64,000 nt of DNA, from the NCBI RefSeq assembly GCF_003054175.1, contig NZ_QBKN01000024.1, positions 1 through 64,000 on the forward strand, read 5' to 3'. Both the position numbers and the translations under genes were made by a program. The notes under the pieces were generated by a model. That model did not search any database, was not told the origin of the DNA, and saw only the letters and a program-made list of their open reading frames with translations. Shown one piece after another: positions 1-64,000 of the stretch. Numbering within the stretch: the first letter of the stretch is position 1; every line of letters starts with the position of its first letter. The stretch is from Allosediminivita pacifica. GTDB taxonomy: Bacteria; Pseudomonadota; Alphaproteobacteria; Rhodobacterales; Rhodobacteraceae.

Positions 1-181
1 GGCAGAAGTCATCCATCGCCGCGGCCCTTGGCGCAGTTTCGAGGCGGTCGAATACGCGACCTTGGAATGGGTCGACTGGTTCAACAATCGCCGTCTGCTC
101 GAGCCCATCGGGAACATCCCACCCGCCGAGGCGGAGGCCAACTTCTACGCGGCTCTGGAAACTGAAGACATGGCCGCGTAA
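1..181 (+). CDS. IS3-family transposase OrfB, 3' end (partial)
   Basis: The reading frame from base 2 to the TAA at 179-181 gives the last 59 residues of an IS3-type transposase/integrase. It carries the usual C-terminal run EWVDWFNNRRLLEPIGN followed by PPAEAEANFY, which closes the DDE (rve) domain in IS3 OrfB proteins. The gene starts outside the window, so whether the element is intact cannot be judged. It sits at the edge of a low-GC stretch that looks acquired. Confidence 0.85.
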   Translation, partial: AEVIHRRGPWRSFEAVEYATLEWVDWFNNRRLLEPIGNIPPAEAEANFYAALETEDMAA

Positions 182-193
182 CTAATGACAATA

Positions 194-220
194 AGCCTCC
201 GACAAACTCGGTGCGGTTCA
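194..220. repeat. Right terminal inverted repeat of the IS3-type element
   Basis: Just after the transposase stop lies a sequence whose complement begins TGAACCGCACCGAGTTTGTC, the usual form of IS3-family ends (5'-TG...CA-3'). The outer end is placed at base 220. The left end and the target duplication lie outside the window. Confidence 0.7.
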
Positions 221-597
221 TCATAGTCTTGTAGAGTGGAAGTGAGTAACAATGTACTTACTTAGGTCCCAGCCTCAGGCGCGGAAAACCAGTGGCAAAG
301 CCCACCATAACTGGGTTAGTCGACCCCTGCCGACTAGCGTTATTTCGTCTAGCCCGAGACTTATAAGTTATTGAATAATATAGGTATAATCCTTATCGCC
401 GCATCGTTATGAGTTATTGAGTGGTGCTTTGATCACGGGTCTTGATTTTAGGGGGGCTTCGGGAACGCGGTGTCCAGATCCTTCTAGAACTGCGCAAGAT
501 TCATGTTATGTTCTTGATCTGTTCGAGTTGATCTGATATCCATATTCGAAAGTATCTTGCGGTTTCTTTTCTTAGCATCGCATCTGGGTCATAATAC
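221..597. other. AT-rich leader between IS end and accessory cassette
   Basis: No gene is seen here. Base composition is much lower in GC than the rest of the window. It contains a TATAAT hexamer at 385-390 without a convincing -35 partner, and two near-identical 16-base direct repeats at 361-376 and 407-422. It probably holds the promoter and regulatory sites of the downstream two-gene unit. Confidence 0.5.
361..422. repeat. Imperfect 16-bp direct repeat pair
   Basis: TTATAAGTTATTGAAT at 361-376 and TTATGAGTTATTGAGT at 407-422 match at 14 of 16 positions and begin 46 bases apart. They lie about 180-240 bases upstream of the first cassette gene. They could be operator sites for a regulator, or duplicated sequence; nothing in the window identifies a binding protein. 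Confidence 0.45.
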
Positions 598-1575
598 GTG
601 CTTCCAGTACTAAAGCTAGGGGCGGATGCTTTGCCAACAACATACACGAAAGAGAGCGTATCGGTTAGCTTTCATTTCTTCGAGAAGGGTGTTCGTCAAG
701 ATGACGGGCACTTCAACGCATCTGCGTTTAGTCAAGATGAGTTTGAGAATCTCTTGGCCAAGATAGAAGCCCAGCCAGATCCCGACCTCGATGATCCTTA
801 CGATTTCGACGGCGTAAAATATGGAAGGATCGTTCCCTTTCTTGAGCTTGAAAGAGTAGATGAACGAACATTGTTTGGCCAGTTTCGGTCCGCCTATTGG
901 GGTCATGCTTTCGAGAATACAGAGAAGGGGGTGATCGCAGCAGATTCTCTTAATCTGCGGAACTTTTGCTTCCTGCTCTACCTATCAGAGGGTGGGCGCA
1001 TTTATCTTGGATGTCAGTATCTTGGAAACTACGGGGACTATGGATCCTTAAGCCGCTCGCTCTTTAAAAAAATAGGTCTAGGCCCGAATGTGCGGTCGTG
1101 CTCATATTTCTCTGAGGCGGAAGACCTAATGAATACAATCCCGCAAGAAGTGAGGGTTACTCTTTCTAGCAGCAATAAGGAGCTAGCTGCCGGAAATGTA
1201 TTTAATAGTGGGAGTATGGTTGCCTTCAAGAAATCGGGGAAGGACGAGACATTCGAGGTTACGGTAAGAGATAATCTTTTGTCAATGGTGGGGCAGCCTG
1301 TCCCTCAGATAAAGAAGCAGGTCGCAGCAATGTTAAGCCAGAACGAGATATTCTCGGTGGACGATGAGGATATTCTCGATTGCGTAGTAACGGTCCGAAA
1401 AATGAAAGCAAGAGGAAAAAAGACTGTTTACCTTTTTGGGCAATCAGGGCGTGCTACGAAGTTCCATATGGACGTTGAACTAGACGATGACGGCTGGCCT
1501 GTTCTTGCGAAGGCTAAGTCCAAGATGCTAAAAAAGCTCGACGAGGAGATCATCAATAAGGTGATGCATGACTAG
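598..1575 (+). CDS. Unknown soluble protein, first gene of accessory two-gene cassette
   Basis: A 325-aa protein starting at GTG 598, with no signal peptide or membrane segment. I recognise no family. Visible features are an acidic patch (PDPDLDDPYDFDG) near residue 60, an aromatic-rich central part (FGQFRSAYWGHAF, then YLGCQYLGNYGDYGSL) and a lysine-rich alternating C-terminal third. Codon use is AT-rich compared with the rest of the window, so the gene is probably acquired. Its last 8 bases overlap the start of a small membrane protein gene, which suggests the two products act together. A phage-defence, conflict or island-maintenance role is only a hypothesis from the architecture and the position between an IS end and a tRNA gene. 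Confidence 0.75.
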   Translation: MLPVLKLGADALPTTYTKESVSVSFHFFEKGVRQDDGHFNASAFSQDEFENLLAKIEAQPDPDLDDPYDFDGVKYGRIVPFLELERVDERTLFGQFRSAYWGHAFENTEKGVIAADSLNLRNFCFLLYLSEGGRIYLGCQYLGNYGDYGSLSRSLFKKIGLGPNVRSCSYFSEAEDLMNTIPQEVRVTLSSSNKELAAGNVFNSGSMVAFKKSGKDETFEVTVRDNLLSMVGQPVPQIKKQVAAMLSQNEIFSVDDEDILDCVVTVRKMKARGKKTVYLFGQSGRATKFHMDVELDDDGWPVLAKAKSKMLKKLDEEIINKVMHD

Positions 1576-2200
1576 CTTGATTGAGATAGTCAGGCGCAAC
1601 AACAGCACATTCTACGACAACCGATCCGGGAAGAAGAAGAGTGTTGTCGCGAGGACGTTGCTGTTTGTGACACTGTCTCTTATATCCTCTTGGGTGCTAG
1701 GGACGCCATCTGACACAGTTGTATCGGCTGTAATCACAGTGCAGTCGATACTTGTTGGTTTCGGATTTAGTGTTATTTTCTTCTTGGTGAGCAGCGAGCG
1801 AGAGAATGAAGATGGTGCCAATGGGATTGAAGACAGAATTCGGCGCAAGAGACTGAATACTCTTTCTGATGAGCTATTCTTCAATATATCCTACTACAAC
1901 GTTGTGACGTTCTTTAGCGTAACTCTATCTCTTTTGTTTGCATTCAACATAGATGGAGTTTCTTCCTTCGCAGGTGGTGTTGTTGCGGACCTAGATATTC
2001 AGGGTGGCGTTAAGGATAACCTGCGCCAATATGTGGAGTGGGCGCATCACATCTTAATAGCATTTCTTTTCTTCGTGCTCCTTGAGAGTGTATTTACATT
2101 TTATAGAATTGTTATTAGGGTGAACTTTTTCTTTGATCAAAAGAGAAAGGTCAAATCTCAACGGATTGACCCTCCGGTGGATCGTGTCGTAGGCAAATAG
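1568..2200 (+). CDS. Unknown four-helix membrane protein, second gene of cassette
   Basis: A 210-aa protein whose ATG lies inside the end of the upstream gene (8-base overlap), so translation is probably coupled. Four hydrophobic segments are visible at about residues 27-45, 51-75, 108-127 and 160-184. A charged loop (SSERENEDGANGIEDRIRRKRL) separates helices 2 and 3, and the termini are basic (RNNSTFYDNRSGKKK; FDQKRKVKSQR). No enzyme motif or signal peptide is seen. A soluble protein paired with a small multi-helix membrane protein is a common layout in bacterial defence operons (sensor plus membrane effector, or the reverse), but no specific family is recognised. Confidence 0.75.
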   Translation: MTSLIEIVRRNNSTFYDNRSGKKKSVVARTLLFVTLSLISSWVLGTPSDTVVSAVITVQSILVGFGFSVIFFLVSSERENEDGANGIEDRIRRKRLNTLSDELFFNISYYNVVTFFSVTLSLLFAFNIDGVSSFAGGVVADLDIQGGVKDNLRQYVEWAHHILIAFLFFVLLESVFTFYRIVIRVNFFFDQKRKVKSQRIDPPVDRVVGK

Positions 2201-3471
2201 CTGAAGTGGCGCGCTGGCACTTTAATAATCGTTGGGTCGCTTCATTCAATTCGGGCAGGCGGCGTTTAAGTTAATCGCGGAGAGACGGTAATTATGATTA
2301 TGAGGGGAATTTATGCTGTGGTCGCGAACGATCGAGGGTCCGCTATGAGAAGCGTTTCTCGGCGCTTAACTTCCGATCTAGCCTTTGAATTGGCAGAGGG
2401 CCGATAAGGCTTTGCAAACCGTTATTCGTGGGTGGTGATGCTCATGCCAGCATCGCCCGCGTGGTTGGGATCCATCAGTCTTGGCTGTGCGGTGCCTTCG
2501 GTTAGAGCGCAGAGGCCCAAATCAAAGCGTGTCGAATGGGTCAGAAACGCTCGATTGCGACTCGGTGCCGGTACCCGGAAAGAGCTTTGAGAAAACCGCT
2601 GGCGTGACGCCATGTCGTCGATTGGTGGACCTGCCTGTGGCGTAGGGGCACACTTGTGAGCGCGTCCGTGTCCCGTGACGCGAAGAGAAGGGCAGGGGCC
2701 TACCAGCTTGTTTCGCTTCCGGCTTGAAGTTGCCGATGTCTATCCACTCTATGATCGGTGTGAACATGTCGGGCTCGGACTAGTAGAGCAATCAACTGCG
2801 AACTGTCTCGCGGTCCTTGTCTGCCCGGCGCCTCTCCTTGTTGCGATTGATCGAAGTAGCGTCGCAATGGAATGCTATCATAAAACGTCAGTGACTTACC
2901 GAGAAAGTTCACTAACTTTGGCCGCAGCCGTGTGAAATGCGCGTTGGCCAGCCGAACAACTCGCTCACCAGAAAACCTCATCGAGTTGACGCGGAAGCGC
3001 TCGCTGGCGTGTTGATCACAGACAGGCGCCTGAGCGAGCGAGGTCGGGCCTTTCGGCCACCATGCGGTTCAAGTCGCAGGGCGGGCCGACTTTGCGGACC
3101 GCGGATAAGTGTCTGTAGGCGAAGTAGCCGTGGCGAAGATCCCAAAGATGCGGTTGAAGAAAAGCCTTTGAGGGGGCTGGCTGCGCCGGGCAGCAGTTGG
3201 GATCGTGCATCTCGTGTAGCGTCACTCCGAAAGGGAGCGTCGATTGTACAGCGCATGTCGCTTGTCGCGTTCCTGCATCTACACGTGTGGCGGCTTCTAA
3301 GCGCTCAGCTAAAGGTTATCACTTTCCGCGAGCCGTAAAGGCGAATCTTGGTGGGGGGCAGGGTTCTCGCCTCGTCCAGCCTATCTGTACAGAAATGGTC
3401 CATGAAACGGTCCATCGCTTCTGTTGAAATTGCTTTAGTGCTTTGAAAATATTGATATTTTTTGGTTTAGC
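2201..3471. other. Gene-poor remnant between cassette and tRNA-Phe
   Basis: About 1.27 kb with no open frame I can support on either strand; those present are short, overlap one another and show no recognisable motif. Composition rises from about half GC near 2.2 kb toward chromosome-like GC at 2.9-3.3 kb, then falls again next to the tRNA, as in a mosaic of decayed insertions. No copy of the tRNA 3' end that would mark the far attachment site was seen. Confidence 0.5.
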
Positions 3472-3546
3472 TGGTGCCCGGGGGCGGAATCGAACCACCG
3501 ACACGAGGATTTTCAATCCACTGCTCTACCCCTGAGCTACCCGGGC
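3472..3546 (-). tRNA. tRNA-Phe (GAA)
   Basis: The minus strand folds as a full 75-base cloverleaf with encoded CCA. The acceptor stem is GCCCGGG/CCCGGGC, the D arm GCTC/GAGC, the anticodon loop TTGAAAA (anticodon GAA), and the T arm has TTCGATT in its loop. One T-T mismatch occurs in the anticodon stem (GTGGA/TCCTC). The 3' end faces the low-GC region, the usual orientation for an integrase target. Confidence 0.95.
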
Positions 3547-3671
3547 ACGGGGAAGGGCGCTGCCCTTCGGGTGGAGGCGGTCTAGCGAAGCTCCGGGACG
3601 GTGTCCAGAGGGATTTGGCAGTTTTTCGAAGCCCCTTTCGCAGCGTCGCCCCAAGGGGTAATCCCGGTGAC

Positions 3672-4730
3672 ATGGCGCAGGCTTTCACCGATCTTTCGGC
3701 TTTCTTCACCCATGACTACGACGACGTCATCGACGTCCGCTCGCCGGCCGAATTCGCCGAGGACCATGTCCCCGGCGCCATCAACCTGCCCGTGCTCGAC
3801 AACGAGGAGCGCGCCCGCGTCGGCACGATCTACAAGCAGGAAAGCCCCTTCCGTGCGCGCAAGATCGGCGCCGCGCTGGTCTTCCGCAACGCCGCCACGC
3901 ATATCGAGACCCGGCTCTCCCACCACGAGGGCGGCTGGCAGCCGCTGGTCTACTGCTGGCGGGGCGGGCAGCGCTCGGGCGCGTTTTCGTGGATGCTGCG
4001 CGAGATCGGCTGGCGGTCCGAGACCGTGCAGGGCGGCTACAAGACCTACCGGCGGCTCGTGACGCAGGCGCTTTACGACACCTCTCTGCCGCACCGGTTC
4101 ATCCAGCTCGGCGGCTACACCGGCACGGCCAAGACCGACCTGCTGCACCGCCTTGCGGCGCGCGGCGTGCAGGTGCTCGACCTCGAGGGGCTCGCCTGTC
4201 ACCGCGGGTCGTTGCTGGGCGAGATGCCGGGCGGCCAGCCCAGCCAGAAGGGGTTCGAGACGGCGCTGGCGCAGGCCCTGCATGGTTTCGATCCCGCCCG
4301 CCCGGTGCTGGTCGAGGCCGAGAGCAGCAAGATCGGCCAGATCCTCGTGCCGCCGTCCCTTTGGGAGGGGATGAAAAAGGCGCCCTGGATCGAGGTGCGC
4401 GCGCCGCTGCAGGCTCGCGCGCAGTACCTTGCCCGCGCCTATGACGACATCCTGTCGGACCGCAATCGCCTGCAGGCCCGGCTGGCGCCGCTGCGCCACC
4501 ACCGGGGCCACGCGCTGGTGGAACACTGGAACGGGCTCATCAATGACGACGACCGCATCGCGCTCTGCCGGTCGCTGGCGGCGGATCACTACGATCCGGC
4601 CTATGACAAGTCGATGCGCGCCATGGAGCCCGACGTGCGCGAGGTCTTCGAGACGCCGGCGCTCGACGACGCGGCGCTCGATGTCCTGGCCGACCGTATG
4701 GCCGCGGCGCTTCAGGACATGGTGATCTGA
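3672..4730 (+). CDS. mnmH: tRNA 2-selenouridine synthase (MnmH/SelU)
   Basis: A 352-aa enzyme that replaces the sulfur of 2-thiouridine at the wobble base of certain tRNAs with selenium from selenophosphate. An N-terminal rhodanese domain (about residues 8-125) carries the active cysteine in VYCWRGGQRSG (Cys95). A P-loop follows near residue 146 (LGGYTGTAKTDLL). The frame is open further upstream into the tRNA gene; ATG 3672 was chosen because the rhodanese domain begins right after it. The gene is convergent with selD, the selenophosphate donor enzyme, and their 3' ends overlap by 19 bases. Confidence 0.93.
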   Translation: MAQAFTDLSAFFTHDYDDVIDVRSPAEFAEDHVPGAINLPVLDNEERARVGTIYKQESPFRARKIGAALVFRNAATHIETRLSHHEGGWQPLVYCWRGGQRSGAFSWMLREIGWRSETVQGGYKTYRRLVTQALYDTSLPHRFIQLGGYTGTAKTDLLHRLAARGVQVLDLEGLACHRGSLLGEMPGGQPSQKGFETALAQALHGFDPARPVLVEAESSKIGQILVPPSLWEGMKKAPWIEVRAPLQARAQYLARAYDDILSDRNRLQARLAPLRHHRGHALVEHWNGLINDDDRIALCRSLAADHYDPAYDKSMRAMEPDVREVFETPALDDAALDVLADRMAAALQDMVI

Positions 4731-6865
4731 GAGCCCTCGGTGATCCGCCCGATCACCGCCGCCTCGTAGCCGTCGGCCCTCAGAGCTGCCACCACCGATG
4801 CCCCATCCGGGATCGCCGCCAGTAACCCGCCCGCCGTCTGCGGGTCGAACATCAGGTCGGCGCGCGGGCTTTGTGGCAGGCCGAGCAGGGCAGCACGGTT
4901 CTCGGGGTAGAGCGAGGAGCGCACGCCCTCGGCCGCCAGCGTCTCGGCCCCCGGCAGCAGCGGCACGGCTGATAGGTCCAACTCCGCCCCGTTGCCCGAG
5001 GCGCGGCAGATGTTCGACAGGTGGCCGGCCAGTCCAAAGCCCGTCACGTCGGTCATGGCATGCGCCCCCGCCAGCAGCTCCGCCGCTCGTGCGGAAGAGC
5101 GCATCATGCTCTGAAGTGCCGCGGCTACCACGTCGCCATCGGCGCGGCCTTCCATCTCGGCGGCAAGCACGGTGCCGGTGCCGATGGGCTTGGTCAACAC
5201 GAGGTCGTCGCCGGGCCGGGCGCCGGCCAGCGTGATGGCCTCGGCCTCGCACAGGCCCGTGATCGAGAACCCGATGGTCATCTCGGATCCCTGGCTGGAA
5301 TGCCCACCGACCACCGCCGCGCCGGCTTCGGTGATGACCTTTGACGCCGCACTCATGATCTCGCGCAGCGTGCGCTCGGCGAGTGCGGGCGACATGCGCG
5401 GGATGACGATCTGCGCCACCGCTGCCTGCGGGGCCGCGCCCATGGCCCAGATGTCGCCAAGCGCGTGCACCGCCGTGATGCGGGCCATGACCGCCGGGTC
5501 CTCGACGAAGGCGCGCAGGTGGTCGGTGGTCAGCACCTGCCGCGCCCCGCCCGTCTGCAGCAGCGCCGCGTCATCGCCGGGTAGGGGGGTGATGTCGTCC
5601 CTCGTGGTGGCAGGCAGCCCCGCCAGCGCCGCGCTCAGCGCGCCCGATCCCACCTTGGCGCCGCAGCCCCCGCAGAGCATCTTGCCGCCGAGCGCCTCGT
5701 CCTGCCCCGCAGCCCGGGGCGAGGGCACCTCGGGCGCGTTCATGCGGGGCAATTCGCGGAATTTCTCCATGAACTTGCGGTCGATCCGATCCTTCCAGCG
5801 CCAGAGCAGCGGCCCCGACGGCGCAAACCCACCCCGATCAGCCAGCGCGGATTTCTCTCCCAGCGAGATGAGCTTGAGGTAGTCCTTCTGCGGGCTGTAG
5901 CGCCGCATCCGGCCAGTGCCTGCGAGCGCCGTGCGAAGGTTCTCGAACAGCACAGGCGCCTGCCGCACGGCGTAGACGCCCGCCTTGGGGCGTGGCGCGA
6001 AGGCCATGTGTGCGCAGTCCCCGGCGGCAAAGACGGACGCGTCCGAGCCGCGCAGGGTCTCGTCCACCGCGATGAAGCCCTCGTGCAGGTCCAGCCCGCT
6101 GGCCCGAAGCCATCCGTAGGGCCGCGCGCCCGCCGCGCCGGTGACGAAGCTCGCGTGCAGCACCTCGCCCCCGGCCAGCACCAGCCCCTCCGCCGTCACC
6201 GCCTCGATGGCGCAGTTCTCGCGCAGCACTACACCCTGCGCCGCCAGCGCCGCGCGCAGCTTGTCGGCACTGCGTTCGGGCAGCGCGCTCAGCGCCTGCG
6301 CATTGTCCAAGAGCGTCACGCTATGGTCTCGCCCGCGGGCGCGCAGGGCATAGGCCATGGCCATGGCAAGCTCCGCCCCCGCCACGCCGCCGCCGATCAC
6401 CACGGCCTGCGCCGGGCCGCTTCCGTCGCGCCAGACTGCCCATTTCGCAGCGAAAGGACCGAGTGGCTTGGCGGGCACGCCGTGTTCGGCAAAGCCCGGC
6501 AGGTCGGGCATGGCCGAGGTGATGCCCACGTCGACCGAGGCCACGTCGAAGCCCACCGGCGGATGCCCTGCCACGCGGACCTCGCCCCGGAGAAGGTCGA
6601 TGCCCTCCGCCGCGCCCAGCACCAGCCGCGCGCCGGCGAAGCGCGCGAGCTTCACCAGGTCGATGTCCAGCGCCTCGCGCGGGTAGTGCCCGGCCACGTG
6701 CCCCGGCAGCATGCCCGAATAGGGCGCCGTGGGTCCCGGATTGATCAGCGTCACGCGCGCGCCGGGCAGGGGGCGCATCCCCCATTTCCGCAGCACCAGC
6801 GCATGGGTGTGCCCGCCACCGATCAACACGAGATCGCGGGTCAGGGGGATCGGGGCTGTCTGCAT
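4712..6865 (-). CDS. selD: Selenide, water dikinase fused to N-terminal FAD/NAD(P) oxidoreductase
   Basis: A 717-aa fusion. Residues 1 to about 350 form an NADH-dehydrogenase-like FAD/NAD(P)-binding domain (dinucleotide motif LVLIGGGHTHALVL at the N-terminus; second motif VVIGGGVAGAELAMAMA; AAGDCAHM near the FAD end). From about residue 395 the SelD domain begins with LCGGCGAKVG, in which a cysteine takes the place where some SelD proteins have selenocysteine. It includes ATP-binding GDDAALL and DVTGFGLAGHL. SelD makes selenophosphate from selenide and ATP. The fused redox domain may supply or reduce the selenium substrate (inference). Fusions of this type are known. Confidence 0.93.
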   Translation of the reverse strand: MQTAPIPLTRDLVLIGGGHTHALVLRKWGMRPLPGARVTLINPGPTAPYSGMLPGHVAGHYPREALDIDLVKLARFAGARLVLGAAEGIDLLRGEVRVAGHPPVGFDVASVDVGITSAMPDLPGFAEHGVPAKPLGPFAAKWAVWRDGSGPAQAVVIGGGVAGAELAMAMAYALRARGRDHSVTLLDNAQALSALPERSADKLRAALAAQGVVLRENCAIEAVTAEGLVLAGGEVLHASFVTGAAGARPYGWLRASGLDLHEGFIAVDETLRGSDASVFAAGDCAHMAFAPRPKAGVYAVRQAPVLFENLRTALAGTGRMRRYSPQKDYLKLISLGEKSALADRGGFAPSGPLLWRWKDRIDRKFMEKFRELPRMNAPEVPSPRAAGQDEALGGKMLCGGCGAKVGSGALSAALAGLPATTRDDITPLPGDDAALLQTGGARQVLTTDHLRAFVEDPAVMARITAVHALGDIWAMGAAPQAAVAQIVIPRMSPALAERTLREIMSAASKVITEAGAAVVGGHSSQGSEMTIGFSITGLCEAEAITLAGARPGDDLVLTKPIGTGTVLAAEMEGRADGDVVAAALQSMMRSSARAAELLAGAHAMTDVTGFGLAGHLSNICRASGNGAELDLSAVPLLPGAETLAAEGVRSSLYPENRAALLGLPQSPRADLMFDPQTAGGLLAAIPDGASVVAALRADGYEAAVIGRITEGSQITMS

Positions 6866-6998
6866 GTCTCACGCCTCAAAGCTCGCGGCGATCCGGGTAG
6901 CACTTTTTGGAGGGCGCGCCCATGCCATGACGGGATCGTGCAGGGATGCGGCGCAAGAATGCTGCGCTGCCGCGTAATTAGCCGCATTTTGCTTCTTG

Positions 6999-7014
6999 CC
7001 GAAACCGGTTTCGG
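6999..7014. promoter_or_regulatory. Perfect LacI-type operator palindrome
   Basis: CCGAAACCGGTTTCGG is a perfect 16-base palindrome with a central CG, the classical form of LacI/GalR-family operators. It begins 32 bases before the ATG of the adjacent LacI-type gene, so autoregulation and control of the following transport operon are expected. selD lies divergently on the other side. Confidence 0.75.
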
Positions 7015-7030
7015 GGCGGACAGTCGGGGC

Positions 7031-8119
7031 ATGGGGGAAGAAATCCACATCGACTCACAGCATCGGCAGGGCGCTCGGGTGACGATTTCCGACGTCGCCA
7101 AGGCCGTGAGTCTGACCAAGGGCACGGTGTCACGTGCCCTGAACAACTACCCCGACATCAGCGCCTCGACGCGCCAGCGTGTCATGGCAGCGGCCCGTGA
7201 TCTGGGCTACACGCCGCTCGCTCATGCGCAGGCGATCCGCACCGGGCGGGTGCGCGCCGTGGGGCTTGTCCTGCACCTCGACCAGCACGACGCGCAGAAG
7301 CCCTTCCTCGCCGACTTCCTCAAGGGAATCACCCAAGGCGCCAGCGCCGAGGGCTGGACGCTCACCGTCGCCACCGCCGAGACCGAGGCAGAGGCGACCG
7401 AGACCTACCGCCGCCTCGTCGAGGAACGGAAGGCCGACGGTTTCATCCTGCCGCGCACCAAGATGGACGATGCCCGCATCGACTTCCTGCGCGAACGCGG
7501 TGTGCCTTTCGTCCTCTACGGTCGCACCGGCGACACCGAGGGTTGCGCCTGGTTCGACCTGTTGGGCGAAACCGCGATGGAAGAGGCCGTGGCCATCCTC
7601 GCGGGGCAGGGTCACAGCCGCATCGGCTACATCGGCGGCGATGGCGCCTTCACCTATGCGGCGCTGCGCCTTCAGGGCTACCGCGAAGGCCTCGCCGCCG
7701 CGGGGCTGCGCCACGATCCCGCGCTCGAGATCACGGGCTGCGCCACCGCGCAGGCCGGGGCCGCCGCCGCGCAGGACCTGCTCGCCGAGGATCCCGCGCC
7801 CACCGCGATCATCTGCGCCACCGACCTGCTGGCCACCGGCGTCATCCGCGCCCTGCGCGCCGCCGGGCACCGCCCCGGCGAGACCATCTCCGTCATCGGC
7901 TACGACGGTGCGCCCGAAGCGGCCGCGCTCGAGCCGCCGCTGTCCACCTTCGTGGTCGACCAGCAGCGCGCGGGCACCCGCCTGTCGCAGATGCTGATCG
8001 CCCGCATCCGGGGCGAGTCCCCGGAGCTTTTGCGCGAAACCGCGCGTGCGACCTACCGGGAGGGGGGCACCGTCGCCCCGCCACCGGGATCTCAACCAGA
8101 AAGGGAGGATCCTTCATGA
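7031..8119 (+). CDS. LacI-family transcriptional regulator
   Basis: A 362-aa repressor. The helix-turn-helix occupies about residues 17-60 (VTISDVAKAVSLTKGTVSRAL), followed by a periplasmic-binding-protein-like effector domain (FDLLGETAMEEAV, RIGYIGGDGAF, AIICATDLLATG, VIGYDGAPEAAALEPPLST). An alternative GTG start at 7079 would begin directly at VTISDVAK. The stop codon overlaps the ATG of the binding-protein gene (ATGA), so it is the first gene of the uptake operon. It probably binds the palindrome at 6999-7014 and responds to the transported sugar. Confidence 0.92.
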   Translation: MGEEIHIDSQHRQGARVTISDVAKAVSLTKGTVSRALNNYPDISASTRQRVMAAARDLGYTPLAHAQAIRTGRVRAVGLVLHLDQHDAQKPFLADFLKGITQGASAEGWTLTVATAETEAEATETYRRLVEERKADGFILPRTKMDDARIDFLRERGVPFVLYGRTGDTEGCAWFDLLGETAMEEAVAILAGQGHSRIGYIGGDGAFTYAALRLQGYREGLAAAGLRHDPALEITGCATAQAGAAAAQDLLAEDPAPTAIICATDLLATGVIRALRAAGHRPGETISVIGYDGAPEAAALEPPLSTFVVDQQRAGTRLSQMLIARIRGESPELLRETARATYREGGTVAPPPGSQPEREDPS

Positions 8120-9465
8120 CGATCAAACGCAACCTTGCGCGCCTGATGGCGGGCACGGCACTGGCCGGCCTCGCCGCCGGAAGCGCCGCGGCGGACATCC
8201 GCTTCTGGACCACCGAGGAGCAGCCCGAGCGCCTCGCCAAGCAGGAGCAGCTCGCCGAGGACTTCGAAGCCGAAACCGGCATCGCGGTCGAGGTGATCCC
8301 GGTGACCGAGAGCGACCTCGGCACCCGTGCCACCGCGGCCTTTGCCGCCGGTGACCTGCCGGACGTGATCTACCACACGCTGCAGTACGCGCTGCCCTGG
8401 GTCGAAGCTGGCATCCTCGACGTCGAGGCCGCCACCGAGGTGGTCGAGGATTTGGGCCCCGACACCTTCGCCCCCGGCGCTCTGTCCTTTGCGGAAACCG
8501 AAGACGGCTGGGCCTCGGTCCCCGTGGACGGCTGGACGCAGATGATCCTCTACCGCTCGGATGTCTTCGAGGAGGAGGGCCTTGAGCCGCCGACGACCTT
8601 CGAGGCCGTCGAGAGCGCCATCGAGGCGCTGCACAACCCGCCGGAAATGTTCGGCTTCGTCGCCGCCACCAAGGTGGACGAGAACTTCATGAGCCAGGTG
8701 CTGGAGCACGTCTTCCTCGCCAACGGCGCGACCCCCGTGGGCCCCGACGGATTTACCGGTTTCGAGGAAGAGCCCACCATCGAGGTGCTCGACTTCTACA
8801 AGACCATCGCCGAGGCATCGCCCCCGGGCGAGCTTTACTGGGACCAGTCGCGCACGCTCTACTTCGCGGGTGACGCGGCCATGATTATCTGGTCGCCGTT
8901 TATCCTCGACGAACTCGCCGGGCTCCGCGACAGCGCCCCGCCGACAATCAACGACGATCCCACCTCGGCCGAGCTGGCCTCCAAGACCGGCATCGTGACC
9001 AATTTCGCGGGCCCCTCGAACCCTGATGGCGCCGCCTGGGCCGACCTGCGATACCTCGGCATCACCGTGGACGCGGACTTCGACGAGGCGCAGCAGTTCA
9101 TCGAGTATTCGATGTCCACCGGCTACACCGAAACGCTGTCGATCGCACCCGAGGGCAAGTTCCCGGTCCGCCGCGGCACAGAGGAAAACCCCGAGGAATA
9201 CGTCGAGGCGTGGTCCGAGCTGCCCGTGGGCGTCGACCGCCAGGCGCCGCTGGGCGAACTCTATGACCCCGAGATGATCGACGAGATCGTCGCCGGTCTC
9301 GACGTGGCCCAGCGCTGGGGCGGCGAGGACGGGCAGCTCGCGCTCGCGTCCAAGATCGTCAACAGCCAGGTCATCAACCGCGTTGTGCGCCAGTACATCG
9401 ACGGCAACATCGAGGCCGCCGACGCGGTCGCGCAAATGAACGAAGAACTGAGCGCCATCCAGTAA
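8116..9465 (+). CDS. Sugar ABC transporter substrate-binding protein (CUT1)
   Basis: A 449-aa periplasmic protein. A signal peptide covers residues 1-26 (KR, hydrophobic core, cleavage after GSAAA). The mature start IRFWTTEEQPERL and the segment VIPVTESDLGTRATAAFAAG are typical of extracellular solute-binding family 1. It overlaps the LacI gene by 4 bases and is followed by a strong intercistronic hairpin and two permease genes. The substrate is unknown; the GH63-type hydrolase in the operon points to an alpha-linked glucoside or a glycosylglycerate. Confidence 0.92.
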   Translation: MTIKRNLARLMAGTALAGLAAGSAAADIRFWTTEEQPERLAKQEQLAEDFEAETGIAVEVIPVTESDLGTRATAAFAAGDLPDVIYHTLQYALPWVEAGILDVEAATEVVEDLGPDTFAPGALSFAETEDGWASVPVDGWTQMILYRSDVFEEEGLEPPTTFEAVESAIEALHNPPEMFGFVAATKVDENFMSQVLEHVFLANGATPVGPDGFTGFEEEPTIEVLDFYKTIAEASPPGELYWDQSRTLYFAGDAAMIIWSPFILDELAGLRDSAPPTINDDPTSAELASKTGIVTNFAGPSNPDGAAWADLRYLGITVDADFDEAQQFIEYSMSTGYTETLSIAPEGKFPVRRGTEENPEEYVEAWSELPVGVDRQAPLGELYDPEMIDEIVAGLDVAQRWGGEDGQLALASKIVNSQVINRVVRQYIDGNIEAADAVAQMNEELSAIQ

Positions 9466-9475
9466 GGCGCCATCG

Positions 9476-9498
9476 GCGGGGGCCGCGAAGGCCCCCGC
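9476..9498 (+). promoter_or_regulatory. Intercistronic hairpin after binding-protein gene
   Basis: GCGGGGGCC (9476-9484) and GGCCCCCGC (9490-9498) pair perfectly around a 5-base loop, 11 bases after the binding-protein stop codon. No T-run follows, so it is more likely to stabilise the upstream mRNA, or attenuate partially, than to terminate. Such hairpins help binding proteins be made in excess over permeases. Confidence 0.65.
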
Positions 9499-9524
9499 TC
9501 ACCTGAAGGAATGGGAGAACTGCA

Positions 9525-10757
9525 TTGACCGATGCCGTCCCGCCGAAAGGCCGGGGCCCGCTGGCGCGACGCGAGGCGCGGCTTGCCTGGGGCCTTCTGC
9601 TGCCCACGCTGGCCATTGTCTCGGCCGTGGTCATCGTGCCGCTGCTGGCCATCTTCTGGATCAGCTTCAAGCCCATCGGGCTTGCCGACCTGCGCCCGCC
9701 CGCGCCCGTCGTCCGCGAAAGCCTGCGTGGCAGCGACGACGACATCCGCATCCAGTACCGGGTCCGCAACTCGTCGCGCTCCGAGCCGATCATCGGCGTC
9801 ACGCTGAGCGACACGCTGCCCGACGGCATCGCCGTGGTCGAGGCCGACCCGCGCTGCACGCTCGACGGGCCTTCGGTCTTCTGCGACCTCGGCGATCTCG
9901 ATGCCGGCGGCCGCGACGAGGTGGAATTCGCCGTCACCCTCGACGGCGACGAGGACACCCTGGGCGATGCGGCCGAGTCCAGCGAGCCGGAGATGCGCGG
10001 CAAGGCCAGCAACATCCTGACCAACGCCGAGTTCACGCTCGACAACTTCGAGCGCGTCTTCAGCGGCGACGAGTTCCTGCACGTGCTCTGGGTCACGGTC
10101 TTCTACACGCTCTTCGGCACGCTCGGCGCGCTGATCGTAGGCCTGTTCGCTACGATGCTGCTGAACAGCTCCTTCAAGGGGCAGGGCATCCTGCGGGGGC
10201 TCTACCTCTTCCCCTACGTGGCGCCGGTCATCGCCGTCGCCTTTACCTGGATCATCCTCTTCGATCCGTTCTCGGGGTCGGCCAACGCGCTGCTCATCCG
10301 CATGGGCGTGACCGACAGCGCGATCAACTTCTTCGGCGACCGGCCGCTCGCGCTCATCATGGTGACCGTGTTCGAGGTCTGGCGCTATTTCCCGCTCTCG
10401 TTCCTCTTCATCCTCGCCCGGATGCAGTCCATCGGCGACGACATGTACGAGGCGGCGGACATGGACGGGGCCTCGCCCTTCCAGAAGTTCTGGTTCCTGT
10501 CGCTGCCGCAGCTTTTGGGGATCCTCTCGGTCCTGTTCCTGCTGCGCTTCATCTGGACCTTCAACAAGTTCGACGACATCTTCCTGCTCACCGGGGGCAA
10601 CGCGGGCACCCGCACGCTGACCGTGAACGTCTACGAACAGGCCTTCGCCGTCTCGAACATCGGGGCAGGGGCCGCCGTGGCGGTGGTGATCTTCGTCTGC
10701 CTGCTGATCTTCTCCTTCCTCTTCTTCCGATTCATCAGCCGCGAGGAGGGCCTGTGA
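9525..10757 (+). CDS. ABC sugar permease with DUF11-like periplasmic insert
   Basis: A 410-aa inner-membrane permease (MalF/UgpA-like) with a TTG start preceded by GGGAGAA. The first membrane helix spans about 22-48. Residues 72-140 then form a soluble insert with the pattern of a DUF11 repeat (VTLSDTLPDGIAVVEA, then FCDLGDLDAGGRDEVEFAV). The five-helix permease core begins near residue 185 and contains the coupling loop EAADMDGASPFQKFWFLSLP. CUT1 MalF also has a folded periplasmic loop here, but a DUF11-like fold is unusual. The insert may contact the binding protein or cell-envelope glycans (inference). Confidence 0.92.
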   Translation: MTDAVPPKGRGPLARREARLAWGLLLPTLAIVSAVVIVPLLAIFWISFKPIGLADLRPPAPVVRESLRGSDDDIRIQYRVRNSSRSEPIIGVTLSDTLPDGIAVVEADPRCTLDGPSVFCDLGDLDAGGRDEVEFAVTLDGDEDTLGDAAESSEPEMRGKASNILTNAEFTLDNFERVFSGDEFLHVLWVTVFYTLFGTLGALIVGLFATMLLNSSFKGQGILRGLYLFPYVAPVIAVAFTWIILFDPFSGSANALLIRMGVTDSAINFFGDRPLALIMVTVFEVWRYFPLSFLFILARMQSIGDDMYEAADMDGASPFQKFWFLSLPQLLGILSVLFLLRFIWTFNKFDDIFLLTGGNAGTRTLTVNVYEQAFAVSNIGAGAAVAVVIFVCLLIFSFLFFRFISREEGL

Positions 10758-10758
10758 C

Positions 10759-11964
10759 ATGAGCAACCTGCGCAAGGGAACTCTCACCGGCGCCGTGCTC
10801 GGCGCGCTCTGGGTCATGGTACTGGCGGTGACCGTATCGGTCGCGCTCAGCTTCGGCACCGGCGAGGCGCTGCGTCCGGGCATCCTGTGGTCGCTCGCCT
10901 GGGGCGCCGCGCTGGGCCTCGGCACGGTCTTCTCGCCCGCCATCCTGATCGGTCTCTCAGTCGCCATGGGCCTCGCCCACGTGGTCCTGCCGGCCCCGGT
11001 GCTCTTCGGGGCCGAGGTCGGGCCGGTCCTTCGCCTCGCCACCGGCGCCATCATGGCGCTGGCCGCATGGTGGAGCCTGCGGCGCATCCTTGATGATGTC
11101 GTCCCGGGCGATCTGACCCGGCACGAGTTCGAGGCCGCGGTGATCCGCTTCCTCACCGGTTTCGGCTACGTCTTCTTCACGGCGATTGTGGCCATCCCCT
11201 TCTACGTGATGGTCATGACCAGCCTGAAGAACCAGTCGGAGCTCATGCAGAACCCGCTCGATTTCGGGCTCGACCTCAGCCAGGGCTGGCACCTCTTCGA
11301 CAGCTATTACGAGCTGATGACGGATTTCAATTTCGGCTCCTATCTGCTGACCAGCTTCATGGTCTCGGTGGCCACCGTCTTCCTCACGCTGCTGTTCTCG
11401 ATCCCCGGCGCCTATGCCGTGGCGCGCCTGCGCTTCAGCGGGCGGGCGGCCTTCTCTCGGTCGATCCTGCTCATCTACATGGTGCCGATGATCGTGCTGG
11501 CGCTGCCCATCTACATCGCCTTCTCGATGACGGGCCTGCGCAACTCCATCGTCGGCCTCGTGCTGATCTACCCCGTCACCACCATCCCCGTTGGCCTCTA
11601 CATGCTGCAGGGCTACTTCCGTGGCCTGCCGGCCGAGGTCGAGGAGGCGGGGCTCATGGACGGGCTCTCGCGGCTGGCGGTGATCTGGAAGATCACCCTG
11701 CCGCTCTCGCTGCCCGCGCTGGCCTCGGTCTCGCTCTACGTCTTCATGATCGCGTGGAACGAGTTCCTGCTGGCCTTCATGCTGCTGGACGACCCGTCGA
11801 AGTTCACGCTCACCCGCGGGGTGGCGATGCTCAACTCCTCGGAAATCCCGAGACAACACCTCATGGCCGGCTCCGTGATCGCGACGCTTCCGATCATGGC
11901 GATCTTCCTCGGCCTCGAACGCTTCATGACCAAGGGCCTGACCGCAGGCTCGGTGAAAGGATGA
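10759..11964 (+). CDS. ABC sugar permease with extra N-terminal membrane domain
   Basis: A 401-aa MalG/UgpE-like permease starting 1 base after the previous stop. The conserved core begins near residue 130 (VFFTAIVAIPFYVMVMTSLK), with the EAA loop EVEEAGLMDGLSRLAVIWKI and the usual C-terminal GLTAGSVKG. Ahead of it lie roughly 110 residues with about four additional hydrophobic segments (GAVLGALWVMVLAVTVSVAL; LAWGAALGLGTVFSPAILIG; and others), making it about 100 aa longer than ordinary members. The role of this extra domain is unknown. Confidence 0.92.
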   Translation: MSNLRKGTLTGAVLGALWVMVLAVTVSVALSFGTGEALRPGILWSLAWGAALGLGTVFSPAILIGLSVAMGLAHVVLPAPVLFGAEVGPVLRLATGAIMALAAWWSLRRILDDVVPGDLTRHEFEAAVIRFLTGFGYVFFTAIVAIPFYVMVMTSLKNQSELMQNPLDFGLDLSQGWHLFDSYYELMTDFNFGSYLLTSFMVSVATVFLTLLFSIPGAYAVARLRFSGRAAFSRSILLIYMVPMIVLALPIYIAFSMTGLRNSIVGLVLIYPVTTIPVGLYMLQGYFRGLPAEVEEAGLMDGLSRLAVIWKITLPLSLPALASVSLYVFMIAWNEFLLAFMLLDDPSKFTLTRGVAMLNSSEIPRQHLMAGSVIATLPIMAIFLGLERFMTKGLTAGSVKG

Positions 11965-13214
11965 CCATGACAGACGACGCGCTCGACGCCGACGCCCGCG
12001 CGATCCTGACCGGCAACGACAAGGGGGGCTACACGATCCCCACAGAGGGGCTCTATCCCTTCCAGTGGAACTGGGACTCGGCCTTCGCGGCCTGGGGCTT
12101 CTCCACCTTTGACGCCGACCGGGCCTGGACCGAACTCGACACGCTGTTCTCGGCGCAGTGGGACACCGGCATGGTGCCGCACATCATCTTCCACAAGGAA
12201 GACGACGGCTACTTCCCCGGTCCCGACGTCTGGGGCACGGGCACAACGCCCGCCAGCTCCGGCATCTCGCAGCCGCCTGTGACGGCGATCCTCGCGCGGC
12301 TGATCCACGAACGCACCGGCGACACCGAACGCCTGCGCGCGCTCTACCCGCACATGCTCGCCTTCCACCGGTGGTGGCGCGACTGGCGCTGCGTGAACGG
12401 CGTGGCCTGCGTTACCCACCCATGGGAGTCGGGCCGCGACAACTGCCCCGACTGGGACCCGGGCATGGCCAATGTCGACACCTCCGGCGTGGGCGACTAC
12501 CAGCGCCGCGACACCGGCCACGTCGATGCCTCCATGCGCCCCGGCAAGGAGGATTACGACCGCTACCTCGCCATCGTCTACTACGGGCGCGAGCACGGCT
12601 GGGATCAGGCCAAGATCCTGCACGAGGGCCCGTTCCTCATGGCCGACCCCGCGATCCAGTTCATCCTGATCCGTGCCAACCGCGACCTCGCCGCCATCGC
12701 CGAGCTGCTGGGCGAGGACCCCTCCGAGCCGCGCGCCATGGCCGACGAGATCGAGGCCGCGCTGCCCGAGATCTGGAACGAGGAGCTGCAGGCCTACTGT
12801 GCCCGCGACATGAAGACGGGCGAATTCGCCAAGGCCATCTCTTCCGGCGCGGCCCTCGGCCTGCTCGCTGGCGTCGAGAACGCCGCGATGGAGCAAAAGC
12901 TTGGCGCCATGTGGGACCGGGTGACATACGGCATTCCCTCGAACGACCCCGCCGCCGACAGCTTTGACCCCCGTCGCTACTGGCGCGGGCCGACATGGCC
13001 GGTGGTCAATGCCCTCATCGCCGTGGGCCTGTCTAGCGCCGGACGCACCACCGAGGAAGCGCGCCTGCGCCGCGAAACCGCCGAGCTCATCCGCAACGGC
13101 GGCTTCTTCGAATACTTCGACCCGATCGACGGCACCGCCTGCGGCGGCGACAGGTTCACGTGGACCGCGGCGATCTGGCTGGCATGGGCCAGCCCAAATG
13201 CAGGGGAGGCCTGA
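11961..13214 (+). CDS. GH63-type glycoside hydrolase (glucosyl-/mannosylglycerate hydrolase-like)
   Basis: A 417-aa cytoplasmic enzyme of the (alpha/alpha)6-barrel type. Motifs typical of the GH63 glucosylglycerate/mannosylglycerate hydrolase branch are visible: FQWNWDSAF near residue 34, GTTPASSGISQPP near 94, HPWESGRDNCPDWD near 153 (candidate acid Asp160), YWRGPTWPVVNALI, and FFEYFDPIDG near 382 (candidate base Glu384). The ATG overlaps the permease stop (ATGA). It has no signal peptide, so it would cleave the imported substrate in the cytoplasm. Trehalose-like or other alpha-glucosides cannot be excluded. Confidence 0.85.
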   Translation: MTMTDDALDADARAILTGNDKGGYTIPTEGLYPFQWNWDSAFAAWGFSTFDADRAWTELDTLFSAQWDTGMVPHIIFHKEDDGYFPGPDVWGTGTTPASSGISQPPVTAILARLIHERTGDTERLRALYPHMLAFHRWWRDWRCVNGVACVTHPWESGRDNCPDWDPGMANVDTSGVGDYQRRDTGHVDASMRPGKEDYDRYLAIVYYGREHGWDQAKILHEGPFLMADPAIQFILIRANRDLAAIAELLGEDPSEPRAMADEIEAALPEIWNEELQAYCARDMKTGEFAKAISSGAALGLLAGVENAAMEQKLGAMWDRVTYGIPSNDPAADSFDPRRYWRGPTWPVVNALIAVGLSSAGRTTEEARLRRETAELIRNGGFFEYFDPIDGTACGGDRFTWTAAIWLAWASPNAGEA

Positions 13215-13215
13215 T

Positions 13216-14259
13216 ATGGGAGCGATCCAGCTCGACAAGATCGAAAAATGGTTCGGCGAGGTCCAGGTCATCAAGGGTGTCGATCTCGACATCCGTGACG
13301 GGGAATTCGTGGTCTTCGTCGGCCCCTCGGGATGCGGCAAGTCCACGCTCCTGCGCATGATCGGCGGGCTCGAGGAAATCTCGCGCGGGGCGCTGCGCAT
13401 CGATGGCAAGGACGTGACCAGCGATCCGCCGTCCAAGCGCGGCCTCAGCATGGTGTTCCAGAGCTACGCGCTCTATCCGCACATGTCCGTGCGCGACAAC
13501 ATGGGCTTCTCGCTCAAGACCGCCGGCGCGCCCAAGTCCGAGATGGACGAGAAGGTCGGCAACGCCGCACGTATCCTCAAGCTCGAGGACTTCCTCGACC
13601 GCCGGCCCAAGGCCCTCTCGGGCGGCCAGCGCCAGCGCGTCGCGATCGGCCGCTCGATCGTCCGCGACCCCACCGCCTTTCTCTTCGACGAGCCCCTGTC
13701 GAACCTCGACGCCGCGCTGCGGGTCGAGATGCGCTACGAGATCGCCAAGCTGCACAAGGCGCTGGGCCGCACCATGATCTACGTGACCCACGACCAGGTC
13801 GAGGCGATGACGCTCGCCGACCGTATCGTGGTGCTCGAATACGGCACCATCGCGCAGGTCGGTACCCCGCGCGAGCTCTACGAGAAGCCCGCCAACCTCT
13901 TCGTGGCGCAGTTCATCGGCTCTCCCGCCATGAACGTCATGCCCTGCAGGACCGAGGGTGGAGAGCTGCACCTCGAAGGCGGTCGTCCGTCGCCCTACGA
14001 GGGGTCGCGCCCGGCCACGACGCTCGGCGTACGTCCCGAGCACCTGCGCCCCGCCGCGCCGGGGCAGGGGCTCTTCGACGGGCAGGTCGAGGTGATCGAG
14101 TACCTCGGCGCCGATACCTACCTGATCGTCGACGCAGGCCCCCTCGGCCGGATCACCCTGCGCCAGCTCGGCGACACGGAAATCTCCGAGGGTGAAGTCA
14201 TCGGGGTCGAGGCGACCGGCCCGGTTCACCACTTCGACAAGGATGGCAAAGCCATCTGA
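13216..14259 (+). CDS. Sugar ABC transporter ATP-binding protein (UgpC/MalK-like)
   Basis: A 347-aa ATPase that energises the two permeases. Walker A GPSGCGKST is at residues 36-44, the Q-loop is FQSYALYPHM, the signature LSGGQRQRVAIGRS, Walker B FLFDEPLSNLD, and the H-loop YVTHDQVEAMTL. A C-terminal TOBE/MalK regulatory region follows (LGVRPEHL, QFIGSPAMNVMPC). It begins one base after the hydrolase stop, so the operon order is regulator, binding protein, permease, permease, hydrolase, ATPase. Confidence 0.93.
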   Translation: MGAIQLDKIEKWFGEVQVIKGVDLDIRDGEFVVFVGPSGCGKSTLLRMIGGLEEISRGALRIDGKDVTSDPPSKRGLSMVFQSYALYPHMSVRDNMGFSLKTAGAPKSEMDEKVGNAARILKLEDFLDRRPKALSGGQRQRVAIGRSIVRDPTAFLFDEPLSNLDAALRVEMRYEIAKLHKALGRTMIYVTHDQVEAMTLADRIVVLEYGTIAQVGTPRELYEKPANLFVAQFIGSPAMNVMPCRTEGGELHLEGGRPSPYEGSRPATTLGVRPEHLRPAAPGQGLFDGQVEVIEYLGADTYLIVDAGPLGRITLRQLGDTEISEGEVIGVEATGPVHHFDKDGKAI

Positions 14260-14280
14260 TCTGACTGCGTTCTCATGTCG

Positions 14281-14318
14281 CGGGTGATGCCAATAATGTC
14301 ATCTTTTGGCATCACCCG
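14281..14318. promoter_or_regulatory. Inverted pair of GGGTGATGCCAA boxes
   Basis: A perfect 13-base inverted repeat, CGGGTGATGCCAA (14281-14293) and its complement (14306-14318), lies 21 bases after the ATPase gene with a 12-base AT-rich centre. There is no T-run, so termination is only a weak option. The same box recurs once more before the next LacI gene as GGGTGACGCCAA, which favours a protein-binding site. Confidence 0.55.
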
Positions 14319-14389
14319 GCACCGAATGCACGAGGCTTCCCCTACCGCCTCCTTGCACCTATCGCGCGAATACTCCTGAGCTTTTTCGT

Positions 14390-14411
14390 GGGTGACGCCA
14401 ATGGGCGTCGT
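14390..14411. promoter_or_regulatory. Third box plus GACGCC-AATG-GGCGTC palindrome
   Basis: GGGTGACGCCAA at 14390-14401 repeats the upstream box with one change and forms half of an inverted repeat, GACGCC at 14394-14399 facing GGCGTC across AATG. It lies about 70 bases before the LacI start. It looks like an autoregulatory LacI-type operator. Confidence 0.5.
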
Positions 14412-14478
14412 TGATCGGAGGGGTAGGAATGATGCGGAACAGGTGGCACGCCGCGCCGGACAACAGCCGACCGGCACC

Positions 14479-15573
14479 ATGAGCGTCCGCAAGGCCACGA
14501 TCGCCGATGTCGCGCAACTTGCCGGCGTCAGCACCGCCACGGCGGGGCGTGTGCTGGGCGGCTACGGCTATAGCAGCGAGGACAAGAAGGCCCGCGTGCT
14601 CCGCGCGGCCGAGGCCCTCGGCTACCAGCCCAACCATCTCGCCCGCAGCCTCATCACCGGCCGCACCCGCACCATCGGGGTGGTCACCGCCGGCATCCAG
14701 CGCCAGCTCTACGGCGCCATTATCCGTGGAATCGCCGACACCGCCGAGCGCGAGGGCTTCGGCGTGCTCATCGCGAACAGCGACGAAGCCCCGGACGAGG
14801 AAATGCGCGCGATCCGAAATCTCACCGCCCGGCAGGTCGACGGTCTCATCGTTGCGCCCTGCGGCGACAGCTCGGACGCGCACCTGCGCAGGCTCGACGG
14901 GCAACTTCCGGTCGTCCTGCTCGACCGCGAGGTGGCGGGCCTCGACGTGGACAGCGTTGCCATCGACAACGTCGGCGCCGCCCGCGACTGCGTCGCCCGG
15001 CTGATCGCCGCCGGGCACGAGGCGATCGGCCTTGCACTCGACCTTCCGCGGACCGAGGCGCGCAGCGCCGCGGATTTCGTCACCCGGCCCCGGTCCCGCG
15101 CGCTTGCCACGGACAGCATGCTGCACCCGGGATGGCAGCGCTTCCATGGCTACCTTCTGGCCCACGAGGACGCGGGCCTGCCGGTGGACCTCTCTCTTCT
15201 CGCACAGGTGGCCGACCGCCGCGCCGAGGCGGCCGAGCGCGCCGCGCTCGAGCTCCTGCAGGCACCGCGGCGTCCCACGGCCCTGGTGGCGGGCAGCGCG
15301 AGGATGACGCGCGGGATCATGTCGGCCCTGCTGAAGACCGGTCACCGGATCCCCGATGACCTCTCCTTCGTGGGGTTCGACGATCTCGACTGGATGAGCT
15401 TCGTGTCCCCCGGCTACGACGCGGTGGCCCAACCGCGCCGCCGCATGGGCGAAACCGCGGCAAAGATGCTCATCGACCGGATCTCTGGACTGGCCGAGGC
15501 GCCGCGCCATCTGCGTCTCTCGCCGCGGCAGACCACCCGCGGCTCGGTCCGGGCCATCGCGGCCGGGGGCTGA
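14479..15573 (+). CDS. LacI-family transcriptional regulator (second)
   Basis: A 364-aa LacI/GalR protein. The helix-turn-helix is near residues 5-50 (TIADVAQLAGVSTATAGRVL), followed by a ligand-binding domain (RTRTIGVVTAGIQRQLYGAI, LIANSDEAPDEE, VDGLIVAPCGDSS, FVGFDDLDWMSFVSPGYDAV). ATG 14479 was chosen because the DNA-binding domain follows directly; the frame stays open upstream to 14392. It lies downstream of the transport operon and is preceded by three related boxes. It may control that operon or only itself. Confidence 0.9.
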   Translation: MSVRKATIADVAQLAGVSTATAGRVLGGYGYSSEDKKARVLRAAEALGYQPNHLARSLITGRTRTIGVVTAGIQRQLYGAIIRGIADTAEREGFGVLIANSDEAPDEEMRAIRNLTARQVDGLIVAPCGDSSDAHLRRLDGQLPVVLLDREVAGLDVDSVAIDNVGAARDCVARLIAAGHEAIGLALDLPRTEARSAADFVTRPRSRALATDSMLHPGWQRFHGYLLAHEDAGLPVDLSLLAQVADRRAEAAERAALELLQAPRRPTALVAGSARMTRGIMSALLKTGHRIPDDLSFVGFDDLDWMSFVSPGYDAVAQPRRRMGETAAKMLIDRISGLAEAPRHLRLSPRQTTRGSVRAIAAGG

Positions 15574-15589
15574 CCGGCGTCGCTGCGTG

Positions 15590-16033
15590 TCAGTCGAACT
15601 TGCGCGAGGGGGCCAGCACCTTCGCCTCGCCCGCCAGCACCAGCTTGCCGTCGACTTCGCAGCGGCAGTCCAGCGTGACCCGCCGCTTGGCATGGTCGAT
15701 GCCCGTGACCGTCACCTCCGCGCGTACCGTGTCGCCGGGACGCACGGGGCCGAGGAACTTCAGCGACTGGCCGAGGTAAACGGTGCCGTGCCCGGGAAGC
15801 TGCTCGCCGATCACCGCCGAAATCAGCCCGGCCGTCAGCATGCCGTGGGCGATGCGCCCCTCGAAGATCGTCTCCTGCGCGTAGTCCTCGTCCAGATGGA
15901 CCGGGTTCCGGTCGGTCGAGACCTCCGCGAACATCTCGATGTCGCGATCCGTCACCTGCTTCTGCAGGTAGCGGCTCATCCCCATCTCGATATCCTCGAT
16001 GCAGATCGTGCCACGCGGAAGATTGTCGAACAT
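15590..16033 (-). CDS. MaoC-family (R)-enoyl-CoA hydratase-like protein
   Basis: A 147-aa single hot-dog-fold protein with the hydratase-2 motif (AEVSTDRNPVHLDEDYA, candidate Asp and His about five residues apart) and FEGRIAHGMLTAGLISAVIG. It would hydrate short or medium trans-2-enoyl-CoA, or act on a related acyl-CoA. ATG 16033 has GGAGG five bases upstream; ATG 16045 and 16063 in the same frame are alternatives. No partner gene is adjacent that fixes the pathway. Confidence 0.87.
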   Translation of the reverse strand: MFDNLPRGTICIEDIEMGMSRYLQKQVTDRDIEMFAEVSTDRNPVHLDEDYAQETIFEGRIAHGMLTAGLISAVIGEQLPGHGTVYLGQSLKFLGPVRPGDTVRAEVTVTGIDHAKRRVTLDCRCEVDGKLVLAGEAKVLAPSRKFD

Positions 16034-16159
16034 CTGAGCCTCCATCGGCCTCTCCCGGCCCACGGCGCGTTGGAACGCGTCGGTAACAAATGACCACGCC
16101 TAAGGCGCATTTGGACATTTTATTACTTCGCGCGCGCAGAAAGTGCAAGTCCCAAGGCC

Positions 16160-17032
16160 TCAGCGTAGCGCGCCGATGGAAAATGTCGGCGAAATGCGGG
16201 CCTCTGCCAGGTAGCTCTCCAGCGCCTGCGGGTTCGGCTGGTCGGTGGTCTTCGTCTCCTGCCGGGCCAGCCCGCCGGTGATGAAGAGCGAATCGATATC
16301 CTCGCCGAGTGCGCCCTTGATGTCGGTGGCGATGCCGTCACCCACCGCCAGGATCGGCATCCTGTCGACGCCCGCCACCAGTTCCGACAGGCGCCGGCGG
16401 GCAAGGTCGTAGATCGGCGGATGCGGCTTGCCGAAGTAGAGGCTCACGCCCCCCATCTCGGTATAGAGTTCGGCCACCGCGCCGGCGCACCACTCGCGCG
16501 TCTCGCCCCGGTCCACCACGATGTCGGGGTTGGCACAGAGCAGCTTCAACCCCTTCTTCTGCGCCAGCAGCAGCTCGGGGCGCACCGTCTCGGGCGCCGC
16601 ATGCCGGTCGAAGGGCCCGCAGCAGACGATGCCCTCGGCCTCTTCCAACTCCACCCGCTCGATCAGCACAGGGTCATCCACCGCCTTCAGCGGCTCGAAG
16701 AACCCCATGTCCGTCTCCTCGCCCATGAACCACACACGGCTGCCCACCACGCCCTGGAACATGGCCATGCGCGCCGCGTCGCCCGAGGTCGCAATGCTGT
16801 CCCAGGCATCGGCTGGCACGCCCAGCTTCTCGATCTGCTCCTGCACGCCCGCCCGCGGCCGCGGCGCGTTCGTCACCAGGATCACCAGTCCCCCCGCCTT
16901 GCGGTAGGCCTGCAGCGCCGCCACAGCCGAGGGGATCGCGCGCACCCCGTCGTGCACGCAGCCCCAGAGGTCCACGAACATGGCGTCGTAGTTGGCGGAA
17001 ATGTCCGAAAGCTGCTCGATAATGCGCGTCAT
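16160..17032 (-). CDS. HAD-superfamily hydrolase (NagD/4-nitrophenylphosphatase-like)
   Basis: A 290-aa phosphatase of the HAD IIA subclass. The nucleophile motif is MFVDLWGCVHDG near residue 17, motif II is VILVTNAPRPR, a lysine in YFGKPHPPIY serves as motif III, and LAVGDGIATDIKGA is the acidic motif IV. The substrate is not predictable. Its start lies in the gap that also contains a dispersed repeat, upstream of the pyrophosphatase gene. Confidence 0.88.
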   Translation of the reverse strand: MTRIIEQLSDISANYDAMFVDLWGCVHDGVRAIPSAVAALQAYRKAGGLVILVTNAPRPRAGVQEQIEKLGVPADAWDSIATSGDAARMAMFQGVVGSRVWFMGEETDMGFFEPLKAVDDPVLIERVELEEAEGIVCCGPFDRHAAPETVRPELLLAQKKGLKLLCANPDIVVDRGETREWCAGAVAELYTEMGGVSLYFGKPHPPIYDLARRRLSELVAGVDRMPILAVGDGIATDIKGALGEDIDSLFITGGLARQETKTTDQPNPQALESYLAEARISPTFSIGALR

Positions 17033-17123
17033 GGGGGTCTCCTGTCCTGCACGCCCTCTATGCCGCTGCGCCGCCCCGATGGCCAGACGCGAAAGGGGCG
17101 GTGGCCTGCGCGCACCGCCCCTG

Positions 17124-17180
17124 CTTCTTCTTGGTGGAAATATTCCGGGGGAGGCCCGAAGGGCCGGGGGCAGAGCTCCC
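17124..17180. repeat. Dispersed intergenic repeat, TTCTTCTTGGT family, copy 1
   Basis: A GC-rich element beginning CTTCTTCTTGGTGGAAATA and continuing TTCCGGGGGAGGCC to a GGGGGCAG...CTCCC end. It matches a second copy at 52251-52316. It lies downstream of the pyrophosphatase gene and may act as its transcript end. Confidence 0.6.
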
Positions 17181-17203
17181 ATGCCCGGCCGGCCAGACGC
17201 GCC

Positions 17204-18124
17204 TCAGACCTTGAGGTTCGGGATAATCTGCTTCTTGCGGCTCATCACGCCGGGCAGAACCACGGTGTCGCCCGTGACGGTGGCGCCAAAGCTTTTCTCG
17301 GCCACGCCCTTCACCAGGTCGTTGGGCACCAGCAGCGTCGCCTCTTCCTTCAGGATGTCCACCACGAAAAGCAGCACCTCGTCGACGCCGTCCTCGGCGG
17401 CCACGTCCTTCATCGAGGCCATCAGGCTCTCCTTGCGGCCCAGCGGCATTTCCGGCGCCGTGGTCTCGAGCACCGAAACGCGGAACTTCGTGCCGTCGAC
17501 CTCGTATTCCTTGGAATCCATCCGGATCAGCTCAGCGTCGGAAAAGGCCGAAACGTCCGACTTAGCGGCGAACATCTTGGCCGCGTAATCCGTCAGGTCG
17601 AGGCCCAGTTCCTGCGCCAGCGCCTCGGCAACGGCGCGGTCTTCCTGCGTCGTGGTGGGCGAACGGAACTCCAGCGTATCGGACAGGATGCAGGTCAGCA
17701 TCGCGCCCTTGATCGCCTGAGGCGCCTGCGCCATGTCCTTGCCGATCATCTTGTGCATGATCGTCGCGGTGCAGGCGAGCGGCTCGATGCGGATGTCGAT
17801 CGGACCCTTGGTCTCGAGCCCGCCGACCAGCTTGTGGTGGTCGATGATGCCGCGGATGTCGGCACCGTTCACGTTGGCGGGCAGTTCGGCGGGGTTGTTG
17901 GTGTCCACGATCACCACGGGCGCGCCGTCTTCCACGTCGCCGATGATCTCGGGCTTGTCGAGATTCCAGTGCTCGAGCATGAAGGCGGCCTCGGTGTTGG
18001 GCTCGCCCAGCAGGACGGGCTTGGCGGCCTCGCCCTTGATCTCTGTCATGTACCAGGCCCAGATGATCGGGCTGCCGGTGCTGTCGGTATCGGGCGACTT
18101 GTGGCCGAAGACTTGAGTGGTCAT
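17204..18124 (-). CDS. ppaC: Manganese-dependent inorganic pyrophosphatase
   Basis: A 306-aa family II pyrophosphatase of the DHH/DHHA2 superfamily, which hydrolyses PPi released in biosynthesis. The metal-binding motifs are in order: FGHKSPDTDS at residue 6, VVIVDTNN near 70, GIIDHHKL near 95, and SDTLEFRSPTTT near 148. The C-terminal DHHA2 part contains GRKESLMASMKDV and SRKKQIIPNL. ATG 18124 gives the standard N-terminus MTTQVFGHKSPDTDS. Alphaproteobacteria often have family I enzymes, so a family II enzyme here is noteworthy but not rare in roseobacters. Confidence 0.94.
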   Translation of the reverse strand: MTTQVFGHKSPDTDSTGSPIIWAWYMTEIKGEAAKPVLLGEPNTEAAFMLEHWNLDKPEIIGDVEDGAPVVIVDTNNPAELPANVNGADIRGIIDHHKLVGGLETKGPIDIRIEPLACTATIMHKMIGKDMAQAPQAIKGAMLTCILSDTLEFRSPTTTQEDRAVAEALAQELGLDLTDYAAKMFAAKSDVSAFSDAELIRMDSKEYEVDGTKFRVSVLETTAPEMPLGRKESLMASMKDVAAEDGVDEVLLFVVDILKEEATLLVPNDLVKGVAEKSFGATVTGDTVVLPGVMSRKKQIIPNLKV

Positions 18125-18270
18125 TGGAAATCCTCTTGCGCAGACGGAGAGTTTTGCGGGCCTTCTAGACATAGGATCGACGCTTGTCACCCCGCCATGC
18201 GGCAGTGCGGCGACGCGTGGCCTGTCGCAGCGTCACTCGGAAGTTGCGGGACTCTGGCCTCCGTCGCGCC

Positions 18271-20628
18271 TTACCGCGTTCCGCCTTTCGTCACTCCTGC
18301 CCGCGTGAGCACGCCTTCGATCGCCTCGAGCAGCGCCCGGCGCGGTATCGGCTTGACCAGGCAGGGGTCGTCCGGCCGAACGCCGTCGCTGCCCATGATC
18401 GTGGCGCTGGCATGGCCGGTCAGAAAGATGACCGGCAGGTCGGGCCGCGAAGCGCGCAGGGCCCGCGCCAGGTCGCTGCCCTGCAGCTTGCCGGGCATGA
18501 TCATGTCGGTCAGCAGCAGGTCGATGGGCGGGCCTTGTGAAAACGCCACGGCAGCCTCGTCCCCCGATCGCGCCCGCAGCACGTCGTAACCCGCGGTCTC
18601 AAGCATCCGTCCCAGCGTCGAGAGCACCGCCGCCTCGTCCTCGACCAGCAGCACCCGGCAGCCCCGGAAGGGGGCGGTGCCGTGCGTTCTCGGGACCTCG
18701 GTCTTGCGCGCGGGGGCCTCCGCCTCGACGGGGAAGTAGAGCTCGAAGGTGCTGCCCTCCCCGGGCGCCGAGCGCACCCGGACCCCGCCATCGGACTGCC
18801 GCATGAAGCCGCAGGCCATTGAAAGGCCAAGTCCCGATCCGCTGCCCGCCGGCTTGGTGGTGTAGAAGGGTTCGAAGATGCGCGACACCTCCGTGCCGGC
18901 GATGCCCTCGCCGGTGTCCGTAACGGACACCACCACGTAGTCTCCTGCCTGCATGTCGCCCAGGACCGCGCTTGCATCCCGGCTCGTGACCTGCTGGGCC
19001 GCCACGTCGACCCGAAGCGCGCCGCCCTCGGGCATGGCGTCTCGCGCGTTGATCAGCAGGTTGAGCAGCGCGCTCGCGGCCATGTCGGGATCGGCCCTCA
19101 CGCGCGGCAGCCCGGGCGCGGCGCCGACCTCCATGGTGATGGTTGCCGGAAAGGTCCGACCGGCCCAGGCCGTGGTCTGTTGCACCACCTCGCCAAGGTC
19201 GAAGACCTTCGGTTCCAGCCGCGCCTGCCGGGCAAAGGCCAGCATGCTGCGCGTGAGCCCCGACCCGCGCTCGACCGCCCCGAGCGCCTGTTCGATGCAG
19301 TGCTGCCGGTCGGCCTCGGAAATGGCTTCGCCCATGAGCTCGAGATTGCCCATGATGACGGCGAGCAGGTTGTTGAAATCATGCGCCACGCCGCCCGTCA
19401 GCTTGCCGATGGCCTCGTTCTTCTGCGCCCGCTGCGCGATCGAAGCCATGGTCGCAAGCTCGGTCTCCGCCTCGACCTCGGGCGTGACATCAAGAAAGAC
19501 GCAACTGCCCTCCACGCCGCCCCGGTGGTCCGGGGCCACGCTGCCACGGAGTTCGAACCACCGCGTCGCGCCCTCCGGTGTGCGCATCTGGAAGCGCCCG
19601 TTCAGCGTCGAATCCCGCCCCTGCTGCAGCGCCTCCGTGATCCCGGCCTGCACCGCATTTGCGCTCACCGTGTCGAGGATGCCCGGATCGCGGTAGAGAT
19701 CGGCGGACGAGATGCCCCAGAGCACCTCGCAGCGCGGCGACACGTAGGTGATGCGCAGGCCGCCCTCCACCCCCCGCTCGAAACTCATCATGACCGCCGG
19801 CAGGTTCGCGTTCAGTTGAAGCACGCGGGCCTTTTCCTGGTCCCGCTCGGCCTCGGCCTGTCGTTGCCGGGTCAGGTCCTGCACGACGCCGATCACCCGG
19901 GTGATGCGCCCGTGCCGCCACTCGGCCTCGCCCTTGATAAGCAAGTGTTTCCGGCGGCCTTCGTCGGTGTCGATCGCCACCTCCGAGGAGAAGGGCTCGC
20001 CGGTTCGGCTGGTCCGCGCCAGGTAATGCAGGATGTCACGCCGGACCTGGTCGCTCGACAGGTAGCACGCCGCGTCGACCAGGCTGGGCGCATTGCCCTC
20101 GGGCAGGTCGAACAGTTCGAAGACCTTGGGCGACCACCGGAAGGTCTCGGTCTCGACGTCGAAGGACCAGGCCCCGATGCCGCCCAACGTCTCGACCTGC
20201 CGCAGCCAGTTGGCCTCGTTCTCGGCTTCCTCGCGGCGACTGGACTGCGCCCGCTCGTAGCGCCGGCGCCGGTCTGCCGGGAAGAGGGCAAGCACCGTCG
20301 TGCCTTCGGTGTCGATCACCCGCCCGCTCAGCAGCACGTCCCAGCGCCCGATGTGGGGCCGCTCGATCTGGAAGGCGGTTTCTTCCAGCTCGCCCCCCAT
20401 CCGGAGCCGCGGCAGCAGGTGCATCTCGTAGAAGACGCGCGCACCGGCCGGCAACAGATCGCTGAAGCTCTGAAGGCCGATCACCTCGGATTCCGACTGG
20501 CCGATCCAGTGCAGGAAACGCGGGTTGGCCGCCTCGATCACCCCATCGGCACCGGTCCGGACCAGCCCGCAGGGCGCCGCCGCGGCAAGGTCGAACGGGT
20601 CGCCTTGGCCTGCGTCGTCCTGGGCCAT
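18271..20628 (-). CDS. PAS-domain hybrid sensor histidine kinase
   Basis: A 785-aa soluble hybrid kinase with no membrane segment. Three PAS-like regions lie at roughly 10-125, 145-260 and 275-385. The HisKA dimerisation helix follows with the phospho-acceptor in TGGVAHDFNNLLAVIMGN, then an HATPase domain (LLNLLINARDAMPEGG; DTGEGI; GSGLGLSMACGF). A C-terminal receiver starts near 657 (VLLVEDEAAVL) with phospho-Asp in LLLTDMIMPG near 707. Its ATG lies one base after the stop of an RsbQ-like hydrolase gene, so the hydrolase may deliver a signal to a PAS domain. Confidence 0.92.
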   Translation of the reverse strand: MAQDDAGQGDPFDLAAAAPCGLVRTGADGVIEAANPRFLHWIGQSESEVIGLQSFSDLLPAGARVFYEMHLLPRLRMGGELEETAFQIERPHIGRWDVLLSGRVIDTEGTTVLALFPADRRRRYERAQSSRREEAENEANWLRQVETLGGIGAWSFDVETETFRWSPKVFELFDLPEGNAPSLVDAACYLSSDQVRRDILHYLARTSRTGEPFSSEVAIDTDEGRRKHLLIKGEAEWRHGRITRVIGVVQDLTRQRQAEAERDQEKARVLQLNANLPAVMMSFERGVEGGLRITYVSPRCEVLWGISSADLYRDPGILDTVSANAVQAGITEALQQGRDSTLNGRFQMRTPEGATRWFELRGSVAPDHRGGVEGSCVFLDVTPEVEAETELATMASIAQRAQKNEAIGKLTGGVAHDFNNLLAVIMGNLELMGEAISEADRQHCIEQALGAVERGSGLTRSMLAFARQARLEPKVFDLGEVVQQTTAWAGRTFPATITMEVGAAPGLPRVRADPDMAASALLNLLINARDAMPEGGALRVDVAAQQVTSRDASAVLGDMQAGDYVVVSVTDTGEGIAGTEVSRIFEPFYTTKPAGSGSGLGLSMACGFMRQSDGGVRVRSAPGEGSTFELYFPVEAEAPARKTEVPRTHGTAPFRGCRVLLVEDEAAVLSTLGRMLETAGYDVLRARSGDEAAVAFSQGPPIDLLLTDMIMPGKLQGSDLARALRASRPDLPVIFLTGHASATIMGSDGVRPDDPCLVKPIPRRALLEAIEGVLTRAGVTKGGTR

Positions 20629-20629
20629 C

Positions 20630-21448
20630 TCAGGTGCCTGCGGCCGGGGCGACGTCGGTCAGCGCACGGCGCACCGTTTCCGCCGTCTCTTCGGGGTGGG
20701 TGATGTGCGGGCAGTGTCCCGTCGCCTCGAGCCGCACCAGCCGGCTCCCGGGGATCGTCTCGTGCACGAAGGCGATGGCCGGCTCGGGCGCCACCGGGTC
20801 TTCCTGGCACTGCAGGATCGTCACCGGCACGCCGACCTTCGGCATATCCTCCCGGCAATCCGAAAAGAACGTCACACGCGCAAAAGGCGTCGCGAATTGC
20901 GGATCGGCGCGGCACAGGGTTTCGACGAAATCGTCGGTGAATTTCGGCCGGTCTGGATTCCCGATGACGATGGGCGCGAAAACCCGGGCCCAGTCCACGA
21001 AATTCGCCTCGAGCAGGTCGATCAATTGATCGAGCATTTCCCGCTCGAAGCCGCCGCGATACCCATCGTCGTTCAGGTAGCAGGCCGAGGGGCCGATCAT
21101 GACGATCGATGCGAACAGATCAGGCCGCCGGATCGCGGCCAGCGCCGCGATCATCGTGCTCACCGAGTGCGCCACGAGATGAACCTGGCTCAGGCCCATG
21201 GAGTCGAGCAGCGCGATCAGATCCAGCGCATAGCCGTCGAGCGTGCTGTGCCGCTGCCTGTCGTAAAGCTCCGGGTCCGCGCGCCCCAGCCCCGCAAGGT
21301 CGAAAAGGAGCACCCGATGATCGCCTTCAAAAGCGGGTGCCACGTCCTTCCAGACCAGCTGATCGCAGCCAAAGCCGTGCGCGAAGACGACGACCGAATT
21401 TCCCTCGCCCCGGATCCTGACATTGTGGCGCTCTGCAAGCGTAGCCAT
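20630..21448 (-). CDS. Alpha/beta hydrolase, RsbQ-like
   Basis: A 272-aa hydrolase of the RsbQ / strigolactone-receptor-like family. The oxyanion region is FAHGFGCDQLVW, the nucleophile is Ser95 in VAHSVSTM, an acid is seen in LQCQEDPVAP, and the histidine is in TGHCPHITHPEE. In Bacillus subtilis RsbQ is required for a PAS-domain regulator, RsbP, to sense energy stress. Here the next gene, one base away, is a PAS hybrid kinase. ATG 21448 has AAGGA just upstream; a GTG at 21460 is also possible. Confidence 0.88.
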   Translation of the reverse strand: MATLAERHNVRIRGEGNSVVVFAHGFGCDQLVWKDVAPAFEGDHRVLLFDLAGLGRADPELYDRQRHSTLDGYALDLIALLDSMGLSQVHLVAHSVSTMIAALAAIRRPDLFASIVMIGPSACYLNDDGYRGGFEREMLDQLIDLLEANFVDWARVFAPIVIGNPDRPKFTDDFVETLCRADPQFATPFARVTFFSDCREDMPKVGVPVTILQCQEDPVAPEPAIAFVHETIPGSRLVRLEATGHCPHITHPEETAETVRRALTDVAPAAGT

Positions 21449-21647
21449 CGCATCCTTCACCGTCCGTGCTGTCGTGCAATTTGCTTAGCACATAAGCAGT
21501 CCGATGTCTTGGATGCGATATTGCGGATTGCCGAAAACCGGCAAGTCACTGGGACTCCCGGATTTCCACCGGATGCCCCCGCCATTTCCCGGTCGGATCA
21601 CTGCGCATTCCGCCCACCGTGGAATTGCCCGAAACACGCGGCGCCGT

Positions 21648-22643
21648 TCAGACCTCGACCTGTGCGATCATCCGCTCCAGCCGTTCCATGGCGCGCACGC
21701 CGTCTTCGATACCGGGCACCTCGCGGCGCTCGCCGCGCAGCACCGCGGCCACGTCGGCCAAAAGCGCGGCATAGCCCTTGTGATCCTCGTTCGCCGCGGC
21801 AGTGAAGTTAGGCCGCCAGGAAAGCGTGTCACAGTCCGGATCGAGCCGCGCGCCGGGATCATCCGCCTTGAACGGCGGATCGCGGTAGAGCGCCACGTCG
21901 ATGATGTTGTCCACGTGCAGCCGGGCGTGATCGCCCATGATCCGGATTTCCTCCATCGGCGTGCCGCGCGACTGCACGGTGCCCATGACCACGTTGCCGA
22001 TCACGCCGCCTTCGGTGGTGAAGTTGACGTGCAGCAGAAGCTTGCCCGGCGTTGGCGAGGCGCTGCGCACCTGCATCTCGCCGAAATCCTCGCCCGCGAA
22101 CCAGGGGATCAGGTCCATGTAGTGCACGCAGTGGTGCAGGTAGAAGCCGGTGTAGTCCGGCTCGCCCTCGAAGTAGCCGGGGGCGGTCATGTAGGCGCCG
22201 GTGATGCCCAGAACCTCGCCGAAGTCGCCGTCGCGCAGGGTATTCATGGCGATGCGGTTGCCGGTGGAATAGCGCTTCATGAAGCCCACCATGACCGGCT
22301 TGCCGGCGCGCCGCGCGGCTTGGGCCACCTCGCGGGCCCCCGCGGCATCGGCGGCTGGGGGTTTTTCCATGAAGACGGGCAGCCCGGCCTCGAGCGCCGC
22401 GATGGCGGCCGCGCGGTGCAAATCGGGCCCCACGGCCATGCCCACCGCGTCGATGCCGCCCGCCGCGATCATCTCGCGGAAATCGTCGTAGCAGGCGGTC
22501 ACGCCGTATTCCTCGGCGGTGCGCGACAGCGCCGCCCCGTCACGGTCGCAGAGCGCCGCCACGCGGATGTCGTTGCGCCCGAGCTGGGGCAGCAGCATCT
22601 GGCGCGCGTGCCGGCCGCAGCCGATCCATCCCATCCGGATCAT
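21648..22643 (-). CDS. Gfo/Idh/MocA-family oxidoreductase
   Basis: A 331-aa NAD(P)-dependent sugar or polyol dehydrogenase. The Rossmann motif [13 protein letters not shown] is at the N-terminus, the conserved EKP near residue 94 ([15 protein letters not shown]), and a HH pair in the catalytic domain ([14 protein letters not shown]). It overlaps the upstream isomerase gene by 4 bases and is the last gene of the minus-strand sugar operon. It would oxidise the imported sugar or an isomerised intermediate. Confidence 0.9.
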
Positions 22644-23527
22644 TGGTCTACCTCCGCCAGTGCGAGCGCGTTGCGCACGAGCCCGAGTCCTGCACGCAGC
22701 TTGGCGCTCTCGTCCTCGTGCGGCGGGCGCCAGTGCGCGATGGGCAGGGCCACGCGGTCGTCGTCGCGGCGGAACGGCTCAAGCGAGATCGGACCGGCGT
22801 AGCCCGCGCGGGCCAGCGCCCGCATCACGGCGGGCCAGTCCACGTGCCCGGTGCCGGGATGGCCGCGGTGGTTCTCGTTGGCCTGGAAGTGCGCGATGCG
22901 CGGGCCCGCCATGCGGATCGCGTCGGGGATCGAGCGCTCTTCCATGTTCATGTGGAACGTGTCGAGCATCAGCTTGAACGCCGGGTTGTCGACTGCGTCC
23001 ACGACCTCGCAGGCCTGCCGGGTGGTGGACAGGATGTCGGTCTCGAAACGGTTCAGGGCCTCGACCGCCAGGGTGATGCCCGCGGCCTCGGCATGGGGTG
23101 CGACGGCGCGAAACCCTTCGACGGTGCGTTCGGCCCGCGCCGCGATGTCGTCGTCGGTACGTGGCAGGGGCGGGCGTCCGGCAAAGACCATGGGCTCGCC
23201 GTAAAGCGGCCCGCCCACCACGCTCGCGCCCATCTCGGAGGCCACGTCCACGCAACGGCGCAGGTAGTCGAGCCCGCCCTGCCGCGCGCTCTCGTCCTCC
23301 GAGGCGATGGACCGCTGCGGGTTCACCCGCGCGGCCAGCACGGTGAAGATGCCCGCATCCTCGGCCGCGCGGCGCACGTCGGCGGGGCTCAGGTCGTCGT
23401 CGGGTTCGGGCACCAGCAGCTCCACGAAGTCGAAGCCGAGATCGCGCGCCTTGGCGAAGTAGGGCAGGTCGGCGCGGGTGAAGGGCCGCGCGAACTGCAT
23501 GGAAATGATGCCGATGGGATTCTGCAC
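22640..23527 (-). CDS. TIM-barrel sugar isomerase/epimerase
   Basis: A 295-aa protein of the xylose-isomerase-like (AP endonuclease 2) barrel family, closest in pattern to D-psicose/D-tagatose 3-epimerases. The candidate metal ligands are Glu in [12 protein letters not shown], Asp in LMLDTFHMN, His in [11 protein letters not shown] and Glu in [11 protein letters not shown]. It is coupled to the dehydrogenase gene (ATGA overlap) and lies 19 bases after the permease stop. The substrate is unknown. Confidence 0.87.
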
Positions 23528-23546
23528 GATGGGTCCTCTTGTTGGT

Positions 23547-24380
23547 TCAGCCCTTGACCGCGCCCTGGGTCAGGCCGGAGATCAGGCGTTTCTGCACGAG
23601 AAGGAAAAGCACGGTGGCCGGCAGGGCGCCGACGATGCCGCCGGCGGTCAGCAGCCCCCACTGCACCTCGTATTCCCCGATGAGCGTCTGCACGGCGACG
23701 GTGATCGGGCGCACCTCGCGGCCGCCCAGGGTCAGGGCGTAAAGGTACTCGTTCCACGAGGTGATGAAGATGTAGATGCCGGTGGCGATGATGCCGGGCA
23801 GGCAGAGCGGCAGGACCACCCGCCGCAGCGCCTGCAGCCGCGTGCATCCGTCCGTCATCGCCGCCTCGTCGAGCGAGCGCGGGATGCCGTTGATGTAGCT
23901 GACCATCATCCAGATCGAGAAGGGGATGGCGATGGTCGAGTTCGCCGCGATCAGCGCGATATGAGTGTCCAGCAGCCCCAGCACCCGCATCAGCACGAAA
24001 AGCGGCAGGATCAGCAGCACCAGCGGGAACATGTTGATCAGCAGGAACTGCAGCATCAGGATCCGCTTGCCCCGGAATTCGAAGCGCGAGAAGGAGTAGG
24101 CCGCCGTCACGCTCAGCGAAAGGCCGACAATGACGGTCCCGCCCGCCACGATGAAGCTGTCGAGCAGGTTGTCCGCAAAGCCCACGGTCCGGAACAGTCG
24201 CGCATAGTTCTCGAGCGTCGCGTTCAGCAGCGAGGGACCCTCGGTGAAAAGCGTCGACTCGTCGCTGACCGAGGTGATGAACATCCACAGGTACGGACCC
24301 AGCGTGAAGGCGAGGATCGCCAGCATCGGCAGGTCCACCGTCAGGATGCGCCGCATCGTCGAAGGTTTGTGAAGCGCCAT
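23547..24380 (-). CDS. Sugar ABC transporter permease (MalG/UgpE-like)
   Basis: A 277-aa permease with six hydrophobic segments, the EAA coupling loop [22 protein letters not shown] and the typical CUT1 end [15 protein letters not shown] 24380 overlaps the stop of the upstream permease by one base (TGATG), so the two permeases are translationally coupled. Its partner ATPase is encoded divergently at 28.4 kb. Confidence 0.92.
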
Positions 24381-25309
24381 CAGGACACCGCCTTTCCGGT
24401 CCGCCGGAGGTAGAAGACGACCACCACCATCAGCAGCAGCGTGAACAGCACCGCGATCGCCGATCCGTAGCCGAAGTCGAGGTTCGTGCGCGCCTTCACG
24501 AAGGCGTAGAGCGGCAGCGTGTGGGTTGCGTAGCCGGGTCCCCCGCCGGTCATCACGAAGATCACGTCGAAACTGTTGGCCACCCAGATCAGCCGCAGCA
24601 GAACCGCGGTCATCATCACGCCCGAGATGCCGGGCAGGGTGATGTGCCAGAATTGGCGCCAGGCGCTTGCCCCGTCGATCGACGCGGCCTCGTAGTAGCT
24701 GCGCGGGATCGCCTGCAGCCCGGCAAGGATCATCACCGCGAAGAAGGGAAAGCCCTGCCAGGTCAGCGTCAGGATGATCGAGGCCAATGCATAGGTCGGA
24801 TCGGCCAGCCAGGGGATCGACTGCTGGATCAGGCCCATGCGCAGCAGGAACTCGTTCGCCACGCCGTAATTGCTGTCGTAGATCCAGACCCACATCAGCG
24901 CGATCACGACCGAGGGCAGGGCCCATGGAATGATGATGAGCGCGCGCGCCACCGGTCTCCAGGGAAACTCCTGGTTCAGCAGCAGCGCCGTCACCAGTCC
25001 CAGCAGCAGCTGGGCGGGAATGGTGGTGCCCATCCAGATCACCGTGTTGCGCAGCGAGATCCAGAAGACCTCGTCGGCCAGCGCGGTACGGAAGTTCTCG
25101 AGCCCCACCCAGTCGAAATCGTTCGGGCGGAAAAGCACGTAGTCGTGCAGGCTCATCCAGGCGGTCTGCACCATCGGAAAGAACACGATGGCCAGCGTCA
25201 CCAGCACCGCCGGCGAGAGCATCGCATAGGGAAGCACCCGCCGTCCCAGCGCGGCGCGGCGCCCCTGGCGGTCCTGTCGGGATAAATCGGTCGCGGTCGC
25301 GTCCGTCAT
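24380..25309 (-). CDS. Sugar ABC transporter permease (MalF/UgpA-like)
   Basis: A 309-aa permease of ordinary length for its family, without the extra insert seen in the other operon's permease. Six helices are visible, the first at about residues 28-52 (PYAMLSPAVLVTLAIVFFPM). The EAA loop is SYYEAASIDGASAWRQFWHITLP. It follows the binding-protein gene across a strong hairpin. Confidence 0.92.
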   Translation of the reverse strand: MTDATATDLSRQDRQGRRAALGRRVLPYAMLSPAVLVTLAIVFFPMVQTAWMSLHDYVLFRPNDFDWVGLENFRTALADEVFWISLRNTVIWMGTTIPAQLLLGLVTALLLNQEFPWRPVARALIIIPWALPSVVIALMWVWIYDSNYGVANEFLLRMGLIQQSIPWLADPTYALASIILTLTWQGFPFFAVMILAGLQAIPRSYYEAASIDGASAWRQFWHITLPGISGVMMTAVLLRLIWVANSFDVIFVMTGGGPGYATHTLPLYAFVKARTNLDFGYGSAIAVLFTLLLMVVVVFYLRRTGKAVS

Positions 25310-25341
25310 GGCACGAGGCTTTCGGCTGTCGGGAAGGGGAA

Positions 25342-25366
25342 GCCGGGCGCCGTGGGGGCGCCCGGC
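25342..25366 (-). promoter_or_regulatory. Intercistronic hairpin after binding-protein gene
   Basis: GCCGGGCGCC (25342-25351) and GGCGCCCGGC (25357-25366) form a perfect 10-base stem with a 5-base loop between the binding-protein stop (25374) and the permease start (25309). Read on the minus strand there is no T-run after it. Its place and form match the hairpin at 9476-9498 in the other sugar operon, which suggests mRNA stabilisation. Confidence 0.65.
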
Positions 25367-25373
25367 GCTGGCG

Positions 25374-26588
25374 TCACTCGGCGAAGAGTTCCGAAATCGT
25401 CTCGTTCATCTCGGCCGCCTCGATGTCGCCGGTCAGCACGCGCTGCATCTGCGTCGGCCAGACCGTGTTCACGAAGTCCGCGGTCGCGGCACTGTCGGGC
25501 AGCATCTCGGCAAAGGGCAGGCTGTCCACCGTGGCCTGCACGAAGCGCTGCGGATGCAGGGACCAGCTTTCGCTGTCCGCCTTGACCACCGGCAGCTGGC
25601 CGGTTGCCTCGTTGAACATCGTGTTGTTCCCCTCCGACGACAGGTAGGAGATCCACTTCCACGCGGCCTCGGGGTCCTCGGCACCGGCCATGACGGCCGT
25701 GCTCTCGTCGCCGAAGGCGGTCCAGCGACCACCGCCGCATTCCGGCACCGGCGCCGCGGCGACGTCGTCGCCAAGCGCCTCGACCATGCCGTTGGCCGAG
25801 CCGATGTGGTGGATGGTCATCGCGGTCTTGCCGGCCTTGAAGGCGCCGATGATCTCCTGGAAGCCGTCGTTCGGCGCAGAAGGCGGGAAGACGCCGTCCT
25901 CGCGGAACAGATCCGCCACGAACTGCGTCCCCGCGACGCCTGCGTCCGAGGTCAGTCCCTCGGTCAGGCTGACACCCTCGGCACCCAGCGTGAAGCTCGC
26001 CCAGTGGTCATGCCCGCCCTTGGCGCCGCGAAAGCCGAAGCCATAGGTGTCGGTCTGCCCGTCGCCGTCGGTGTCGCGCGTCAGCGCGTTGGCAACCTCG
26101 CGGAACTCGTCACAGGTGGTCGGCACCTCCAGCCCCAGCTCCTCGAACATAGAGGGGCGGTAATAGAGGTAAAGCACCACGTACTGCACCGGAAGGTAGT
26201 ACTGCGTGCCGTCGGGCCCGACGGTCAGCTTCAGCAGGTTGTCCTGCAGGCCCTCCGCGCCCTCCCAGTCGGCAAGCCAGTCCTCAATGGGCTGCAGCGC
26301 ACCCATCTCGACCAGCCGTGGCTGGGCGAACATCTTGACCATCGCCGCGTCGGGGGCGTTGCCGCCGATGATCGCGGTGTAGAGCTGGTCGTAGTAGCTG
26401 TTCCAGGGGATGTTCTCGGCCTCGACCGTGATCCCGGGATTCGCCTCCTCGAAGGACGCCACCAGTTCGTCCATGGGGTTGTCGGCGTTGTCGAAGTGGT
26501 ACCAGAAGCGGACCGTGCTGTCGGCGGCCGCCGCCCCGGCCGTCAGCGCAAGCGCCGTGCCCAGGACCGTCAATGTCTTGAATTTCAT
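25374..26588 (-). CDS. Sugar ABC transporter substrate-binding protein
   Basis: A 404-aa periplasmic binding protein of extracellular solute-binding family 1. A signal peptide of about 22 residues ends in GAAAA, and the mature protein begins DSTVRFWYHFDNADNPMDEL. Binding-protein signatures include EENIPWNSY-like and AWKWISYLSSEGNN segments. It is the first transport gene of the minus-strand operon and is separated from the esterase gene by about 30 bases carrying a purine-rich ribosome site. Confidence 0.91.
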   Translation of the reverse strand: MKFKTLTVLGTALALTAGAAAADSTVRFWYHFDNADNPMDELVASFEEANPGITVEAENIPWNSYYDQLYTAIIGGNAPDAAMVKMFAQPRLVEMGALQPIEDWLADWEGAEGLQDNLLKLTVGPDGTQYYLPVQYVVLYLYYRPSMFEELGLEVPTTCDEFREVANALTRDTDGDGQTDTYGFGFRGAKGGHDHWASFTLGAEGVSLTEGLTSDAGVAGTQFVADLFREDGVFPPSAPNDGFQEIIGAFKAGKTAMTIHHIGSANGMVEALGDDVAAAPVPECGGGRWTAFGDESTAVMAGAEDPEAAWKWISYLSSEGNNTMFNEATGQLPVVKADSESWSLHPQRFVQATVDSLPFAEMLPDSAATADFVNTVWPTQMQRVLTGDIEAAEMNETISELFAE

Positions 26589-26620
26589 AACTTTTCCTCC
26601 CTTATGATGCCGCCTCTCCT

Positions 26621-27538
26621 CTAGGCGGCTGTCGACGTCAGTCTCCCGAAGGCCGCGCCCGCCCGCGCGAAGGCGTCACGCGCCTCCGGCAGGGCGCTGC
26701 CCATTTGCATGAAGCCGTGCACCACGCCCTCGATCCGGTCGAAGGGATCGTCGCGCCCGATCGCGCGCAGCCGCGCGACAAGCAGCTCCGTGTCCGACAG
26801 AAGCGGGTCTAGCCCCGCCGCGTTGAGGTAGATCGGCGGAAGAGCGGCCAGTGCCGCGTCGCGCGCGGCCAGCGGTGCCACCAGCGGGTCGCCACGCTCG
26901 GACGCTGCGGCATACCAGTCCCAGTAGCGCATCATCTTGGCCCGGGTCAGACCCGGCCCCTCGGCCCGTTCGCGGTAGCTCTCGGTTTCGAAATCGGCGC
27001 CGTAGACGCCGTAGAACAGCAGCAGCGTGGCCGGCAGCGCCGCCTTCGCCTCGATCAGACCCAGCGTCAGCGCCAGCGCGAGGTTCGCCCCCGCGCTGTC
27101 ACCGGCAAGGCTCCAGCGCCGCGACGGATCGCGCGCTTCCCAGGCCCGGAGCAGATCGTCGAGCGCCGCGGGGTAGGGGTGCTCGGGCGCCAGCCGGTAG
27201 TCCACCGTCAGCACCGGGCAGCCGCAGGCCTCGGCAAGCCGCCGCGACGCCCCCTCATGGGTCTGCGGCGAGCAGAAGGCCCAGCCGCCGCCATGCACGT
27301 GCAGGATGGCATCCGTGCCCCTGTCGTTCGCGGGCACCACCCGGCGCGCGGGCATGCCCGCGTGCATCATGGTGCGCGCCTCGGCCATCTCCGGGAGCTC
27401 GGCGTTCCAGCGAAGATTGGTCAGCTCCGCCAGCGTCCTGCCGTGCTGCGGCAGAAGCAGCGTCGGATCGCCCAGCCCGGCGTCCTCCGCGCCGAGCCGC
27501 TCCAGAACCGCCCGCATGCTTGCCGAAGGCCCCGTCAT
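26621..27538 (-). CDS. Alpha/beta hydrolase, hormone-sensitive-lipase-type esterase
   Basis: A 305-aa cytoplasmic esterase. The oxyanion motif HVHGGGWAF is near residue 82, the nucleophile is Ser148 in LAGDSAGANLA, an Asp is seen in AGLDPLLSD, and the His in GVVHGFMQM. The ATG overlaps the GntR stop by 4 bases. Inside a sugar operon it may deacylate the imported sugar or hydrolyse a lactone (inference). Confidence 0.88.
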   Translation of the reverse strand: MTGPSASMRAVLERLGAEDAGLGDPTLLLPQHGRTLAELTNLRWNAELPEMAEARTMMHAGMPARRVVPANDRGTDAILHVHGGGWAFCSPQTHEGASRRLAEACGCPVLTVDYRLAPEHPYPAALDDLLRAWEARDPSRRWSLAGDSAGANLALALTLGLIEAKAALPATLLLFYGVYGADFETESYRERAEGPGLTRAKMMRYWDWYAAASERGDPLVAPLAARDAALAALPPIYLNAAGLDPLLSDTELLVARLRAIGRDDPFDRIEGVVHGFMQMGSALPEARDAFARAGAAFGRLTSTAA

Positions 27539-28242
27539 GACTTGCTCCGCGCCACGTCGCCGGTCAGGTCCGGACCGAAGTCCACGATCGTCGCGATGTG
27601 ATGGGCCAGCAGTTCGCGCAGCTGATCCAGGTCGCGCGCCTCCAGTGCCTCGATGATGGGGCGATGCCGCTCTGCCGTCTCTTCCAGCGCCCGGTTGGGT
27701 TGCGAGTTCAGGATCTTGAAACGGTGCGCGTGGATCAGGCAGCGCGTCAGGATCGGCGAGACCAGCGGCAGGTCCGCCGCCTCGAACAACCGCGTGTGAA
27801 AGGCCCGGTCCCGCACCGACAGGGCGTATTCGTCGCAATCCCGCGCCGCGTTGCGCATCGCGTCCAGCAGCGCCCGCAGGTCGGCGGTCAGCGCGCTGTC
27901 GGCCCGCGCGATCACACGGTCGAGATGGCTGCATTCAACCTGGCTGCGCAGGCTCAGTAGGGCGCGCGCGTCATCGACGGGGCAGGGGGCAACGCGGGTG
28001 CCGCGGTTGGGCTGGCGCTTCACCAGCCCCTCCTCGTTCAGCTGCATCAGCGCCTCGCGCACCGTCCCCTGGCTGCAGCCGAAGCGCTGCGCCAGGTCCA
28101 GCTCCGTCAGGGTCCGCTCCGGCGCCAGCACCCCCAGCACGATCTCCTTCTGCAGCGCCACGAAGATCGTGTGGCTGCGCCGGCTCGACTGGCGCGGAAC
28201 GAGATCCGTGATCGGGTCCTGGTTGAAGCTTTCGACCGCCAT
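27535..28242 (-). CDS. GntR-family transcriptional regulator (FCD type)
   Basis: A 235-aa regulator with a winged helix at about residues 20-85 (GVLAPERTLTELDLAQRFGCSQGTVREALMQLNEEGLVKR). A helical FCD ligand domain follows with metal-site style residues (RDRAFHTRLFEAA; CLIHAHRF; ERHRPIIEALEARD). It is the first gene of the minus-strand operon and faces the ATPase gene across palindromic DNA, so it probably controls both directions in response to the sugar or its catabolite. Confidence 0.9.
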   Translation of the reverse strand: MAVESFNQDPITDLVPRQSSRRSHTIFVALQKEIVLGVLAPERTLTELDLAQRFGCSQGTVREALMQLNEEGLVKRQPNRGTRVAPCPVDDARALLSLRSQVECSHLDRVIARADSALTADLRALLDAMRNAARDCDEYALSVRDRAFHTRLFEAADLPLVSPILTRCLIHAHRFKILNSQPNRALEETAERHRPIIEALEARDLDQLRELLAHHIATIVDFGPDLTGDVARSKS

Positions 28243-28293
28243 CTGTCTTTCCGGTCCTCCCCGACCGAGCCCTCTCAGCGGGCTTGCGTGAAA

Positions 28294-28328
28294 TTATCGA
28301 TATTGATAACGTGACAATTATCGATAAT
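28294..28328. promoter_or_regulatory. Paired ATCGAT palindromes between gntR and ATPase genes
   Basis: Two related palindromic sites lie in the divergent promoter region: TTATC...GATAA (28294-28309) and a perfect 12-base palindrome ATTATCGATAAT (28317-28328). They are 11-12 bases apart edge to edge and AT-rich against a GC-rich background. They are the best candidates for the operator of the adjacent GntR regulator. Confidence 0.65.
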
Positions 28329-28330
28329 GC

Positions 28331-28350
28331 AACCCCGAATATCCGGGGTT
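28331..28350. promoter_or_regulatory. Leader hairpin AACCCCG/CGGGGTT
   Basis: AACCCCG (28331-28337) and CGGGGTT (28344-28350) pair perfectly around AATATC in the likely 5' leader of the ATPase gene, ending about 5 bases before its GGGAGGAGG ribosome site. It could affect translation start or be a third protein site. Confidence 0.45.
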
Positions 28351-28368
28351 GTTCGGGAGGAGGACAAG

Positions 28369-29445
<1,077 letters not shown>

Positions 29446-29448
29446 GCC

Positions 29449-30537
29449 CTAACCGCGCGCGAGGTCGAAGGCCTTGCGCATCACCGTGGGCAGGTCGGCG
29501 GGGCTGAACTCGGCCTGCTCGACGAAATCACCCACGTCGGGCTGCCGCTCCATCGGCACCAGCGCGGTCATCACCTTCAGGCGCAGGTGGAAATGGGTGA
29601 AGGTGTGGCGCGCCTCGCCCGCCACCTCCTTCCACTCGGCCCGGATCGGCGGCGCCTCCTGCGGCGCCTCGCCCCACTCGCTGCCGGGCCAGCCCAGCAT
29701 CCCGCCCAGAAGGCCCCGGTCCGGGCGCCGCTCCAGCAGCCAGGCGCCGTCCACGCGGCGGGCGAGGTAGACGATCCCGAGCCGTGTCGGCTTGCGCTTC
29801 TTGGGCGTCTTCTTCGGCAGCTCTGCCTGCGTCCCCGCTTCCCACGCGGCGCAGGCGCGGCGCCAGGGGCAAAGCCCGCAGGCCGGGTTGCGCGGTGAGC
29901 AGATGGTCGCACCAAGGTCCATCACCGCCTGCGCATAGTCGCCCGTCCGCCCGTCCGGCGTCAGCGCCTCGGCATAGCCCGTCAGGATCGGCTTGGCGGC
30001 AGGCAGCGGCGTGTGTTCGTCGTGCAGCCGCGACATGACGCGCTCCACGTTGCCGTCGACTACCGTCGCGGGCAGGTCGAAGGCGATCGCCCCAACCGCC
30101 GCCGCGGTATAGGGCCCCACGCCCGGCAGCGCGCGCAGCGCGTCGAGATCGGCGGGAAACACGCCGCCGTGTTCCTCCGCCACGACACGGGCGCATTTCA
30201 GCAGATTGCGGGCCCGCGCGTAATAGCCAAGCCCCGCCCAGGCGGCCATCACGTCTTCGTCCCGCGCTGCCGCAAGGTCGGAAACCGTGGGCCAGCGGGC
30301 CGTGAAGACCTCGTAGTAGCTCTTGACCGCGGCCACCGTGGTCTGTTGCAGCATGATCTCGCTCAGCCAGACCCGGTAGGGATCGGGGCGCACGCCATCG
30401 GCCCGTGCACGCGGGCCCACGCGCCAGGGCAGGGCGCGGGCGTTGTGGTCATACCAGTCGAGCAGATCCGACGGATCGGCGACGTCACGCAAGGGTGAGG
30501 CTCCTGTGAGCGGTTGGGTGCGAATCCGGGCTGGCAC
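29449..30537 (-). CDS. mutY: A/G-specific adenine glycosylase
   Basis: A 362-aa base-excision enzyme that removes adenine mispaired with 8-oxoguanine. The catalytic-helix region LSEIMLQQTTVAAVKSYY, the helix-hairpin-helix LPGVGPYTAAAV with the following VDGNVERVMSR, and the iron-sulfur cysteines CSPRNPACGLCPWRRAC are all present. A C-terminal NUDIX-like domain recognises 8-oxoG. The frame opens at GTG 30537; a TTG about 45 bases downstream is an alternative. It is divergent from the DciA-like gene. Confidence 0.95.
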   Translation of the reverse strand: MPARIRTQPLTGASPLRDVADPSDLLDWYDHNARALPWRVGPRARADGVRPDPYRVWLSEIMLQQTTVAAVKSYYEVFTARWPTVSDLAAARDEDVMAAWAGLGYYARARNLLKCARVVAEEHGGVFPADLDALRALPGVGPYTAAAVGAIAFDLPATVVDGNVERVMSRLHDEHTPLPAAKPILTGYAEALTPDGRTGDYAQAVMDLGATICSPRNPACGLCPWRRACAAWEAGTQAELPKKTPKKRKPTRLGIVYLARRVDGAWLLERRPDRGLLGGMLGWPGSEWGEAPQEAPPIRAEWKEVAGEARHTFTHFHLRLKVMTALVPMERQPDVGDFVEQAEFSPADLPTVMRKAFDLARG

Positions 30538-30583
30538 CGCCCGGCACGGTCACTAGAATAGGGCCGCGACAGGGGAGTCAAAC

Positions 30584-31099
30584 ATGCCCAAGCGATCCTC
30601 GACCACCCACGGCTTCTCGGCGGCCTCCAAGCTGCTGCAGGGGCGCATCCGTCAGGCCAGCGAAAGCCGCGGCTTTGCCCAGTCGCGGGTGCTCACCCAC
30701 TGGGAGGAAATCGTGGGCGAGGACATCGCCGCGATGGCCCGTCCGGTCGAGGTCAGCTATGCCCGCAAGGGCATTGGCGCCACGCTCAGCGTGCTGACCA
30801 CCGGGGCACTCGCCCCCCTCGTCGAGATGCGCAAGGAAGAGATCCGCAACCGCATCAACGCCGTCTACGGCTACAACGCCATCGCCCGGCTGCGCGTGAC
30901 GCAGACCGCCGCCACCGGTTTTTCCGAGGGGCAGGTCGATTTCACGCACAAGCCGAAAGCCGAGGCCCCCGCCGCGCCATCCCCCGAAGTCCGCATCCGC
31001 GCACGGCAAAGCGTCGAGCAGGTCGGCGACGAAGGGCTGCGCGCCGCGCTTGAACGCCTGGGCACAAACGTCCTATCGAAAGGCCGGACCGGGCAGTGA
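30584..31099 (+). CDS. DUF721 / DciA-like protein
   Basis: A 171-aa protein with the DUF721 core (SRVLTHWEEIVGEDIAAMARPVEV, LSVLTTGALAPLVEMRKEEIRNRINAVYGY compressed across residues 35-105) and a charged, alanine/proline-rich C-terminal tail. DUF721 proteins such as DciA help load the replicative helicase DnaB in bacteria lacking DnaC. Whether this family member does so is inferred from similarity. It starts a plus-strand run with the DsbA-like and CoA-transferase genes. Confidence 0.8.
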   Translation: MPKRSSTTHGFSAASKLLQGRIRQASESRGFAQSRVLTHWEEIVGEDIAAMARPVEVSYARKGIGATLSVLTTGALAPLVEMRKEEIRNRINAVYGYNAIARLRVTQTAATGFSEGQVDFTHKPKAEAPAAPSPEVRIRARQSVEQVGDEGLRAALERLGTNVLSKGRTGQ

Positions 31100-31129
31100 T
31101 CCCGGACCGCACACCATGAAGAGGCCCGC

Positions 31130-31801
31130 ATGAAACGTATCCTGACCACCGCGCTCGGCGCGATCGCCGTGACAGCCGCCGCCGTCTGGTGGTTCGCCCT
31201 CCGCGCCCCCGAGCCGGCCATGGCCCAGACCGCCGAACCGGTGGCCGATGCCTCCGGTACCTCCGAGCAGTTCGGCGTGACCGAGATGACCATGGGCGCC
31301 GAGGACGCGCCGATCGAGGTGATCGAATACGGCTCCTTCACCTGTCCGCACTGCGCGCGCTTCCACAACGATGTCCTCCCCGAGATCGAGGAGAACTACA
31401 TCGACACCGGCGAGGTGAAGTTCACCTTCCGCGAAGTCTACTTCGACAAGTACGGCATGTGGGCTTCGCTCATCGCGCGCTGCGACGGTGGCACCGAGCG
31501 CTTCTTCGGCCTCGCCGACATGTTCTACTCCACGCAGTCCGAATGGGTCCGCGCCGGCTCCGAAGGCGCCATCGCCGACGAGCTGCGCAAGATCGGCCGC
31601 ATCGGCGGTCTCGACAGCGACAGGATCGACGCCTGCCTTGCCGACGGCGACAAGCTCCAGAGCCTTCTGGAATGGTACCAGGCCAACGCCGAGGCGCATG
31701 ACATCACCGCGACGCCCTCCTTCGTGATCGACGGCGAGAAGTACTCCAACATGCCCTACGATGATTTCGCCGAGGTGCTCGACGCCAAGCTCGGCGAATG
31801 A
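31130..31801 (+). CDS. DsbA-like periplasmic thiol-disulfide protein
   Basis: A 223-aa thioredoxin-fold protein with an N-terminal membrane or signal segment (residues 2-25) and active site FTCPHC (Cys72 and Cys75). The cis-proline loop is TATPSFVIDG near 200. It belongs to the DsbA/BdbD-like thioredoxin_4 group and would oxidise or isomerise secreted proteins. Its stop overlaps the start of the CoA-transferase gene (ATGA), though no functional link is obvious. Confidence 0.9.
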   Translation: MKRILTTALGAIAVTAAAVWWFALRAPEPAMAQTAEPVADASGTSEQFGVTEMTMGAEDAPIEVIEYGSFTCPHCARFHNDVLPEIEENYIDTGEVKFTFREVYFDKYGMWASLIARCDGGTERFFGLADMFYSTQSEWVRAGSEGAIADELRKIGRIGGLDSDRIDACLADGDKLQSLLEWYQANAEAHDITATPSFVIDGEKYSNMPYDDFAEVLDAKLGE

Positions 31802-32916
31802 GCGACGCGACCAAGGGGCCGCTTTCCGGCCTGCGCGTGATCGAACTGGCACGCATCCTGGCCGGCCCCTGGGCCGGCCAGACGCTGTCTGATCTCGGCG
31901 CCGAAGTCATCAAGATCGAGGCCCCGCAGGGCGATGATACCCGCCGCTGGGGCCCGCCCTTCATCGACCGCGAAGGCGACCGCTCGGCCGCCTACTTCCA
32001 CTGCTGCAACCGCGGCAAGATCTCCGAGGTGGTGGACCTCGCCTCCGAGGCCGGTCAGGCGCGGATGCGCGAGCTGATCGCCGGGGCCGACATCCTGATC
32101 GAGAACTTCAAGGTCGGCGGCCTTCGGAAATACGGCCTCGACTACGACAGCTGCGCCGCGCTGAACCCCGGCCTCATCTACTGCTCGATCACCGGCTTCG
32201 GCCAGGACGGGCCCTACGCCCACCGCGCCGGCTACGACTACATCATCCAAGGCATGTCCGGCCTCATGTCGGTGACCGGCGATCCGCAGGGCCAGCCGCA
32301 ACGCACCGGCGTTGCGGTGACAGACCTCTTCACCGGGCTCTACTCGGTCGCGGGCATCCTCGCCGCGCTGCACCAGCGGGGCCAGACCGGCCGGGGCCAG
32401 CACATCGACATGAGCCTGCTCGACTGCGCCGTGGCCACCACCGCCAACCAGTCGCTGAACTACCTCGCCACCGGCGAGGCCCCGGGCCGGATCGGCAACT
32501 TCCACCCGAACCTCACGCCATACCAGGTCTTCGACTGTTCGGACGGGCACATCATCATTGCGGTCGGCAACGACGCCCAGTACCGCCGCCTCTGCGAGTT
32601 GCTGGACCGTCCCGACCTCGGCGCCCATCCCGACTACGCCACCAACGCCGACCGCGTCGCCCACCGCGACGCGCTGGCGGCGGAACTGACGAAGGCCACT
32701 CGCCTGCGCACCAAGGCCGACCTGCTCGCCGCCTGCGAGGCGCAGGGCGTGCCCGCCGGCCCGATCAACGACCTGGCCGAGGTCTTCGCCGACCCGCAGG
32801 TCGTGGCCCGCGGATTGCAGATCGCCCCCGAGGGCGTCCCCGGTGTCCGCAGCCCGATCCGCTTCTCCGACGCGCGGCTCGACCTTTCCCGCGCCGCCCC
32901 CAAGCTCGGCGGCTGA
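31798..32916 (+). CDS. Family III CoA-transferase (CaiB/BaiF type)
   Basis: A 372-aa acyl-CoA transferase. The N-terminus LSGLRVIELARILAGPWAGQ, DLGAEVIKIEAPQGDD, the nucleophile region GQHIDMSLLDCAVA (Asp forms the acyl-CoA anhydride in the family) and QVVARGL near the C-terminus all fit. Donor and acceptor acids are not predictable. It overlaps the DsbA-like gene by 4 bases and is followed by a perfect stem-loop and a dispersed repeat. Confidence 0.92.
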   Translation: MSDATKGPLSGLRVIELARILAGPWAGQTLSDLGAEVIKIEAPQGDDTRRWGPPFIDREGDRSAAYFHCCNRGKISEVVDLASEAGQARMRELIAGADILIENFKVGGLRKYGLDYDSCAALNPGLIYCSITGFGQDGPYAHRAGYDYIIQGMSGLMSVTGDPQGQPQRTGVAVTDLFTGLYSVAGILAALHQRGQTGRGQHIDMSLLDCAVATTANQSLNYLATGEAPGRIGNFHPNLTPYQVFDCSDGHIIIAVGNDAQYRRLCELLDRPDLGAHPDYATNADRVAHRDALAAELTKATRLRTKADLLAACEAQGVPAGPINDLAEVFADPQVVARGLQIAPEGVPGVRSPIRFSDARLDLSRAAPKLGG

Positions 32917-32946
32917 GCGGACACCTCGCCAAAGGCGCAACAGCTC

Positions 32947-32969
32947 CCCTCTCCCCTCGGGGGAGAGGG
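32947..32969 (+). terminator. Stem-loop downstream of CoA-transferase gene
   Basis: CCCTCTCCCC and GGGGAGAGGG form a perfect 10-base stem around TCG. There is no T-tract, but it is the first strong structure after the stop. It is joined to a repeat element, so it may belong to that element rather than be a true terminator. Confidence 0.45.
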
Positions 32970-32980
32970 TTAGGGTGAGG

Positions 32981-33042
32981 GGGCGAGGAGCGCCCGGAAA
33001 ACATGCTGGGAGCATGTTTTCAGAGACGAGCGGGCGGAGCCC
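32981..33042. repeat. Dispersed intergenic repeat, AAAACATGC family, copy 1
   Basis: Begins GGCGAGGAGCGCCCGG, then a perfect inverted repeat AAAACATGCT (32998-33007) / AGCATGTTTT (33011-33020), then GACGAGCGGGCGGAGCCC. Copies are seen at 35681-35730 (partial) and, reversed, at 39208-39284. Confidence 0.75.
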
Positions 33043-33133
33043 CGGACAGGTGCATCCGACGTCGCGTCCTTCCACTCGCGTCCCGGCCCTTCTCCCGGTA
33101 CGAGTCGCGCCAACCAAGGGGAGAGGAACGCCC

Positions 33134-34501
33134 GTGACACTGCACAGCATCACCGAGCCCGCACGCGAAACGCCGGTCATCCACCGCACCGAGCTGCTTG
33201 TCGTGGGCTCCGGCCCCGGCGGGCTTGCCGCGGCTCTCGCCGCCGCCCGGGCGGGCGTCGAGGTCACGCTGCTGGAGCGCTTCGGCTGCTTCGGTGGCAA
33301 CATCACCGTCGTCGGCGTCGAGGGCTTCGCCTGGTATCGCCACGAACAGACCGTCGAGGCCGGCGGCATCGGCTGGGAATTCGAGGAGCGCGCCAAGGCC
33401 ATGGGCGCCGCCACCCCCGAGAGCCAGTCGCTGAGCTACGAGCTCGACAGCGAGGGCTTCAAGCTGGTCGCCGACCGGCTGGTGGAAGAGGCCGGCATCC
33501 ACCCCATGCTGCACCGCCAGTTCGTCGCCCCCATCATGGAGGGCGACACGATCCGTGGCGTCATCGTCGAATCCAAGGCCGGGCGCGAGGCGATCCTGGC
33601 CGAGCGCGTCATCGACGCCACCGGCGACGCCGACGTGGCCCACCGCGCGGGCGCGCCCACCCACAAGACCCCGGTCGAAGAGATGCAGGCCGCCAGCGTC
33701 ATGTTCCACCTCGCGGGCGTCGACAAGACGGCCTTCATGGCGGGCGTGAAATCCGACCCCCAGACCTACAGGGACTGGTCCTCCGGCGAATGGGAGGTCG
33801 AGACCTCGGGCAAGGAGGACACCATGTTCTCGCCCTTCCTGCGCAAGCCCTTCGAGAAGGCGATTGAGGAAGGCTACATCCCCGCGCATCTCAACACCAT
33901 CGGCGGCACCTGGGGCGCGGTGCACGACAGCGGCGAGATGACCTACATGAACCTCGTGCACCTGGCCTGCTGCGACGGCACCGATCCCGACAGCCTCACG
34001 AAGTTCGAGATCGAGGGCCGCGCGCAGGCCATGCAGGCCATCGACGCGCTGCGCCGCTACACGCCCGGCTGCGAGGGCGTGCGCCTGCGCAACTTCGGCA
34101 TGTCGATCGGCATCCGCGACACGCGCAAGATCGACGCCCATTACAACATGACCGACCACGACGCCCGCGAGCAGGGCCGCTTCGAGGACAGCATCGGCAT
34201 CTATCCGGAATTCATCGACGGCTACGGCGTCCTGATCCTGCCCACCACGGGCCGCTACATGCAGATCCCCTACCGCTCGATGCTACCCAAGCAGGTGAAG
34301 AACCTGCTGGTCGCGGGCCGCGCCACCGGCGGCTCGCGTATCGCCCATGCCGCAACCCGCAACATGGCCTGCTGCGCCGTGTCGGGTCAGGGTGCGGGCG
34401 TGGCCGTGGCGCTTTCGATCAAGGCAGGCACGGCGCTCGACGCCGTGGACATGACCGCCGTGCAGGCCGAGGTGAAACGCCAGGGCGTCCGCATCGACTG
34501 A
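33134..34501 (+). CDS. FAD-dependent oxidoreductase
   Basis: A 455-aa flavoprotein of the FAD-dependent oxidoreductase (DUF/FAD_oxidored) group. The FAD dinucleotide motif ELLVVGSGPGGLAAALAAARAG is at about residues 19-40 and LLERFGCFGGNITVVGVEGFAW follows, a pattern seen in succinate-dehydrogenase-like and thiamine-thiazole-like flavoproteins. The C-terminal LLVAGRATGGSRIAHAA closes the FAD site. GTG 33134 follows a GAGAGGAAC ribosome site; the frame is open far upstream through the repeat, which argues against an earlier start. The substrate is unknown. Confidence 0.85.
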   Translation: MTLHSITEPARETPVIHRTELLVVGSGPGGLAAALAAARAGVEVTLLERFGCFGGNITVVGVEGFAWYRHEQTVEAGGIGWEFEERAKAMGAATPESQSLSYELDSEGFKLVADRLVEEAGIHPMLHRQFVAPIMEGDTIRGVIVESKAGREAILAERVIDATGDADVAHRAGAPTHKTPVEEMQAASVMFHLAGVDKTAFMAGVKSDPQTYRDWSSGEWEVETSGKEDTMFSPFLRKPFEKAIEEGYIPAHLNTIGGTWGAVHDSGEMTYMNLVHLACCDGTDPDSLTKFEIEGRAQAMQAIDALRRYTPGCEGVRLRNFGMSIGIRDTRKIDAHYNMTDHDAREQGRFEDSIGIYPEFIDGYGVLILPTTGRYMQIPYRSMLPKQVKNLLVAGRATGGSRIAHAATRNMACCAVSGQGAGVAVALSIKAGTALDAVDMTAVQAEVKRQGVRID

Positions 34502-34506
34502 GGCTG

Positions 34507-35571
34507 TCAGGCGGGCGCGGTGCTGCGATAGGCGGCTTCGATCTCGATCAGGCGCTGCTTGCGCCAGAGCCCGCCGCCGTATCCGGTCAGCCGCCCGTCG
34601 GCGCCGATCACCCGGTGACAGGGCACCATCAGCGCGATGCGGTTCGCGCCGTTGGCCCGCGCCACGGCGCGCACCGCATCGGGTCGTCCGATCTCTCGCG
34701 CGATTTCCGAATAGCTGCGCGTCTCGCCGGCCGGAATGGCGCGCAGCGCCTCCCAGACCTCGCGGCTGAAGGCGCTCCCGTGATAGGCAAGCGGCGTCGC
34801 GAATTGCGCCTGACGCCCGTCGAAAAAGGCGTCGAGTTCCGCGCGCGCCTGCGCGGCGGGCTCCGTCTCGCCGATGCCGATGCCGCCGCTGACCGAGGCC
34901 TGCAGCTCTTTCAGTTCCGCCGCCAGCGCCTTGCGCCCGGTGAATTCCAGCAGGTGCAGATGCGTGGGGCAGGCCACGGCGATCATGTCGCCCAGCGGCG
35001 TCGGGATCCACGTGGCCTGCAACATCCCGCCGCCTCTCAGGGCGGCGGGCGTGACCCCCAGAAGCCGGGCCACGGCGGCGCGAAAGGCCGCGGGCGACTC
35101 GAAGCTTGCCTCGACTTGCGCATCTATCACCCGCCCACCACCGGCCAGCACCTCGAACCCTTCACGCAGCCGCCGCTGGCGGGCCATCTCGAGAAAGGTT
35201 ATGCCGAACTGACGCTTGAAGGCGCGGCGCACGGTCGAGGAATCGTAGCCGCGCGCAGTCACGTCCCCTTCGGACCATCGGTGGCCGGGATCGGCATCGA
35301 GCGCGGCCAGAAGGTCGGTCACGATGGGATCGCGCCCCGCGGCGGCATCGAGCGGCTTGCAGCGCTTGCAGGGGCGGAAACCGGCCTCGATGCACCCCGC
35401 GATCGTATCGCGGAAAGTGCAGTTCTCGGACTTGGGTTTCCGCGCCGGACAGACGAAGCGGCAAAAGATGCCGGTCGTCGCCACGCAGACCCAGGCCCGC
35501 CCCTCGTAGGAGGGATCGCGGTCCATCAGGGCCTGGTAGAGGGTCGGGTGATCGGGCAGGTCGAACAACAT
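34507..35571 (-). CDS. ada: Bifunctional Ada: methylated-DNA repair protein and transcriptional activator
   Basis: A 354-aa protein with all three Ada parts. An N-terminal zinc and phosphotriester-repair domain has Cys37, Cys41, Cys68 and Cys71 (FCRFVCPARKP ... FRPCKRCKP). An AraC-type helix-turn-helix lies near 115-180. A C-terminal O6-methylguanine methyltransferase carries the acceptor cysteine in LMVPCHRVIGADG near 315. It transfers methyl groups from alkylated DNA to itself and then activates repair genes. It is a single gene with no alkB beside it. Confidence 0.95.
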   Translation of the reverse strand: MLFDLPDHPTLYQALMDRDPSYEGRAWVCVATTGIFCRFVCPARKPKSENCTFRDTIAGCIEAGFRPCKRCKPLDAAAGRDPIVTDLLAALDADPGHRWSEGDVTARGYDSSTVRRAFKRQFGITFLEMARQRRLREGFEVLAGGGRVIDAQVEASFESPAAFRAAVARLLGVTPAALRGGGMLQATWIPTPLGDMIAVACPTHLHLLEFTGRKALAAELKELQASVSGGIGIGETEPAAQARAELDAFFDGRQAQFATPLAYHGSAFSREVWEALRAIPAGETRSYSEIAREIGRPDAVRAVARANGANRIALMVPCHRVIGADGRLTGYGGGLWRKQRLIEIEAAYRSTAPA

Positions 35572-35680
35572 GCTCCGACCCTAGCACCGGCCGATGCCCG
35601 GTGCGGCCTGAAATCGGGCGCCAATCTCGGAAACCGCGCAGCCCCGGGACCGGAGATCCGCACGACGCCCGCACCCCGCG

Positions 35681-35730
35681 CAACAGGTCCCCTCTCCCCT
35701 CGGGGGCGAGGAGCGCCCGGAAAACATGCG
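35681..35730. repeat. Dispersed intergenic repeat, AAAACATGC family, partial copy 2
   Basis: CAACAGGTCCCCTCTCCCCT followed by GGCGAGGAGCGCCCGGAAAA and CATGCG matches the left part of the copy at 32939-33006 but lacks the returning arm AGCATGTTTT. Confidence 0.65.
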
Positions 35731-35864
35731 TGGTCCGTCTGAGGTCAGCGGCACATCACCGGCGGCCCGGAGCAAAGCCCCACGCCGGCCCCCCGCCGCA
35801 ACCTATCCCCTCCCCCTGTCAGGGGGAGGGCCAGGGAGGGGGGCGGTAATACGTGCCAAAGCCC

Positions 35865-35957
35865 CGTCCCTGCGGGACAAACCTGACAAACGGTTAACCC
35901 AAATATGTAACCTATTGATTCATAAAGGGCGCAAAGATGTCCCGGCCCGGGACACCC
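35865..35957. repeat. GTCCC/GGGAC palindromic intergenic element, copy A
   Basis: Bounded by GTCCC-TGC-GGGAC at one end and the palindrome TGTCCCGG-C-CCGGGACA (35938-35954) at the other, with an AT-rich centre including CTATTGATT. The reverse complement of 38943-39050 aligns with it along its whole length, so the two copies face each other. Confidence 0.7.
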
Positions 35958-35961
35958 GTTT

Positions 35962-37092
35962 TCAGGCCAGGTGATCCACCCGCTTCAGCTGCTGGGCAAG
36001 GCTGTCCACCACCTCCAGCCAGCGGCTCACCAGCGCGGGATCGGATGGCGCCGCGGTGACGCCCACGGGCACTTCCTTGGCCATCACCGCCTCGACCGCG
36101 AGCGACACCGGGATCGACACCAGCCGGCCCATGGCATTGCCCCGCTCGTCGCCCCGGGCGTCCATCACCCAGGTCCGGTGCCAGACGGTCTCGCCGTCCT
36201 TCTCGGCCTTCAGCGACACGCAGAGCACAACCCGGTCGGCCTCGCCCTCCTCGTAGGCGTTCTCCTCGAGCAGCTTGTCGGCCATTTCCTGCAGCCGCGC
36301 ATCATCGGCCGTGCCCACCTCGGCAAAGATGTCCTTCCAGGCCGCGGCCCAGCCATCCAGCCGCAGCGTGCCGCGGACGAAGTCCTTCACCGGCCACTCG
36401 GGCTCGAAGCCGTATTCGGCCATGAAGGGCAGCGAGTCGCGGTTGGGATAGACCTCGAAGGCCTCGGGGCTGTCGAGCGGCGCCTCGTAGCGCCCCAGCG
36501 CGTCCCAGGGCCGGTTCACTTCGAGCACCTCGAAATCCCGCACCGACTTCGACGGCGACCGCAGCGCCTTCAGCACCCCTACAGGCGCCCAGCTGAACTT
36601 GTAGCGCATCGGGTTCGGCTTGGCCGGAACGCCGCCACAGTAGGAGGTGAAGCTGACCGTGTTGGCGGGGTCGTAGGCGGCTGAGCCCTTGTAGGCGGTG
36701 ACAAGGTCATGCGCCATCAGGTGGTCGATGCCCGGGTCGAGCCCGACCTCGTTCACCAGCCGCAGGCCCTTTTCCTGCGCCATCTCGTCAAGGTTGCGCA
36801 TCTGAGGCGCGATGTACGACGACGACACGAAATCCGCGCCCGTCTCGATGGCGAGCGAGGCCAGCGGCACGTGCCAGTCGGCGGGCAGCATGGAGACGAT
36901 CACGTCGCCCTGCTTCAGCTCGGCAGACACCGTCTCCATCGAGAAGGGGCCGATCTTGTCCGTCAGATCGCCGACCGCCTCGCGCGCCTTGGATTCGGTC
37001 CGGTTCCAGACCTTCACGTCATGCCCCGCCTCGATCAGGCGGCGAAGGCCGGGGATCGTGCTCAGCCCCGTGCCGCACCAGTGGATCGTCAT
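35962..37092 (-). CDS. Saccharopine dehydrogenase (glutamate-forming type, SDH)
   Basis: A 376-aa enzyme of the LYS9/SDH branch. The N-terminal Rossmann motif is WCGTGLSTIPGLRRLIEAG, the conserved segment LVNEVGLDPGIDHLMAHDL sits near residue 115, and SYCGGVPAKPNPMRYKFSWAP near 155. It converts saccharopine to glutamate and 2-aminoadipate semialdehyde. Its ATG overlaps the stop of the upstream LKR-like gene by 4 bases, giving a split version of the bifunctional LKR/SDH of plants and animals. The likely role is lysine breakdown through saccharopine. Confidence 0.88.
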   Translation of the reverse strand: MTIHWCGTGLSTIPGLRRLIEAGHDVKVWNRTESKAREAVGDLTDKIGPFSMETVSAELKQGDVIVSMLPADWHVPLASLAIETGADFVSSSYIAPQMRNLDEMAQEKGLRLVNEVGLDPGIDHLMAHDLVTAYKGSAAYDPANTVSFTSYCGGVPAKPNPMRYKFSWAPVGVLKALRSPSKSVRDFEVLEVNRPWDALGRYEAPLDSPEAFEVYPNRDSLPFMAEYGFEPEWPVKDFVRGTLRLDGWAAAWKDIFAEVGTADDARLQEMADKLLEENAYEEGEADRVVLCVSLKAEKDGETVWHRTWVMDARGDERGNAMGRLVSIPVSLAVEAVMAKEVPVGVTAAPSDPALVSRWLEVVDSLAQQLKRVDHLA

Positions 37093-38144
37093 GCTGCCTC
37101 TCCTGTGTGTTTGTCGAATTCGGTCCTGGCCCGTCCCCAGACGCCGCTGTCCAGCGCGTCGAGCGTGGCGAGATGCGGCAGAAGCTGCGCCGCGAAATCC
37201 TCGGAGCTCTCGAGCGGCAGGAGCGAGGGCAGGTTGTCTATGGCCATGACCTCGAGCGGGGGCGCGTCGTGCACCCGCAGGACGGGGGCCTCCCAGCTTG
37301 TGGCGCGGTCATAGACGGGAACGGGGTTGAAGCTGCTGTCGGGATCGCAGGCGATGTCGCCGATCACCCGGAGCTTGCGGTCAAGCCCGCCCGCATCCTC
37401 CGGCACGAAGACCGGAACGCCGGGTCCGGCAAGGATGCAGTTGAAGAAAAGCGCGTGGTCCAGCACCTCGGGGAAGGGGCCGCCGTGCGCGGTCTCGGCC
37501 ATGTCCCAGGGGGTGACGGGCACGCTCATTGCGCTGCAGAGATCCCGCGCCCCGCTGCCCACGCGGCCGAGCGCGCCGATGACCAGCGCGTCAGGTGTCT
37601 CGCCCGTGGACTCGACGGCCGCCTTCACATCGGCGCGCATGTCTCCGGCCTGCGGCCAGGTGGTGACCGGCGGGCAGGGCTTGTCCTGCCGCTGCGCGGC
37701 CCAGGCCAGCAACGAGACCGCCGCGCCCGCGTAGCCCGCCCAGTAGCCGAAGGCGGCGACGCGGCGACCGTTCTCGTCGACGAGGTATTCGAGATCGTAG
37801 AGCGCACCTCCGCCGGCCTTGAAACGGTCCAGCAGGCGGGCACCGGCGCTCTGGCCCTTGTAGGCGTGGCCGAACATGATGTGGCGGTGGGGCAGGGGCG
37901 TGCCGTCGTCGGGCAGCTCCTTCAGGCCGAAGATCAGCGCCTCTCGGGGGGCCTCGGGCCAGCTGCCTTCAGGCGCCACCTCGGCACCCGCCTCGCGGTA
38001 GGCCGCGATCGGGAAGACCCGGTCGGCGCTCTCTTCCACCGTGACCCGGAAGCCCCGCGCGATCAGCACGCGCGCGCCCTCGGGCAGCAGCCCGACCCGT
38101 TCCTCGTGCGGGCGGGATTCGGCCCGCACCCAAAGATGCACCAT
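37089..38144 (-). CDS. Lysine-ketoglutarate reductase-like / saccharopine dehydrogenase (LYS1-type)
   Basis: A 351-aa enzyme of the alanine-dehydrogenase/PNT-like fold used by LYS1 and LKR. MVHLWVRAESRPHEERVGLLPEG is the usual N-terminus (Arg and Glu near the substrate site). GLKELPDDGTPLPHRHIMFGHAYKGQ compares to the family HxxFxHxxK motif, and a Rossmann part lies at VIGALGRVGSGARDLC. It would join lysine and 2-oxoglutarate to saccharopine or run in reverse. ATG 38144 has AAGGAACAG upstream; ATG 38159 is an alternative. It is coupled to the SDH gene. Confidence 0.88.
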   Translation of the reverse strand: MVHLWVRAESRPHEERVGLLPEGARVLIARGFRVTVEESADRVFPIAAYREAGAEVAPEGSWPEAPREALIFGLKELPDDGTPLPHRHIMFGHAYKGQSAGARLLDRFKAGGGALYDLEYLVDENGRRVAAFGYWAGYAGAAVSLLAWAAQRQDKPCPPVTTWPQAGDMRADVKAAVESTGETPDALVIGALGRVGSGARDLCSAMSVPVTPWDMAETAHGGPFPEVLDHALFFNCILAGPGVPVFVPEDAGGLDRKLRVIGDIACDPDSSFNPVPVYDRATSWEAPVLRVHDAPPLEVMAIDNLPSLLPLESSEDFAAQLLPHLATLDALDSGVWGRARTEFDKHTGEAA

Positions 38145-38205
38145 GTCCTGTTCCTTCATTTTGGGCGCACGCTAGCGCAAGCCGGGACGGGCCGAAACCC
38201 GCGGT

Positions 38206-38856
38206 TCAGAGATGGCTGCGGGCGTGCTGGCGATGGGGGTGTTCGAGGTGGGGCAGGGCGTTGAACTGGACCAGCGCCAGCCCTGTGGGCATCGGGTGCA
38301 GCCGGTGGACCGAGCTGTTCTCGATGGCGAGGCAGAGGTGGGACATGGCAGTCACGTCCAGCCCCATGACGATGCGGATGGCCATGCCGATCAGCCCGCC
38401 GGAGGTGACGACGAGGGCGCGGCCCTCGCCGGCCGAAATCTCCTCGATCGCTTCGCGGGTGCGGGTCTCGAAGGCCTCGAAGCTCTCGGGCGCGTTGTCG
38501 ATGCGCCCCGCCTGCCATTCGGAGAAGACCCGCGGCATGTGCCGCAGGAAGCCTTCGCGGTCGCGGGGGATGGCGACGCCCTGCTGCTGCTCCAGAAGCT
38601 GGGAGAGGGTGAAGTATTCCAGCTCGTTCAGACGGGGGTCGATCACGAGGTCTTCGGCGCCCATGGCGGCGGCGGTCTCGGCGTGGCGGCGCAGGGTGCC
38701 GCAGTAGGCGCGGGCGAAGGTTTCGCCGGCGTCCCGGAAGTGCTCGCCCAGCCAGGCGGCCTGCTGGTGGCCAAGGTCGCTGAGGCGGTCGTAGTCGCCC
38801 TCGGTGCGGGCGGCGCTGTTGGCCTGACCGTGGCGGACGAGGGTGACGTGGGACAT
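38206..38856 (-). CDS. Histidine phosphatase family protein (phosphoglycerate-mutase-like)
   Basis: A 216-aa protein with the catalytic motif LVRHGQANS (His8 region), a second Arg in YCGTLRRHAETA, Glu in NELEYFTL and the C-terminal VVTSGGLIGMAI where the family's second His is replaced by SGG-type residues. The replacement in VVTSGG of the usual THG/SHG motif deserves attention and may lower phosphatase activity. The substrate is unknown. Confidence 0.88.
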   Translation of the reverse strand: MSHVTLVRHGQANSAARTEGDYDRLSDLGHQQAAWLGEHFRDAGETFARAYCGTLRRHAETAAAMGAEDLVIDPRLNELEYFTLSQLLEQQQGVAIPRDREGFLRHMPRVFSEWQAGRIDNAPESFEAFETRTREAIEEISAGEGRALVVTSGGLIGMAIRIVMGLDVTAMSHLCLAIENSSVHRLHPMPTGLALVQFNALPHLEHPHRQHARSHL

Positions 38857-38942
38857 GAGGCTCTCCTGCTTGCGGAGCGGTCCTAGACCGGCCCGGCGGC
38901 GATGGGAAGAGGGGCGTGGAGCGGCCGGTTTCGGGGGCGAAC

Positions 38943-39050
38943 ACTCGGGGACATCGGGGTGTCCCGGGCCGGGACATCTTGGGGATATAAGAAAATCAAT
39001 GGCTTAGATTTTAGCTTTAACTGAATGTTAGGAATGTCCCGCGGGGACGG
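38943..39050. repeat. GTCCC/GGGAC palindromic intergenic element, copy B (inverted)
   Basis: Contains GGGGACA...TGTCCC, then the palindrome TGTCCCGG-G-CCGGGACA (38960-38976), the AT-rich centre with AAAATCAATGGCTTAG, and TGTCCC-GCG-GGGAC (39035-39048). Reversed, it matches 35865-35957. Confidence 0.7.
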
Positions 39051-39207
39051 AGCGCTGCGAGACGTGGCCTACCCCCTCCCTGACCCTCCCCCTGACGCGG
39101 GGAGGGGAGGTGTTGCGCGGGGTGGAGGCCGGGGCGTGCCGGATCGGGGTTGGCCAGTTGATCGCCGAGAGCATGCCGTTGGCATGTTTCCGGGCGCCGC
39201 TTCATTG

Positions 39208-39284
39208 GGCTCCGCCCGCTCGTCACTGAAAACATGCCCCCGGCAGGTTTTCCGGGCGCTCCTCGCCCCCGAGGGGAGATGTTG
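39208..39284. repeat. Dispersed intergenic repeat, AAAACATGC family, copy 3 (reversed)
   Basis: Reads GGCTCCGCCCGCTCGTCACT, then GAAAACATGCCCCCGGCAGG and TTTTCCGGGCGCTCCTCGCC. Its complement matches the copy at 32939-33042 including both arms of the inner inverted repeat, with a few changes. Confidence 0.72.
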
Positions 39285-39353
39285 CGCCCGGGCCGCCAGG
39301 CGGCGCCGGGATCATGGGAGAAAGCCTCGGAGAGATCAGCGGGCGCCGGGGCC

Positions 39354-39983
39354 TCAGTTGCCCCGACCGCCGCCCTTGCCGCCACCGTTGCCACCGCCAC
39401 CGCCGCCGTTGCCGCCGCGGTTGCCTCCCCCCTTGCCGCCTTGCCCGCGATCGGACCTGTCCTCGCGATCCCGGTCACGTCCGCGGCTTTCGCGGTCCTC
39501 GGAACGACCGCGACTTGCGACATCGCGATCCTTCCCGCCTGTGCGCGCCGCGGATCTGTCGCGGCCGCGTTCCCCCTTGGGATCGTCGGAAGACCTGACC
39601 TCGTCCAGCGTCACGCGGCCGTCCCCATCGGCGTCGAACTTCGCCAGTGCGGCCTGCGCGCGCTCTCCGAAGACGTGTTCGAGTTCGTCCGGTTCGAGTT
39701 GGCCGTCGGCATCGAGGTCGATCTCATCGAAGGTCGGCGCTCCGTCGTCGTCGTCCGCTTCATCGGCGGCAACGGCTTCGTCGCGGCTGACGATGCCGTC
39801 CCCGTTCGAATCGAACCTGTCGAGCGTGCTGCCACCCGCCGCGCCGAAGGCACCGTCGAGTTCGGCACGGTCGAGAAAGCCGTCATCGTTGGTGTCGATT
39901 GTGCCGAAGGCCTGTCCGTCTGCCAGTGCGAGGGTGGTGGAGAGCGCGAGGGCGATCGCGCTGTTGGCAAGTAGTCTGGTCAT
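39354..39983 (-). CDS. Secreted EF-hand calcium-binding protein with Gly/Arg-rich tail
   Basis: A 209-aa exported protein. The signal peptide is about residues 1-22 (ending LALADG). Four EF-hand loops of the form DxNDDGxxxxxE are visible: DTNDDGFLDRAE, DSNGDGIVSRDE, DLDADGQLEPDE and DADGDGRVTLDE. A basic/acidic stretch rich in Arg, Asp and Ser follows, and the end is a glycine-asparagine run (GGNGGGGGGNGGGKGGGRGN). ATG 39983 gives a clean signal peptide. Calcium binding is expected; the tail may bind surface polymers (inference). Confidence 0.85.
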   Translation of the reverse strand: MTRLLANSAIALALSTTLALADGQAFGTIDTNDDGFLDRAELDGAFGAAGGSTLDRFDSNGDGIVSRDEAVAADEADDDDGAPTFDEIDLDADGQLEPDELEHVFGERAQAALAKFDADGDGRVTLDEVRSSDDPKGERGRDRSAARTGGKDRDVASRGRSEDRESRGRDRDREDRSDRGQGGKGGGNRGGNGGGGGGNGGGKGGGRGN

Positions 39984-40322
39984 GATCTGCACCTTGTCGT
40001 CATTTCGCGCCAAGGCAGCGTTGGGGCAGTCGGGATGTCCGGGGGCTTTGCCGCGCGTATCGTCCCGACCGCACGCCGTTCGATGCCGTGCCGCCGGGTG
40101 CCTCGGTACGCGAGAGGCCTTAACCGCCTGCTTGCGTTGCTTCGCAATGTCCCTTCGCTGTCCGCGACCGGCCGGCATGCGACGGCCCCCGGCGGGCGTC
40201 GGGCGACCGGACCGCGGCTTCGCTGTCGAAGAAGCTTATCCTGCACATGCCGGGCCGGGCCGGTGGCGCCCCAGGATCGGCTGCGGTAGGACCGTGGCGC
40301 CGGCCCGTGTAGCCCGGGCCGG
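39984..40322. other. Intergenic region with no gene
   Basis: About 340 bases between the EF-hand gene start and the end of the coiled-coil gene. The promoter of the EF-hand gene should lie here. A perfect stem CCGGCCCG/CGGGCCGG sits at 40300-40322 at the end of the coiled-coil gene. Nothing else is recognised. Confidence 0.5.
40300..40322 (-). terminator. Stem-loop downstream of coiled-coil gene
   Basis: CCGGCCCG (40300-40307) and CGGGCCGG (40315-40322) form an 8-base stem directly after the stop codon of the minus-strand gene. There is no T-run, so it is a weak terminator candidate or an mRNA 3'-end stabiliser. Confidence 0.4.
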
Positions 40323-40652
40323 TCAGCTGTGCTGCTGGTTGCGCTCCATCCAGGCGCGCATTTCCTCGGCCTCCTGACGGGCTTCGCGCAGGCCGTCCAT
40401 GGCTGCGGCGCGTTCGGCCTCGGTCTGGGCGAGCTGGTTGGTCAGCTCCGCCTCGCGCTGCTGAAGGTAGGTGATGGCCTGGTCGCGGGTTTCCTCGGCC
40501 TCGTGCAGTTCCTGGCTCATGCGTTCGAGCTGGTCGACGTCGCTCTGGCTGACGCGGCTGAAGCGGTGGACGAGCCAATGGGCGAACCAGCCCAGACAGA
40601 ATGCCACGAAGAGGATGATCGCCGTGACAACTACGAATTCAGTTCTGTTCAT
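40323..40652 (-). CDS. Small membrane-anchored coiled-coil protein
   Basis: A 109-aa protein with one N-terminal membrane helix (residues 6-30, VVVTAIILFVAFCLGWFAHWL) and a long charged coiled coil after it (residues 36-105, rich in Glu, Gln, Ala and Arg). The gene overlaps the 3' end of the OmpA-family gene by 14 bases, so the two are probably co-translated and could act together at the envelope. No specific function is recognised. Confidence 0.78.
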   Translation of the reverse strand: MNRTEFVVVTAIILFVAFCLGWFAHWLVHRFSRVSQSDVDQLERMSQELHEAEETRDQAITYLQQREAELTNQLAQTEAERAAAMDGLREARQEAEEMRAWMERNQQHS

Positions 40653-42627
40653 CCTCTGTCCCTTCAACCGGCGCGTCCCCGGCCGGCGCGTCCCCGTCCT
40701 CCGCCGTCCCGGCGTCCTCGGAGGTATCTTCTGCCGCCGCGTCCTGCGCCGGGGCATCCTCGTCCGCTGAGGCCTCGTCACCGGCTTCGGTGGCCTCCTC
40801 CTCGTCCGAGTCCTCCTCGGTCTCGAGGAGGCGGAACTCGATGCGCCGGTTCTCTTCGCGGCCCGCCGCGGTACCGTTGTCGGCGATGGGCGTGCTTTCG
40901 CCATACCCCGTCACGGTGAAGGGTGCCACAAGAACCTGCCGCATCTGGAGCGCTTCGAGCACGGCCTGGGCGCGATCCTGGCTGAGCTGCTGGTTCATGA
41001 CCTCGCGGCCCTGGCTGTCGGTATGGCCGCCGATCTCGAGCGGGATCTCGCCGCAGGTGTTCAGAAGCGTGGCGATGTCGTCGAGAACCTCCTTGGCCGA
41101 GGCATCGAGCGTGGCCGAGCCCGGTTCAAAGTTGATCTTCTGGGCGGCGACCATGTCGTTGATCTGGGCGACGCATTCCTCGGGGGTGGGAATGCCCAGC
41201 AGCGGGTCGAGCCGTTCGTCGTAGCGCACGTCGATGTCGAAATCGCCGTCCTCGCCCAGTTTCTCGGCCAGAAGGCTGGCGATCACGGCGCTCGCCTCGG
41301 TGCTGCCGGTCACGCCCGAGACGGCGACGCTGTCGGGGCGCACGGTGACATTGCCGCGTTCCAGCTGGGCGAGGGATTCGAGCCCGGCCAGCACGCGCAC
41401 GGCCCAGCCCTGCGGCAGCTCTTCCTCGATGCGCGTCGCGGTGAAGACGGATTCGGAGCCGAAGGCCGCGCGGGCGTAGCTGTCGGTGGTCTCGCGCGCG
41501 GCGGCGCCCGGGACCACGCCGCGCAGCTGCACCTCGCCTTCGGGGCTCAGGGTGGCTGTGAATTCCTTGGGGCCTTCCGCGGCATCCTCCTGCGGCGGTT
41601 CGGGCAGCACGGCGGTAAGCGCGAAGACCTCGGGGAGCTGGTTTTCCAGCTCGCCCACGATGCGGTCGAAGCGGTCCTGCGCGGTGCCCTGCACGGCCTG
41701 CAGCGTCACGTCGGCGTTGGAGAATGTCACGGTGCCCGCGCCGAGCTGGTCGAGCTTGGAGATGGCAAGCGCCGCGGCCTCGCCCCACTCCGAGGAGGGC
41801 ACGCCAAGGCCCAGCGTGCACGAGAGCTGGCCCTCGGCCCCGGCCTCGGCGGCGGCGCGCAGGATCCGGTCGCGGCTTTCCTCGGTATCGGCCGAGCAGC
41901 TGTCGAAGCGGGCGCCGTCGCCGTCGATGCGGAAGCGCAGCGCGAAGGGCGAGATGACGGGGCGCGGCGCGGTGATGTCGAGCGCAAGCTGCACGTCGTC
42001 GGGGGCGCGGCGCGCGAGGTCGGCCTCGAGCTTGGTGCGGGCGGCGGGGGTTTCGGTCATGGCCTTGACCGCGACGCGTCCCGCCTCGACCGAGATCTTG
42101 GAGCGGGGGAGTTCCTCGAGCACGCGGGTGGCGAAGTCGAGCGAGTCTTCCCAGCCCTCGGGCGCGGGGAAATCCGCGGCGTCGAGAAGGTCGGTCACCT
42201 CGGCGCCGCCTGCCATGTTGGAGAAATGCTCCATCAGCGCGGCGCGGTTGCTTTCCGCCGGGATCAGCCCGATGGCCGAGATGCCTGCGTCGTTGCGCAG
42301 CAGCTCGATCGAGAAGCGGGGCGCCTCGACGGTATCGGCCTCTTCCACCTGCATGTTGTCGATCACGCGGGCCGCGTCGACCACGCGCCCGGCGGCGCTC
42401 AGCGCCTCGAAGCGGGTGGCCTCGTCGGGGGCGGTGCCGATCAGGTACACCTGCAGCCCCTCGGTGTCGACCTCGGCCCAGTCGTAGCCGGACGCGCGCA
42501 GTTCGGCGAGGACATCCTCGCGCGAGACCGACTCGACCGTGCGGACCGAGAAGACCGCGGCCACGGCGCAGGCGGCCCCGGCGGCGGTGAAGACTCCGAT
42601 GGTGGGGAGGAGAGAGGAAAGGCGCAT
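40639..42627 (-). CDS. OmpA-family protein with BON-like repeats and acidic tail
   Basis: A 662-aa envelope protein. An N-terminal membrane or signal segment (GVFTAAGAACAVAAVFSV) is followed by repeated BON-like units (for example LRASGYDWAEVDTEGLQVYL and VRPDSVAVSGVTGST). The OmpA C-terminal peptidoglycan-binding domain runs from about residue 480 to 585 (INFEPGSATLDASAKEVLDDI, IGGHTDSQGREVMNQQLSQDRA, GYGESTPIADNGTAAGRE, NRRIEF). The last roughly 70 residues are almost all Glu, Asp, Ala and Ser. It probably bridges membrane and cell wall. Confidence 0.88.
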   Translation of the reverse strand: MRLSSLLPTIGVFTAAGAACAVAAVFSVRTVESVSREDVLAELRASGYDWAEVDTEGLQVYLIGTAPDEATRFEALSAAGRVVDAARVIDNMQVEEADTVEAPRFSIELLRNDAGISAIGLIPAESNRAALMEHFSNMAGGAEVTDLLDAADFPAPEGWEDSLDFATRVLEELPRSKISVEAGRVAVKAMTETPAARTKLEADLARRAPDDVQLALDITAPRPVISPFALRFRIDGDGARFDSCSADTEESRDRILRAAAEAGAEGQLSCTLGLGVPSSEWGEAAALAISKLDQLGAGTVTFSNADVTLQAVQGTAQDRFDRIVGELENQLPEVFALTAVLPEPPQEDAAEGPKEFTATLSPEGEVQLRGVVPGAAARETTDSYARAAFGSESVFTATRIEEELPQGWAVRVLAGLESLAQLERGNVTVRPDSVAVSGVTGSTEASAVIASLLAEKLGEDGDFDIDVRYDERLDPLLGIPTPEECVAQINDMVAAQKINFEPGSATLDASAKEVLDDIATLLNTCGEIPLEIGGHTDSQGREVMNQQLSQDRAQAVLEALQMRQVLVAPFTVTGYGESTPIADNGTAAGREENRRIEFRLLETEEDSDEEEATEAGDEASADEDAPAQDAAAEDTSEDAGTAEDGDAPAGDAPVEGTEDEQN

Positions 42628-42690
42628 CAGCGCGGGTCCATGCCTTGTGGATATCGGCCGGGTGATAGGACGGTGCGCGGTTTCATGCAA

Positions 42691-43659
42691 TCAGACCAGC
42701 GCGGCACCGGCGAAAAACAGCACGGGCAGAAGGCCCGCGTCGCGGTTGGAGCGGAAGAGCATGAGCAGCCGGTCGTTGTCGCCGAGGTCCAGCTTGCGCA
42801 TCTGCCATGTCATGTGCGCGGCCATGGCGCAGGCGCCGGCGAGCGCGAGGATCAGCCTGGCGGGCGAGCCCGCGGGGACGGCCGCAAGGATGGCAAGCGC
42901 CATGAGCGCGACGCAGGCCACGAGGAAGCCCGTGAGCCATTTGGGACTGGCCTCATCACCGAAGAGCCGCGCGGTGGACTTCACGCCGATGAGCGCGTCG
43001 TCTTCCTTGTCCTGGTGGGCGTAGATCGTGTCGTAGAAGAGCGTCCAGGCCATGCCGGCGACGTAGAGCAGCAGCGCCGGCCAGCCGAGGCTGCCGGTGT
43101 GGGCGGTCCAGGCCAGCAGTGCGCCCCAGTTGAAGGCGAGCCCGAGGAAGATCTGCGGCCACCATGTGAAGCGCTTGGCGAAGGGGTAGATGGCGACGGG
43201 CGCCAGCGACAGCACGCCGAGCGCGATGGCGGCGGGAGGGAAGGTCACGAGGATCAGGAAGGCCACGAGCGACTGCGCCACGGCCCAGCCGAGCGCCTGT
43301 TTCGCGGTGACCTGTCCCGAGGGGATGGGCCGCAGGGCTGTGCGTTCGACCGAGCCGTCGATGTGGCGGTCGGTGATGTCGTTCCAGGTGCAGCCCGCGC
43401 CGCGCATGAGGATCGCGCCGATGCCGCAGCCCACAACGATCCAGACGTCGAAGAGGCTGAACTGCCCGTCGGAGACGATGGCGAGCGTGAGCGCCCACCA
43501 GCAGGGCAGCAGCAGCAGCCATGTCCCGATGGGGCGGTCGATGCGCGACAGGCGCAGGTAGGGCTTGGCCCATGCGGGGGCGCGGGTGTCGACCCAGTTG
43601 CCCTTCACCGCGTCGGCGATGCTGCCCGCTGCCTCTGGCGTCTTCTGGCCGCTGCCCAT
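42691..43659 (-). CDS. ubiA: 4-hydroxybenzoate polyprenyltransferase
   Basis: A roughly 322-aa integral membrane prenyltransferase of ubiquinone synthesis that attaches the polyprenyl chain to 4-hydroxybenzoate. The first Asp-rich motif is GAGCTWNDITDRHIDG and the second YAHQDKEDDALIGVKST. RLSRIDRPIGTWLLLLPCWW begins the membrane core, with about eight to nine helices. ATG 43659 has GGGGGA 7 bases upstream; the in-frame ATG 43674 would overlap the divergent rsmE start codon. Confidence 0.94.
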   Translation of the reverse strand: MGSGQKTPEAAGSIADAVKGNWVDTRAPAWAKPYLRLSRIDRPIGTWLLLLPCWWALTLAIVSDGQFSLFDVWIVVGCGIGAILMRGAGCTWNDITDRHIDGSVERTALRPIPSGQVTAKQALGWAVAQSLVAFLILVTFPPAAIALGVLSLAPVAIYPFAKRFTWWPQIFLGLAFNWGALLAWTAHTGSLGWPALLLYVAGMAWTLFYDTIYAHQDKEDDALIGVKSTARLFGDEASPKWLTGFLVACVALMALAILAAVPAGSPARLILALAGACAMAAHMTWQMRKLDLGDNDRLLMLFRSNRDAGLLPVLFFAGAALV

Positions 43660-43672
43660 ATCTGTATCCCCC

Positions 43673-44401
43673 ATGAGACCAAAGATCCGCCTCTTCGTAG
43701 ACCAGCCGCTGGGCCAGGGACAACCGCTGGCCCTCACGCGGGAGCAGTCGAACTATCTCTTTGCCGTGATGCGGCTGGCCGTGGGGGCCGAGGTGGCCGT
43801 GTTCAACGGGCGCGACGGCGAATGGCGCGCGCGGGTGACACAGGCCAACAAGAAGAACGGCGCGCTCGCGTGCGAGGAGCAGACCGCCCCGCAGGTGACG
43901 CCGCCGGATCTTTGGCTGTTCTTCGCGCCGATCAAGAAGGCGCGCACCGATTTCATCGTCGAGAAGGCCGCCGAGATGGGCGCGCGCCGCATCGTGCCGG
44001 TGCAGACCGATTTCACCAATTCCGAGCGCATCCGGCAGGACCGGCTTCAGGCCCACGCGGTCGAGGCCGCCGAGCAGTGCGGCACGACCTTCGTGCCCGA
44101 GGTGACGGACCTTCAGCCGTTAAGCGCGGTGCTGGACCACTGGCCCGATGGACGGCGGCTCATGTTCTGCGACGAGGCGCGGGTGGGCGAGACCGCAGGC
44201 CTGCCGCCGCGCGAGGGCGCGGCAGGGCCGTGGGCAATCCTGATCGGGCCCGAGGGTGGGTTTTCCGAGGGCGAACGCACGCGTCTGGGCGCGCTGGACT
44301 TTGCGCACACGGTGGCGCTGGGGCCGCGCATCCTGCGCGCCGACACCGCCGCTGTCGCGGCGATGACGCTCTGGCAGATGCAACTGGGGGACTGGGCATG
44401 A
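43673..44401 (+). CDS. rsmE: 16S rRNA (uracil-1498-N3)-methyltransferase
   Basis: A 242-aa SPOUT-class methyltransferase. An N-terminal PUA-like part (RLFVDQPLGQGQPLALTREQSNYLFAVMRL) is followed by the SPOUT knot with AEMGARRIVPVQTDFTNSE, the SAM-binding LIGPEGGFSEGE and LGPRILRADTAAVAAMT. The start codon lies within 15 bases of the divergent ubiA start. It heads a coupled plus-strand run with the GNAT, membrane-protein and gshA genes. Confidence 0.94.
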   Translation: MRPKIRLFVDQPLGQGQPLALTREQSNYLFAVMRLAVGAEVAVFNGRDGEWRARVTQANKKNGALACEEQTAPQVTPPDLWLFFAPIKKARTDFIVEKAAEMGARRIVPVQTDFTNSERIRQDRLQAHAVEAAEQCGTTFVPEVTDLQPLSAVLDHWPDGRRLMFCDEARVGETAGLPPREGAAGPWAILIGPEGGFSEGERTRLGALDFAHTVALGPRILRADTAAVAAMTLWQMQLGDWA

Positions 44402-45243
44402 TCCGGCAGGCGAAACCCTCTGACATTCCCGCCATGGCGGGCTTTCTCGCCGGGCACATGGAGCGATCCATGTTCCTGTTGGGCAACCTGCAGGCGCACG
44501 GTCTTGCCAACACCGACCACCCGCACGGCGCCACCTATTTCCTGCGCCGCGCGGGCGACCGCATCGCCGGGATCTTTGCGATCACCAACGGCGGTTACCT
44601 GATGGTGCAGCATCCGGGGCTGCGGGCTGATGCCGCCCGCGACTGGGTGCGCCAGATCGACGGGCGCGAAGTGCGCGGGATCACCGGCGACGACGCCCAG
44701 GCGCGACAGATCGTCGAGGCTCTGGGGTTTGCGCCCGAGGCCTGGGAGATCGACCGCCCCGAGCCGCTCTATCGTCTGTCGCTCGATAGCCTGCCAAAGC
44801 TGTCGGCGGACAGCCGCGAGGCGGGCGAGGCCGATCTCGACCTGCTGACCGGCTGGTTTGCAGCCTACGGTGAGGAAACCGGCACCGGCAACGACCCGCA
44901 GGCCCTCGAAGATCGCGCGCGGTCTTCGCGGAACTCGGACCGGCTGCGCCTGCTGATCGAGGACGGCCGGCCCGTGGCCATGACGGGCATCAACACTCGG
45001 GCGGGCCACGCGGTGCAAGTGGGCGGCGTCTACGTCCCGCCCGAGCTGCGCGGGCAAGGCCGGGCGGGCCGCGTGGTGGCGGCGCATCTGGAGGTGCTGC
45101 GCGCCGGCGGCGCCGAGACCGCCGTTCTCTTTGCCGGGTCGTCCCAGGCGGCAAGTGCCTACGAGCGCATCGGTTTCCGCAGGATCGGCGACTATCGCGT
45201 GTCCATGCTGCGTGCCCCTGCGCGGGTGAAAGTCCCGGCATGA
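44398..45243 (+). CDS. GNAT-family acetyltransferase
   Basis: A 281-aa protein whose C-terminal third is a GNAT fold with the acetyl-CoA loop VYVPPELRGQGRAGRVVAAHL and the end motif SAYERIGFRRIGDYRVSML. The N-terminal half resembles a second, degenerate GNAT domain (IRQAKPSDIPAMAGFLAGHM), a two-domain arrangement known in the superfamily. It overlaps rsmE (ATGA) and the next gene (ATGA). The substrate is unknown. Confidence 0.87.
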   Translation: MIRQAKPSDIPAMAGFLAGHMERSMFLLGNLQAHGLANTDHPHGATYFLRRAGDRIAGIFAITNGGYLMVQHPGLRADAARDWVRQIDGREVRGITGDDAQARQIVEALGFAPEAWEIDRPEPLYRLSLDSLPKLSADSREAGEADLDLLTGWFAAYGEETGTGNDPQALEDRARSSRNSDRLRLLIEDGRPVAMTGINTRAGHAVQVGGVYVPPELRGQGRAGRVVAAHLEVLRAGGAETAVLFAGSSQAASAYERIGFRRIGDYRVSMLRAPARVKVPA

Positions 45244-45770
45244 GCCTGATCCGTCCCGAGGCGGCCAAGGTGCTCAACCGTTGGCGCGAGGCGCTCATCG
45301 GCGCGGCCGTTCTCTGTCTCGGGACCTACTGGACCTTCCTGACAGGCCCCGGATTGCTGCGCTGGGCCGGCGTGGCCGTTGCGATGGGCGGTGTCGCGCT
45401 GGCCGTGGCCGGCATTCAGCGCGCACGGTTCCGCGGCGAGGGGCAGGGGCCGGGCGTGGTGCATGTGGTCGAAGGCCAGATCACCTACTTCGGCCCGCTC
45501 ACGGGCGGTGTCGCCTATATCGAGTCCATGCGCGCGCTGTCGCTCGACCCCCGCGCCGAACCGCCGCACTGGCTGCTCGAGCAGGAGGGCCAACCGACGC
45601 TGGCGATCCCGGTGAACGCGGAAGGGGCCGAGCAGCTTTTCGATGCCTTTGCCCATCTGCCGGGCATCCGCACGGAAAAGATGCTGCGCGAACTGCGGGG
45701 TGGGGCGACCGAGCCTGTCCTCATCTGGCGCGCAGAGCCCGCGCGGACCCGCGCAAAGCGGTTGCATTGA
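45240..45770 (+). CDS. Two-helix membrane protein of unknown function
   Basis: A 176-aa protein with two adjacent hydrophobic helices at about residues 18-37 and 40-60, and a soluble C-terminal part (VVHVVEGQITYFGPLTGGVAYIESMRAL ... PVNAEGAEQLFDAFAHLPGI split over residues 72-150). It is coupled to the GNAT gene and lies 57 bases before gshA. Its form is like small conserved roseobacter envelope proteins; no function is assigned. Confidence 0.8.
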   Translation: MSLIRPEAAKVLNRWREALIGAAVLCLGTYWTFLTGPGLLRWAGVAVAMGGVALAVAGIQRARFRGEGQGPGVVHVVEGQITYFGPLTGGVAYIESMRALSLDPRAEPPHWLLEQEGQPTLAIPVNAEGAEQLFDAFAHLPGIRTEKMLRELRGGATEPVLIWRAEPARTRAKRLH

Positions 45771-45827
45771 CACCCCCCGCGTTTGCGCGCATCCCTAGCC
45801 ACCATTGCGGAAAGACCGGAGCAGCCC

Positions 45828-47198
45828 ATGTCCATCCCCCAATCCGGCGGCGGGCCGATCGAGCGGCACGAACAAATGGCGGAATACCTCGCCGCGGGCT
45901 GCAAGCCGAAGGAAGACTGGCGCATCGGCACCGAACACGAGAAGTTCGGCTATCTCACCGATACCCATGAACCGCTGCCCTACGACGGGCCGCGCTCCGT
46001 GCGTGCCGTGCTCGAAGGCCTGCGCGACCGCCACGGCTGGTCGCCGGTCGCCGAGGGCGGCAACATCATCGGGCTCGAGAAGGACGGTGCGAACATCTCG
46101 CTCGAACCCGGCGGGCAGCTGGAGCTTTCGGGCGCGCCGCTCGAGACGATCCACCAGACCTGCGACGAGGTAAACCATCACCTGGCCGAGGTGCGCGACA
46201 TCGCCGACGCGATCGGCGTGGGCTTCATCGGTCTTGGCGCCGCGCCGGAATGGCGTTTCGAGGACATGCCCCGCATGCCCAAGGGGCGCTACAAGCTGAT
46301 GACCGACTACATGGACCGTGTCGGGACCATGGGAAAGACGATGATGTACCGCACCTGCACGGTGCAGGTGAACCTCGACTTCTCGTCCGAGGCCGACATG
46401 GTGCAGAAGATGCGCGTCGCGCTGGCATTGCAGCCGGTGGCGACGGCGCTGTTCGCCAACTCGCCCTTCCTCGAAGGTCAGGTGAACGGTCACAAGTCGT
46501 GGCGGTCGCGGGTGTGGCGCGATCTGGATGCGGAACGCACCGGCATGCTGCCCTTCGTCTTCGAAGAGGGTTTCGGCTTCGAGGCCTGGGTGGAATATGC
46601 GCTCGATGTGCCGATGTACTTTGTCTATCGCGACGGGGAATACATCGACGCGCTGGGCCAGTCGTTCCGCGACTTCCTCAAGGGCGAGCTGCCCGCGCTG
46701 CCGGGCGAGAAGCCGACGCTTTCGGACTGGGCCGATCACCTGACGACGATCTTCCCCGAGGCGCGCGTCAAGAAGTTCATCGAGATGCGCGGCGCTGATG
46801 GCGGCCCCTGGCGCAGGCTTTGCGCGCTGCCCGCCTTCTGGGTGGGGCTGACCTACGACCAGGGGGCGCTCGACGCCGCCTGGGATCTGGCCAAGGGGTT
46901 CACCGCCGAACAGCGCGAGGCGCTGCGCGTCGCGGCCTCGGTCGACGGGTTGCAGGCCAAGGTGGACGGCATCTCGATGCACGATCTCGCGCGCGAGACT
47001 TTGAAGATCGCCGAGGCGGGGCTCAAGGCGCGCGCGCGGCCCGGCGCCGGTGGGCTGTTGCCGGACGAGACGCATTTCCTCAACGCGCTGAAGGAAAGCG
47101 TGGAGACGGGGCATGTGCCCGCCGACGAGCTGCTGGAGCGCTACCACGGTGAGTGGAATGGCGATCTGAGCCGGATCTACGCCGAATACAGCTACTGA
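45828..47198 (+). CDS. gshA: Glutamate-cysteine ligase (plant/alphaproteobacterial type)
   Basis: A 456-aa GCS2-type ligase for the first step of glutathione synthesis. The N-terminal WRIGTEHEKFGYL and LEPGGQLELSGAPLETIHQTCDEV (glutamate/ATP site) are typical. GRYKLMTDYMDRVGTMGKTMMYRTCTVQVNLDF gives the family signature at about residues 155-190, and MRGADGGPWRRLCALPAFWVGLTYD lies further on. ATG 45828 follows a GGAGCAGCCC site. It is convergent with a gamma-glutamyltransferase homologue. Confidence 0.94.
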   Translation: MSIPQSGGGPIERHEQMAEYLAAGCKPKEDWRIGTEHEKFGYLTDTHEPLPYDGPRSVRAVLEGLRDRHGWSPVAEGGNIIGLEKDGANISLEPGGQLELSGAPLETIHQTCDEVNHHLAEVRDIADAIGVGFIGLGAAPEWRFEDMPRMPKGRYKLMTDYMDRVGTMGKTMMYRTCTVQVNLDFSSEADMVQKMRVALALQPVATALFANSPFLEGQVNGHKSWRSRVWRDLDAERTGMLPFVFEEGFGFEAWVEYALDVPMYFVYRDGEYIDALGQSFRDFLKGELPALPGEKPTLSDWADHLTTIFPEARVKKFIEMRGADGGPWRRLCALPAFWVGLTYDQGALDAAWDLAKGFTAEQREALRVAASVDGLQAKVDGISMHDLARETLKIAEAGLKARARPGAGGLLPDETHFLNALKESVETGHVPADELLERYHGEWNGDLSRIYAEYSY

Positions 47199-47280
47199 GC
47201 GGGGTAGGGCGCCTTGCGCCCGCCCTTGTGCAATCGCGGCGATACCGTGGCGCATCTGCCCCGGCATCGCCGCCGATGTG

Positions 47281-48858
47281 TTAGTATCCCAGCGCGCAGC
47301 CGTCCTTGCGGGGGTCGGATGCGCCCTCGAGTACCCCGTTTTCGTGAACAGTGATCGCCTGCGCGCCGCCCAGCGGGCCGTCGGGGCTTTCGACCTTGTG
47401 ACCCTTGGCCCGGAGCGCCTCGCGCACCGCGTCGGAGTAGCCGCGCTCGACCTGCAGGACGCCGTCCCCGGCAAAGCTGCGGGGCGCGTCGAGCGCGGTC
47501 TGCAGGTCCATGCCGTAGTCGGTGAGGTTGGTCATGACACGGGCGTGGCCGGCGGGCTGGTACTGGCCGCCCATGACGCCGAAGGGCACCGCCACGCGGC
47601 CGCCGTCGCGGATCATGGCGGGGATGATCGTGTGCATGGGGCGCTTGCCCCCGGCCATCTCGTTGGCATGCCCTTCGGTCAGGCTGAAGCCCGCGCCGCG
47701 GTTCTGGAACAGGATGCCGAACTTCTCGGACGCGATGCCCGAGCCGAAGCCGTGGAAGATCGAGTAGATCAGCGTCACGGCCATGCGGTCGCGGTCCACC
47801 ACCGTCAGCAGCACCGTGTCCTTGTGCACCGATTCCGAAACCTGCGCGGGGTGGGCCATGGCGCGGTCGTGGTCGATCAGCGCGGCAAGCTGCGCCGCCG
47901 TTTCGGGCGAGGTCAGGTGATCGAGCCGCGTCATGTGGTCGGGATCGGCGAGGAAGCGGTTGCGCGCGTCGTAGGCGAGCTTGCCGGCCTCGGCCTCGAG
48001 ATGCGCGCGCTCGGCCCCCAGCGGGTCGAGCGATGCAAGATCGAAGTGCGACAGGATGTTGAGCATCAGGTGCGCGGTGACGCCCTGGCCGTTGGGCGGA
48101 TGCTCCAGCAGCTCGCGCCCCTTGTAGGTGCCCGCGAGCGGATCGCCGATGGTGCAGGCGGTGGCGGCGAAATCCTCGGGCGCATGCGTTCCGCCCAGAT
48201 CCCGCAGGGTTTTCAGCATGTCGTCGGCCACTTCGCCGGCGTAGAACCCGTCGCGCCCCTCGCGCGCGACGCGGCGCAGAACCTCGGCCTGACCGGGCAG
48301 CCGGAAGATGTCGCCCAGCTTCGGCGCGGCGCCGCCCGACAGGAAATGATCCCGGGCGTGGCCCTGCAGGACCGCGGCCTCATCGGCCCAGTCGTGGGCC
48401 ACGCGCGGCGCCACGGGCACGCCTTCCTCCATGTAGTGGATCGCGGGGGCGAGGCTGTCGGCGAGGCCGAGCTTTCCCCAACGCGCGGACATGGTGCAGA
48501 AGGCATCGACGGCGCCCGGCAGCGTCACCGCCTCGACGGAATTCACCGGCACTGTGGCCTGGCCCCTGTCGCGCAGGGCGGCGGCGCTGGCACCGCTGGG
48601 CGCTCGGCCCGAGCCGTTCACCGCGATCACGTCGTCGCTGCCCGCGGGCGAGACCAGCGCGAAGCAGTCGCCGCCGATGCCGGTCATGTGCGGTTCGACC
48701 AGCCCGAGCAGGACACCCGCCGCGATGGCGGCGTCCATGGCATTGCCGCCCCGGCGCAGGATGTCCACGGCGGTCTGCGCAGCCAGCGGGTGCGAGGTGG
48801 CGCACATGCCGTTGGTGGCAAGGACGGCGGACCGCCCGGGCAGGTGAAAATCACGCAT
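47281..48858 (-). CDS. Gamma-glutamyltransferase family protein
   Basis: A 525-aa member of the Ntn-hydrolase GGT family. The N-terminus VLATNGMCATSHPLAAQTAVDILRRGGNAMDAAIAAGV is typical. The candidate autoprocessing and catalytic threonine is in ESVHKDTVLLTVVDRDR (about residue 345), aligned with the TTHYSVVD of classical enzymes. The glycine motif appears as VMGGQYQPAGHARV and the end as GAQAITVHENGVLEGASDPRKDG. There is no clear signal peptide from ATG 48858, so it may act in the cytoplasm, on gamma-glutamyl compounds or other amides. Confidence 0.9.
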   Translation of the reverse strand: MRDFHLPGRSAVLATNGMCATSHPLAAQTAVDILRRGGNAMDAAIAAGVLLGLVEPHMTGIGGDCFALVSPAGSDDVIAVNGSGRAPSGASAAALRDRGQATVPVNSVEAVTLPGAVDAFCTMSARWGKLGLADSLAPAIHYMEEGVPVAPRVAHDWADEAAVLQGHARDHFLSGGAAPKLGDIFRLPGQAEVLRRVAREGRDGFYAGEVADDMLKTLRDLGGTHAPEDFAATACTIGDPLAGTYKGRELLEHPPNGQGVTAHLMLNILSHFDLASLDPLGAERAHLEAEAGKLAYDARNRFLADPDHMTRLDHLTSPETAAQLAALIDHDRAMAHPAQVSESVHKDTVLLTVVDRDRMAVTLIYSIFHGFGSGIASEKFGILFQNRGAGFSLTEGHANEMAGGKRPMHTIIPAMIRDGGRVAVPFGVMGGQYQPAGHARVMTNLTDYGMDLQTALDAPRSFAGDGVLQVERGYSDAVREALRAKGHKVESPDGPLGGAQAITVHENGVLEGASDPRKDGCALGY

Positions 48859-49306
48859 CTGTATTAGTCTCCCCCTCTGCCGGCGCGGCGGGGCCGCGGC
48901 ACGGACTGTCCGGCGCAATCTACGGACCCCGGCGGCGGGGTCAATCATCGGCCTGGACCGGGTATCGGGAGGGGGAGAAAAGTCCTCGGCACCGCGCTTT
49001 GGGTGGGGGCTGTTGATGCGCGGCGCCGAGGGAAGCCTCGTTCAGCTACAGCTCCTGATATGCGGGGGCAAAGAGGCAGAAAATGGACCCGCCGCAGGTC
49101 ATTCCTCGGCGTCACATTGTCGGTCCCGCGGCGACAATGGAATCGTGCAACCTGAGGCAGAAAAATGGCCCTGTAGGGTTAATCTCGCCTTAATCACAGC
49201 GCCCGAGGTGCTGCGGCCCGTGTCCTGCCGGGAGGCTTTGAGAGGTCAGACGTTTTGTGCTGCCGCGGCGATCCGGTGTCATCCGGGGCCAGCTCTTCCG
49301 GCGGGA
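48859..49306. other. Intergenic region with no supported gene
   Basis: About 450 bases between the start of the GGT gene and the end of the anti-sigma gene. Open frames here are short, lack motifs and antisense the neighbours. The promoter of the GGT gene should lie near 48860-48960. Nothing else is recognised. Confidence 0.5.
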
Positions 49307-49751
49307 TCAGCGAAGAGGAAGCCTGAAGGTCAGCCGGTTCATCCCGCCGTCGTGGCGGTAGGCCAGCTCCCGCGCCAGCTCGTGGATCAGGAACCAGCCG
49401 AAGCCACCTTCGGGCAGGCCTGCCGGGTCCGGCAAGGCGGCCTCGGGGGGGGCGCTCGTGCGGCATGGCGATGCCCCGGTCGCAGACGCAGACCTCCACG
49501 CCACCGGGCTGCATCCTCAGCGCCAGCCCGATCCAGCCCGGGTGGTCCGCGCAATAGGCATGTTCGGCGATGTTGTTGAGCACTTCGGCCAGCACCAGTT
49601 CGACCCGCTGGGCGTCCGACGCGGGCGCGCCCTGGTCCGCGAGGAAGGTACGGCTGGCCGAGACGCAACTGCGGATACGGCAGGCCTCGCTCCGGAACTG
49701 CGCATAGAAACCCGCCGGCGGGGCGGGGGGAGGTCGTGACGGTTCCGCCAT
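49307..49751 (-). pseudogene. RsbW-like anti-sigma factor (HATPase), out of frame at a poly-C tract
   Basis: Read with one base removed, the minus strand encodes a complete HATPase_c_2 anti-sigma factor of about 147 aa. The N-box VELVLAEVLNNIAEHAY and G1 box VCDRGIAMP lie before the break, and [15 protein letters not shown] and RLTFRLPLR lie after it. The break is at a run of eight C (49445-49452 on the plus strand as G8); seven would keep the frame. As given, the protein continues in the wrong frame to 49194. It lies 20 bases after a STAS gene, its likely antagonist. A sequencing error or a phase-variable switch are both possible. Confidence 0.82.
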
Positions 49752-49771
49752 CGCCCCGTCCGCGCGCCGCC

Positions 49772-50110
49772 TCAGCTCACGCGCCGGGCAAGCGCGTCGT
49801 TGATGCTGCGGTAGATGGGAAAGATCGTGTCCATCCGGGTCATGCGAAAGACCCGGTCGACGCCCTCCGACAGGCAGGCCAGTTCGAGCTGCCGGGTGTC
49901 CGCCATCTGCTTCATCGCCGCGACCACGGCACCCAGACCGCTCGAATCGATGAACTCCACCTTCTGGAGGTCGAGCACGACCCGACCGTCCTGGCCTTCG
50001 GTCTCGTGCCGCATGCCGTCCTTGAAGGCGATGGCCGAGGCGGCATCGATGCGGTCGGTTTCGGCCGTGATGATCTGCACGTCGCCGTGCATCTGCGTCG
50101 TCAGTTTCAT
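49772..50110 (-). CDS. STAS-domain anti-anti-sigma factor (RsbV/SpoIIAA-like)
   Basis: A 112-aa STAS protein. The phosphorylatable serine is in VEFIDSSGLGAVVAAMKQM near residue 58; LTTQMHGDVQIITAETDRIDAASA forms the first strands. Unphosphorylated, such proteins bind and hold the anti-sigma kinase, freeing a sigma factor or another target. ATG 50110 gives the standard N-terminus; the frame is open upstream to 50140. The next gene is the RsbW-like partner. Confidence 0.92.
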   Translation of the reverse strand: MKLTTQMHGDVQIITAETDRIDAASAIAFKDGMRHETEGQDGRVVLDLQKVEFIDSSGLGAVVAAMKQMADTRQLELACLSEGVDRVFRMTRMDTIFPIYRSINDALARRVS

Positions 50111-50268
50111 TTGGTTCTCCGTCACCCGGGTCGCGCGCAACCTAGCTGCCGGGGATTACCAGTACGTATGGACGCAAGCGGTTCACGCGATCCGCCGGCT
50201 TGACGCGCCGCACGGCAGGGGCCAGATCCGCGGGGCCCCGCGACACGGACCACATGAAGGAGACCGCC

Positions 50269-50721
50269 ATGACGGTGGACTACACCACGCTCGCCAGCAC
50301 CGCCGCCGCCCTGACCGAGGGCGAAACCGACGCGGTCGCGCTCATGGCGACACTCGCTTGCGAGATCCACCATGCCGACGAGCGCTTCGACTGGACCGGC
50401 TTCTACCGCGTCACCGAGCCGGGCCTGCTCAAGATCGGCCCCTACCAGGGCGGGCACGGCTGCCTTGTCATCCCTTTCGAGCGCGGCGTCTGCGGCGCCT
50501 GCGCGCGCACCGGCGAGGCGCAGCTTGTCGACGACGTGGAGGCCTTTCCGGGCCACATCGCCTGCTCGACCTCGACCCGGTCGGAGCTGGTGCTGCCGGT
50601 GCGCAACGCCGCAGGCGATGTGATCGCCGTGCTCGACATCGACAGCGACCGCCCCGGCGCCTTCACCGAGGCCGATGCCGAGGCCCTGCAGGCCATCCTC
50701 GACGCGACCTTCGCGGCCTGA
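50269..50721 (+). CDS. msrC: Free methionine-(R)-sulfoxide reductase (GAF-type fRMsr)
   Basis: A 150-aa single GAF-domain enzyme that reduces free methionine-R-sulfoxide. The three conserved cysteines are Cys75 and a nearby Cys78 in ERGVCGACARTGEAQLV, and Cys99 in FPGHIACSTSTRSE. GFYRVTEPGLLKIGPYQGGHGC precedes them. ATG 50269 has AAGGAGA at good spacing; ATG 50254 is an alternative. It probably helps defence against oxidation. Confidence 0.92.
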   Translation: MTVDYTTLASTAAALTEGETDAVALMATLACEIHHADERFDWTGFYRVTEPGLLKIGPYQGGHGCLVIPFERGVCGACARTGEAQLVDDVEAFPGHIACSTSTRSELVLPVRNAAGDVIAVLDIDSDRPGAFTEADAEALQAILDATFAA

Positions 50722-50770
50722 GCTTCCTGCGCCCTTGCGGCGCGCGCCCCGCTCTGCCAAGGCAGCTGTC

Positions 50771-51421
50771 ATGTCCGCAGGTGATTACGATCCGCCGCAG
50801 GGAGAGATCCCGGTGCTGCATGCCGACCACGAGATCCTCGTGGTCGACAAGCCCGCGGGCCTGCTGTCGGTGCCCGGCAAGGGCCCCGAACTCGCCGACT
50901 GCCTGATCGAGCGGCTGCGCGTGCCCTTTCCCGAGGTGCTGCTGGTGCACCGGTTGGACCGCGATACATCGGGTGTGATGATCTTCGCGCTGACCGCGCC
51001 CGCGCAACGCCACCTCGGGTTGCAGTTCGAGAAGCGCCAGACCAAGAAGACCTACGTGGCCCGGGTCGCGGGCCGCGTGGCCGAACGCGAGGGCAGGGTG
51101 GACCTGCCGCTCTGCGTCGACTGGCCCAACCGTCCGCGCCAGAAGGTGGACTACGAGAACGGCAAGCCGGCGGTGACCGACTGGAAGGTGCAGCGCGCCT
51201 CCGACGCGGAAACCCGTATGCGGCTCTACCCGCAGACCGGGCGCAGCCATCAGCTCCGCGTGCACATGCTCGAACTCGGCCATCCGATCCTCGGCGATCC
51301 GTTCTACGCGCCCGAAACCGCCGCCAACTACCCCCGCATGATGCTGCACGCGGAGGAGCTGCGCCTGCGCCATCCCGACGGCGGCGCGGGCGTCCGCTTC
51401 CGCGCCAAGCCGCCCTTCTGA
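50771..51421 (+). CDS. RluA-family pseudouridine synthase
   Basis: A 216-aa RNA-modifying enzyme. The catalytic aspartate is Asp63 in LVHRLDRDTSGVMIFA. ILVVDKPAGLLSVPGKG is at the N-terminus, and the C-terminal RLYPQTGRSHQLRVHMLELGHPILGDPFY is typical. It lacks an S4 domain. Target RNA (23S or tRNA) is not fixed by sequence alone; short RluA-like proteins with this form often act like RluA on both. Confidence 0.92.
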   Translation: MSAGDYDPPQGEIPVLHADHEILVVDKPAGLLSVPGKGPELADCLIERLRVPFPEVLLVHRLDRDTSGVMIFALTAPAQRHLGLQFEKRQTKKTYVARVAGRVAEREGRVDLPLCVDWPNRPRQKVDYENGKPAVTDWKVQRASDAETRMRLYPQTGRSHQLRVHMLELGHPILGDPFYAPETAANYPRMMLHAEELRLRHPDGGAGVRFRAKPPF

Positions 51422-51436
51422 TCTCGGAGACCCCTG

Positions 51437-52234
51437 ATGCCCTTCACGCTTGCCACCTGGAACATCAACTCAGTCCGTCTGCGCGCGGGCCTCGTGGAAC
51501 GCCTGCTGACCGAAGAGGCGCCCGACGTGCTCTGCCTGCAGGAATGCAAGTGCCCGGTCGACAAGATCCCGGCCGAGCAATTCGCGGCCCTTGGCTACCC
51601 CCACCTCGTGGCGCGCGGGCAGAAGGGCTACAACGGCGTGGCGATCCTGTCGAAGCTGCCGCTTGAGGAGGTCGACGGCCGCGATCTGGTCCAGCTCGGC
51701 CACGCGCGCCACGTGGCGGCGAAACTGCCCAACGGCGTCACCGTGCACAATTTCTACGTCCCCGCCGGCGGCGACGAGCCCGACCGCGAAAAGAACGTGA
51801 AGTTCGGCCAGAAGCTCGACTACCTCACCGAGATGCGCGACTGGTTCGCCGCCGAGCGCCCCGAGCGCGCGATCCTCGTGGGCGATCTCAACATCGCCCC
51901 GCGCGAGGACGACGTCTGGGACCACAAGAAGATGGTCAAGATCGTCAGCCACACGCCTGTCGAGGTCGACCACCTCACCGCCGTGCAAGAGGCCGGCGGC
52001 TGGGTCGACGTGACGCGCAAGGACATCCCCGAAGGTCTGCTCTATTCCTGGTGGTCCTACCGCGCCAAGGACTGGGACGCCGCCGACAAGGGCCGCCGGC
52101 TGGACCACGTCTGGGCCACGCCCGACATCGCGGATGCCGCCCATTCGAGCCGTATCCTCCGCCCCGTCCGCGGCTGGGACACGCCCTCGAAGCCCTCCGA
52201 CCACGCGCCCGTCTTCGCGACCTTCGACCTCTAG
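51437..52234 (+). CDS. xthA: Exodeoxyribonuclease III / AP endonuclease
   Basis: A 265-aa DNA-repair nuclease of the EEP fold. The N-terminal TWNINSVRLRAG, metal-binding LCLQECKCPVDK (Glu near 34), LVGDLNIAPREDDVWDHK, and C-terminal RRLDHVWATPDI and KPSDHAPVFATF are present. It cleaves at abasic sites and trims 3' ends. A GGAGACCCCTG region precedes the start. It is followed by a dispersed repeat. Confidence 0.95.
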   Translation: MPFTLATWNINSVRLRAGLVERLLTEEAPDVLCLQECKCPVDKIPAEQFAALGYPHLVARGQKGYNGVAILSKLPLEEVDGRDLVQLGHARHVAAKLPNGVTVHNFYVPAGGDEPDREKNVKFGQKLDYLTEMRDWFAAERPERAILVGDLNIAPREDDVWDHKKMVKIVSHTPVEVDHLTAVQEAGGWVDVTRKDIPEGLLYSWWSYRAKDWDAADKGRRLDHVWATPDIADAAHSSRILRPVRGWDTPSKPSDHAPVFATFDL

Positions 52235-52250
52235 GGCGCCGCGCCACGCG

Positions 52251-52316
52251 CTTCTTCTTGGTCCAAATACTCCCGGGGGAGTCCGCGCGCAGGCGCGGAC
52301 GGGGGCAGCGCCCCCA
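52251..52316. repeat. Dispersed intergenic repeat, TTCTTCTTGGT family, copy 2
   Basis: CTTCTTCTTGGTCCAAATAC, TCCCGGGGGAGTCC, a small stem GCGCGCAGGCGCG, and GGGGGCAGCGCCCCC follow in order. It matches 17124-17180 in plan: the same head, a variable middle and the same GGGGGCAG...CCC end. It lies between xthA and the thioredoxin gene and may end the xthA transcript. Confidence 0.6.
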
Positions 52317-52436
52317 CCACTTTGGGCGCGTGAAAAATCGCGCCGCAGCGGGGGACCGCGCCCGAGCGCGCACTTGCAACCTGCCCCCCGCTGCGCCACA
52401 TCAGCCCAAAGCAACCGCAAACCGGCGGAGGAAGAC

Positions 52437-53363
52437 ATGATCGAACTCGGGGGCGGCGCCGCGGCGCCGGCACAGGACGCCAACATCAAGGACGTCAGCG
52501 AACAGGACTTCATGGCCGAGGTGGTCGACGCCTCGATGCAGGTACCGGTCATCGTCGATTTCTGGGCCCCCTGGTGCGGGCCCTGCAAGACCCTCGGCCC
52601 CATGCTCGAGGAGGCGGTCAAGGCCGCGGGCGGTGCGGTGAAGATGGCCAAGGTCAACGTCGACGAGGCGCAGATGGTGGCAAGCCAGCTGCGCATCCAG
52701 TCGATCCCGACCGTCTACGCCTTCTGGCAGGGCCAGCCGGTGGACGGCTTCCAGGGTGCCGTGCCGCAGTCCGAGATCAAGGCCTTCGTCGACCGGCTGG
52801 TGCAGCAGGGCGGCGGCGCCGGGGCGGATCAGGGCAACGGGCTCGAGGATGCGCTGACCGCGGCCGAGGAAATGCTCGAACAGGGCGCCGCAAGCGACGC
52901 GGCGCAGACCTTCTCGGCGATCCTGGGCGAGGACGAGAAGAACGCGGCCGCCTATGGCGGGCTGGTGCGCGCCCACATTGCGCTGGGTGAGCTCGAGCAG
53001 GCCGAGGCGATCCTCAACGGTGCGCCGGCCGAAATCTCCAAGGCGCCCGAGCTGGAAGCCGCGCATGCGCAGCTGGAGCTTGCCAAGCAGGCGGCGGGCG
53101 TTGGCCCGGTGGCGGAACTCACCGCCAAGGTCGAGGCGAACCCCGACGATCACCAGGCGCGCTACGACCTCGCCCAGGCGCTTTATGCGCAGGGCGACGG
53201 CGAAGGCGCGGTGGACCACCTGCTGGAGCTGTTCCGCCGCGACCGCGAGTGGAACGATGGCGCCGCCAAGGCCCAGCTCACCACGATCTTCGACGCCCTG
53301 AAGCCCAACGATCCGGTAGCGCTCAAGGGGCGTCGGCGGCTCAGCTCCATGATATTTGCCTGA
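52437..53363 (+). CDS. Thioredoxin with TPR-like C-terminal half (CnoX/YbbN type)
   Basis: A 308-aa protein. A thioredoxin domain at about residues 20-125 has the full CGPC site (Cys47 and Cys50, FWAPWCGPCKTLGP) and cis-Pro in IQSIPTVYAFW. A helical tetratricopeptide-like region follows (ALTAAEEMLEQGAASDAAQTF; ALYAQGDGEGAVDHLLELFRRDREW). CnoX proteins act as folding helpers and redox protectors of chaperone clients. E. coli CnoX has SxxC, while this one keeps both cysteines. Confidence 0.92.
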   Translation: MIELGGGAAAPAQDANIKDVSEQDFMAEVVDASMQVPVIVDFWAPWCGPCKTLGPMLEEAVKAAGGAVKMAKVNVDEAQMVASQLRIQSIPTVYAFWQGQPVDGFQGAVPQSEIKAFVDRLVQQGGGAGADQGNGLEDALTAAEEMLEQGAASDAAQTFSAILGEDEKNAAAYGGLVRAHIALGELEQAEAILNGAPAEISKAPELEAAHAQLELAKQAAGVGPVAELTAKVEANPDDHQARYDLAQALYAQGDGEGAVDHLLELFRRDREWNDGAAKAQLTTIFDALKPNDPVALKGRRRLSSMIFA

Positions 53364-53390
53364 ACCCTCCGGGGGGCTAGGTCGAGCGAT

Positions 53391-54035
53391 ATGAAACGAG
53401 TGCCCGACCTGCCCCCCGTCATCCCGGTCTTCCCGTTGCCGGGGGCGCTGCTTCTGCCGCGTGCCCGGCTGCCCCTCCACATCTTCGAGCCACGCTATCT
53501 CGCCATGCTCGACGATTGCCTCAAGACGGACACCCGCCTGATCGGCATGGTCCAGCCCAACGAGGTGCGGGGCCGCGAGGGCAACGGCCTGCACCGCATC
53601 GGCTGTGCCGGTCGCGTCACCCAGTTTTCGGAAACCGAGGACGGACGCTACATGATCACCCTCAGCGGGATCTCGCGCTTCCGCGTCACCTCCGAGGTCG
53701 AGGGCTTCACCCCCTACCGCCGCTGCGAGGTCGACTGGGCGGGTTTCGAGCAGGACCAGAATCCCGCCGAGGAAGAGGACCATTTCGATCGCGTGGCCTT
53801 CCTCAAGCTGCTCGACCGCTACTTCACCGCGCGCGAGCTTTCGGCCGACTGGGAGACGCTTCAGGAGGCCGAGAACGAATTGCTCATCAACTCGTTGTCG
53901 ATGCTTCTCGACTTCGAGCCCGAGGACAAACAGGCCCTGCTCGAGGCGCCGTCGCTGTCCACGCGGCGCGAGACCTTGGTGACGCTGATCGAATACGCCC
54001 TGCGGGGTGGGACCGAAGACGGAGTGATGCAATGA
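53391..54035 (+). CDS. Lon N-terminal (substrate-recognition) domain protein
   Basis: A 214-aa stand-alone LonN (ATP-dependent protease La, LON domain) protein without ATPase or protease parts. [27 protein letters not shown] and the [16 protein letters not shown] region are typical. Its cellular role is not established; it lies 27 bases after the thioredoxin gene and overlaps the Trm112-like gene by 4 bases. Confidence 0.92.
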
Positions 54036-54232
54036 GCGATGAGACCCAGCCGCCGAAGCCGGCCTACGACCGCCGCATGCTCGAGGCGCTGATCTGCCCG
54101 GCAAGCCATGCCCATCTGCGCTACGACGCGGAGCGTCAGGAGCTTGTGAGCGAGGCCGCGAACCTGGCCTATCCGATCCGCGACGGCATCCCCGTCATGC
54201 TGGTGGACGAGGCCCGGCGCCTCGATCCCTGA
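54032..54232 (+). CDS. Trm112-family small protein
   Basis: A 66-aa protein with the Trm112/YcaR pattern [16 protein letters not shown] ... [20 protein letters not shown], which in other members activates or steadies methyltransferases. Only one cysteine of a zinc site is kept. It is translationally coupled to the LonN gene (ATGA). Confidence 0.9.
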
Positions 54233-54249
54233 GGTGCGGCCGGGCGCGG

Positions 54250-54917
54250 TCAGATACGCGCCCGTACCAGCAGCCAGAGGCAAAAGGCCGTCTCGGACAG
54301 CATCGGCACCAGGTAGGCGGGCTGGATCACAGGGATCAGTCCCGGCGCCAGCAGCCGTGCCAGTCCCCCGGCGATATAGACCAGCCCCGAGAGCCCCAGA
54401 CCCGCGAGGATCACGCGCGGCACCCCGCCGGATCTTGCGAGCAGCGTCACCATGACCAGCGCGTTGCCCCCGAAGAAGACAAGTCCCACGTCGTAGCCGA
54501 TGGCGTGCAGTCCGATCATCTGGTGCGCCATGGCAGTCTCGCCCGCATCGATCATGCCGGGCACCCCGGCAAGCCGCACCAGTCCCACCGCGATCAGCGC
54601 CCCCTGCAGCAGTCTCAGTACCATGGCCGCCCGCGCCAGCGGTTCGGAGAAGCCACGCAGGATGTCGTAGAATAGCAGCGCCAGCGTCACGTCGGCTGCC
54701 ACCATGAGCAGATCCGCGCCGAGACTGGCACGAAAGGCGGGCAGGGCGGATTCGATGGAACGGGCTGTCTCCTCCGCCGTTTCTCCTACGAGAGGTGCGC
54801 GCAGCAGGAGTTCTGCCGTGAGACCGCAAAAAATGATGATGAGGTAGAGTAGACCGGCGAGTCGGACCGCCCCTTGGGGGGGGGTGCGATGGCGGCTGTA
54901 CGCGTGTTTGAGGACAT
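54250..54917 (-). pseudogene. DUF4386-type membrane protein, frame broken at poly-C near the N-terminus
   Basis: A membrane protein of the DUF4386 type is readable on the minus strand. From ATG 54917 it begins MSSNTRTAAIAPPP, then loses frame at a run of nine C (54876-54884 as G9). The continuing frame gives VRLAGLLYLIIIFCGLTAEL, LLRAPLVGETAEETARSIES and on to the end MLSETAFCLWLLVRARI at 54250. A run of ten or seven C would restore one 222-aa-class product. An internal ATG at 54705 could give a shorter 151-aa protein lacking the first helix. Six to seven helices would be expected in the whole protein. Confidence 0.75.
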
Positions 54918-55182
54918 GGCGGGATCTCCTGGCTAAGGGCCACCCCTGTCTACCCCATGCGGAAACACCCGTTAATTGGCGGGATCTGCATTCGTGTCAT
55001 GCGAAAACGCATGCACATTTCCGCTCAAATGCCGGACACCTGTGCGTGAACGCGCTGAAATCGGGATCGCGCCCGCTGTCATGTGCGTTAATATGGCAGC
55101 AACACGAGGCGGTCTACGTCTTGAAACATTCCCCGGGCCTGCCCAAGTAATGTAAAGGCCCATAACATTGGAGGGAACAGGA
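54918..55182. other. Promoter region of rpoH
   Basis: About 265 bases between the DUF4386 gene start and the rpoH start. It contains a CTTGAAA hexamer-plus at 55120 and downstream CCCAAGTAAT, described separately, and no gene. The AT-rich part near 54990-55110 may hold further promoters. Confidence 0.5.
55120..55151 (+). promoter_or_regulatory. Sigma-32-like promoter before rpoH
   Basis: CTTGAAA at 55120-55126 matches the heat-shock -35 consensus exactly. After 15 bases comes CCCAAGTAAT, a partial match to the CCCCATNT -10 element. The start codon is about 32 bases further on. An rpoH gene under its own sigma factor is known in alphaproteobacteria; here it is inferred from the match only. 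Confidence 0.45.
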
Positions 55183-56082
55183 GTGAGCAACTACGCCAAT
55201 TTGCCGGCACCATCGCCGGAGGCGGGTATGAGCCGCTATCTCCAGGAGATTCGGAAGTTCCCGCTGCTGGAGCCCGAAGAAGAATACATGCTGGCCAAGC
55301 GCTGGGTCGAAGATCAGGACGCGACCGCAGCGCACCAGCTCGTGACCTCGCACCTGCGTCTCGCGGCCAAGATCGCCATGGGCTATCGCGGCTACGGCCT
55401 GCCGCAGGCCGAGGTGATTTCCGAGGCGAACGTGGGCCTGATGCAGGCGGTGAAGCGCTTCGATCCCGAAAAGGGCTTCCGCCTGGCGACCTATGCCATG
55501 TGGTGGATCCGCGCCTCGATCCAGGAATACATCCTGCGGTCCTGGTCGCTGGTGAAGCTCGGCACCACCTCGGCGCAGAAGAAGCTGTTCTTCAACCTGC
55601 GCAAGGCCAAGTCGCGCATCGGCGCGCTCGAGGACGGTGACCTGCGCCCCGAGCACGTCGAAAAGATCGCCACCGATCTGGGCGTGACCACCGACGAGGT
55701 GATCTCGATGAACCGGCGCCTGTCGGGCGGCGATGCCTCGCTGAACGCCACCGTCGGCTCGGCCGAGGGTGACAGCGCCATGCAGTGGCAGGACTGGCTC
55801 GAGGACGAGGGCGCGGACCAGGCCGAGGACTACGCCGAGCGCGACGAACTCGACGCCCGCCGCGCCCTGCTGGCCGAGGCGATGGACGTGCTGAACGACC
55901 GCGAGCGCGACATCCTCACCCAACGCCGGCTGGCCGAACAGCCCGTGACGCTCGAGGAACTGTCGGGCCAGTACGACGTGAGCCGCGAGCGCATCCGCCA
56001 GATCGAGGTCCGCGCCTTCGAGAAGCTGCAGAAGCGCATGCGCGATCTCGCCAAGGAACAAGGGATGTTCGCCTCGGCGTGA
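55183..56082 (+). CDS. rpoH: RNA polymerase heat-shock sigma factor RpoH (sigma-32)
   Basis: A 299-aa sigma-70-family factor. Region 2 is at about 45-115 (HLRLAAKIAMGYRGYGLPQAEVISEANVGLMQAVKRFDPEKGFRLATYAMWWIRASIQEYI across the segment). The RpoH box LFFNLRKAK is near 137, and region 4 is DVLNDRERDILTQRRL ... YDVSRERIRQIEVRAFEKL. GTG 55183 has GGAGGG at 7 bases; an upstream TTG at 55168 is possible but less likely. It directs heat-shock and, in this group, part of the singlet-oxygen response. Confidence 0.95.
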   Translation: MSNYANLPAPSPEAGMSRYLQEIRKFPLLEPEEEYMLAKRWVEDQDATAAHQLVTSHLRLAAKIAMGYRGYGLPQAEVISEANVGLMQAVKRFDPEKGFRLATYAMWWIRASIQEYILRSWSLVKLGTTSAQKKLFFNLRKAKSRIGALEDGDLRPEHVEKIATDLGVTTDEVISMNRRLSGGDASLNATVGSAEGDSAMQWQDWLEDEGADQAEDYAERDELDARRALLAEAMDVLNDRERDILTQRRLAEQPVTLEELSGQYDVSRERIRQIEVRAFEKLQKRMRDLAKEQGMFASA

Positions 56083-56106
56083 TCCCCCGCGACCGTGTCG
56101 AACAGG

Positions 56107-56137
56107 GCGCCCCCGTGATCTTCGCGGGGGCGCTTTT
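56107..56137 (+). terminator. Rho-independent terminator of rpoH
   Basis: GCGCCCCCG (56107-56115) and CGGGGGCGC (56125-56133) form a perfect 9-base stem followed by TTTT, starting 25 bases after the rpoH stop. Confidence 0.8.
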
Positions 56138-56149
56138 ACGTTTGAGGCG

Positions 56150-57550
56150 TCATTCCACCCGGTAAGGCAGCACGTCGCGCCGGTGCGGCGCAATCGACAG
56201 GCGCCGCTCGAGGGGCGGGACGCTGCGCTGGTGGCAGTCGCGCCGCTCGCAGATCCGGCAGGAAATCCCGATGGGCTCAAACGCGCTGTCGCGCCCGATG
56301 TCGAGCCCGTCCGCATAGACCAGCCGCGCCGCGTGACGCACCTCGCACCCCAGCGCGATGGCATAGCGGCGCACCGGCGCGCCGAAATGACCGCCGGGCT
56401 TGGATACGTCGCGCGCGAGCGAGATGTAGCGCACCCCGTCGGGCGTCTCGGCCAGCTGCCGCAGGAAACGGCCCGGCGTCTCGAAGGCGCGGTGCACGTT
56501 CCACAGCGGGCAGGCACCGCCGAAACGGGCGAACTGCAGCCGCGTGGCCGAATGCCGCTTGGTGATCGTGCCGGCCTGATCGACCCGGACGAAGAAGAAG
56601 GGCACGCCCTTTGCGCCGGGCCGCTGCAGGGTGGCCAGCCGGTGCGCCACCTGTTCGATAGAGGCGCCGAAGCGGATCGCCAGAAGTTCGAGATCGTGGC
56701 GGGTTTCCTGCGCCGCCTCTAGGAAGGCGCCGTAGGGCATCATCGCCGCCCCGGCAAAGTAGTTGGCGAGCCCCATCTTCGCGATACCGCGCGCGGCCTC
56801 GCTCTGGAAGCGGGCCAGATCAAGCGTGGCCTCCAGGAGCTTGTCCTGCTTCAACAAAGCCAGTTGCACCAGCAGCTGGAAGCTCTGCGTTTCCGGCGGG
56901 GCCAGGCTCGAAAGCGTCAGGATCTGCGTGGCGGGATCGTAGGAGCGCAGCGGGGCGTGGCGGTCCGTGCGGGTGCTGATGCCGGACTTGGCCAGAAGCG
57001 CCTCGGCATTGCTGCGGATGTCATTGGGAAAAGGTCCGGATAAAGCAACGCGTTCGGCTGCATGGTCCACTGCGTCGATGTAATTGTCGCAATAGTGAAA
57101 GAAGTCGCGCACCTCTTCCCAGGGGCTGGCCTGCAGTTGGGAGCCCTCGCGCCCCAGAGCCTCGTCAAGCGAGGCCAGCCGCTCCTGCGATTGCCGGTAG
57201 GCGGCGTGCAGCGACAGGAAGGCATGGGCGAGGGCAGGGGCATTGGCCGCCGTCAGCCGCAGATCGGCCAGCGGCGGGGTGCTGTCGCCGAAGACCGGGT
57301 CGGCCAGCGCCTCGTGCATGTCGCTCACCAGCCGTTCGGCATCGCCCTGGCCCAGTTCGGTCACGTCGAATCCGAACTCCTGCGCCAGCGCCAGCAGCAC
57401 GGTGGTGCTGACGGGCCGGTTGTTGTTCTCCATCTGGTTGAGGTAGGGCAGAGAAACCCCGAGTTTCGCTGCAAAATCCTTCTGCGTCAGGCCTAGCCGG
57501 GCGCGTACCTCGCGCAGTTTCGCGCCGGCATAGAGCTTTCTCGTGGCCAT
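56150..57550 (-). CDS. pccR: Short-chain fatty acyl-CoA regulator (ScfR family), PccR-like
   Basis: A 466-aa regulator. An XRE-type helix-turn-helix at residues 9-62 (LREVRARLGLTQKDFAAKLGVSLPYLNQMENN) is followed by an IrrE-like middle region (ETQSFQLLVQLALLKQDKLLEATLDLARF, ANYFAGAAMMPYGAFLEAAQE across about 240-300). The C-terminal cysteine cluster is ISCRICERRDCHQRSVPP. In Rhodobacter sphaeroides PccR controls propionyl-CoA carboxylase through TTTGCAAA-type sites. Here such a site lies at 57585-57592 before this gene and several lie before pccB. Confidence 0.87.
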   Translation of the reverse strand: MATRKLYAGAKLREVRARLGLTQKDFAAKLGVSLPYLNQMENNNRPVSTTVLLALAQEFGFDVTELGQGDAERLVSDMHEALADPVFGDSTPPLADLRLTAANAPALAHAFLSLHAAYRQSQERLASLDEALGREGSQLQASPWEEVRDFFHYCDNYIDAVDHAAERVALSGPFPNDIRSNAEALLAKSGISTRTDRHAPLRSYDPATQILTLSSLAPPETQSFQLLVQLALLKQDKLLEATLDLARFQSEAARGIAKMGLANYFAGAAMMPYGAFLEAAQETRHDLELLAIRFGASIEQVAHRLATLQRPGAKGVPFFFVRVDQAGTITKRHSATRLQFARFGGACPLWNVHRAFETPGRFLRQLAETPDGVRYISLARDVSKPGGHFGAPVRRYAIALGCEVRHAARLVYADGLDIGRDSAFEPIGISCRICERRDCHQRSVPPLERRLSIAPHRRDVLPYRVE

Positions 57551-57584
57551 GGAATTCGCACCTTAGCAGCAACCGCCGCCAAGG

Positions 57585-57592
57585 TTTGCAAA
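57585..57592. promoter_or_regulatory. TTTGCAAA site upstream of pccR
   Basis: A perfect TTTGCAAA palindrome lies 35 bases before the pccR start, as expected for autoregulation by a ScfR-family protein. Confidence 0.6.
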
Positions 57593-57596
57593 TCCC

Positions 57597-58823
57597 TCAG
57601 CCCACGTCCAGCCCGCCAACGCGCCGTTCGCGCAGGATAACGAGAAGGATGGCGCCCACGCCCGCCACACCGGTCAGGAACTGGATCCAGAGCACCGGGT
57701 AGGCGCCGGTGCCGGGTTGCAGCAGGGCGCCGGCCAGCGCCGAAAGCGCGGCGCCGCCGCCGATCATGATCGCCCCACCCAGGCCGCTGGCCGTACCTGC
57801 GAGGTGCGGGCGCACGGACAGCGTGCCCGCCGTGGCATTGGGAATGGTCATGCCGTTACCGAGACCGACGAAGCACATGAAGCCGAAGAAGCTGTAGACC
57901 GACCCGTAGCCCAGTCCCATGACCGCGAGCGACAGCCCGATGCCCGTCATGTTGATGGCCGCCCCGGTCAGGATCATCCGGTTGATGCCCACTCGCGCCG
58001 AGTAGCGACCCGACATGAAGTTGCCGAAGAAGTAGCCGACCGCCGGCGCGCCGAAGAAGAAGCCCAGCTGCGCGGGCGCCAGCCCGTAGACCTGCGTGCC
58101 GATGAAGGGCGCGCCGCCGAGGTAGGCGAAGAAGGCCCCCGACGACAGGCCCGCCGAGAGCGCGTAGCCCCAGAACCGGGGCGACGTGAGAAGCTCGGGG
58201 TATTCGCGGAACTGCCGCCCGAGGCTGAGGCCCGAGCTGCGGCCGGTCTCGCCCAGGTCGCGCCAGGTGAGCCAGTAAAGCGCGCCGCTCAGCAGGAACA
58301 GCATCCAGAAGACCGCCTTCCATCCCGCCAGCTCGTCCAGCGCGCCGCCGATGGCGGGGCCGATCATCGGCACCACGGCCATGCCCATGGTCACGTAGCC
58401 GATCATCGAGGCGGCCTGATCCTGCGGAACCATGTCCCGCACCACGGCGCGTGCCAGCACCATGCCGGTGACGATCACCGCCTGGCACATGCGGAAGGCG
58501 AGAAAGACGTAGGCGTTGGTGGCAAAAAGGCAGCCGAGCGTCGCCAGCATGAAGATCGCGATCGCACCCAGCAGCACCGGCCGGCGGCCCAGCTTGTCCG
58601 AGATCGGTCCGATGAAGATCTGCAGCACGGCGTTCACGGCCAGGTAGACCGCCACCGAAAGCTGCATGAGCCGGTACTCGGTGTCGAAGTACTCCGTCAT
58701 CTGCGGCAGCGAGGGCAGGAAGACGTTCATCGCCAGCGCCGACAACCCCGAGAGTAGCACGAGTGTGACAATATGCGGCGGGGTTGTGCGGTCCATGAAG
58801 CGGACCAACGGAGCATCGGACAT
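57597..58823 (-). CDS. MFS transporter, Bcr/CflA drug-resistance type
   Basis: A 408-aa membrane exporter with about 12 helices. The N-terminal half shows SALAMNVFLPSLPQM and the motif A region GPISDKLGRRPVLLGA. The proline/glycine motif of drug exporters is AVVPMIGPAIGGALDE near residue 145. ATG 58823 begins MSDAPLVRFMDR; upstream in-frame ATGs (58859 and others) lack a clear ribosome site. It lies between pccR and pccB, convergent with neither; a link to propionate is not obvious. Confidence 0.9.
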   Translation of the reverse strand: MSDAPLVRFMDRTTPPHIVTLVLLSGLSALAMNVFLPSLPQMTEYFDTEYRLMQLSVAVYLAVNAVLQIFIGPISDKLGRRPVLLGAIAIFMLATLGCLFATNAYVFLAFRMCQAVIVTGMVLARAVVRDMVPQDQAASMIGYVTMGMAVVPMIGPAIGGALDELAGWKAVFWMLFLLSGALYWLTWRDLGETGRSSGLSLGRQFREYPELLTSPRFWGYALSAGLSSGAFFAYLGGAPFIGTQVYGLAPAQLGFFFGAPAVGYFFGNFMSGRYSARVGINRMILTGAAINMTGIGLSLAVMGLGYGSVYSFFGFMCFVGLGNGMTIPNATAGTLSVRPHLAGTASGLGGAIMIGGGAALSALAGALLQPGTGAYPVLWIQFLTGVAGVGAILLVILRERRVGGLDVG

Positions 58824-58882
58824 GATCTTGCGGTAGGCTGAACCGTGAGATTTGTCCATATGGCACGGGTCGGGCGGCGTCA

Positions 58883-58938
58883 TTTGCGGATTTGCGATTT
58901 CCATGCGAAGGAATTTGCCGAGTTTGCAAATTTGCCGG
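58883..58938. promoter_or_regulatory. Array of TTTGC boxes before pccB
   Basis: Five TTTGC motifs in one orientation occur within 56 bases: TTTGCGG (58883), TTTGCGA (58891), TTTGCCG (58914), the palindrome TTTGCAAA (58923-58930) and TTTGCCGG (58931-58938). They lie 58-113 bases before the pccB ATG, where a PccR-type regulator is expected to bind. Confidence 0.65.
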
Positions 58939-58995
58939 AAAGGTCTTGAGACAAGGCCGCTGCCGGGTATCGTGCCGCAAAAGGAAGAGGGCCCC

Positions 58996-60528
58996 ATGAA
59001 GGACATCCTGCACGAACTCGAGGACCGCCGCCGCAACGCCCGCCTCGGCGGGGGGCAGAAACGTCTCGATGCCCAGCACGCCAAGGGCAAGCTCACCGCA
59101 CGCGAACGGCTCGAACTGCTGCTCGACGAGGGCAGCTTCGAGGAATACGACATGTTCGTTGCCCACCGCTGCACCGACTTCGGGATGGAGCAGAACCGTC
59201 CCTATGGCGACGGCGTGGTCACCGGCTGGGGCACCATCAACGGCCGTATGGTCTATGTCTTTTCGCAGGACTTCACCGTGCTGGGCGGCTCGGTCAGCGC
59301 CACCCACGCCCAGAAGATCTGCAAGATCATGGATATGGCGGTGCAGAACGGCGCGCCGGTGATCGGGCTCAACGACAGCGGCGGCGCGCGCATCCAGGAA
59401 GGCGTCGATAGCCTTGCGGGCTACGGCGAGGTCTTCCAGCGCAACATCGAGGCCTCGGGCGTGGTGCCGCAGATCAGCGTCATCATGGGGCCCTGCGCGG
59501 GCGGCGCGGTCTACAGCCCCGCCATGACCGACTTCATCTTCATGGTGAAGGACAGCTCCTACATGTTCGTGACCGGCCCCGACGTGGTGAAGACCGTCAC
59601 CAACGAGGTCGTCACCGCCGAGGAGCTGGGCGGCGCCATCACCCACACGCGCAAGAGCTCGGTCGCAGACGGCGCCTTCGAAAACGACGTGGAGGCGCTG
59701 GCCGAGGTGCGCCGGCTGGTGGACTTCCTGCCGCTCAACAACCGCGACGCGCCCCCGGTGCGGCCCTTCTTCGACGAGGTCGACCGCGTCGAGGCCTCGC
59801 TTGACACGATCATCCCGGAAAACCCGAACCTGCCCTACGACATGAAGGAGCTGATCCTGAAGGTCGCGGACGAGGCGGATTTCTACGAGATCCAGGAAGA
59901 GTTCGCCAAGAACATCATCACCGGCTTCATCCGGCTCGAGGGGCAGACGGTGGGCGTGGTGGCCAACCAGCCCATGGTGCTCGCGGGGTGCCTCGACATC
60001 GACAGCTCGCGCAAGGCGGCGCGCTTCGTGCGTTTCTGCGATGCCTTCGAGATCCCGCTGCTGACCTTCGTGGACGTGCCCGGCTTCCTGCCGGGTACCG
60101 GCCAGGAATATGGCGGCGTCATCAAGCACGGGGCGAAGCTGCTCTTTGCCTATGGCGAGGCGACGGTGCCCAAGGTCACGGTCATCACCCGCAAGGCCTA
60201 TGGCGGGGCCTACGACGTGATGGCGTCCAAGCACCTGCGGGCGGATGTGAACTACGCCTGGCCGACGGCGCAGATCGCGGTCATGGGCGCCAAGGGCGCG
60301 GCCGAGATCATCCATCGCGCAGACCTTGCCGATCCCGAGAAGATCCAGAAGCACGCCGATGCCTACGAGGACCGCTTTGCCAACCCCTTCATCGCGGCCG
60401 AGCGGGGCTTCATCGACGAGGTGATCCAGCCGCGCAGCACGCGGCGCCGGGTGTCGCGGGCCTTCGCCATGCTGCGCAAGAAGAAGCGCAGCATGCCCTG
60501 GAAAAAGCACGACAATATCCCGCTCTGA
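58996..60528 (+). CDS. pccB: Propionyl-CoA carboxylase beta (carboxyltransferase) subunit
   Basis: A 510-aa carboxyltransferase that moves the carboxyl group from biotin to propionyl-CoA, forming methylmalonyl-CoA. [87 protein letters not shown] and [18 protein letters not shown] mark the two crotonase-like halves and the CoA-binding sites. ATG 58996 follows AAGGAAGAGGGCCCC. The biotin-carrying alpha subunit begins at 63363. Confidence 0.96.
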
Positions 60529-60529
60529 C

Positions 60530-60901
60530 ATGACCTTATGGCACAAGGATCACGCACCGGGACGGACCGGCTGGCACGAGCATCGCGACGGCGGGCACTA
60601 CGTGCTTGCCCGCCACTGGCCGCCGCGTTTCGACCTCGTCGCCGAGGCCGATTTCCCGGTTGTCAACGCGGCGCGCCTCGCCCGCCAGGTGCGCCAGGAT
60701 ATCTGGCGCGAATTACAGCACTTGCGTGGTTTTTCGCCTGTGGTAGGAGTCGACGTAACGGAACATGCCATCAGGTTGCGCGCCGGGGGGCGGGCGATTC
60801 GGCCGATCCCCCCAAAGACCGCAGACCGGTTGCATGACCTGCTTCACGATCCGGAGCGCCGCGCGCGCTGGATCGCATGGGCGGGGAGGGGGCGAAGATG
60901 A
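60530..60901 (+). CDS. Conserved hypothetical protein
   Basis: A 123-aa soluble protein starting one base after the pccB stop. It is rich in His, Arg and Trp (HKDHAPGRTGWHEHRDGG at the N-terminus; RQVRQDIWRELQHLRGFSPVV mid-way; DLLHDPERRARWIAWAGRG at the end). No membrane segment or known motif is visible. The stop overlaps the next gene by 4 bases. Placed in the pcc cluster, it is probably co-transcribed with pccB. Confidence 0.72.
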   Translation: MTLWHKDHAPGRTGWHEHRDGGHYVLARHWPPRFDLVAEADFPVVNAARLARQVRQDIWRELQHLRGFSPVVGVDVTEHAIRLRAGGRAIRPIPPKTADRLHDLLHDPERRARWIAWAGRGRR

Positions 60902-61392
60902 TCCGCCCCGCATCGAACACCGCTCCGGCCGAGGCCGGATGCGGCGCAGTCCCGGCGGGAGGAGCCCCCGCGGGGGGTCGGGACTGCGCGCTTATTCCCG
61001 GATTCATCCTGGCCGCCGTCCTTGTCGCGGCGCTTCCGCCCGCCACGGCGCGTGCCGAGGGCGAAGCCGTTCTCCCCGAAAGCGGCTACGACGATCTCGC
61101 TCTTCACGACACGATCCCGCGCGAGGATGACACGGCGCCCTGGCGCTTCCGTTTCGTGCTGCCCGACCTCGGCGACCCGGGGCACAGCTTCGATGACGTT
61201 TCGGCCACCATGATGGCGCTCTGCGAGCGGGTCGTCGTGCCGCGTCTTGGCGATCGCGCCGGGGAGGGCGATCGCATCGTCGTCACCCTGATGCGCGAAC
61301 CGGTGGACTTCGGCAGTACTGACCCCCAAAGCGTGCAGTTCTTCGAGGCCTATCGCCTCGAAGATGGCCGCTGCATCTGGGAGTTCTTCTGA
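60898..61392 (+). CDS. Secreted hypothetical protein, DUF6497-like
   Basis: A 164-aa protein with a hydrophobic export segment at about residues 32-50 (LIPGFILAAVLVAALPPATA) and a soluble domain with the roseobacter pattern WRFRFVLPDL ... ALCERVVVPRLG ... IVVTLMREPVDFGSTDP ... CIWEFF. This fits the DUF6497 group as far as I can recall. Overlap with the upstream gene (ATGA) supports co-translation. No function is known. Confidence 0.75.
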   Translation: MIRPASNTAPAEAGCGAVPAGGAPAGGRDCALIPGFILAAVLVAALPPATARAEGEAVLPESGYDDLALHDTIPREDDTAPWRFRFVLPDLGDPGHSFDDVSATMMALCERVVVPRLGDRAGEGDRIVVTLMREPVDFGSTDPQSVQFFEAYRLEDGRCIWEFF

Positions 61393-61606
61393 TGATCTCG
61401 CAACATTTTGCGAAAACCCGCTGCTTTGCCCCGCATTCTCAGGCTTTCGAGTCACAGGTGACCCGAGGTGATGCTGATTCGTATCTTTTTCCCTGTTTTC
61501 GCGTTATCGTGACAGGTGGTCGCACAGGCGCGATCACGTCCCCATTCCGGGGACAGGCAGAGCCGAGGGGCTCCGCCGTTGTCATGGAACCTGACAGGAG
61601 ACAGAG
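61393..61606. other. Intergenic region before small lipoprotein gene
   Basis: No gene is seen in these 214 bases. CCCCATTCCGGGGACAGG near 61540 can form a short hairpin and the ribosome site CAGGAGACAGAG precedes the lipoprotein start at 61607. Confidence 0.45.
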
Positions 61607-61750
61607 ATGTCGAAGAGCATCAAGCTGCTTGCAGTCCTCGGCGTTGTGGCGTCGGTCGCTGCATGCGCCAAAGAGGCAGAGGAAGAGTACGTCGTGGTCG
61701 AGCCCGAGCCGATCAGCTACGAACCCGTCTACACCGGCAAGTACAAGTAA
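61607..61750 (+). CDS. Small lipoprotein (47 aa)
   Basis: A 47-aa protein with a lipoprotein signal: MSKSIKLLAVLGVVASVAAC with the lipobox VAAC and Cys20, followed by an acidic segment AKEAEEEYVVVEPEPISYEP and VYTGKYK. ATG follows AGGAGACAGAG. It is followed at once by a terminator-like stem. It resembles entericidin-sized roseobacter lipoproteins; no function is known. Confidence 0.75.
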   Translation: MSKSIKLLAVLGVVASVAACAKEAEEEYVVVEPEPISYEPVYTGKYK

Positions 61751-61759
61751 GAGCTATCC

Positions 61760-61783
61760 GGGGCGGGCGTGTCAGCCCGCCCC
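61760..61783 (+). terminator. Stem-loop after small lipoprotein gene
   Basis: GGGGCGGGC (61760-61768) and GCCCGCCCC (61775-61783) form a perfect 9-base stem around GTGTCA ten bases after the stop. The following AATTC is a poor T-run, so termination may be weak. Confidence 0.55.
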
Positions 61784-61834
61784 GAATTCGCGGCCCCGTG
61801 CCCTGACGGCCCTCTGCACAGCAGGAGGCCGGGT

Positions 61835-62194
61835 ATGATCAAGCACCGCGGATTCCCCGGCCGTCTTCCCGGCACCGATTTCCAGTTCACCATCCGCCGT
61901 CCGAACCCCAAGGGGGTCACGCCGATCACCCGGCGCGAGCGCTACCGCGACCGTCGCCCGGCGGACAAGCGCGCCGACAGCGCCTTCGTCGCCGCCATCT
62001 GGCAGTGCTTCGGGACCGAACCCTTCGAGCGCGGCAACCTGGACGCGGGCCGTCTGAGCTGGCTCTTCGGCCGCGAGGTGCTGCCCTACGACGATCCCTT
62101 CGATCCGGAGAGCTACGAGGCTCTTCTCGTCCTCGACGAAGCCGCCGCACGGGCCTCGTTTCCCGATGCCTTCGACGGAGAGGACTGGGCATGA
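61835..62194 (+). CDS. Conserved hypothetical protein
   Basis: A 119-aa soluble protein with a good ribosome site (GCAGGAGGCCGGGT). It is basic at the N-terminus (MIKHRGFPGRLPGTDFQF, TPITRRERYRDRRPADKRAD) and acidic at the C-terminus (EVLPYDDPFDPESYEALLVL, FDGEDWA). No known motif is seen; it lies within the pccB-pccA gap. Confidence 0.65.
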   Translation: MIKHRGFPGRLPGTDFQFTIRRPNPKGVTPITRRERYRDRRPADKRADSAFVAAIWQCFGTEPFERGNLDAGRLSWLFGREVLPYDDPFDPESYEALLVLDEAAARASFPDAFDGEDWA

Positions 62195-62543
62195 TCCCGC
62201 TCAGCCGTGCGAGATCTGGGCAGGAAAGAGCCGAAGTTGCGGCAATGGTCGGGCCGATGTTGTCGTTGCGTCACCTTCGTGGCACGTTTGGGGTGATGCG
62301 CCGCAAGGCAACGGCGGCGCCACTCGTCAATAAATCCACGGCGAACACCTCGCTCGGGCAGCCGGTCACATCCCCCATGCGGCCGCCCGGGTGTTTTTCG
62401 CGTGCGTCGGGCCACCTGGCGCGGCCCCAGGTTGGGCGGAACGCTGCCGACTTCGGGCCCTCTGGCGCTATCGACTGGAACCTTCCCCTCCCCCCGTATG
62501 TTGTGGGCGCGACATTACCCGTGGTCCAAAGAGAGTATCCATC
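62195..62543. other. Intergenic region before second small lipoprotein gene
   Basis: About 350 bases. A frame continues from ATG 62191 but has no recognisable protein content, and the minus strand also shows nothing convincing. The promoter and ribosome site (GAGAGTATCC) of the next gene lie at its right end. Confidence 0.45.
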
Positions 62544-62753
62544 ATGGCCAAGAACGCAATCCGCCTCGTCGCACTGCTCGGTTTCGCAACGCTCGCAGCC
62601 TGCGAAAGCTCCGACCTGCCGCGCGCGGGTCTCGGCGCAGGCGCCGGCTACCTCGTCGACCGCGCGGCAGGCGGTGACGGCACCACCGGCGCGGCCCTCG
62701 GCGCCGTCGGCGGTACGGTCTGCGACGACGTCACGCCGCGCTACTGCAACTGA
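62544..62753 (+). CDS. Small glycine-zipper lipoprotein
   Basis: A 69-aa lipoprotein with signal KNAIRLVALLGFATLAAC (lipobox LAAC) and a glycine/alanine-rich body, AGLGAGAGYLVDRAAGGDGT and TGAALGAVGGTV, ending in CDDVTPRYCN. It resembles the next lipoprotein in length, glycine pattern and two C-terminal cysteines, so the two are probably paralogues. Glycine-zipper lipoproteins often associate with the outer membrane; the function is unknown. Confidence 0.8.
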   Translation: MAKNAIRLVALLGFATLAACESSDLPRAGLGAGAGYLVDRAAGGDGTTGAALGAVGGTVCDDVTPRYCN

Positions 62754-62794
62754 TCATCCGACCGCCGCCTCGCGCGGCGCGACGGATTTCTCGG

Positions 62795-62828
62795 GGCCAT
62801 CGGGGTGCGACACCCCGGTGGCCTTTTT
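62795..62828 (+). terminator. Rho-independent terminator after glycine-zipper lipoprotein gene
   Basis: GGCCATCGGGGTG (62795-62807) and CACCCCGGTGGCC (62811-62823) form a 13-base stem with one mismatch and a CGA loop, followed by CTTTTT. Confidence 0.85.
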
Positions 62829-62942
62829 GCGGCGGCCCTCGGGCCTCGCGGGCAAGGATCTGCCGACCACGCGGGGGGGAGGGAACCGAGACACATCTCT
62901 GTCTGTTACTTTGCGTAATCAACGTTCAAAGGAGATCAGCCC

Positions 62943-63155
62943 GTGTCCCGTTACGTCAAACCTCTCGCTCTCGTCGCAGCTCTCGGCACGCTTGCTGCAT
63001 GTGGTGAAACTGCCGGGGAACAGGCGCTTTGGGGCGCCGGTGCCGGCGCGACCGGCGCGCTCGCCGTGGGTGGCAACCCTGTCACCGGCGCGGCCGTGGG
63101 CACCGCGGGCAACCTTCTCGTCTGCCAGAGCGGCGCGCGCGACTGCGACAGCTGA
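62943..63155 (+). CDS. Small glycine-zipper lipoprotein (paralogue)
   Basis: A 70-aa lipoprotein with a GTG start after AAAGGAGATCAGCCC. The lipobox is LAAC in KPLALVAALGTLAAC. The glycine-rich body ALWGAGAGATGALAVGGNPV and TGAAVGTAGNLL and the tail CQSGARDCDS parallel the neighbour at 62544-62753. It is the last gene before pccA. Confidence 0.78.
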   Translation: MSRYVKPLALVAALGTLAACGETAGEQALWGAGAGATGALAVGGNPVTGAAVGTAGNLLVCQSGARDCDS

Positions 63156-63272
63156 CACCGCCGCCAAGGCACGCCGTTCAAGGACCAGCGGGGCAGGGCG
63201 CCCCGGTGGTCCTCTGACCTCCGCGCTTCGGCGCCCGCTCGCCGCGGCGACAACATTCCATCCGTTTCACGA

Positions 63273-63306
63273 GGCCGCCGCGCAGACCAGCGCGGGCGGC
63301 CTTTTC
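63273..63306 (+). terminator. Rho-independent terminator before pccA
   Basis: GGCCGCCGCGC (63273-63283) pairs with GCGCGGGCGGCC (63290-63301) with one bulge, followed by TTTT. It ends transcription from the lipoprotein gene about 57 bases before pccA. Confidence 0.8.
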
Positions 63307-63362
63307 CATGGCCGGAAGGGCGCACAGACGTCCGTGCCGGGACGTTCACGAGGGGGACACGC

Positions 63363-64000
63363 ATGTTCGACAAGATCCTGATCGCCAACCGCGGCGAGAT
63401 CGCCTGCCGCGTCATGAAGACGGCGCAGCGCATGGGCATCAAGACGGTGGCGATCTACTCGGACGCCGACAAGCACGCGCTGCACGCCGAGATGGCGGAC
63501 GAGAAGATCCACATCGGCCCGCCCCCCGCGAAACAGTCCTACATCGTGATCGACAAGGTCATGCAGGCGATCCGCGACAGCGGCGCACAGGCCGTCCACC
63601 CCGGCTATGGCTTCCTGTCGGAGAACCCGAAGTTCGCGCAGGCGCTCGAGGATGCCGGCGTCGCCTTCATCGGCCCGCCCAAGGGCGCGATCGAGGCCAT
63701 GGGCGACAAGATCACCTCCAAAAAGCTCGCCAAGGAGGCGGGGGTCAACACCGTGCCCGGCTACATGGGCCTCATCGAAGACGCCGAGGAGGCGGTGAAG
63801 ATCAGCGCCGAGATCGGCTATCCGGTCATGATCAAGGCCAGCGCCGGGGGCGGCGGCAAGGGCATGCGCATCGCCTGGAACGACGAGGAGGCGCGCGAAG
63901 GCTTCCAGTCCTCCAAGAACGAGGCGGCGAGCAGCTTCGGTGACGACCGCATCTTCATCGAGAAGTTCGTGACGCAGCCCCGCCACATCGAGATCCAGGT
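63363..64000 (+). CDS. pccA: Propionyl-CoA carboxylase alpha subunit, N-terminal part (runs off window)
   Basis: The first roughly 212 codons of a biotin-dependent carboxylase alpha chain. The biotin carboxylase start [20 protein letters not shown], the region [21 protein letters not shown], the ATP-grasp glycine loop [17 protein letters not shown] and [13 protein letters not shown] are present. Biotin carboxyl-carrier parts lie beyond the window. ATG 63363 follows GAGGGGGACACGC. Together with pccB at 58996 it makes propionyl-CoA carboxylase; the lineage makes acetyl-CoA carboxylase instead less likely. Confidence 0.93.

Follow-up and report, generated by a model that had tools for sequence, protein, structure and literature searches.

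The window, a 64,000-nucleotide stretch of Allosediminivita pacifica DNA (GCF_003054175.1, contig NZ_QBKN01000024.1, positions 1-64,000), carries two adjacent minus-strand genes which probably (at roughly 85%) make up an RsbQ-PAS sensing module of two genes, with a hybrid histidine kinase as its output. The sensor kinase is most likely what the upstream hydrolase switches. The genes, the domains, the catalytic and signature residues, the conserved pairing and the co-divergence were computed here; the contact between the two proteins and the need for an active site are carried over from RsbQ and RsbP of Bacillus subtilis. The bipartite RsbQ-PAS module was described by Nadezhdin, Brody and Price in 2011 (PMC3183031), who listed 45 RsbQ/RsbP-PAS neighbours whose outputs are phosphatases, histidine kinases (hybrid ones too) or diguanylate cyclases. 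Because histidine and hybrid kinases are already in that set, the window locus would be a further member of a described module; by homology it is a clear fresh example of the 2011 pairing, the coupling to kinases being already in print.

A first-pass annotation had described the two genes as an RsbQ-like hydrolase, with Ser95 as its nucleophile, lying one base from a PAS hybrid histidine kinase. The spacing and strand were as described. The hydrolase gene (272 aa, 20630..21448, minus strand; assigned by family matches, alignment and predicted structure) starts with the ATG at 21448, which is preceded by AAGGA, and ends with the TGA at 20632-20630; an alternative GTG start 12 nt upstream (21460) is possible. 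The kinase gene (785 aa, 18271..20628, minus strand; assigned by domain matches) has its ATG at 20628, and its frame including the stop reaches 18271. A single base (20629) separates the hydrolase stop from the kinase start, and the junction reads ACCTGAGATGGCC on the coding strand. A search of 17000-22700 revealed no sigma-70-type promoter pattern, and the three terminator-like sites found in the same interval match the mean of shuffled sequences (2.9). Rfam had no match in 16000-24000. An anti-phage system was considered and dropped, as PADLOC gave no match.

The best PDB match of the hydrolase was B. subtilis RsbQ (1wom, E 2.1e-85), followed by a plant KAI2-like chain (E 3.6e-61), which bears out the RsbQ-like assignment. 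After RsbQ, the nearest relatives with solved structures are mostly plant receptors; the bacterial Olei00960 is also close, slightly below the best plant KAI2/D14 match. The predicted structure (mean pLDDT 93.8) superimposes on 1wom with a TM score of 0.94 and an rmsd of 1.2, and the structural alignment shows 47% identity to RsbQ. On these comparisons the hydrolase is specifically RsbQ-like and more distantly related to the plant smoke and strigolactone receptors. Alignment placed the catalytic triad at S95 (21164-21166), D217 (20798-20800) and H245 (20714-20716), all on the minus strand. The three columns are identical in all 60 aligned sequences, which comprise 58 loci, RsbQ (1wom) and one moss KAI2-like protein, and Ser95 thus stands in the position expected for the nucleophile.

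Matches to PAS, HisKA, HATPase_c and REC domains confirmed that the downstream gene encodes a PAS hybrid histidine kinase, with the order PAS1, PAS-like segment, PAS, HisKA, HATPase, REC. PAS1 covers approximately residues 11-120 (20269..20598, minus strand) and includes a PAS_4 match at residues 18-65. The middle PAS-like segment (approximately residues 140-255, 19864..20211, minus strand), which ends in DLT, was placed from the Poseidonocella homologue (L002), where the corresponding part matches PAS_3; the window protein itself has no Pfam match there. The third PAS (residues 292-382, 19483..19755, minus strand) is an ordinary PAS_9/PAS_3 domain ending in DVT. HisKA (residues 408-468, 19225..19407, minus strand) contains the H-box GGVAHDFNN with the presumed phosphoacceptor H416, and is followed by HATPase_c (residues 513-635, 18724..19092, minus strand) and a C-terminal receiver (residues 659-771, 18316..18654, minus strand) with D708 as the presumed phosphoacceptor. 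H416, D708 and K759 are all in place. Two features count against the module reading: the extra PAS domains leave PAS1 without a direct link to the kinase core, and neither of the two genes adjoining the pair encodes a receiver or phosphotransfer protein. Extra PAS domains were reported for five proteins of the published set; a coiled coil joins PAS1 to the output in 36 of its 45 members, the extra-PAS proteins being among the exceptions (PMC3183031).

To assess PAS1 independently of its own clade we used a profile built from 42 partners of other hydrolases, from which the window and the two relatives nearest to it were left out. This clade-excluded profile gave PAS1 95 bits (E 1.6e-30), and approximately 0 bits to both the middle and the third PAS segments, so that by profile score the RsbP type is limited to PAS1 among the three. 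An RsbP-type PAS profile that included the window sequence scored the window gene at 9.3e-39 and the next-best place in the genome at 7.3e-4. The residues read from the alignment are C20, V23, L59, R64, F66, Y67, H70, P73 and E83. All of them except P73 belong to the eight positions at which PAS1 fits, by residue class, the published nine-position signature, a 75% consensus rather than an all-or-none rule. The misfit is D97, which stands in place of P86; 30 of 45 aligned partners have proline there. The four residues essential in B. subtilis, L48, F55, Y59 and E72, correspond to L59, F66, H70 (H/Y class) and E83, and all four are kept; RsbP numbering was carried over via the Lysinibacillus PAS of L004, on the assumption that it lines up with RsbP without gaps, rather than by alignment to RsbP itself. 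PAS1 ends in FPADRRRRYE and lacks a DIT motif, DLT and DVT being confined to the ends of the second and the third PAS, respectively. In the AlphaFold model (mean pLDDT 82.6) PAS1 has a PAS-like order of elements and a long helix (61-78) bearing F66 and H70. Heme, FAD, LOV and fatty-acid (RpfR) PAS domains are among its top fold matches. The matches to FixL, DosP, FG214, PpsR, NifL and LOV are at the level of the fold, amid hundreds of PAS chains, and we make no claim of a heme or flavin cofactor.

The pairing was followed through 58 hydrolase loci accumulated in successive surveys (the window, 13, 15 non-own hits, 9 new and 20 new). Genomes of the window's family, class and phylum were searched at E <= 1e-40, with at most six first-look candidates scored per genome, so that second copies may be missed. 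Few genomes have a homologue: in the family it occurs in 16 of 394, in the class in 11 of 385 and in the phylum in 20 of 398, the window's own genome being counted each time. An RsbP-type PAS lies directly downstream on the same strand at 47 of the 58 loci. The profile behind this count had itself been trained on 45 of these 47, all but L010 and L097. In the 46 two-gene pairs the PAS match begins between -26 and +40 nt from the hydrolase stop. The remaining paired locus, L097, which comes from a one-contig genome, is a continuous 582-aa hydrolase-PAS-GGDEF frame. No such fusion was present at six further loci of its genus, and it may be confined to one species or reflect an error in the sequence. 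All six of these loci carry an RsbP-type PAS by the 42-partner profile, as do the four named plasmid loci (4/4) that were opened from 74 plasmid records with a match, with named relatives on plasmids of Phaeobacter inhibens, Paracoccus marcusii and Bosea. The kinase of the Phaeobacter inhibens pair has 364 aa. The window genome has 29 Abhydrolase_6 and 13 PAS_9 matches, and by coordinates only the window's Abhydrolase_6 adjoins a PAS_9.

These results bear on the possibility that the two genes have no functional link, the hydrolase being a housekeeping esterase that by chance shares a transcript with the kinase behind it. A one-base gap alone suggests co-transcription only, and no RsbP-type PAS was found nearby at 11 of the 58 loci (L006, L008, L009, L013, L078-L082, L094, L102), so the hydrolase family as such is not tied to PAS. 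A common alternative sensory domain was not supported at two of these unpaired loci, L079 and L081, whose N-termini do not match each other. Against a chance arrangement, however, the same PAS type recurs with various outputs at 47 of 58 loci across Pseudomonadota, Bacillota and Bacteroidota, the annotated partner in a pair on a Streptomyces plasmid is a SpoIIE-family phosphatase, and hydrolase and PAS are joined in one frame in L097. Because of the pairing survey we strongly disfavour the absence of a link and consider it very improbable. The first-pass annotation had named lack of a conserved pairing as an outcome that would speak against the coupling; the pairing was conserved, also in the further 6/6 and 4/4 loci. 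With an RsbQ-type hydrolase, an RsbP-type first PAS and a hybrid output, the hydrolase-kinase coupling is well supported.

Among the 47 paired loci the output is a HisKA hybrid bearing a receiver in nine and an HWE kinase in eight, the latter all from the window's family. One has HisKA_2; in sixteen a HisKA kinase lacks the receiver, though L035 and L075 may be incomplete; two have HATPase and no Pfam HisKA match. GGDEF accounts for seven (fusion L097 counted), GGDEF-EAL for three, and one is cut by a contig end. The output class of the window pair fits the set known for the module (PPM phosphatase, histidine kinase or GGDEF). The hydrolase tree joins the window with Puniceibacterium (L001) and Poseidonocella (L002) in a clade (100/92) whose members all have hybrid kinases. 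Next to this clade stands L030 (97/93), with a GGDEF-EAL output; here the output was swapped and the module retained. For the most part, though, outputs are inherited along with the hydrolase: in 37 of 45 cases the output class is shared with the nearest hydrolase. Inspection of the ORF lists of L001 and L002 by eye revealed no neighbour in common with the window beyond the pair. The neighbours in L001 are presumably queuosine genes; in L002 a receiver gene overlaps the end of the kinase gene.

Co-divergence was assessed in those 20 of the 27 HisKA or hybrid-classed loci whose kinase-core alignment exceeded 150 residues. Hydrolase distances correlated with PAS1 distances at r 0.83 and with kinase-core distances at 0.56; the partial correlations were 0.77 and 0.33, respectively, in a sample of 20 in which shared ancestry was controlled through the kinase core alone.

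By analogy with B. subtilis, the hydrolase would bind the N-terminal RsbP-type PAS of the dimeric kinase, mainly at the PAS F-alpha helix (F66, H70), in what is presumably a cytoplasmic complex. A small molecule entering, or being turned over in, the Ser-Asp-His pocket would change the hydrolase-PAS contact, and the changed contact would reset the helical relay PAS1-PAS-PAS-HisKA. H416 may then pass its phosphate to D708 in the kinase's own receiver, which would hand it to a further partner, probably a phosphotransfer protein or a stand-alone receiver.

What the small molecule does can be envisaged in two ways, both proposed in PMC3183031. In Model 1, which is also the ligand-generation idea of the first-pass annotation, the hydrolase turns a metabolite into a product that is handed to the cavity of PAS1, PAS1 being the sensor and the hydrolase the loader. 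The full triad in 60 of 60 sequences and the resemblance of the PAS1 model to ligand-binding PAS domains agree with this, as does the null phenotype of triad substitutions in B. subtilis (PMC3183031). A ligand-hydrolysing receptor of the D14/KAI2 type would, however, retain the triad as well, the PAS1 matches are fold-level, and according to PMC3183031 RsbP-PAS had not been found to carry a ligand or cofactor. We give Model 1 somewhat less than an even chance.

In Model 2 sensing falls to the hydrolase: a bound ligand, or its slow turnover, changes the shape of the hydrolase surface and alters the contact with PAS1, as D14 and KAI2 do with their plant partners. The solved structures closest to the hydrolase after RsbQ are mostly plant receptors, hydrolase and PAS1 co-diverge, and L097 holds both in one chain, all of which is consistent with a receptor. 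So is the direct RsbQ-PAS contact reported for B. subtilis, where F55A and Y59A were null and impaired RsbQ binding, F55A disrupting it (PMC3183031). The window hydrolase, on the other hand, groups with the RsbQ type and not with the KAI2 type. Model 2 seems to us about evenly balanced between right and wrong. Sequence cannot separate the two models, and we lean slightly to occupancy, given the documented direct contact in the case of RsbP and the receptor role of the plant relatives.

A more far-reaching form of the receptor reading, which we regard as rather unlikely, would make the hydrolase a D14/KAI2-like enzyme-receptor, with a pocket and with catalysis as a timer, for a possibly butenolide- or lipid-like metabolite. 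An exchangeable receptor-plus-PAS cartridge would then gate a phosphorelay of CckA-like type in the window's genome, whereas in relatives it would act on c-di-GMP enzymes and HWE kinases, and in Bacillus on sigma-B: one cue, many responses. The KAI2 ligand (KL) is still to be identified (PMC10504578); the RsbQ-PAS module and plant KAI2 share a missing-ligand problem. In the hybrid-kinase version, in vitro phosphorylation could serve as a readout for screening metabolites for the ligand, and the survey yielded named plasmid relatives as well as a fusion suited to structural work.

Plant KAI2 and D14 share fold and triad with the window hydrolase, at 34-41% identity in the listed structural alignments. 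Unlike the window hydrolase, the plant receptors in the hydrolase tree, which is midpoint-drawn and holds two plant sequences, group with five PAS-less alphaproteobacterial homologues (L078-L082; 100/98), and they do not group with RsbQ proper. It has been proposed that plants received RsbQ from bacteria by transfer (Wang et al. 2022, cited in PMC10504578). Should the PAS-less grouping persist when more sequences are sampled, the plant lineage would derive from a PAS-free branch; such a grouping may already have been shown by Wang et al. 2022. A literature search that covered mainly papers outside subscription found none combining RsbQ with HWE, or RsbQ with KAI2 and proteobacteria, and the terms HWE, KAI2 and 'single polypeptide' do not occur in PMC3183031.

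The kinase core resembles that of CckA (best PDB match the CckA-type core 5idj, E 2.8e-43; NCBIfam CckA models 240.4 and 248.6 bits), whereas the sensory half is different. Identity with CckA was rejected, both scores being far under the NCBIfam cut-off of 1000. The window pair agrees with the published RsbQ-PAS module in having an RsbQ homologue directly upstream, an RsbP-type PAS in the most N-terminal position, a hybrid-kinase output, a PAS1 free of DIT and the four essential positions, and differs from it by the extra PAS between PAS1 and kinase and by D97 at the P86 equivalent. At the time of PMC3183031 the output target was known only for the B. subtilis member. For that member an AlphaFold model sets RsbQ between the RsbP PAS domains and linkers, in a paper that cites the 2011 coupling (PMC12143880). 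The window pair is like B. subtilis RsbQ/RsbP in its hydrolase and in the type of PAS1; RsbP, however, ends in the PPM phosphatase of the sigma-B partner-switch, whereas the window protein ends as a hybrid kinase.

RsbQ-like hydrolases (E <= 1e-30) were found in 74 of 72,556 plasmid records, including records from Phaeobacter, Streptomyces and rhizobia. Four of these 74 records were inspected, and all four contained the hydrolase-PAS pair. The occurrence of RsbQ-like hydrolases on plasmids, of which 24 of the 74 are of the conjugative type, makes horizontal travel of the RsbQ-PAS module plausible.

At eight loci of the Rhodobacteraceae, the family to which the window belongs, the partner in the module is an HWE kinase (L031, L032, L036, L038 and L041-L044). 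Alphaproteobacterial HWE kinases often feed the PhyR general stress response. At another surveyed locus, L097, one open frame of 582 aa (6178-7926, minus strand) encodes an RsbQ-type hydrolase together with a PAS of the RsbP type and a GGDEF domain; the same genome also carries a separate two-gene pair (L098).

In Poseidonocella (L002) the hybrid kinase gene is overlapped at its 3′ end by a gene for a stand-alone receiver protein (9142-9570, plus strand), which is a candidate phosphorelay partner of the kinase. Neither of the two genes adjoining the window pair encodes a receiver. Approximately 150 nt downstream of the window kinase, on the same strand, lies the gene of a DHH/DHHA2 protein (17207-18121, minus strand), which we take to be probably a manganese-dependent inorganic pyrophosphatase.

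Five alphaproteobacterial RsbQ homologues (L078, L079, L080, L081 and L082) have no RsbP-type PAS neighbour. The proteins encoded downstream of the L079 and L081 hydrolases both contain PAS_7, one being a kinase and the other a GGDEF protein, and no domain is assigned to their N-termini. In the hydrolase tree it is these five homologues that cluster with the plant receptors KAI2/D14 (support 100/98).
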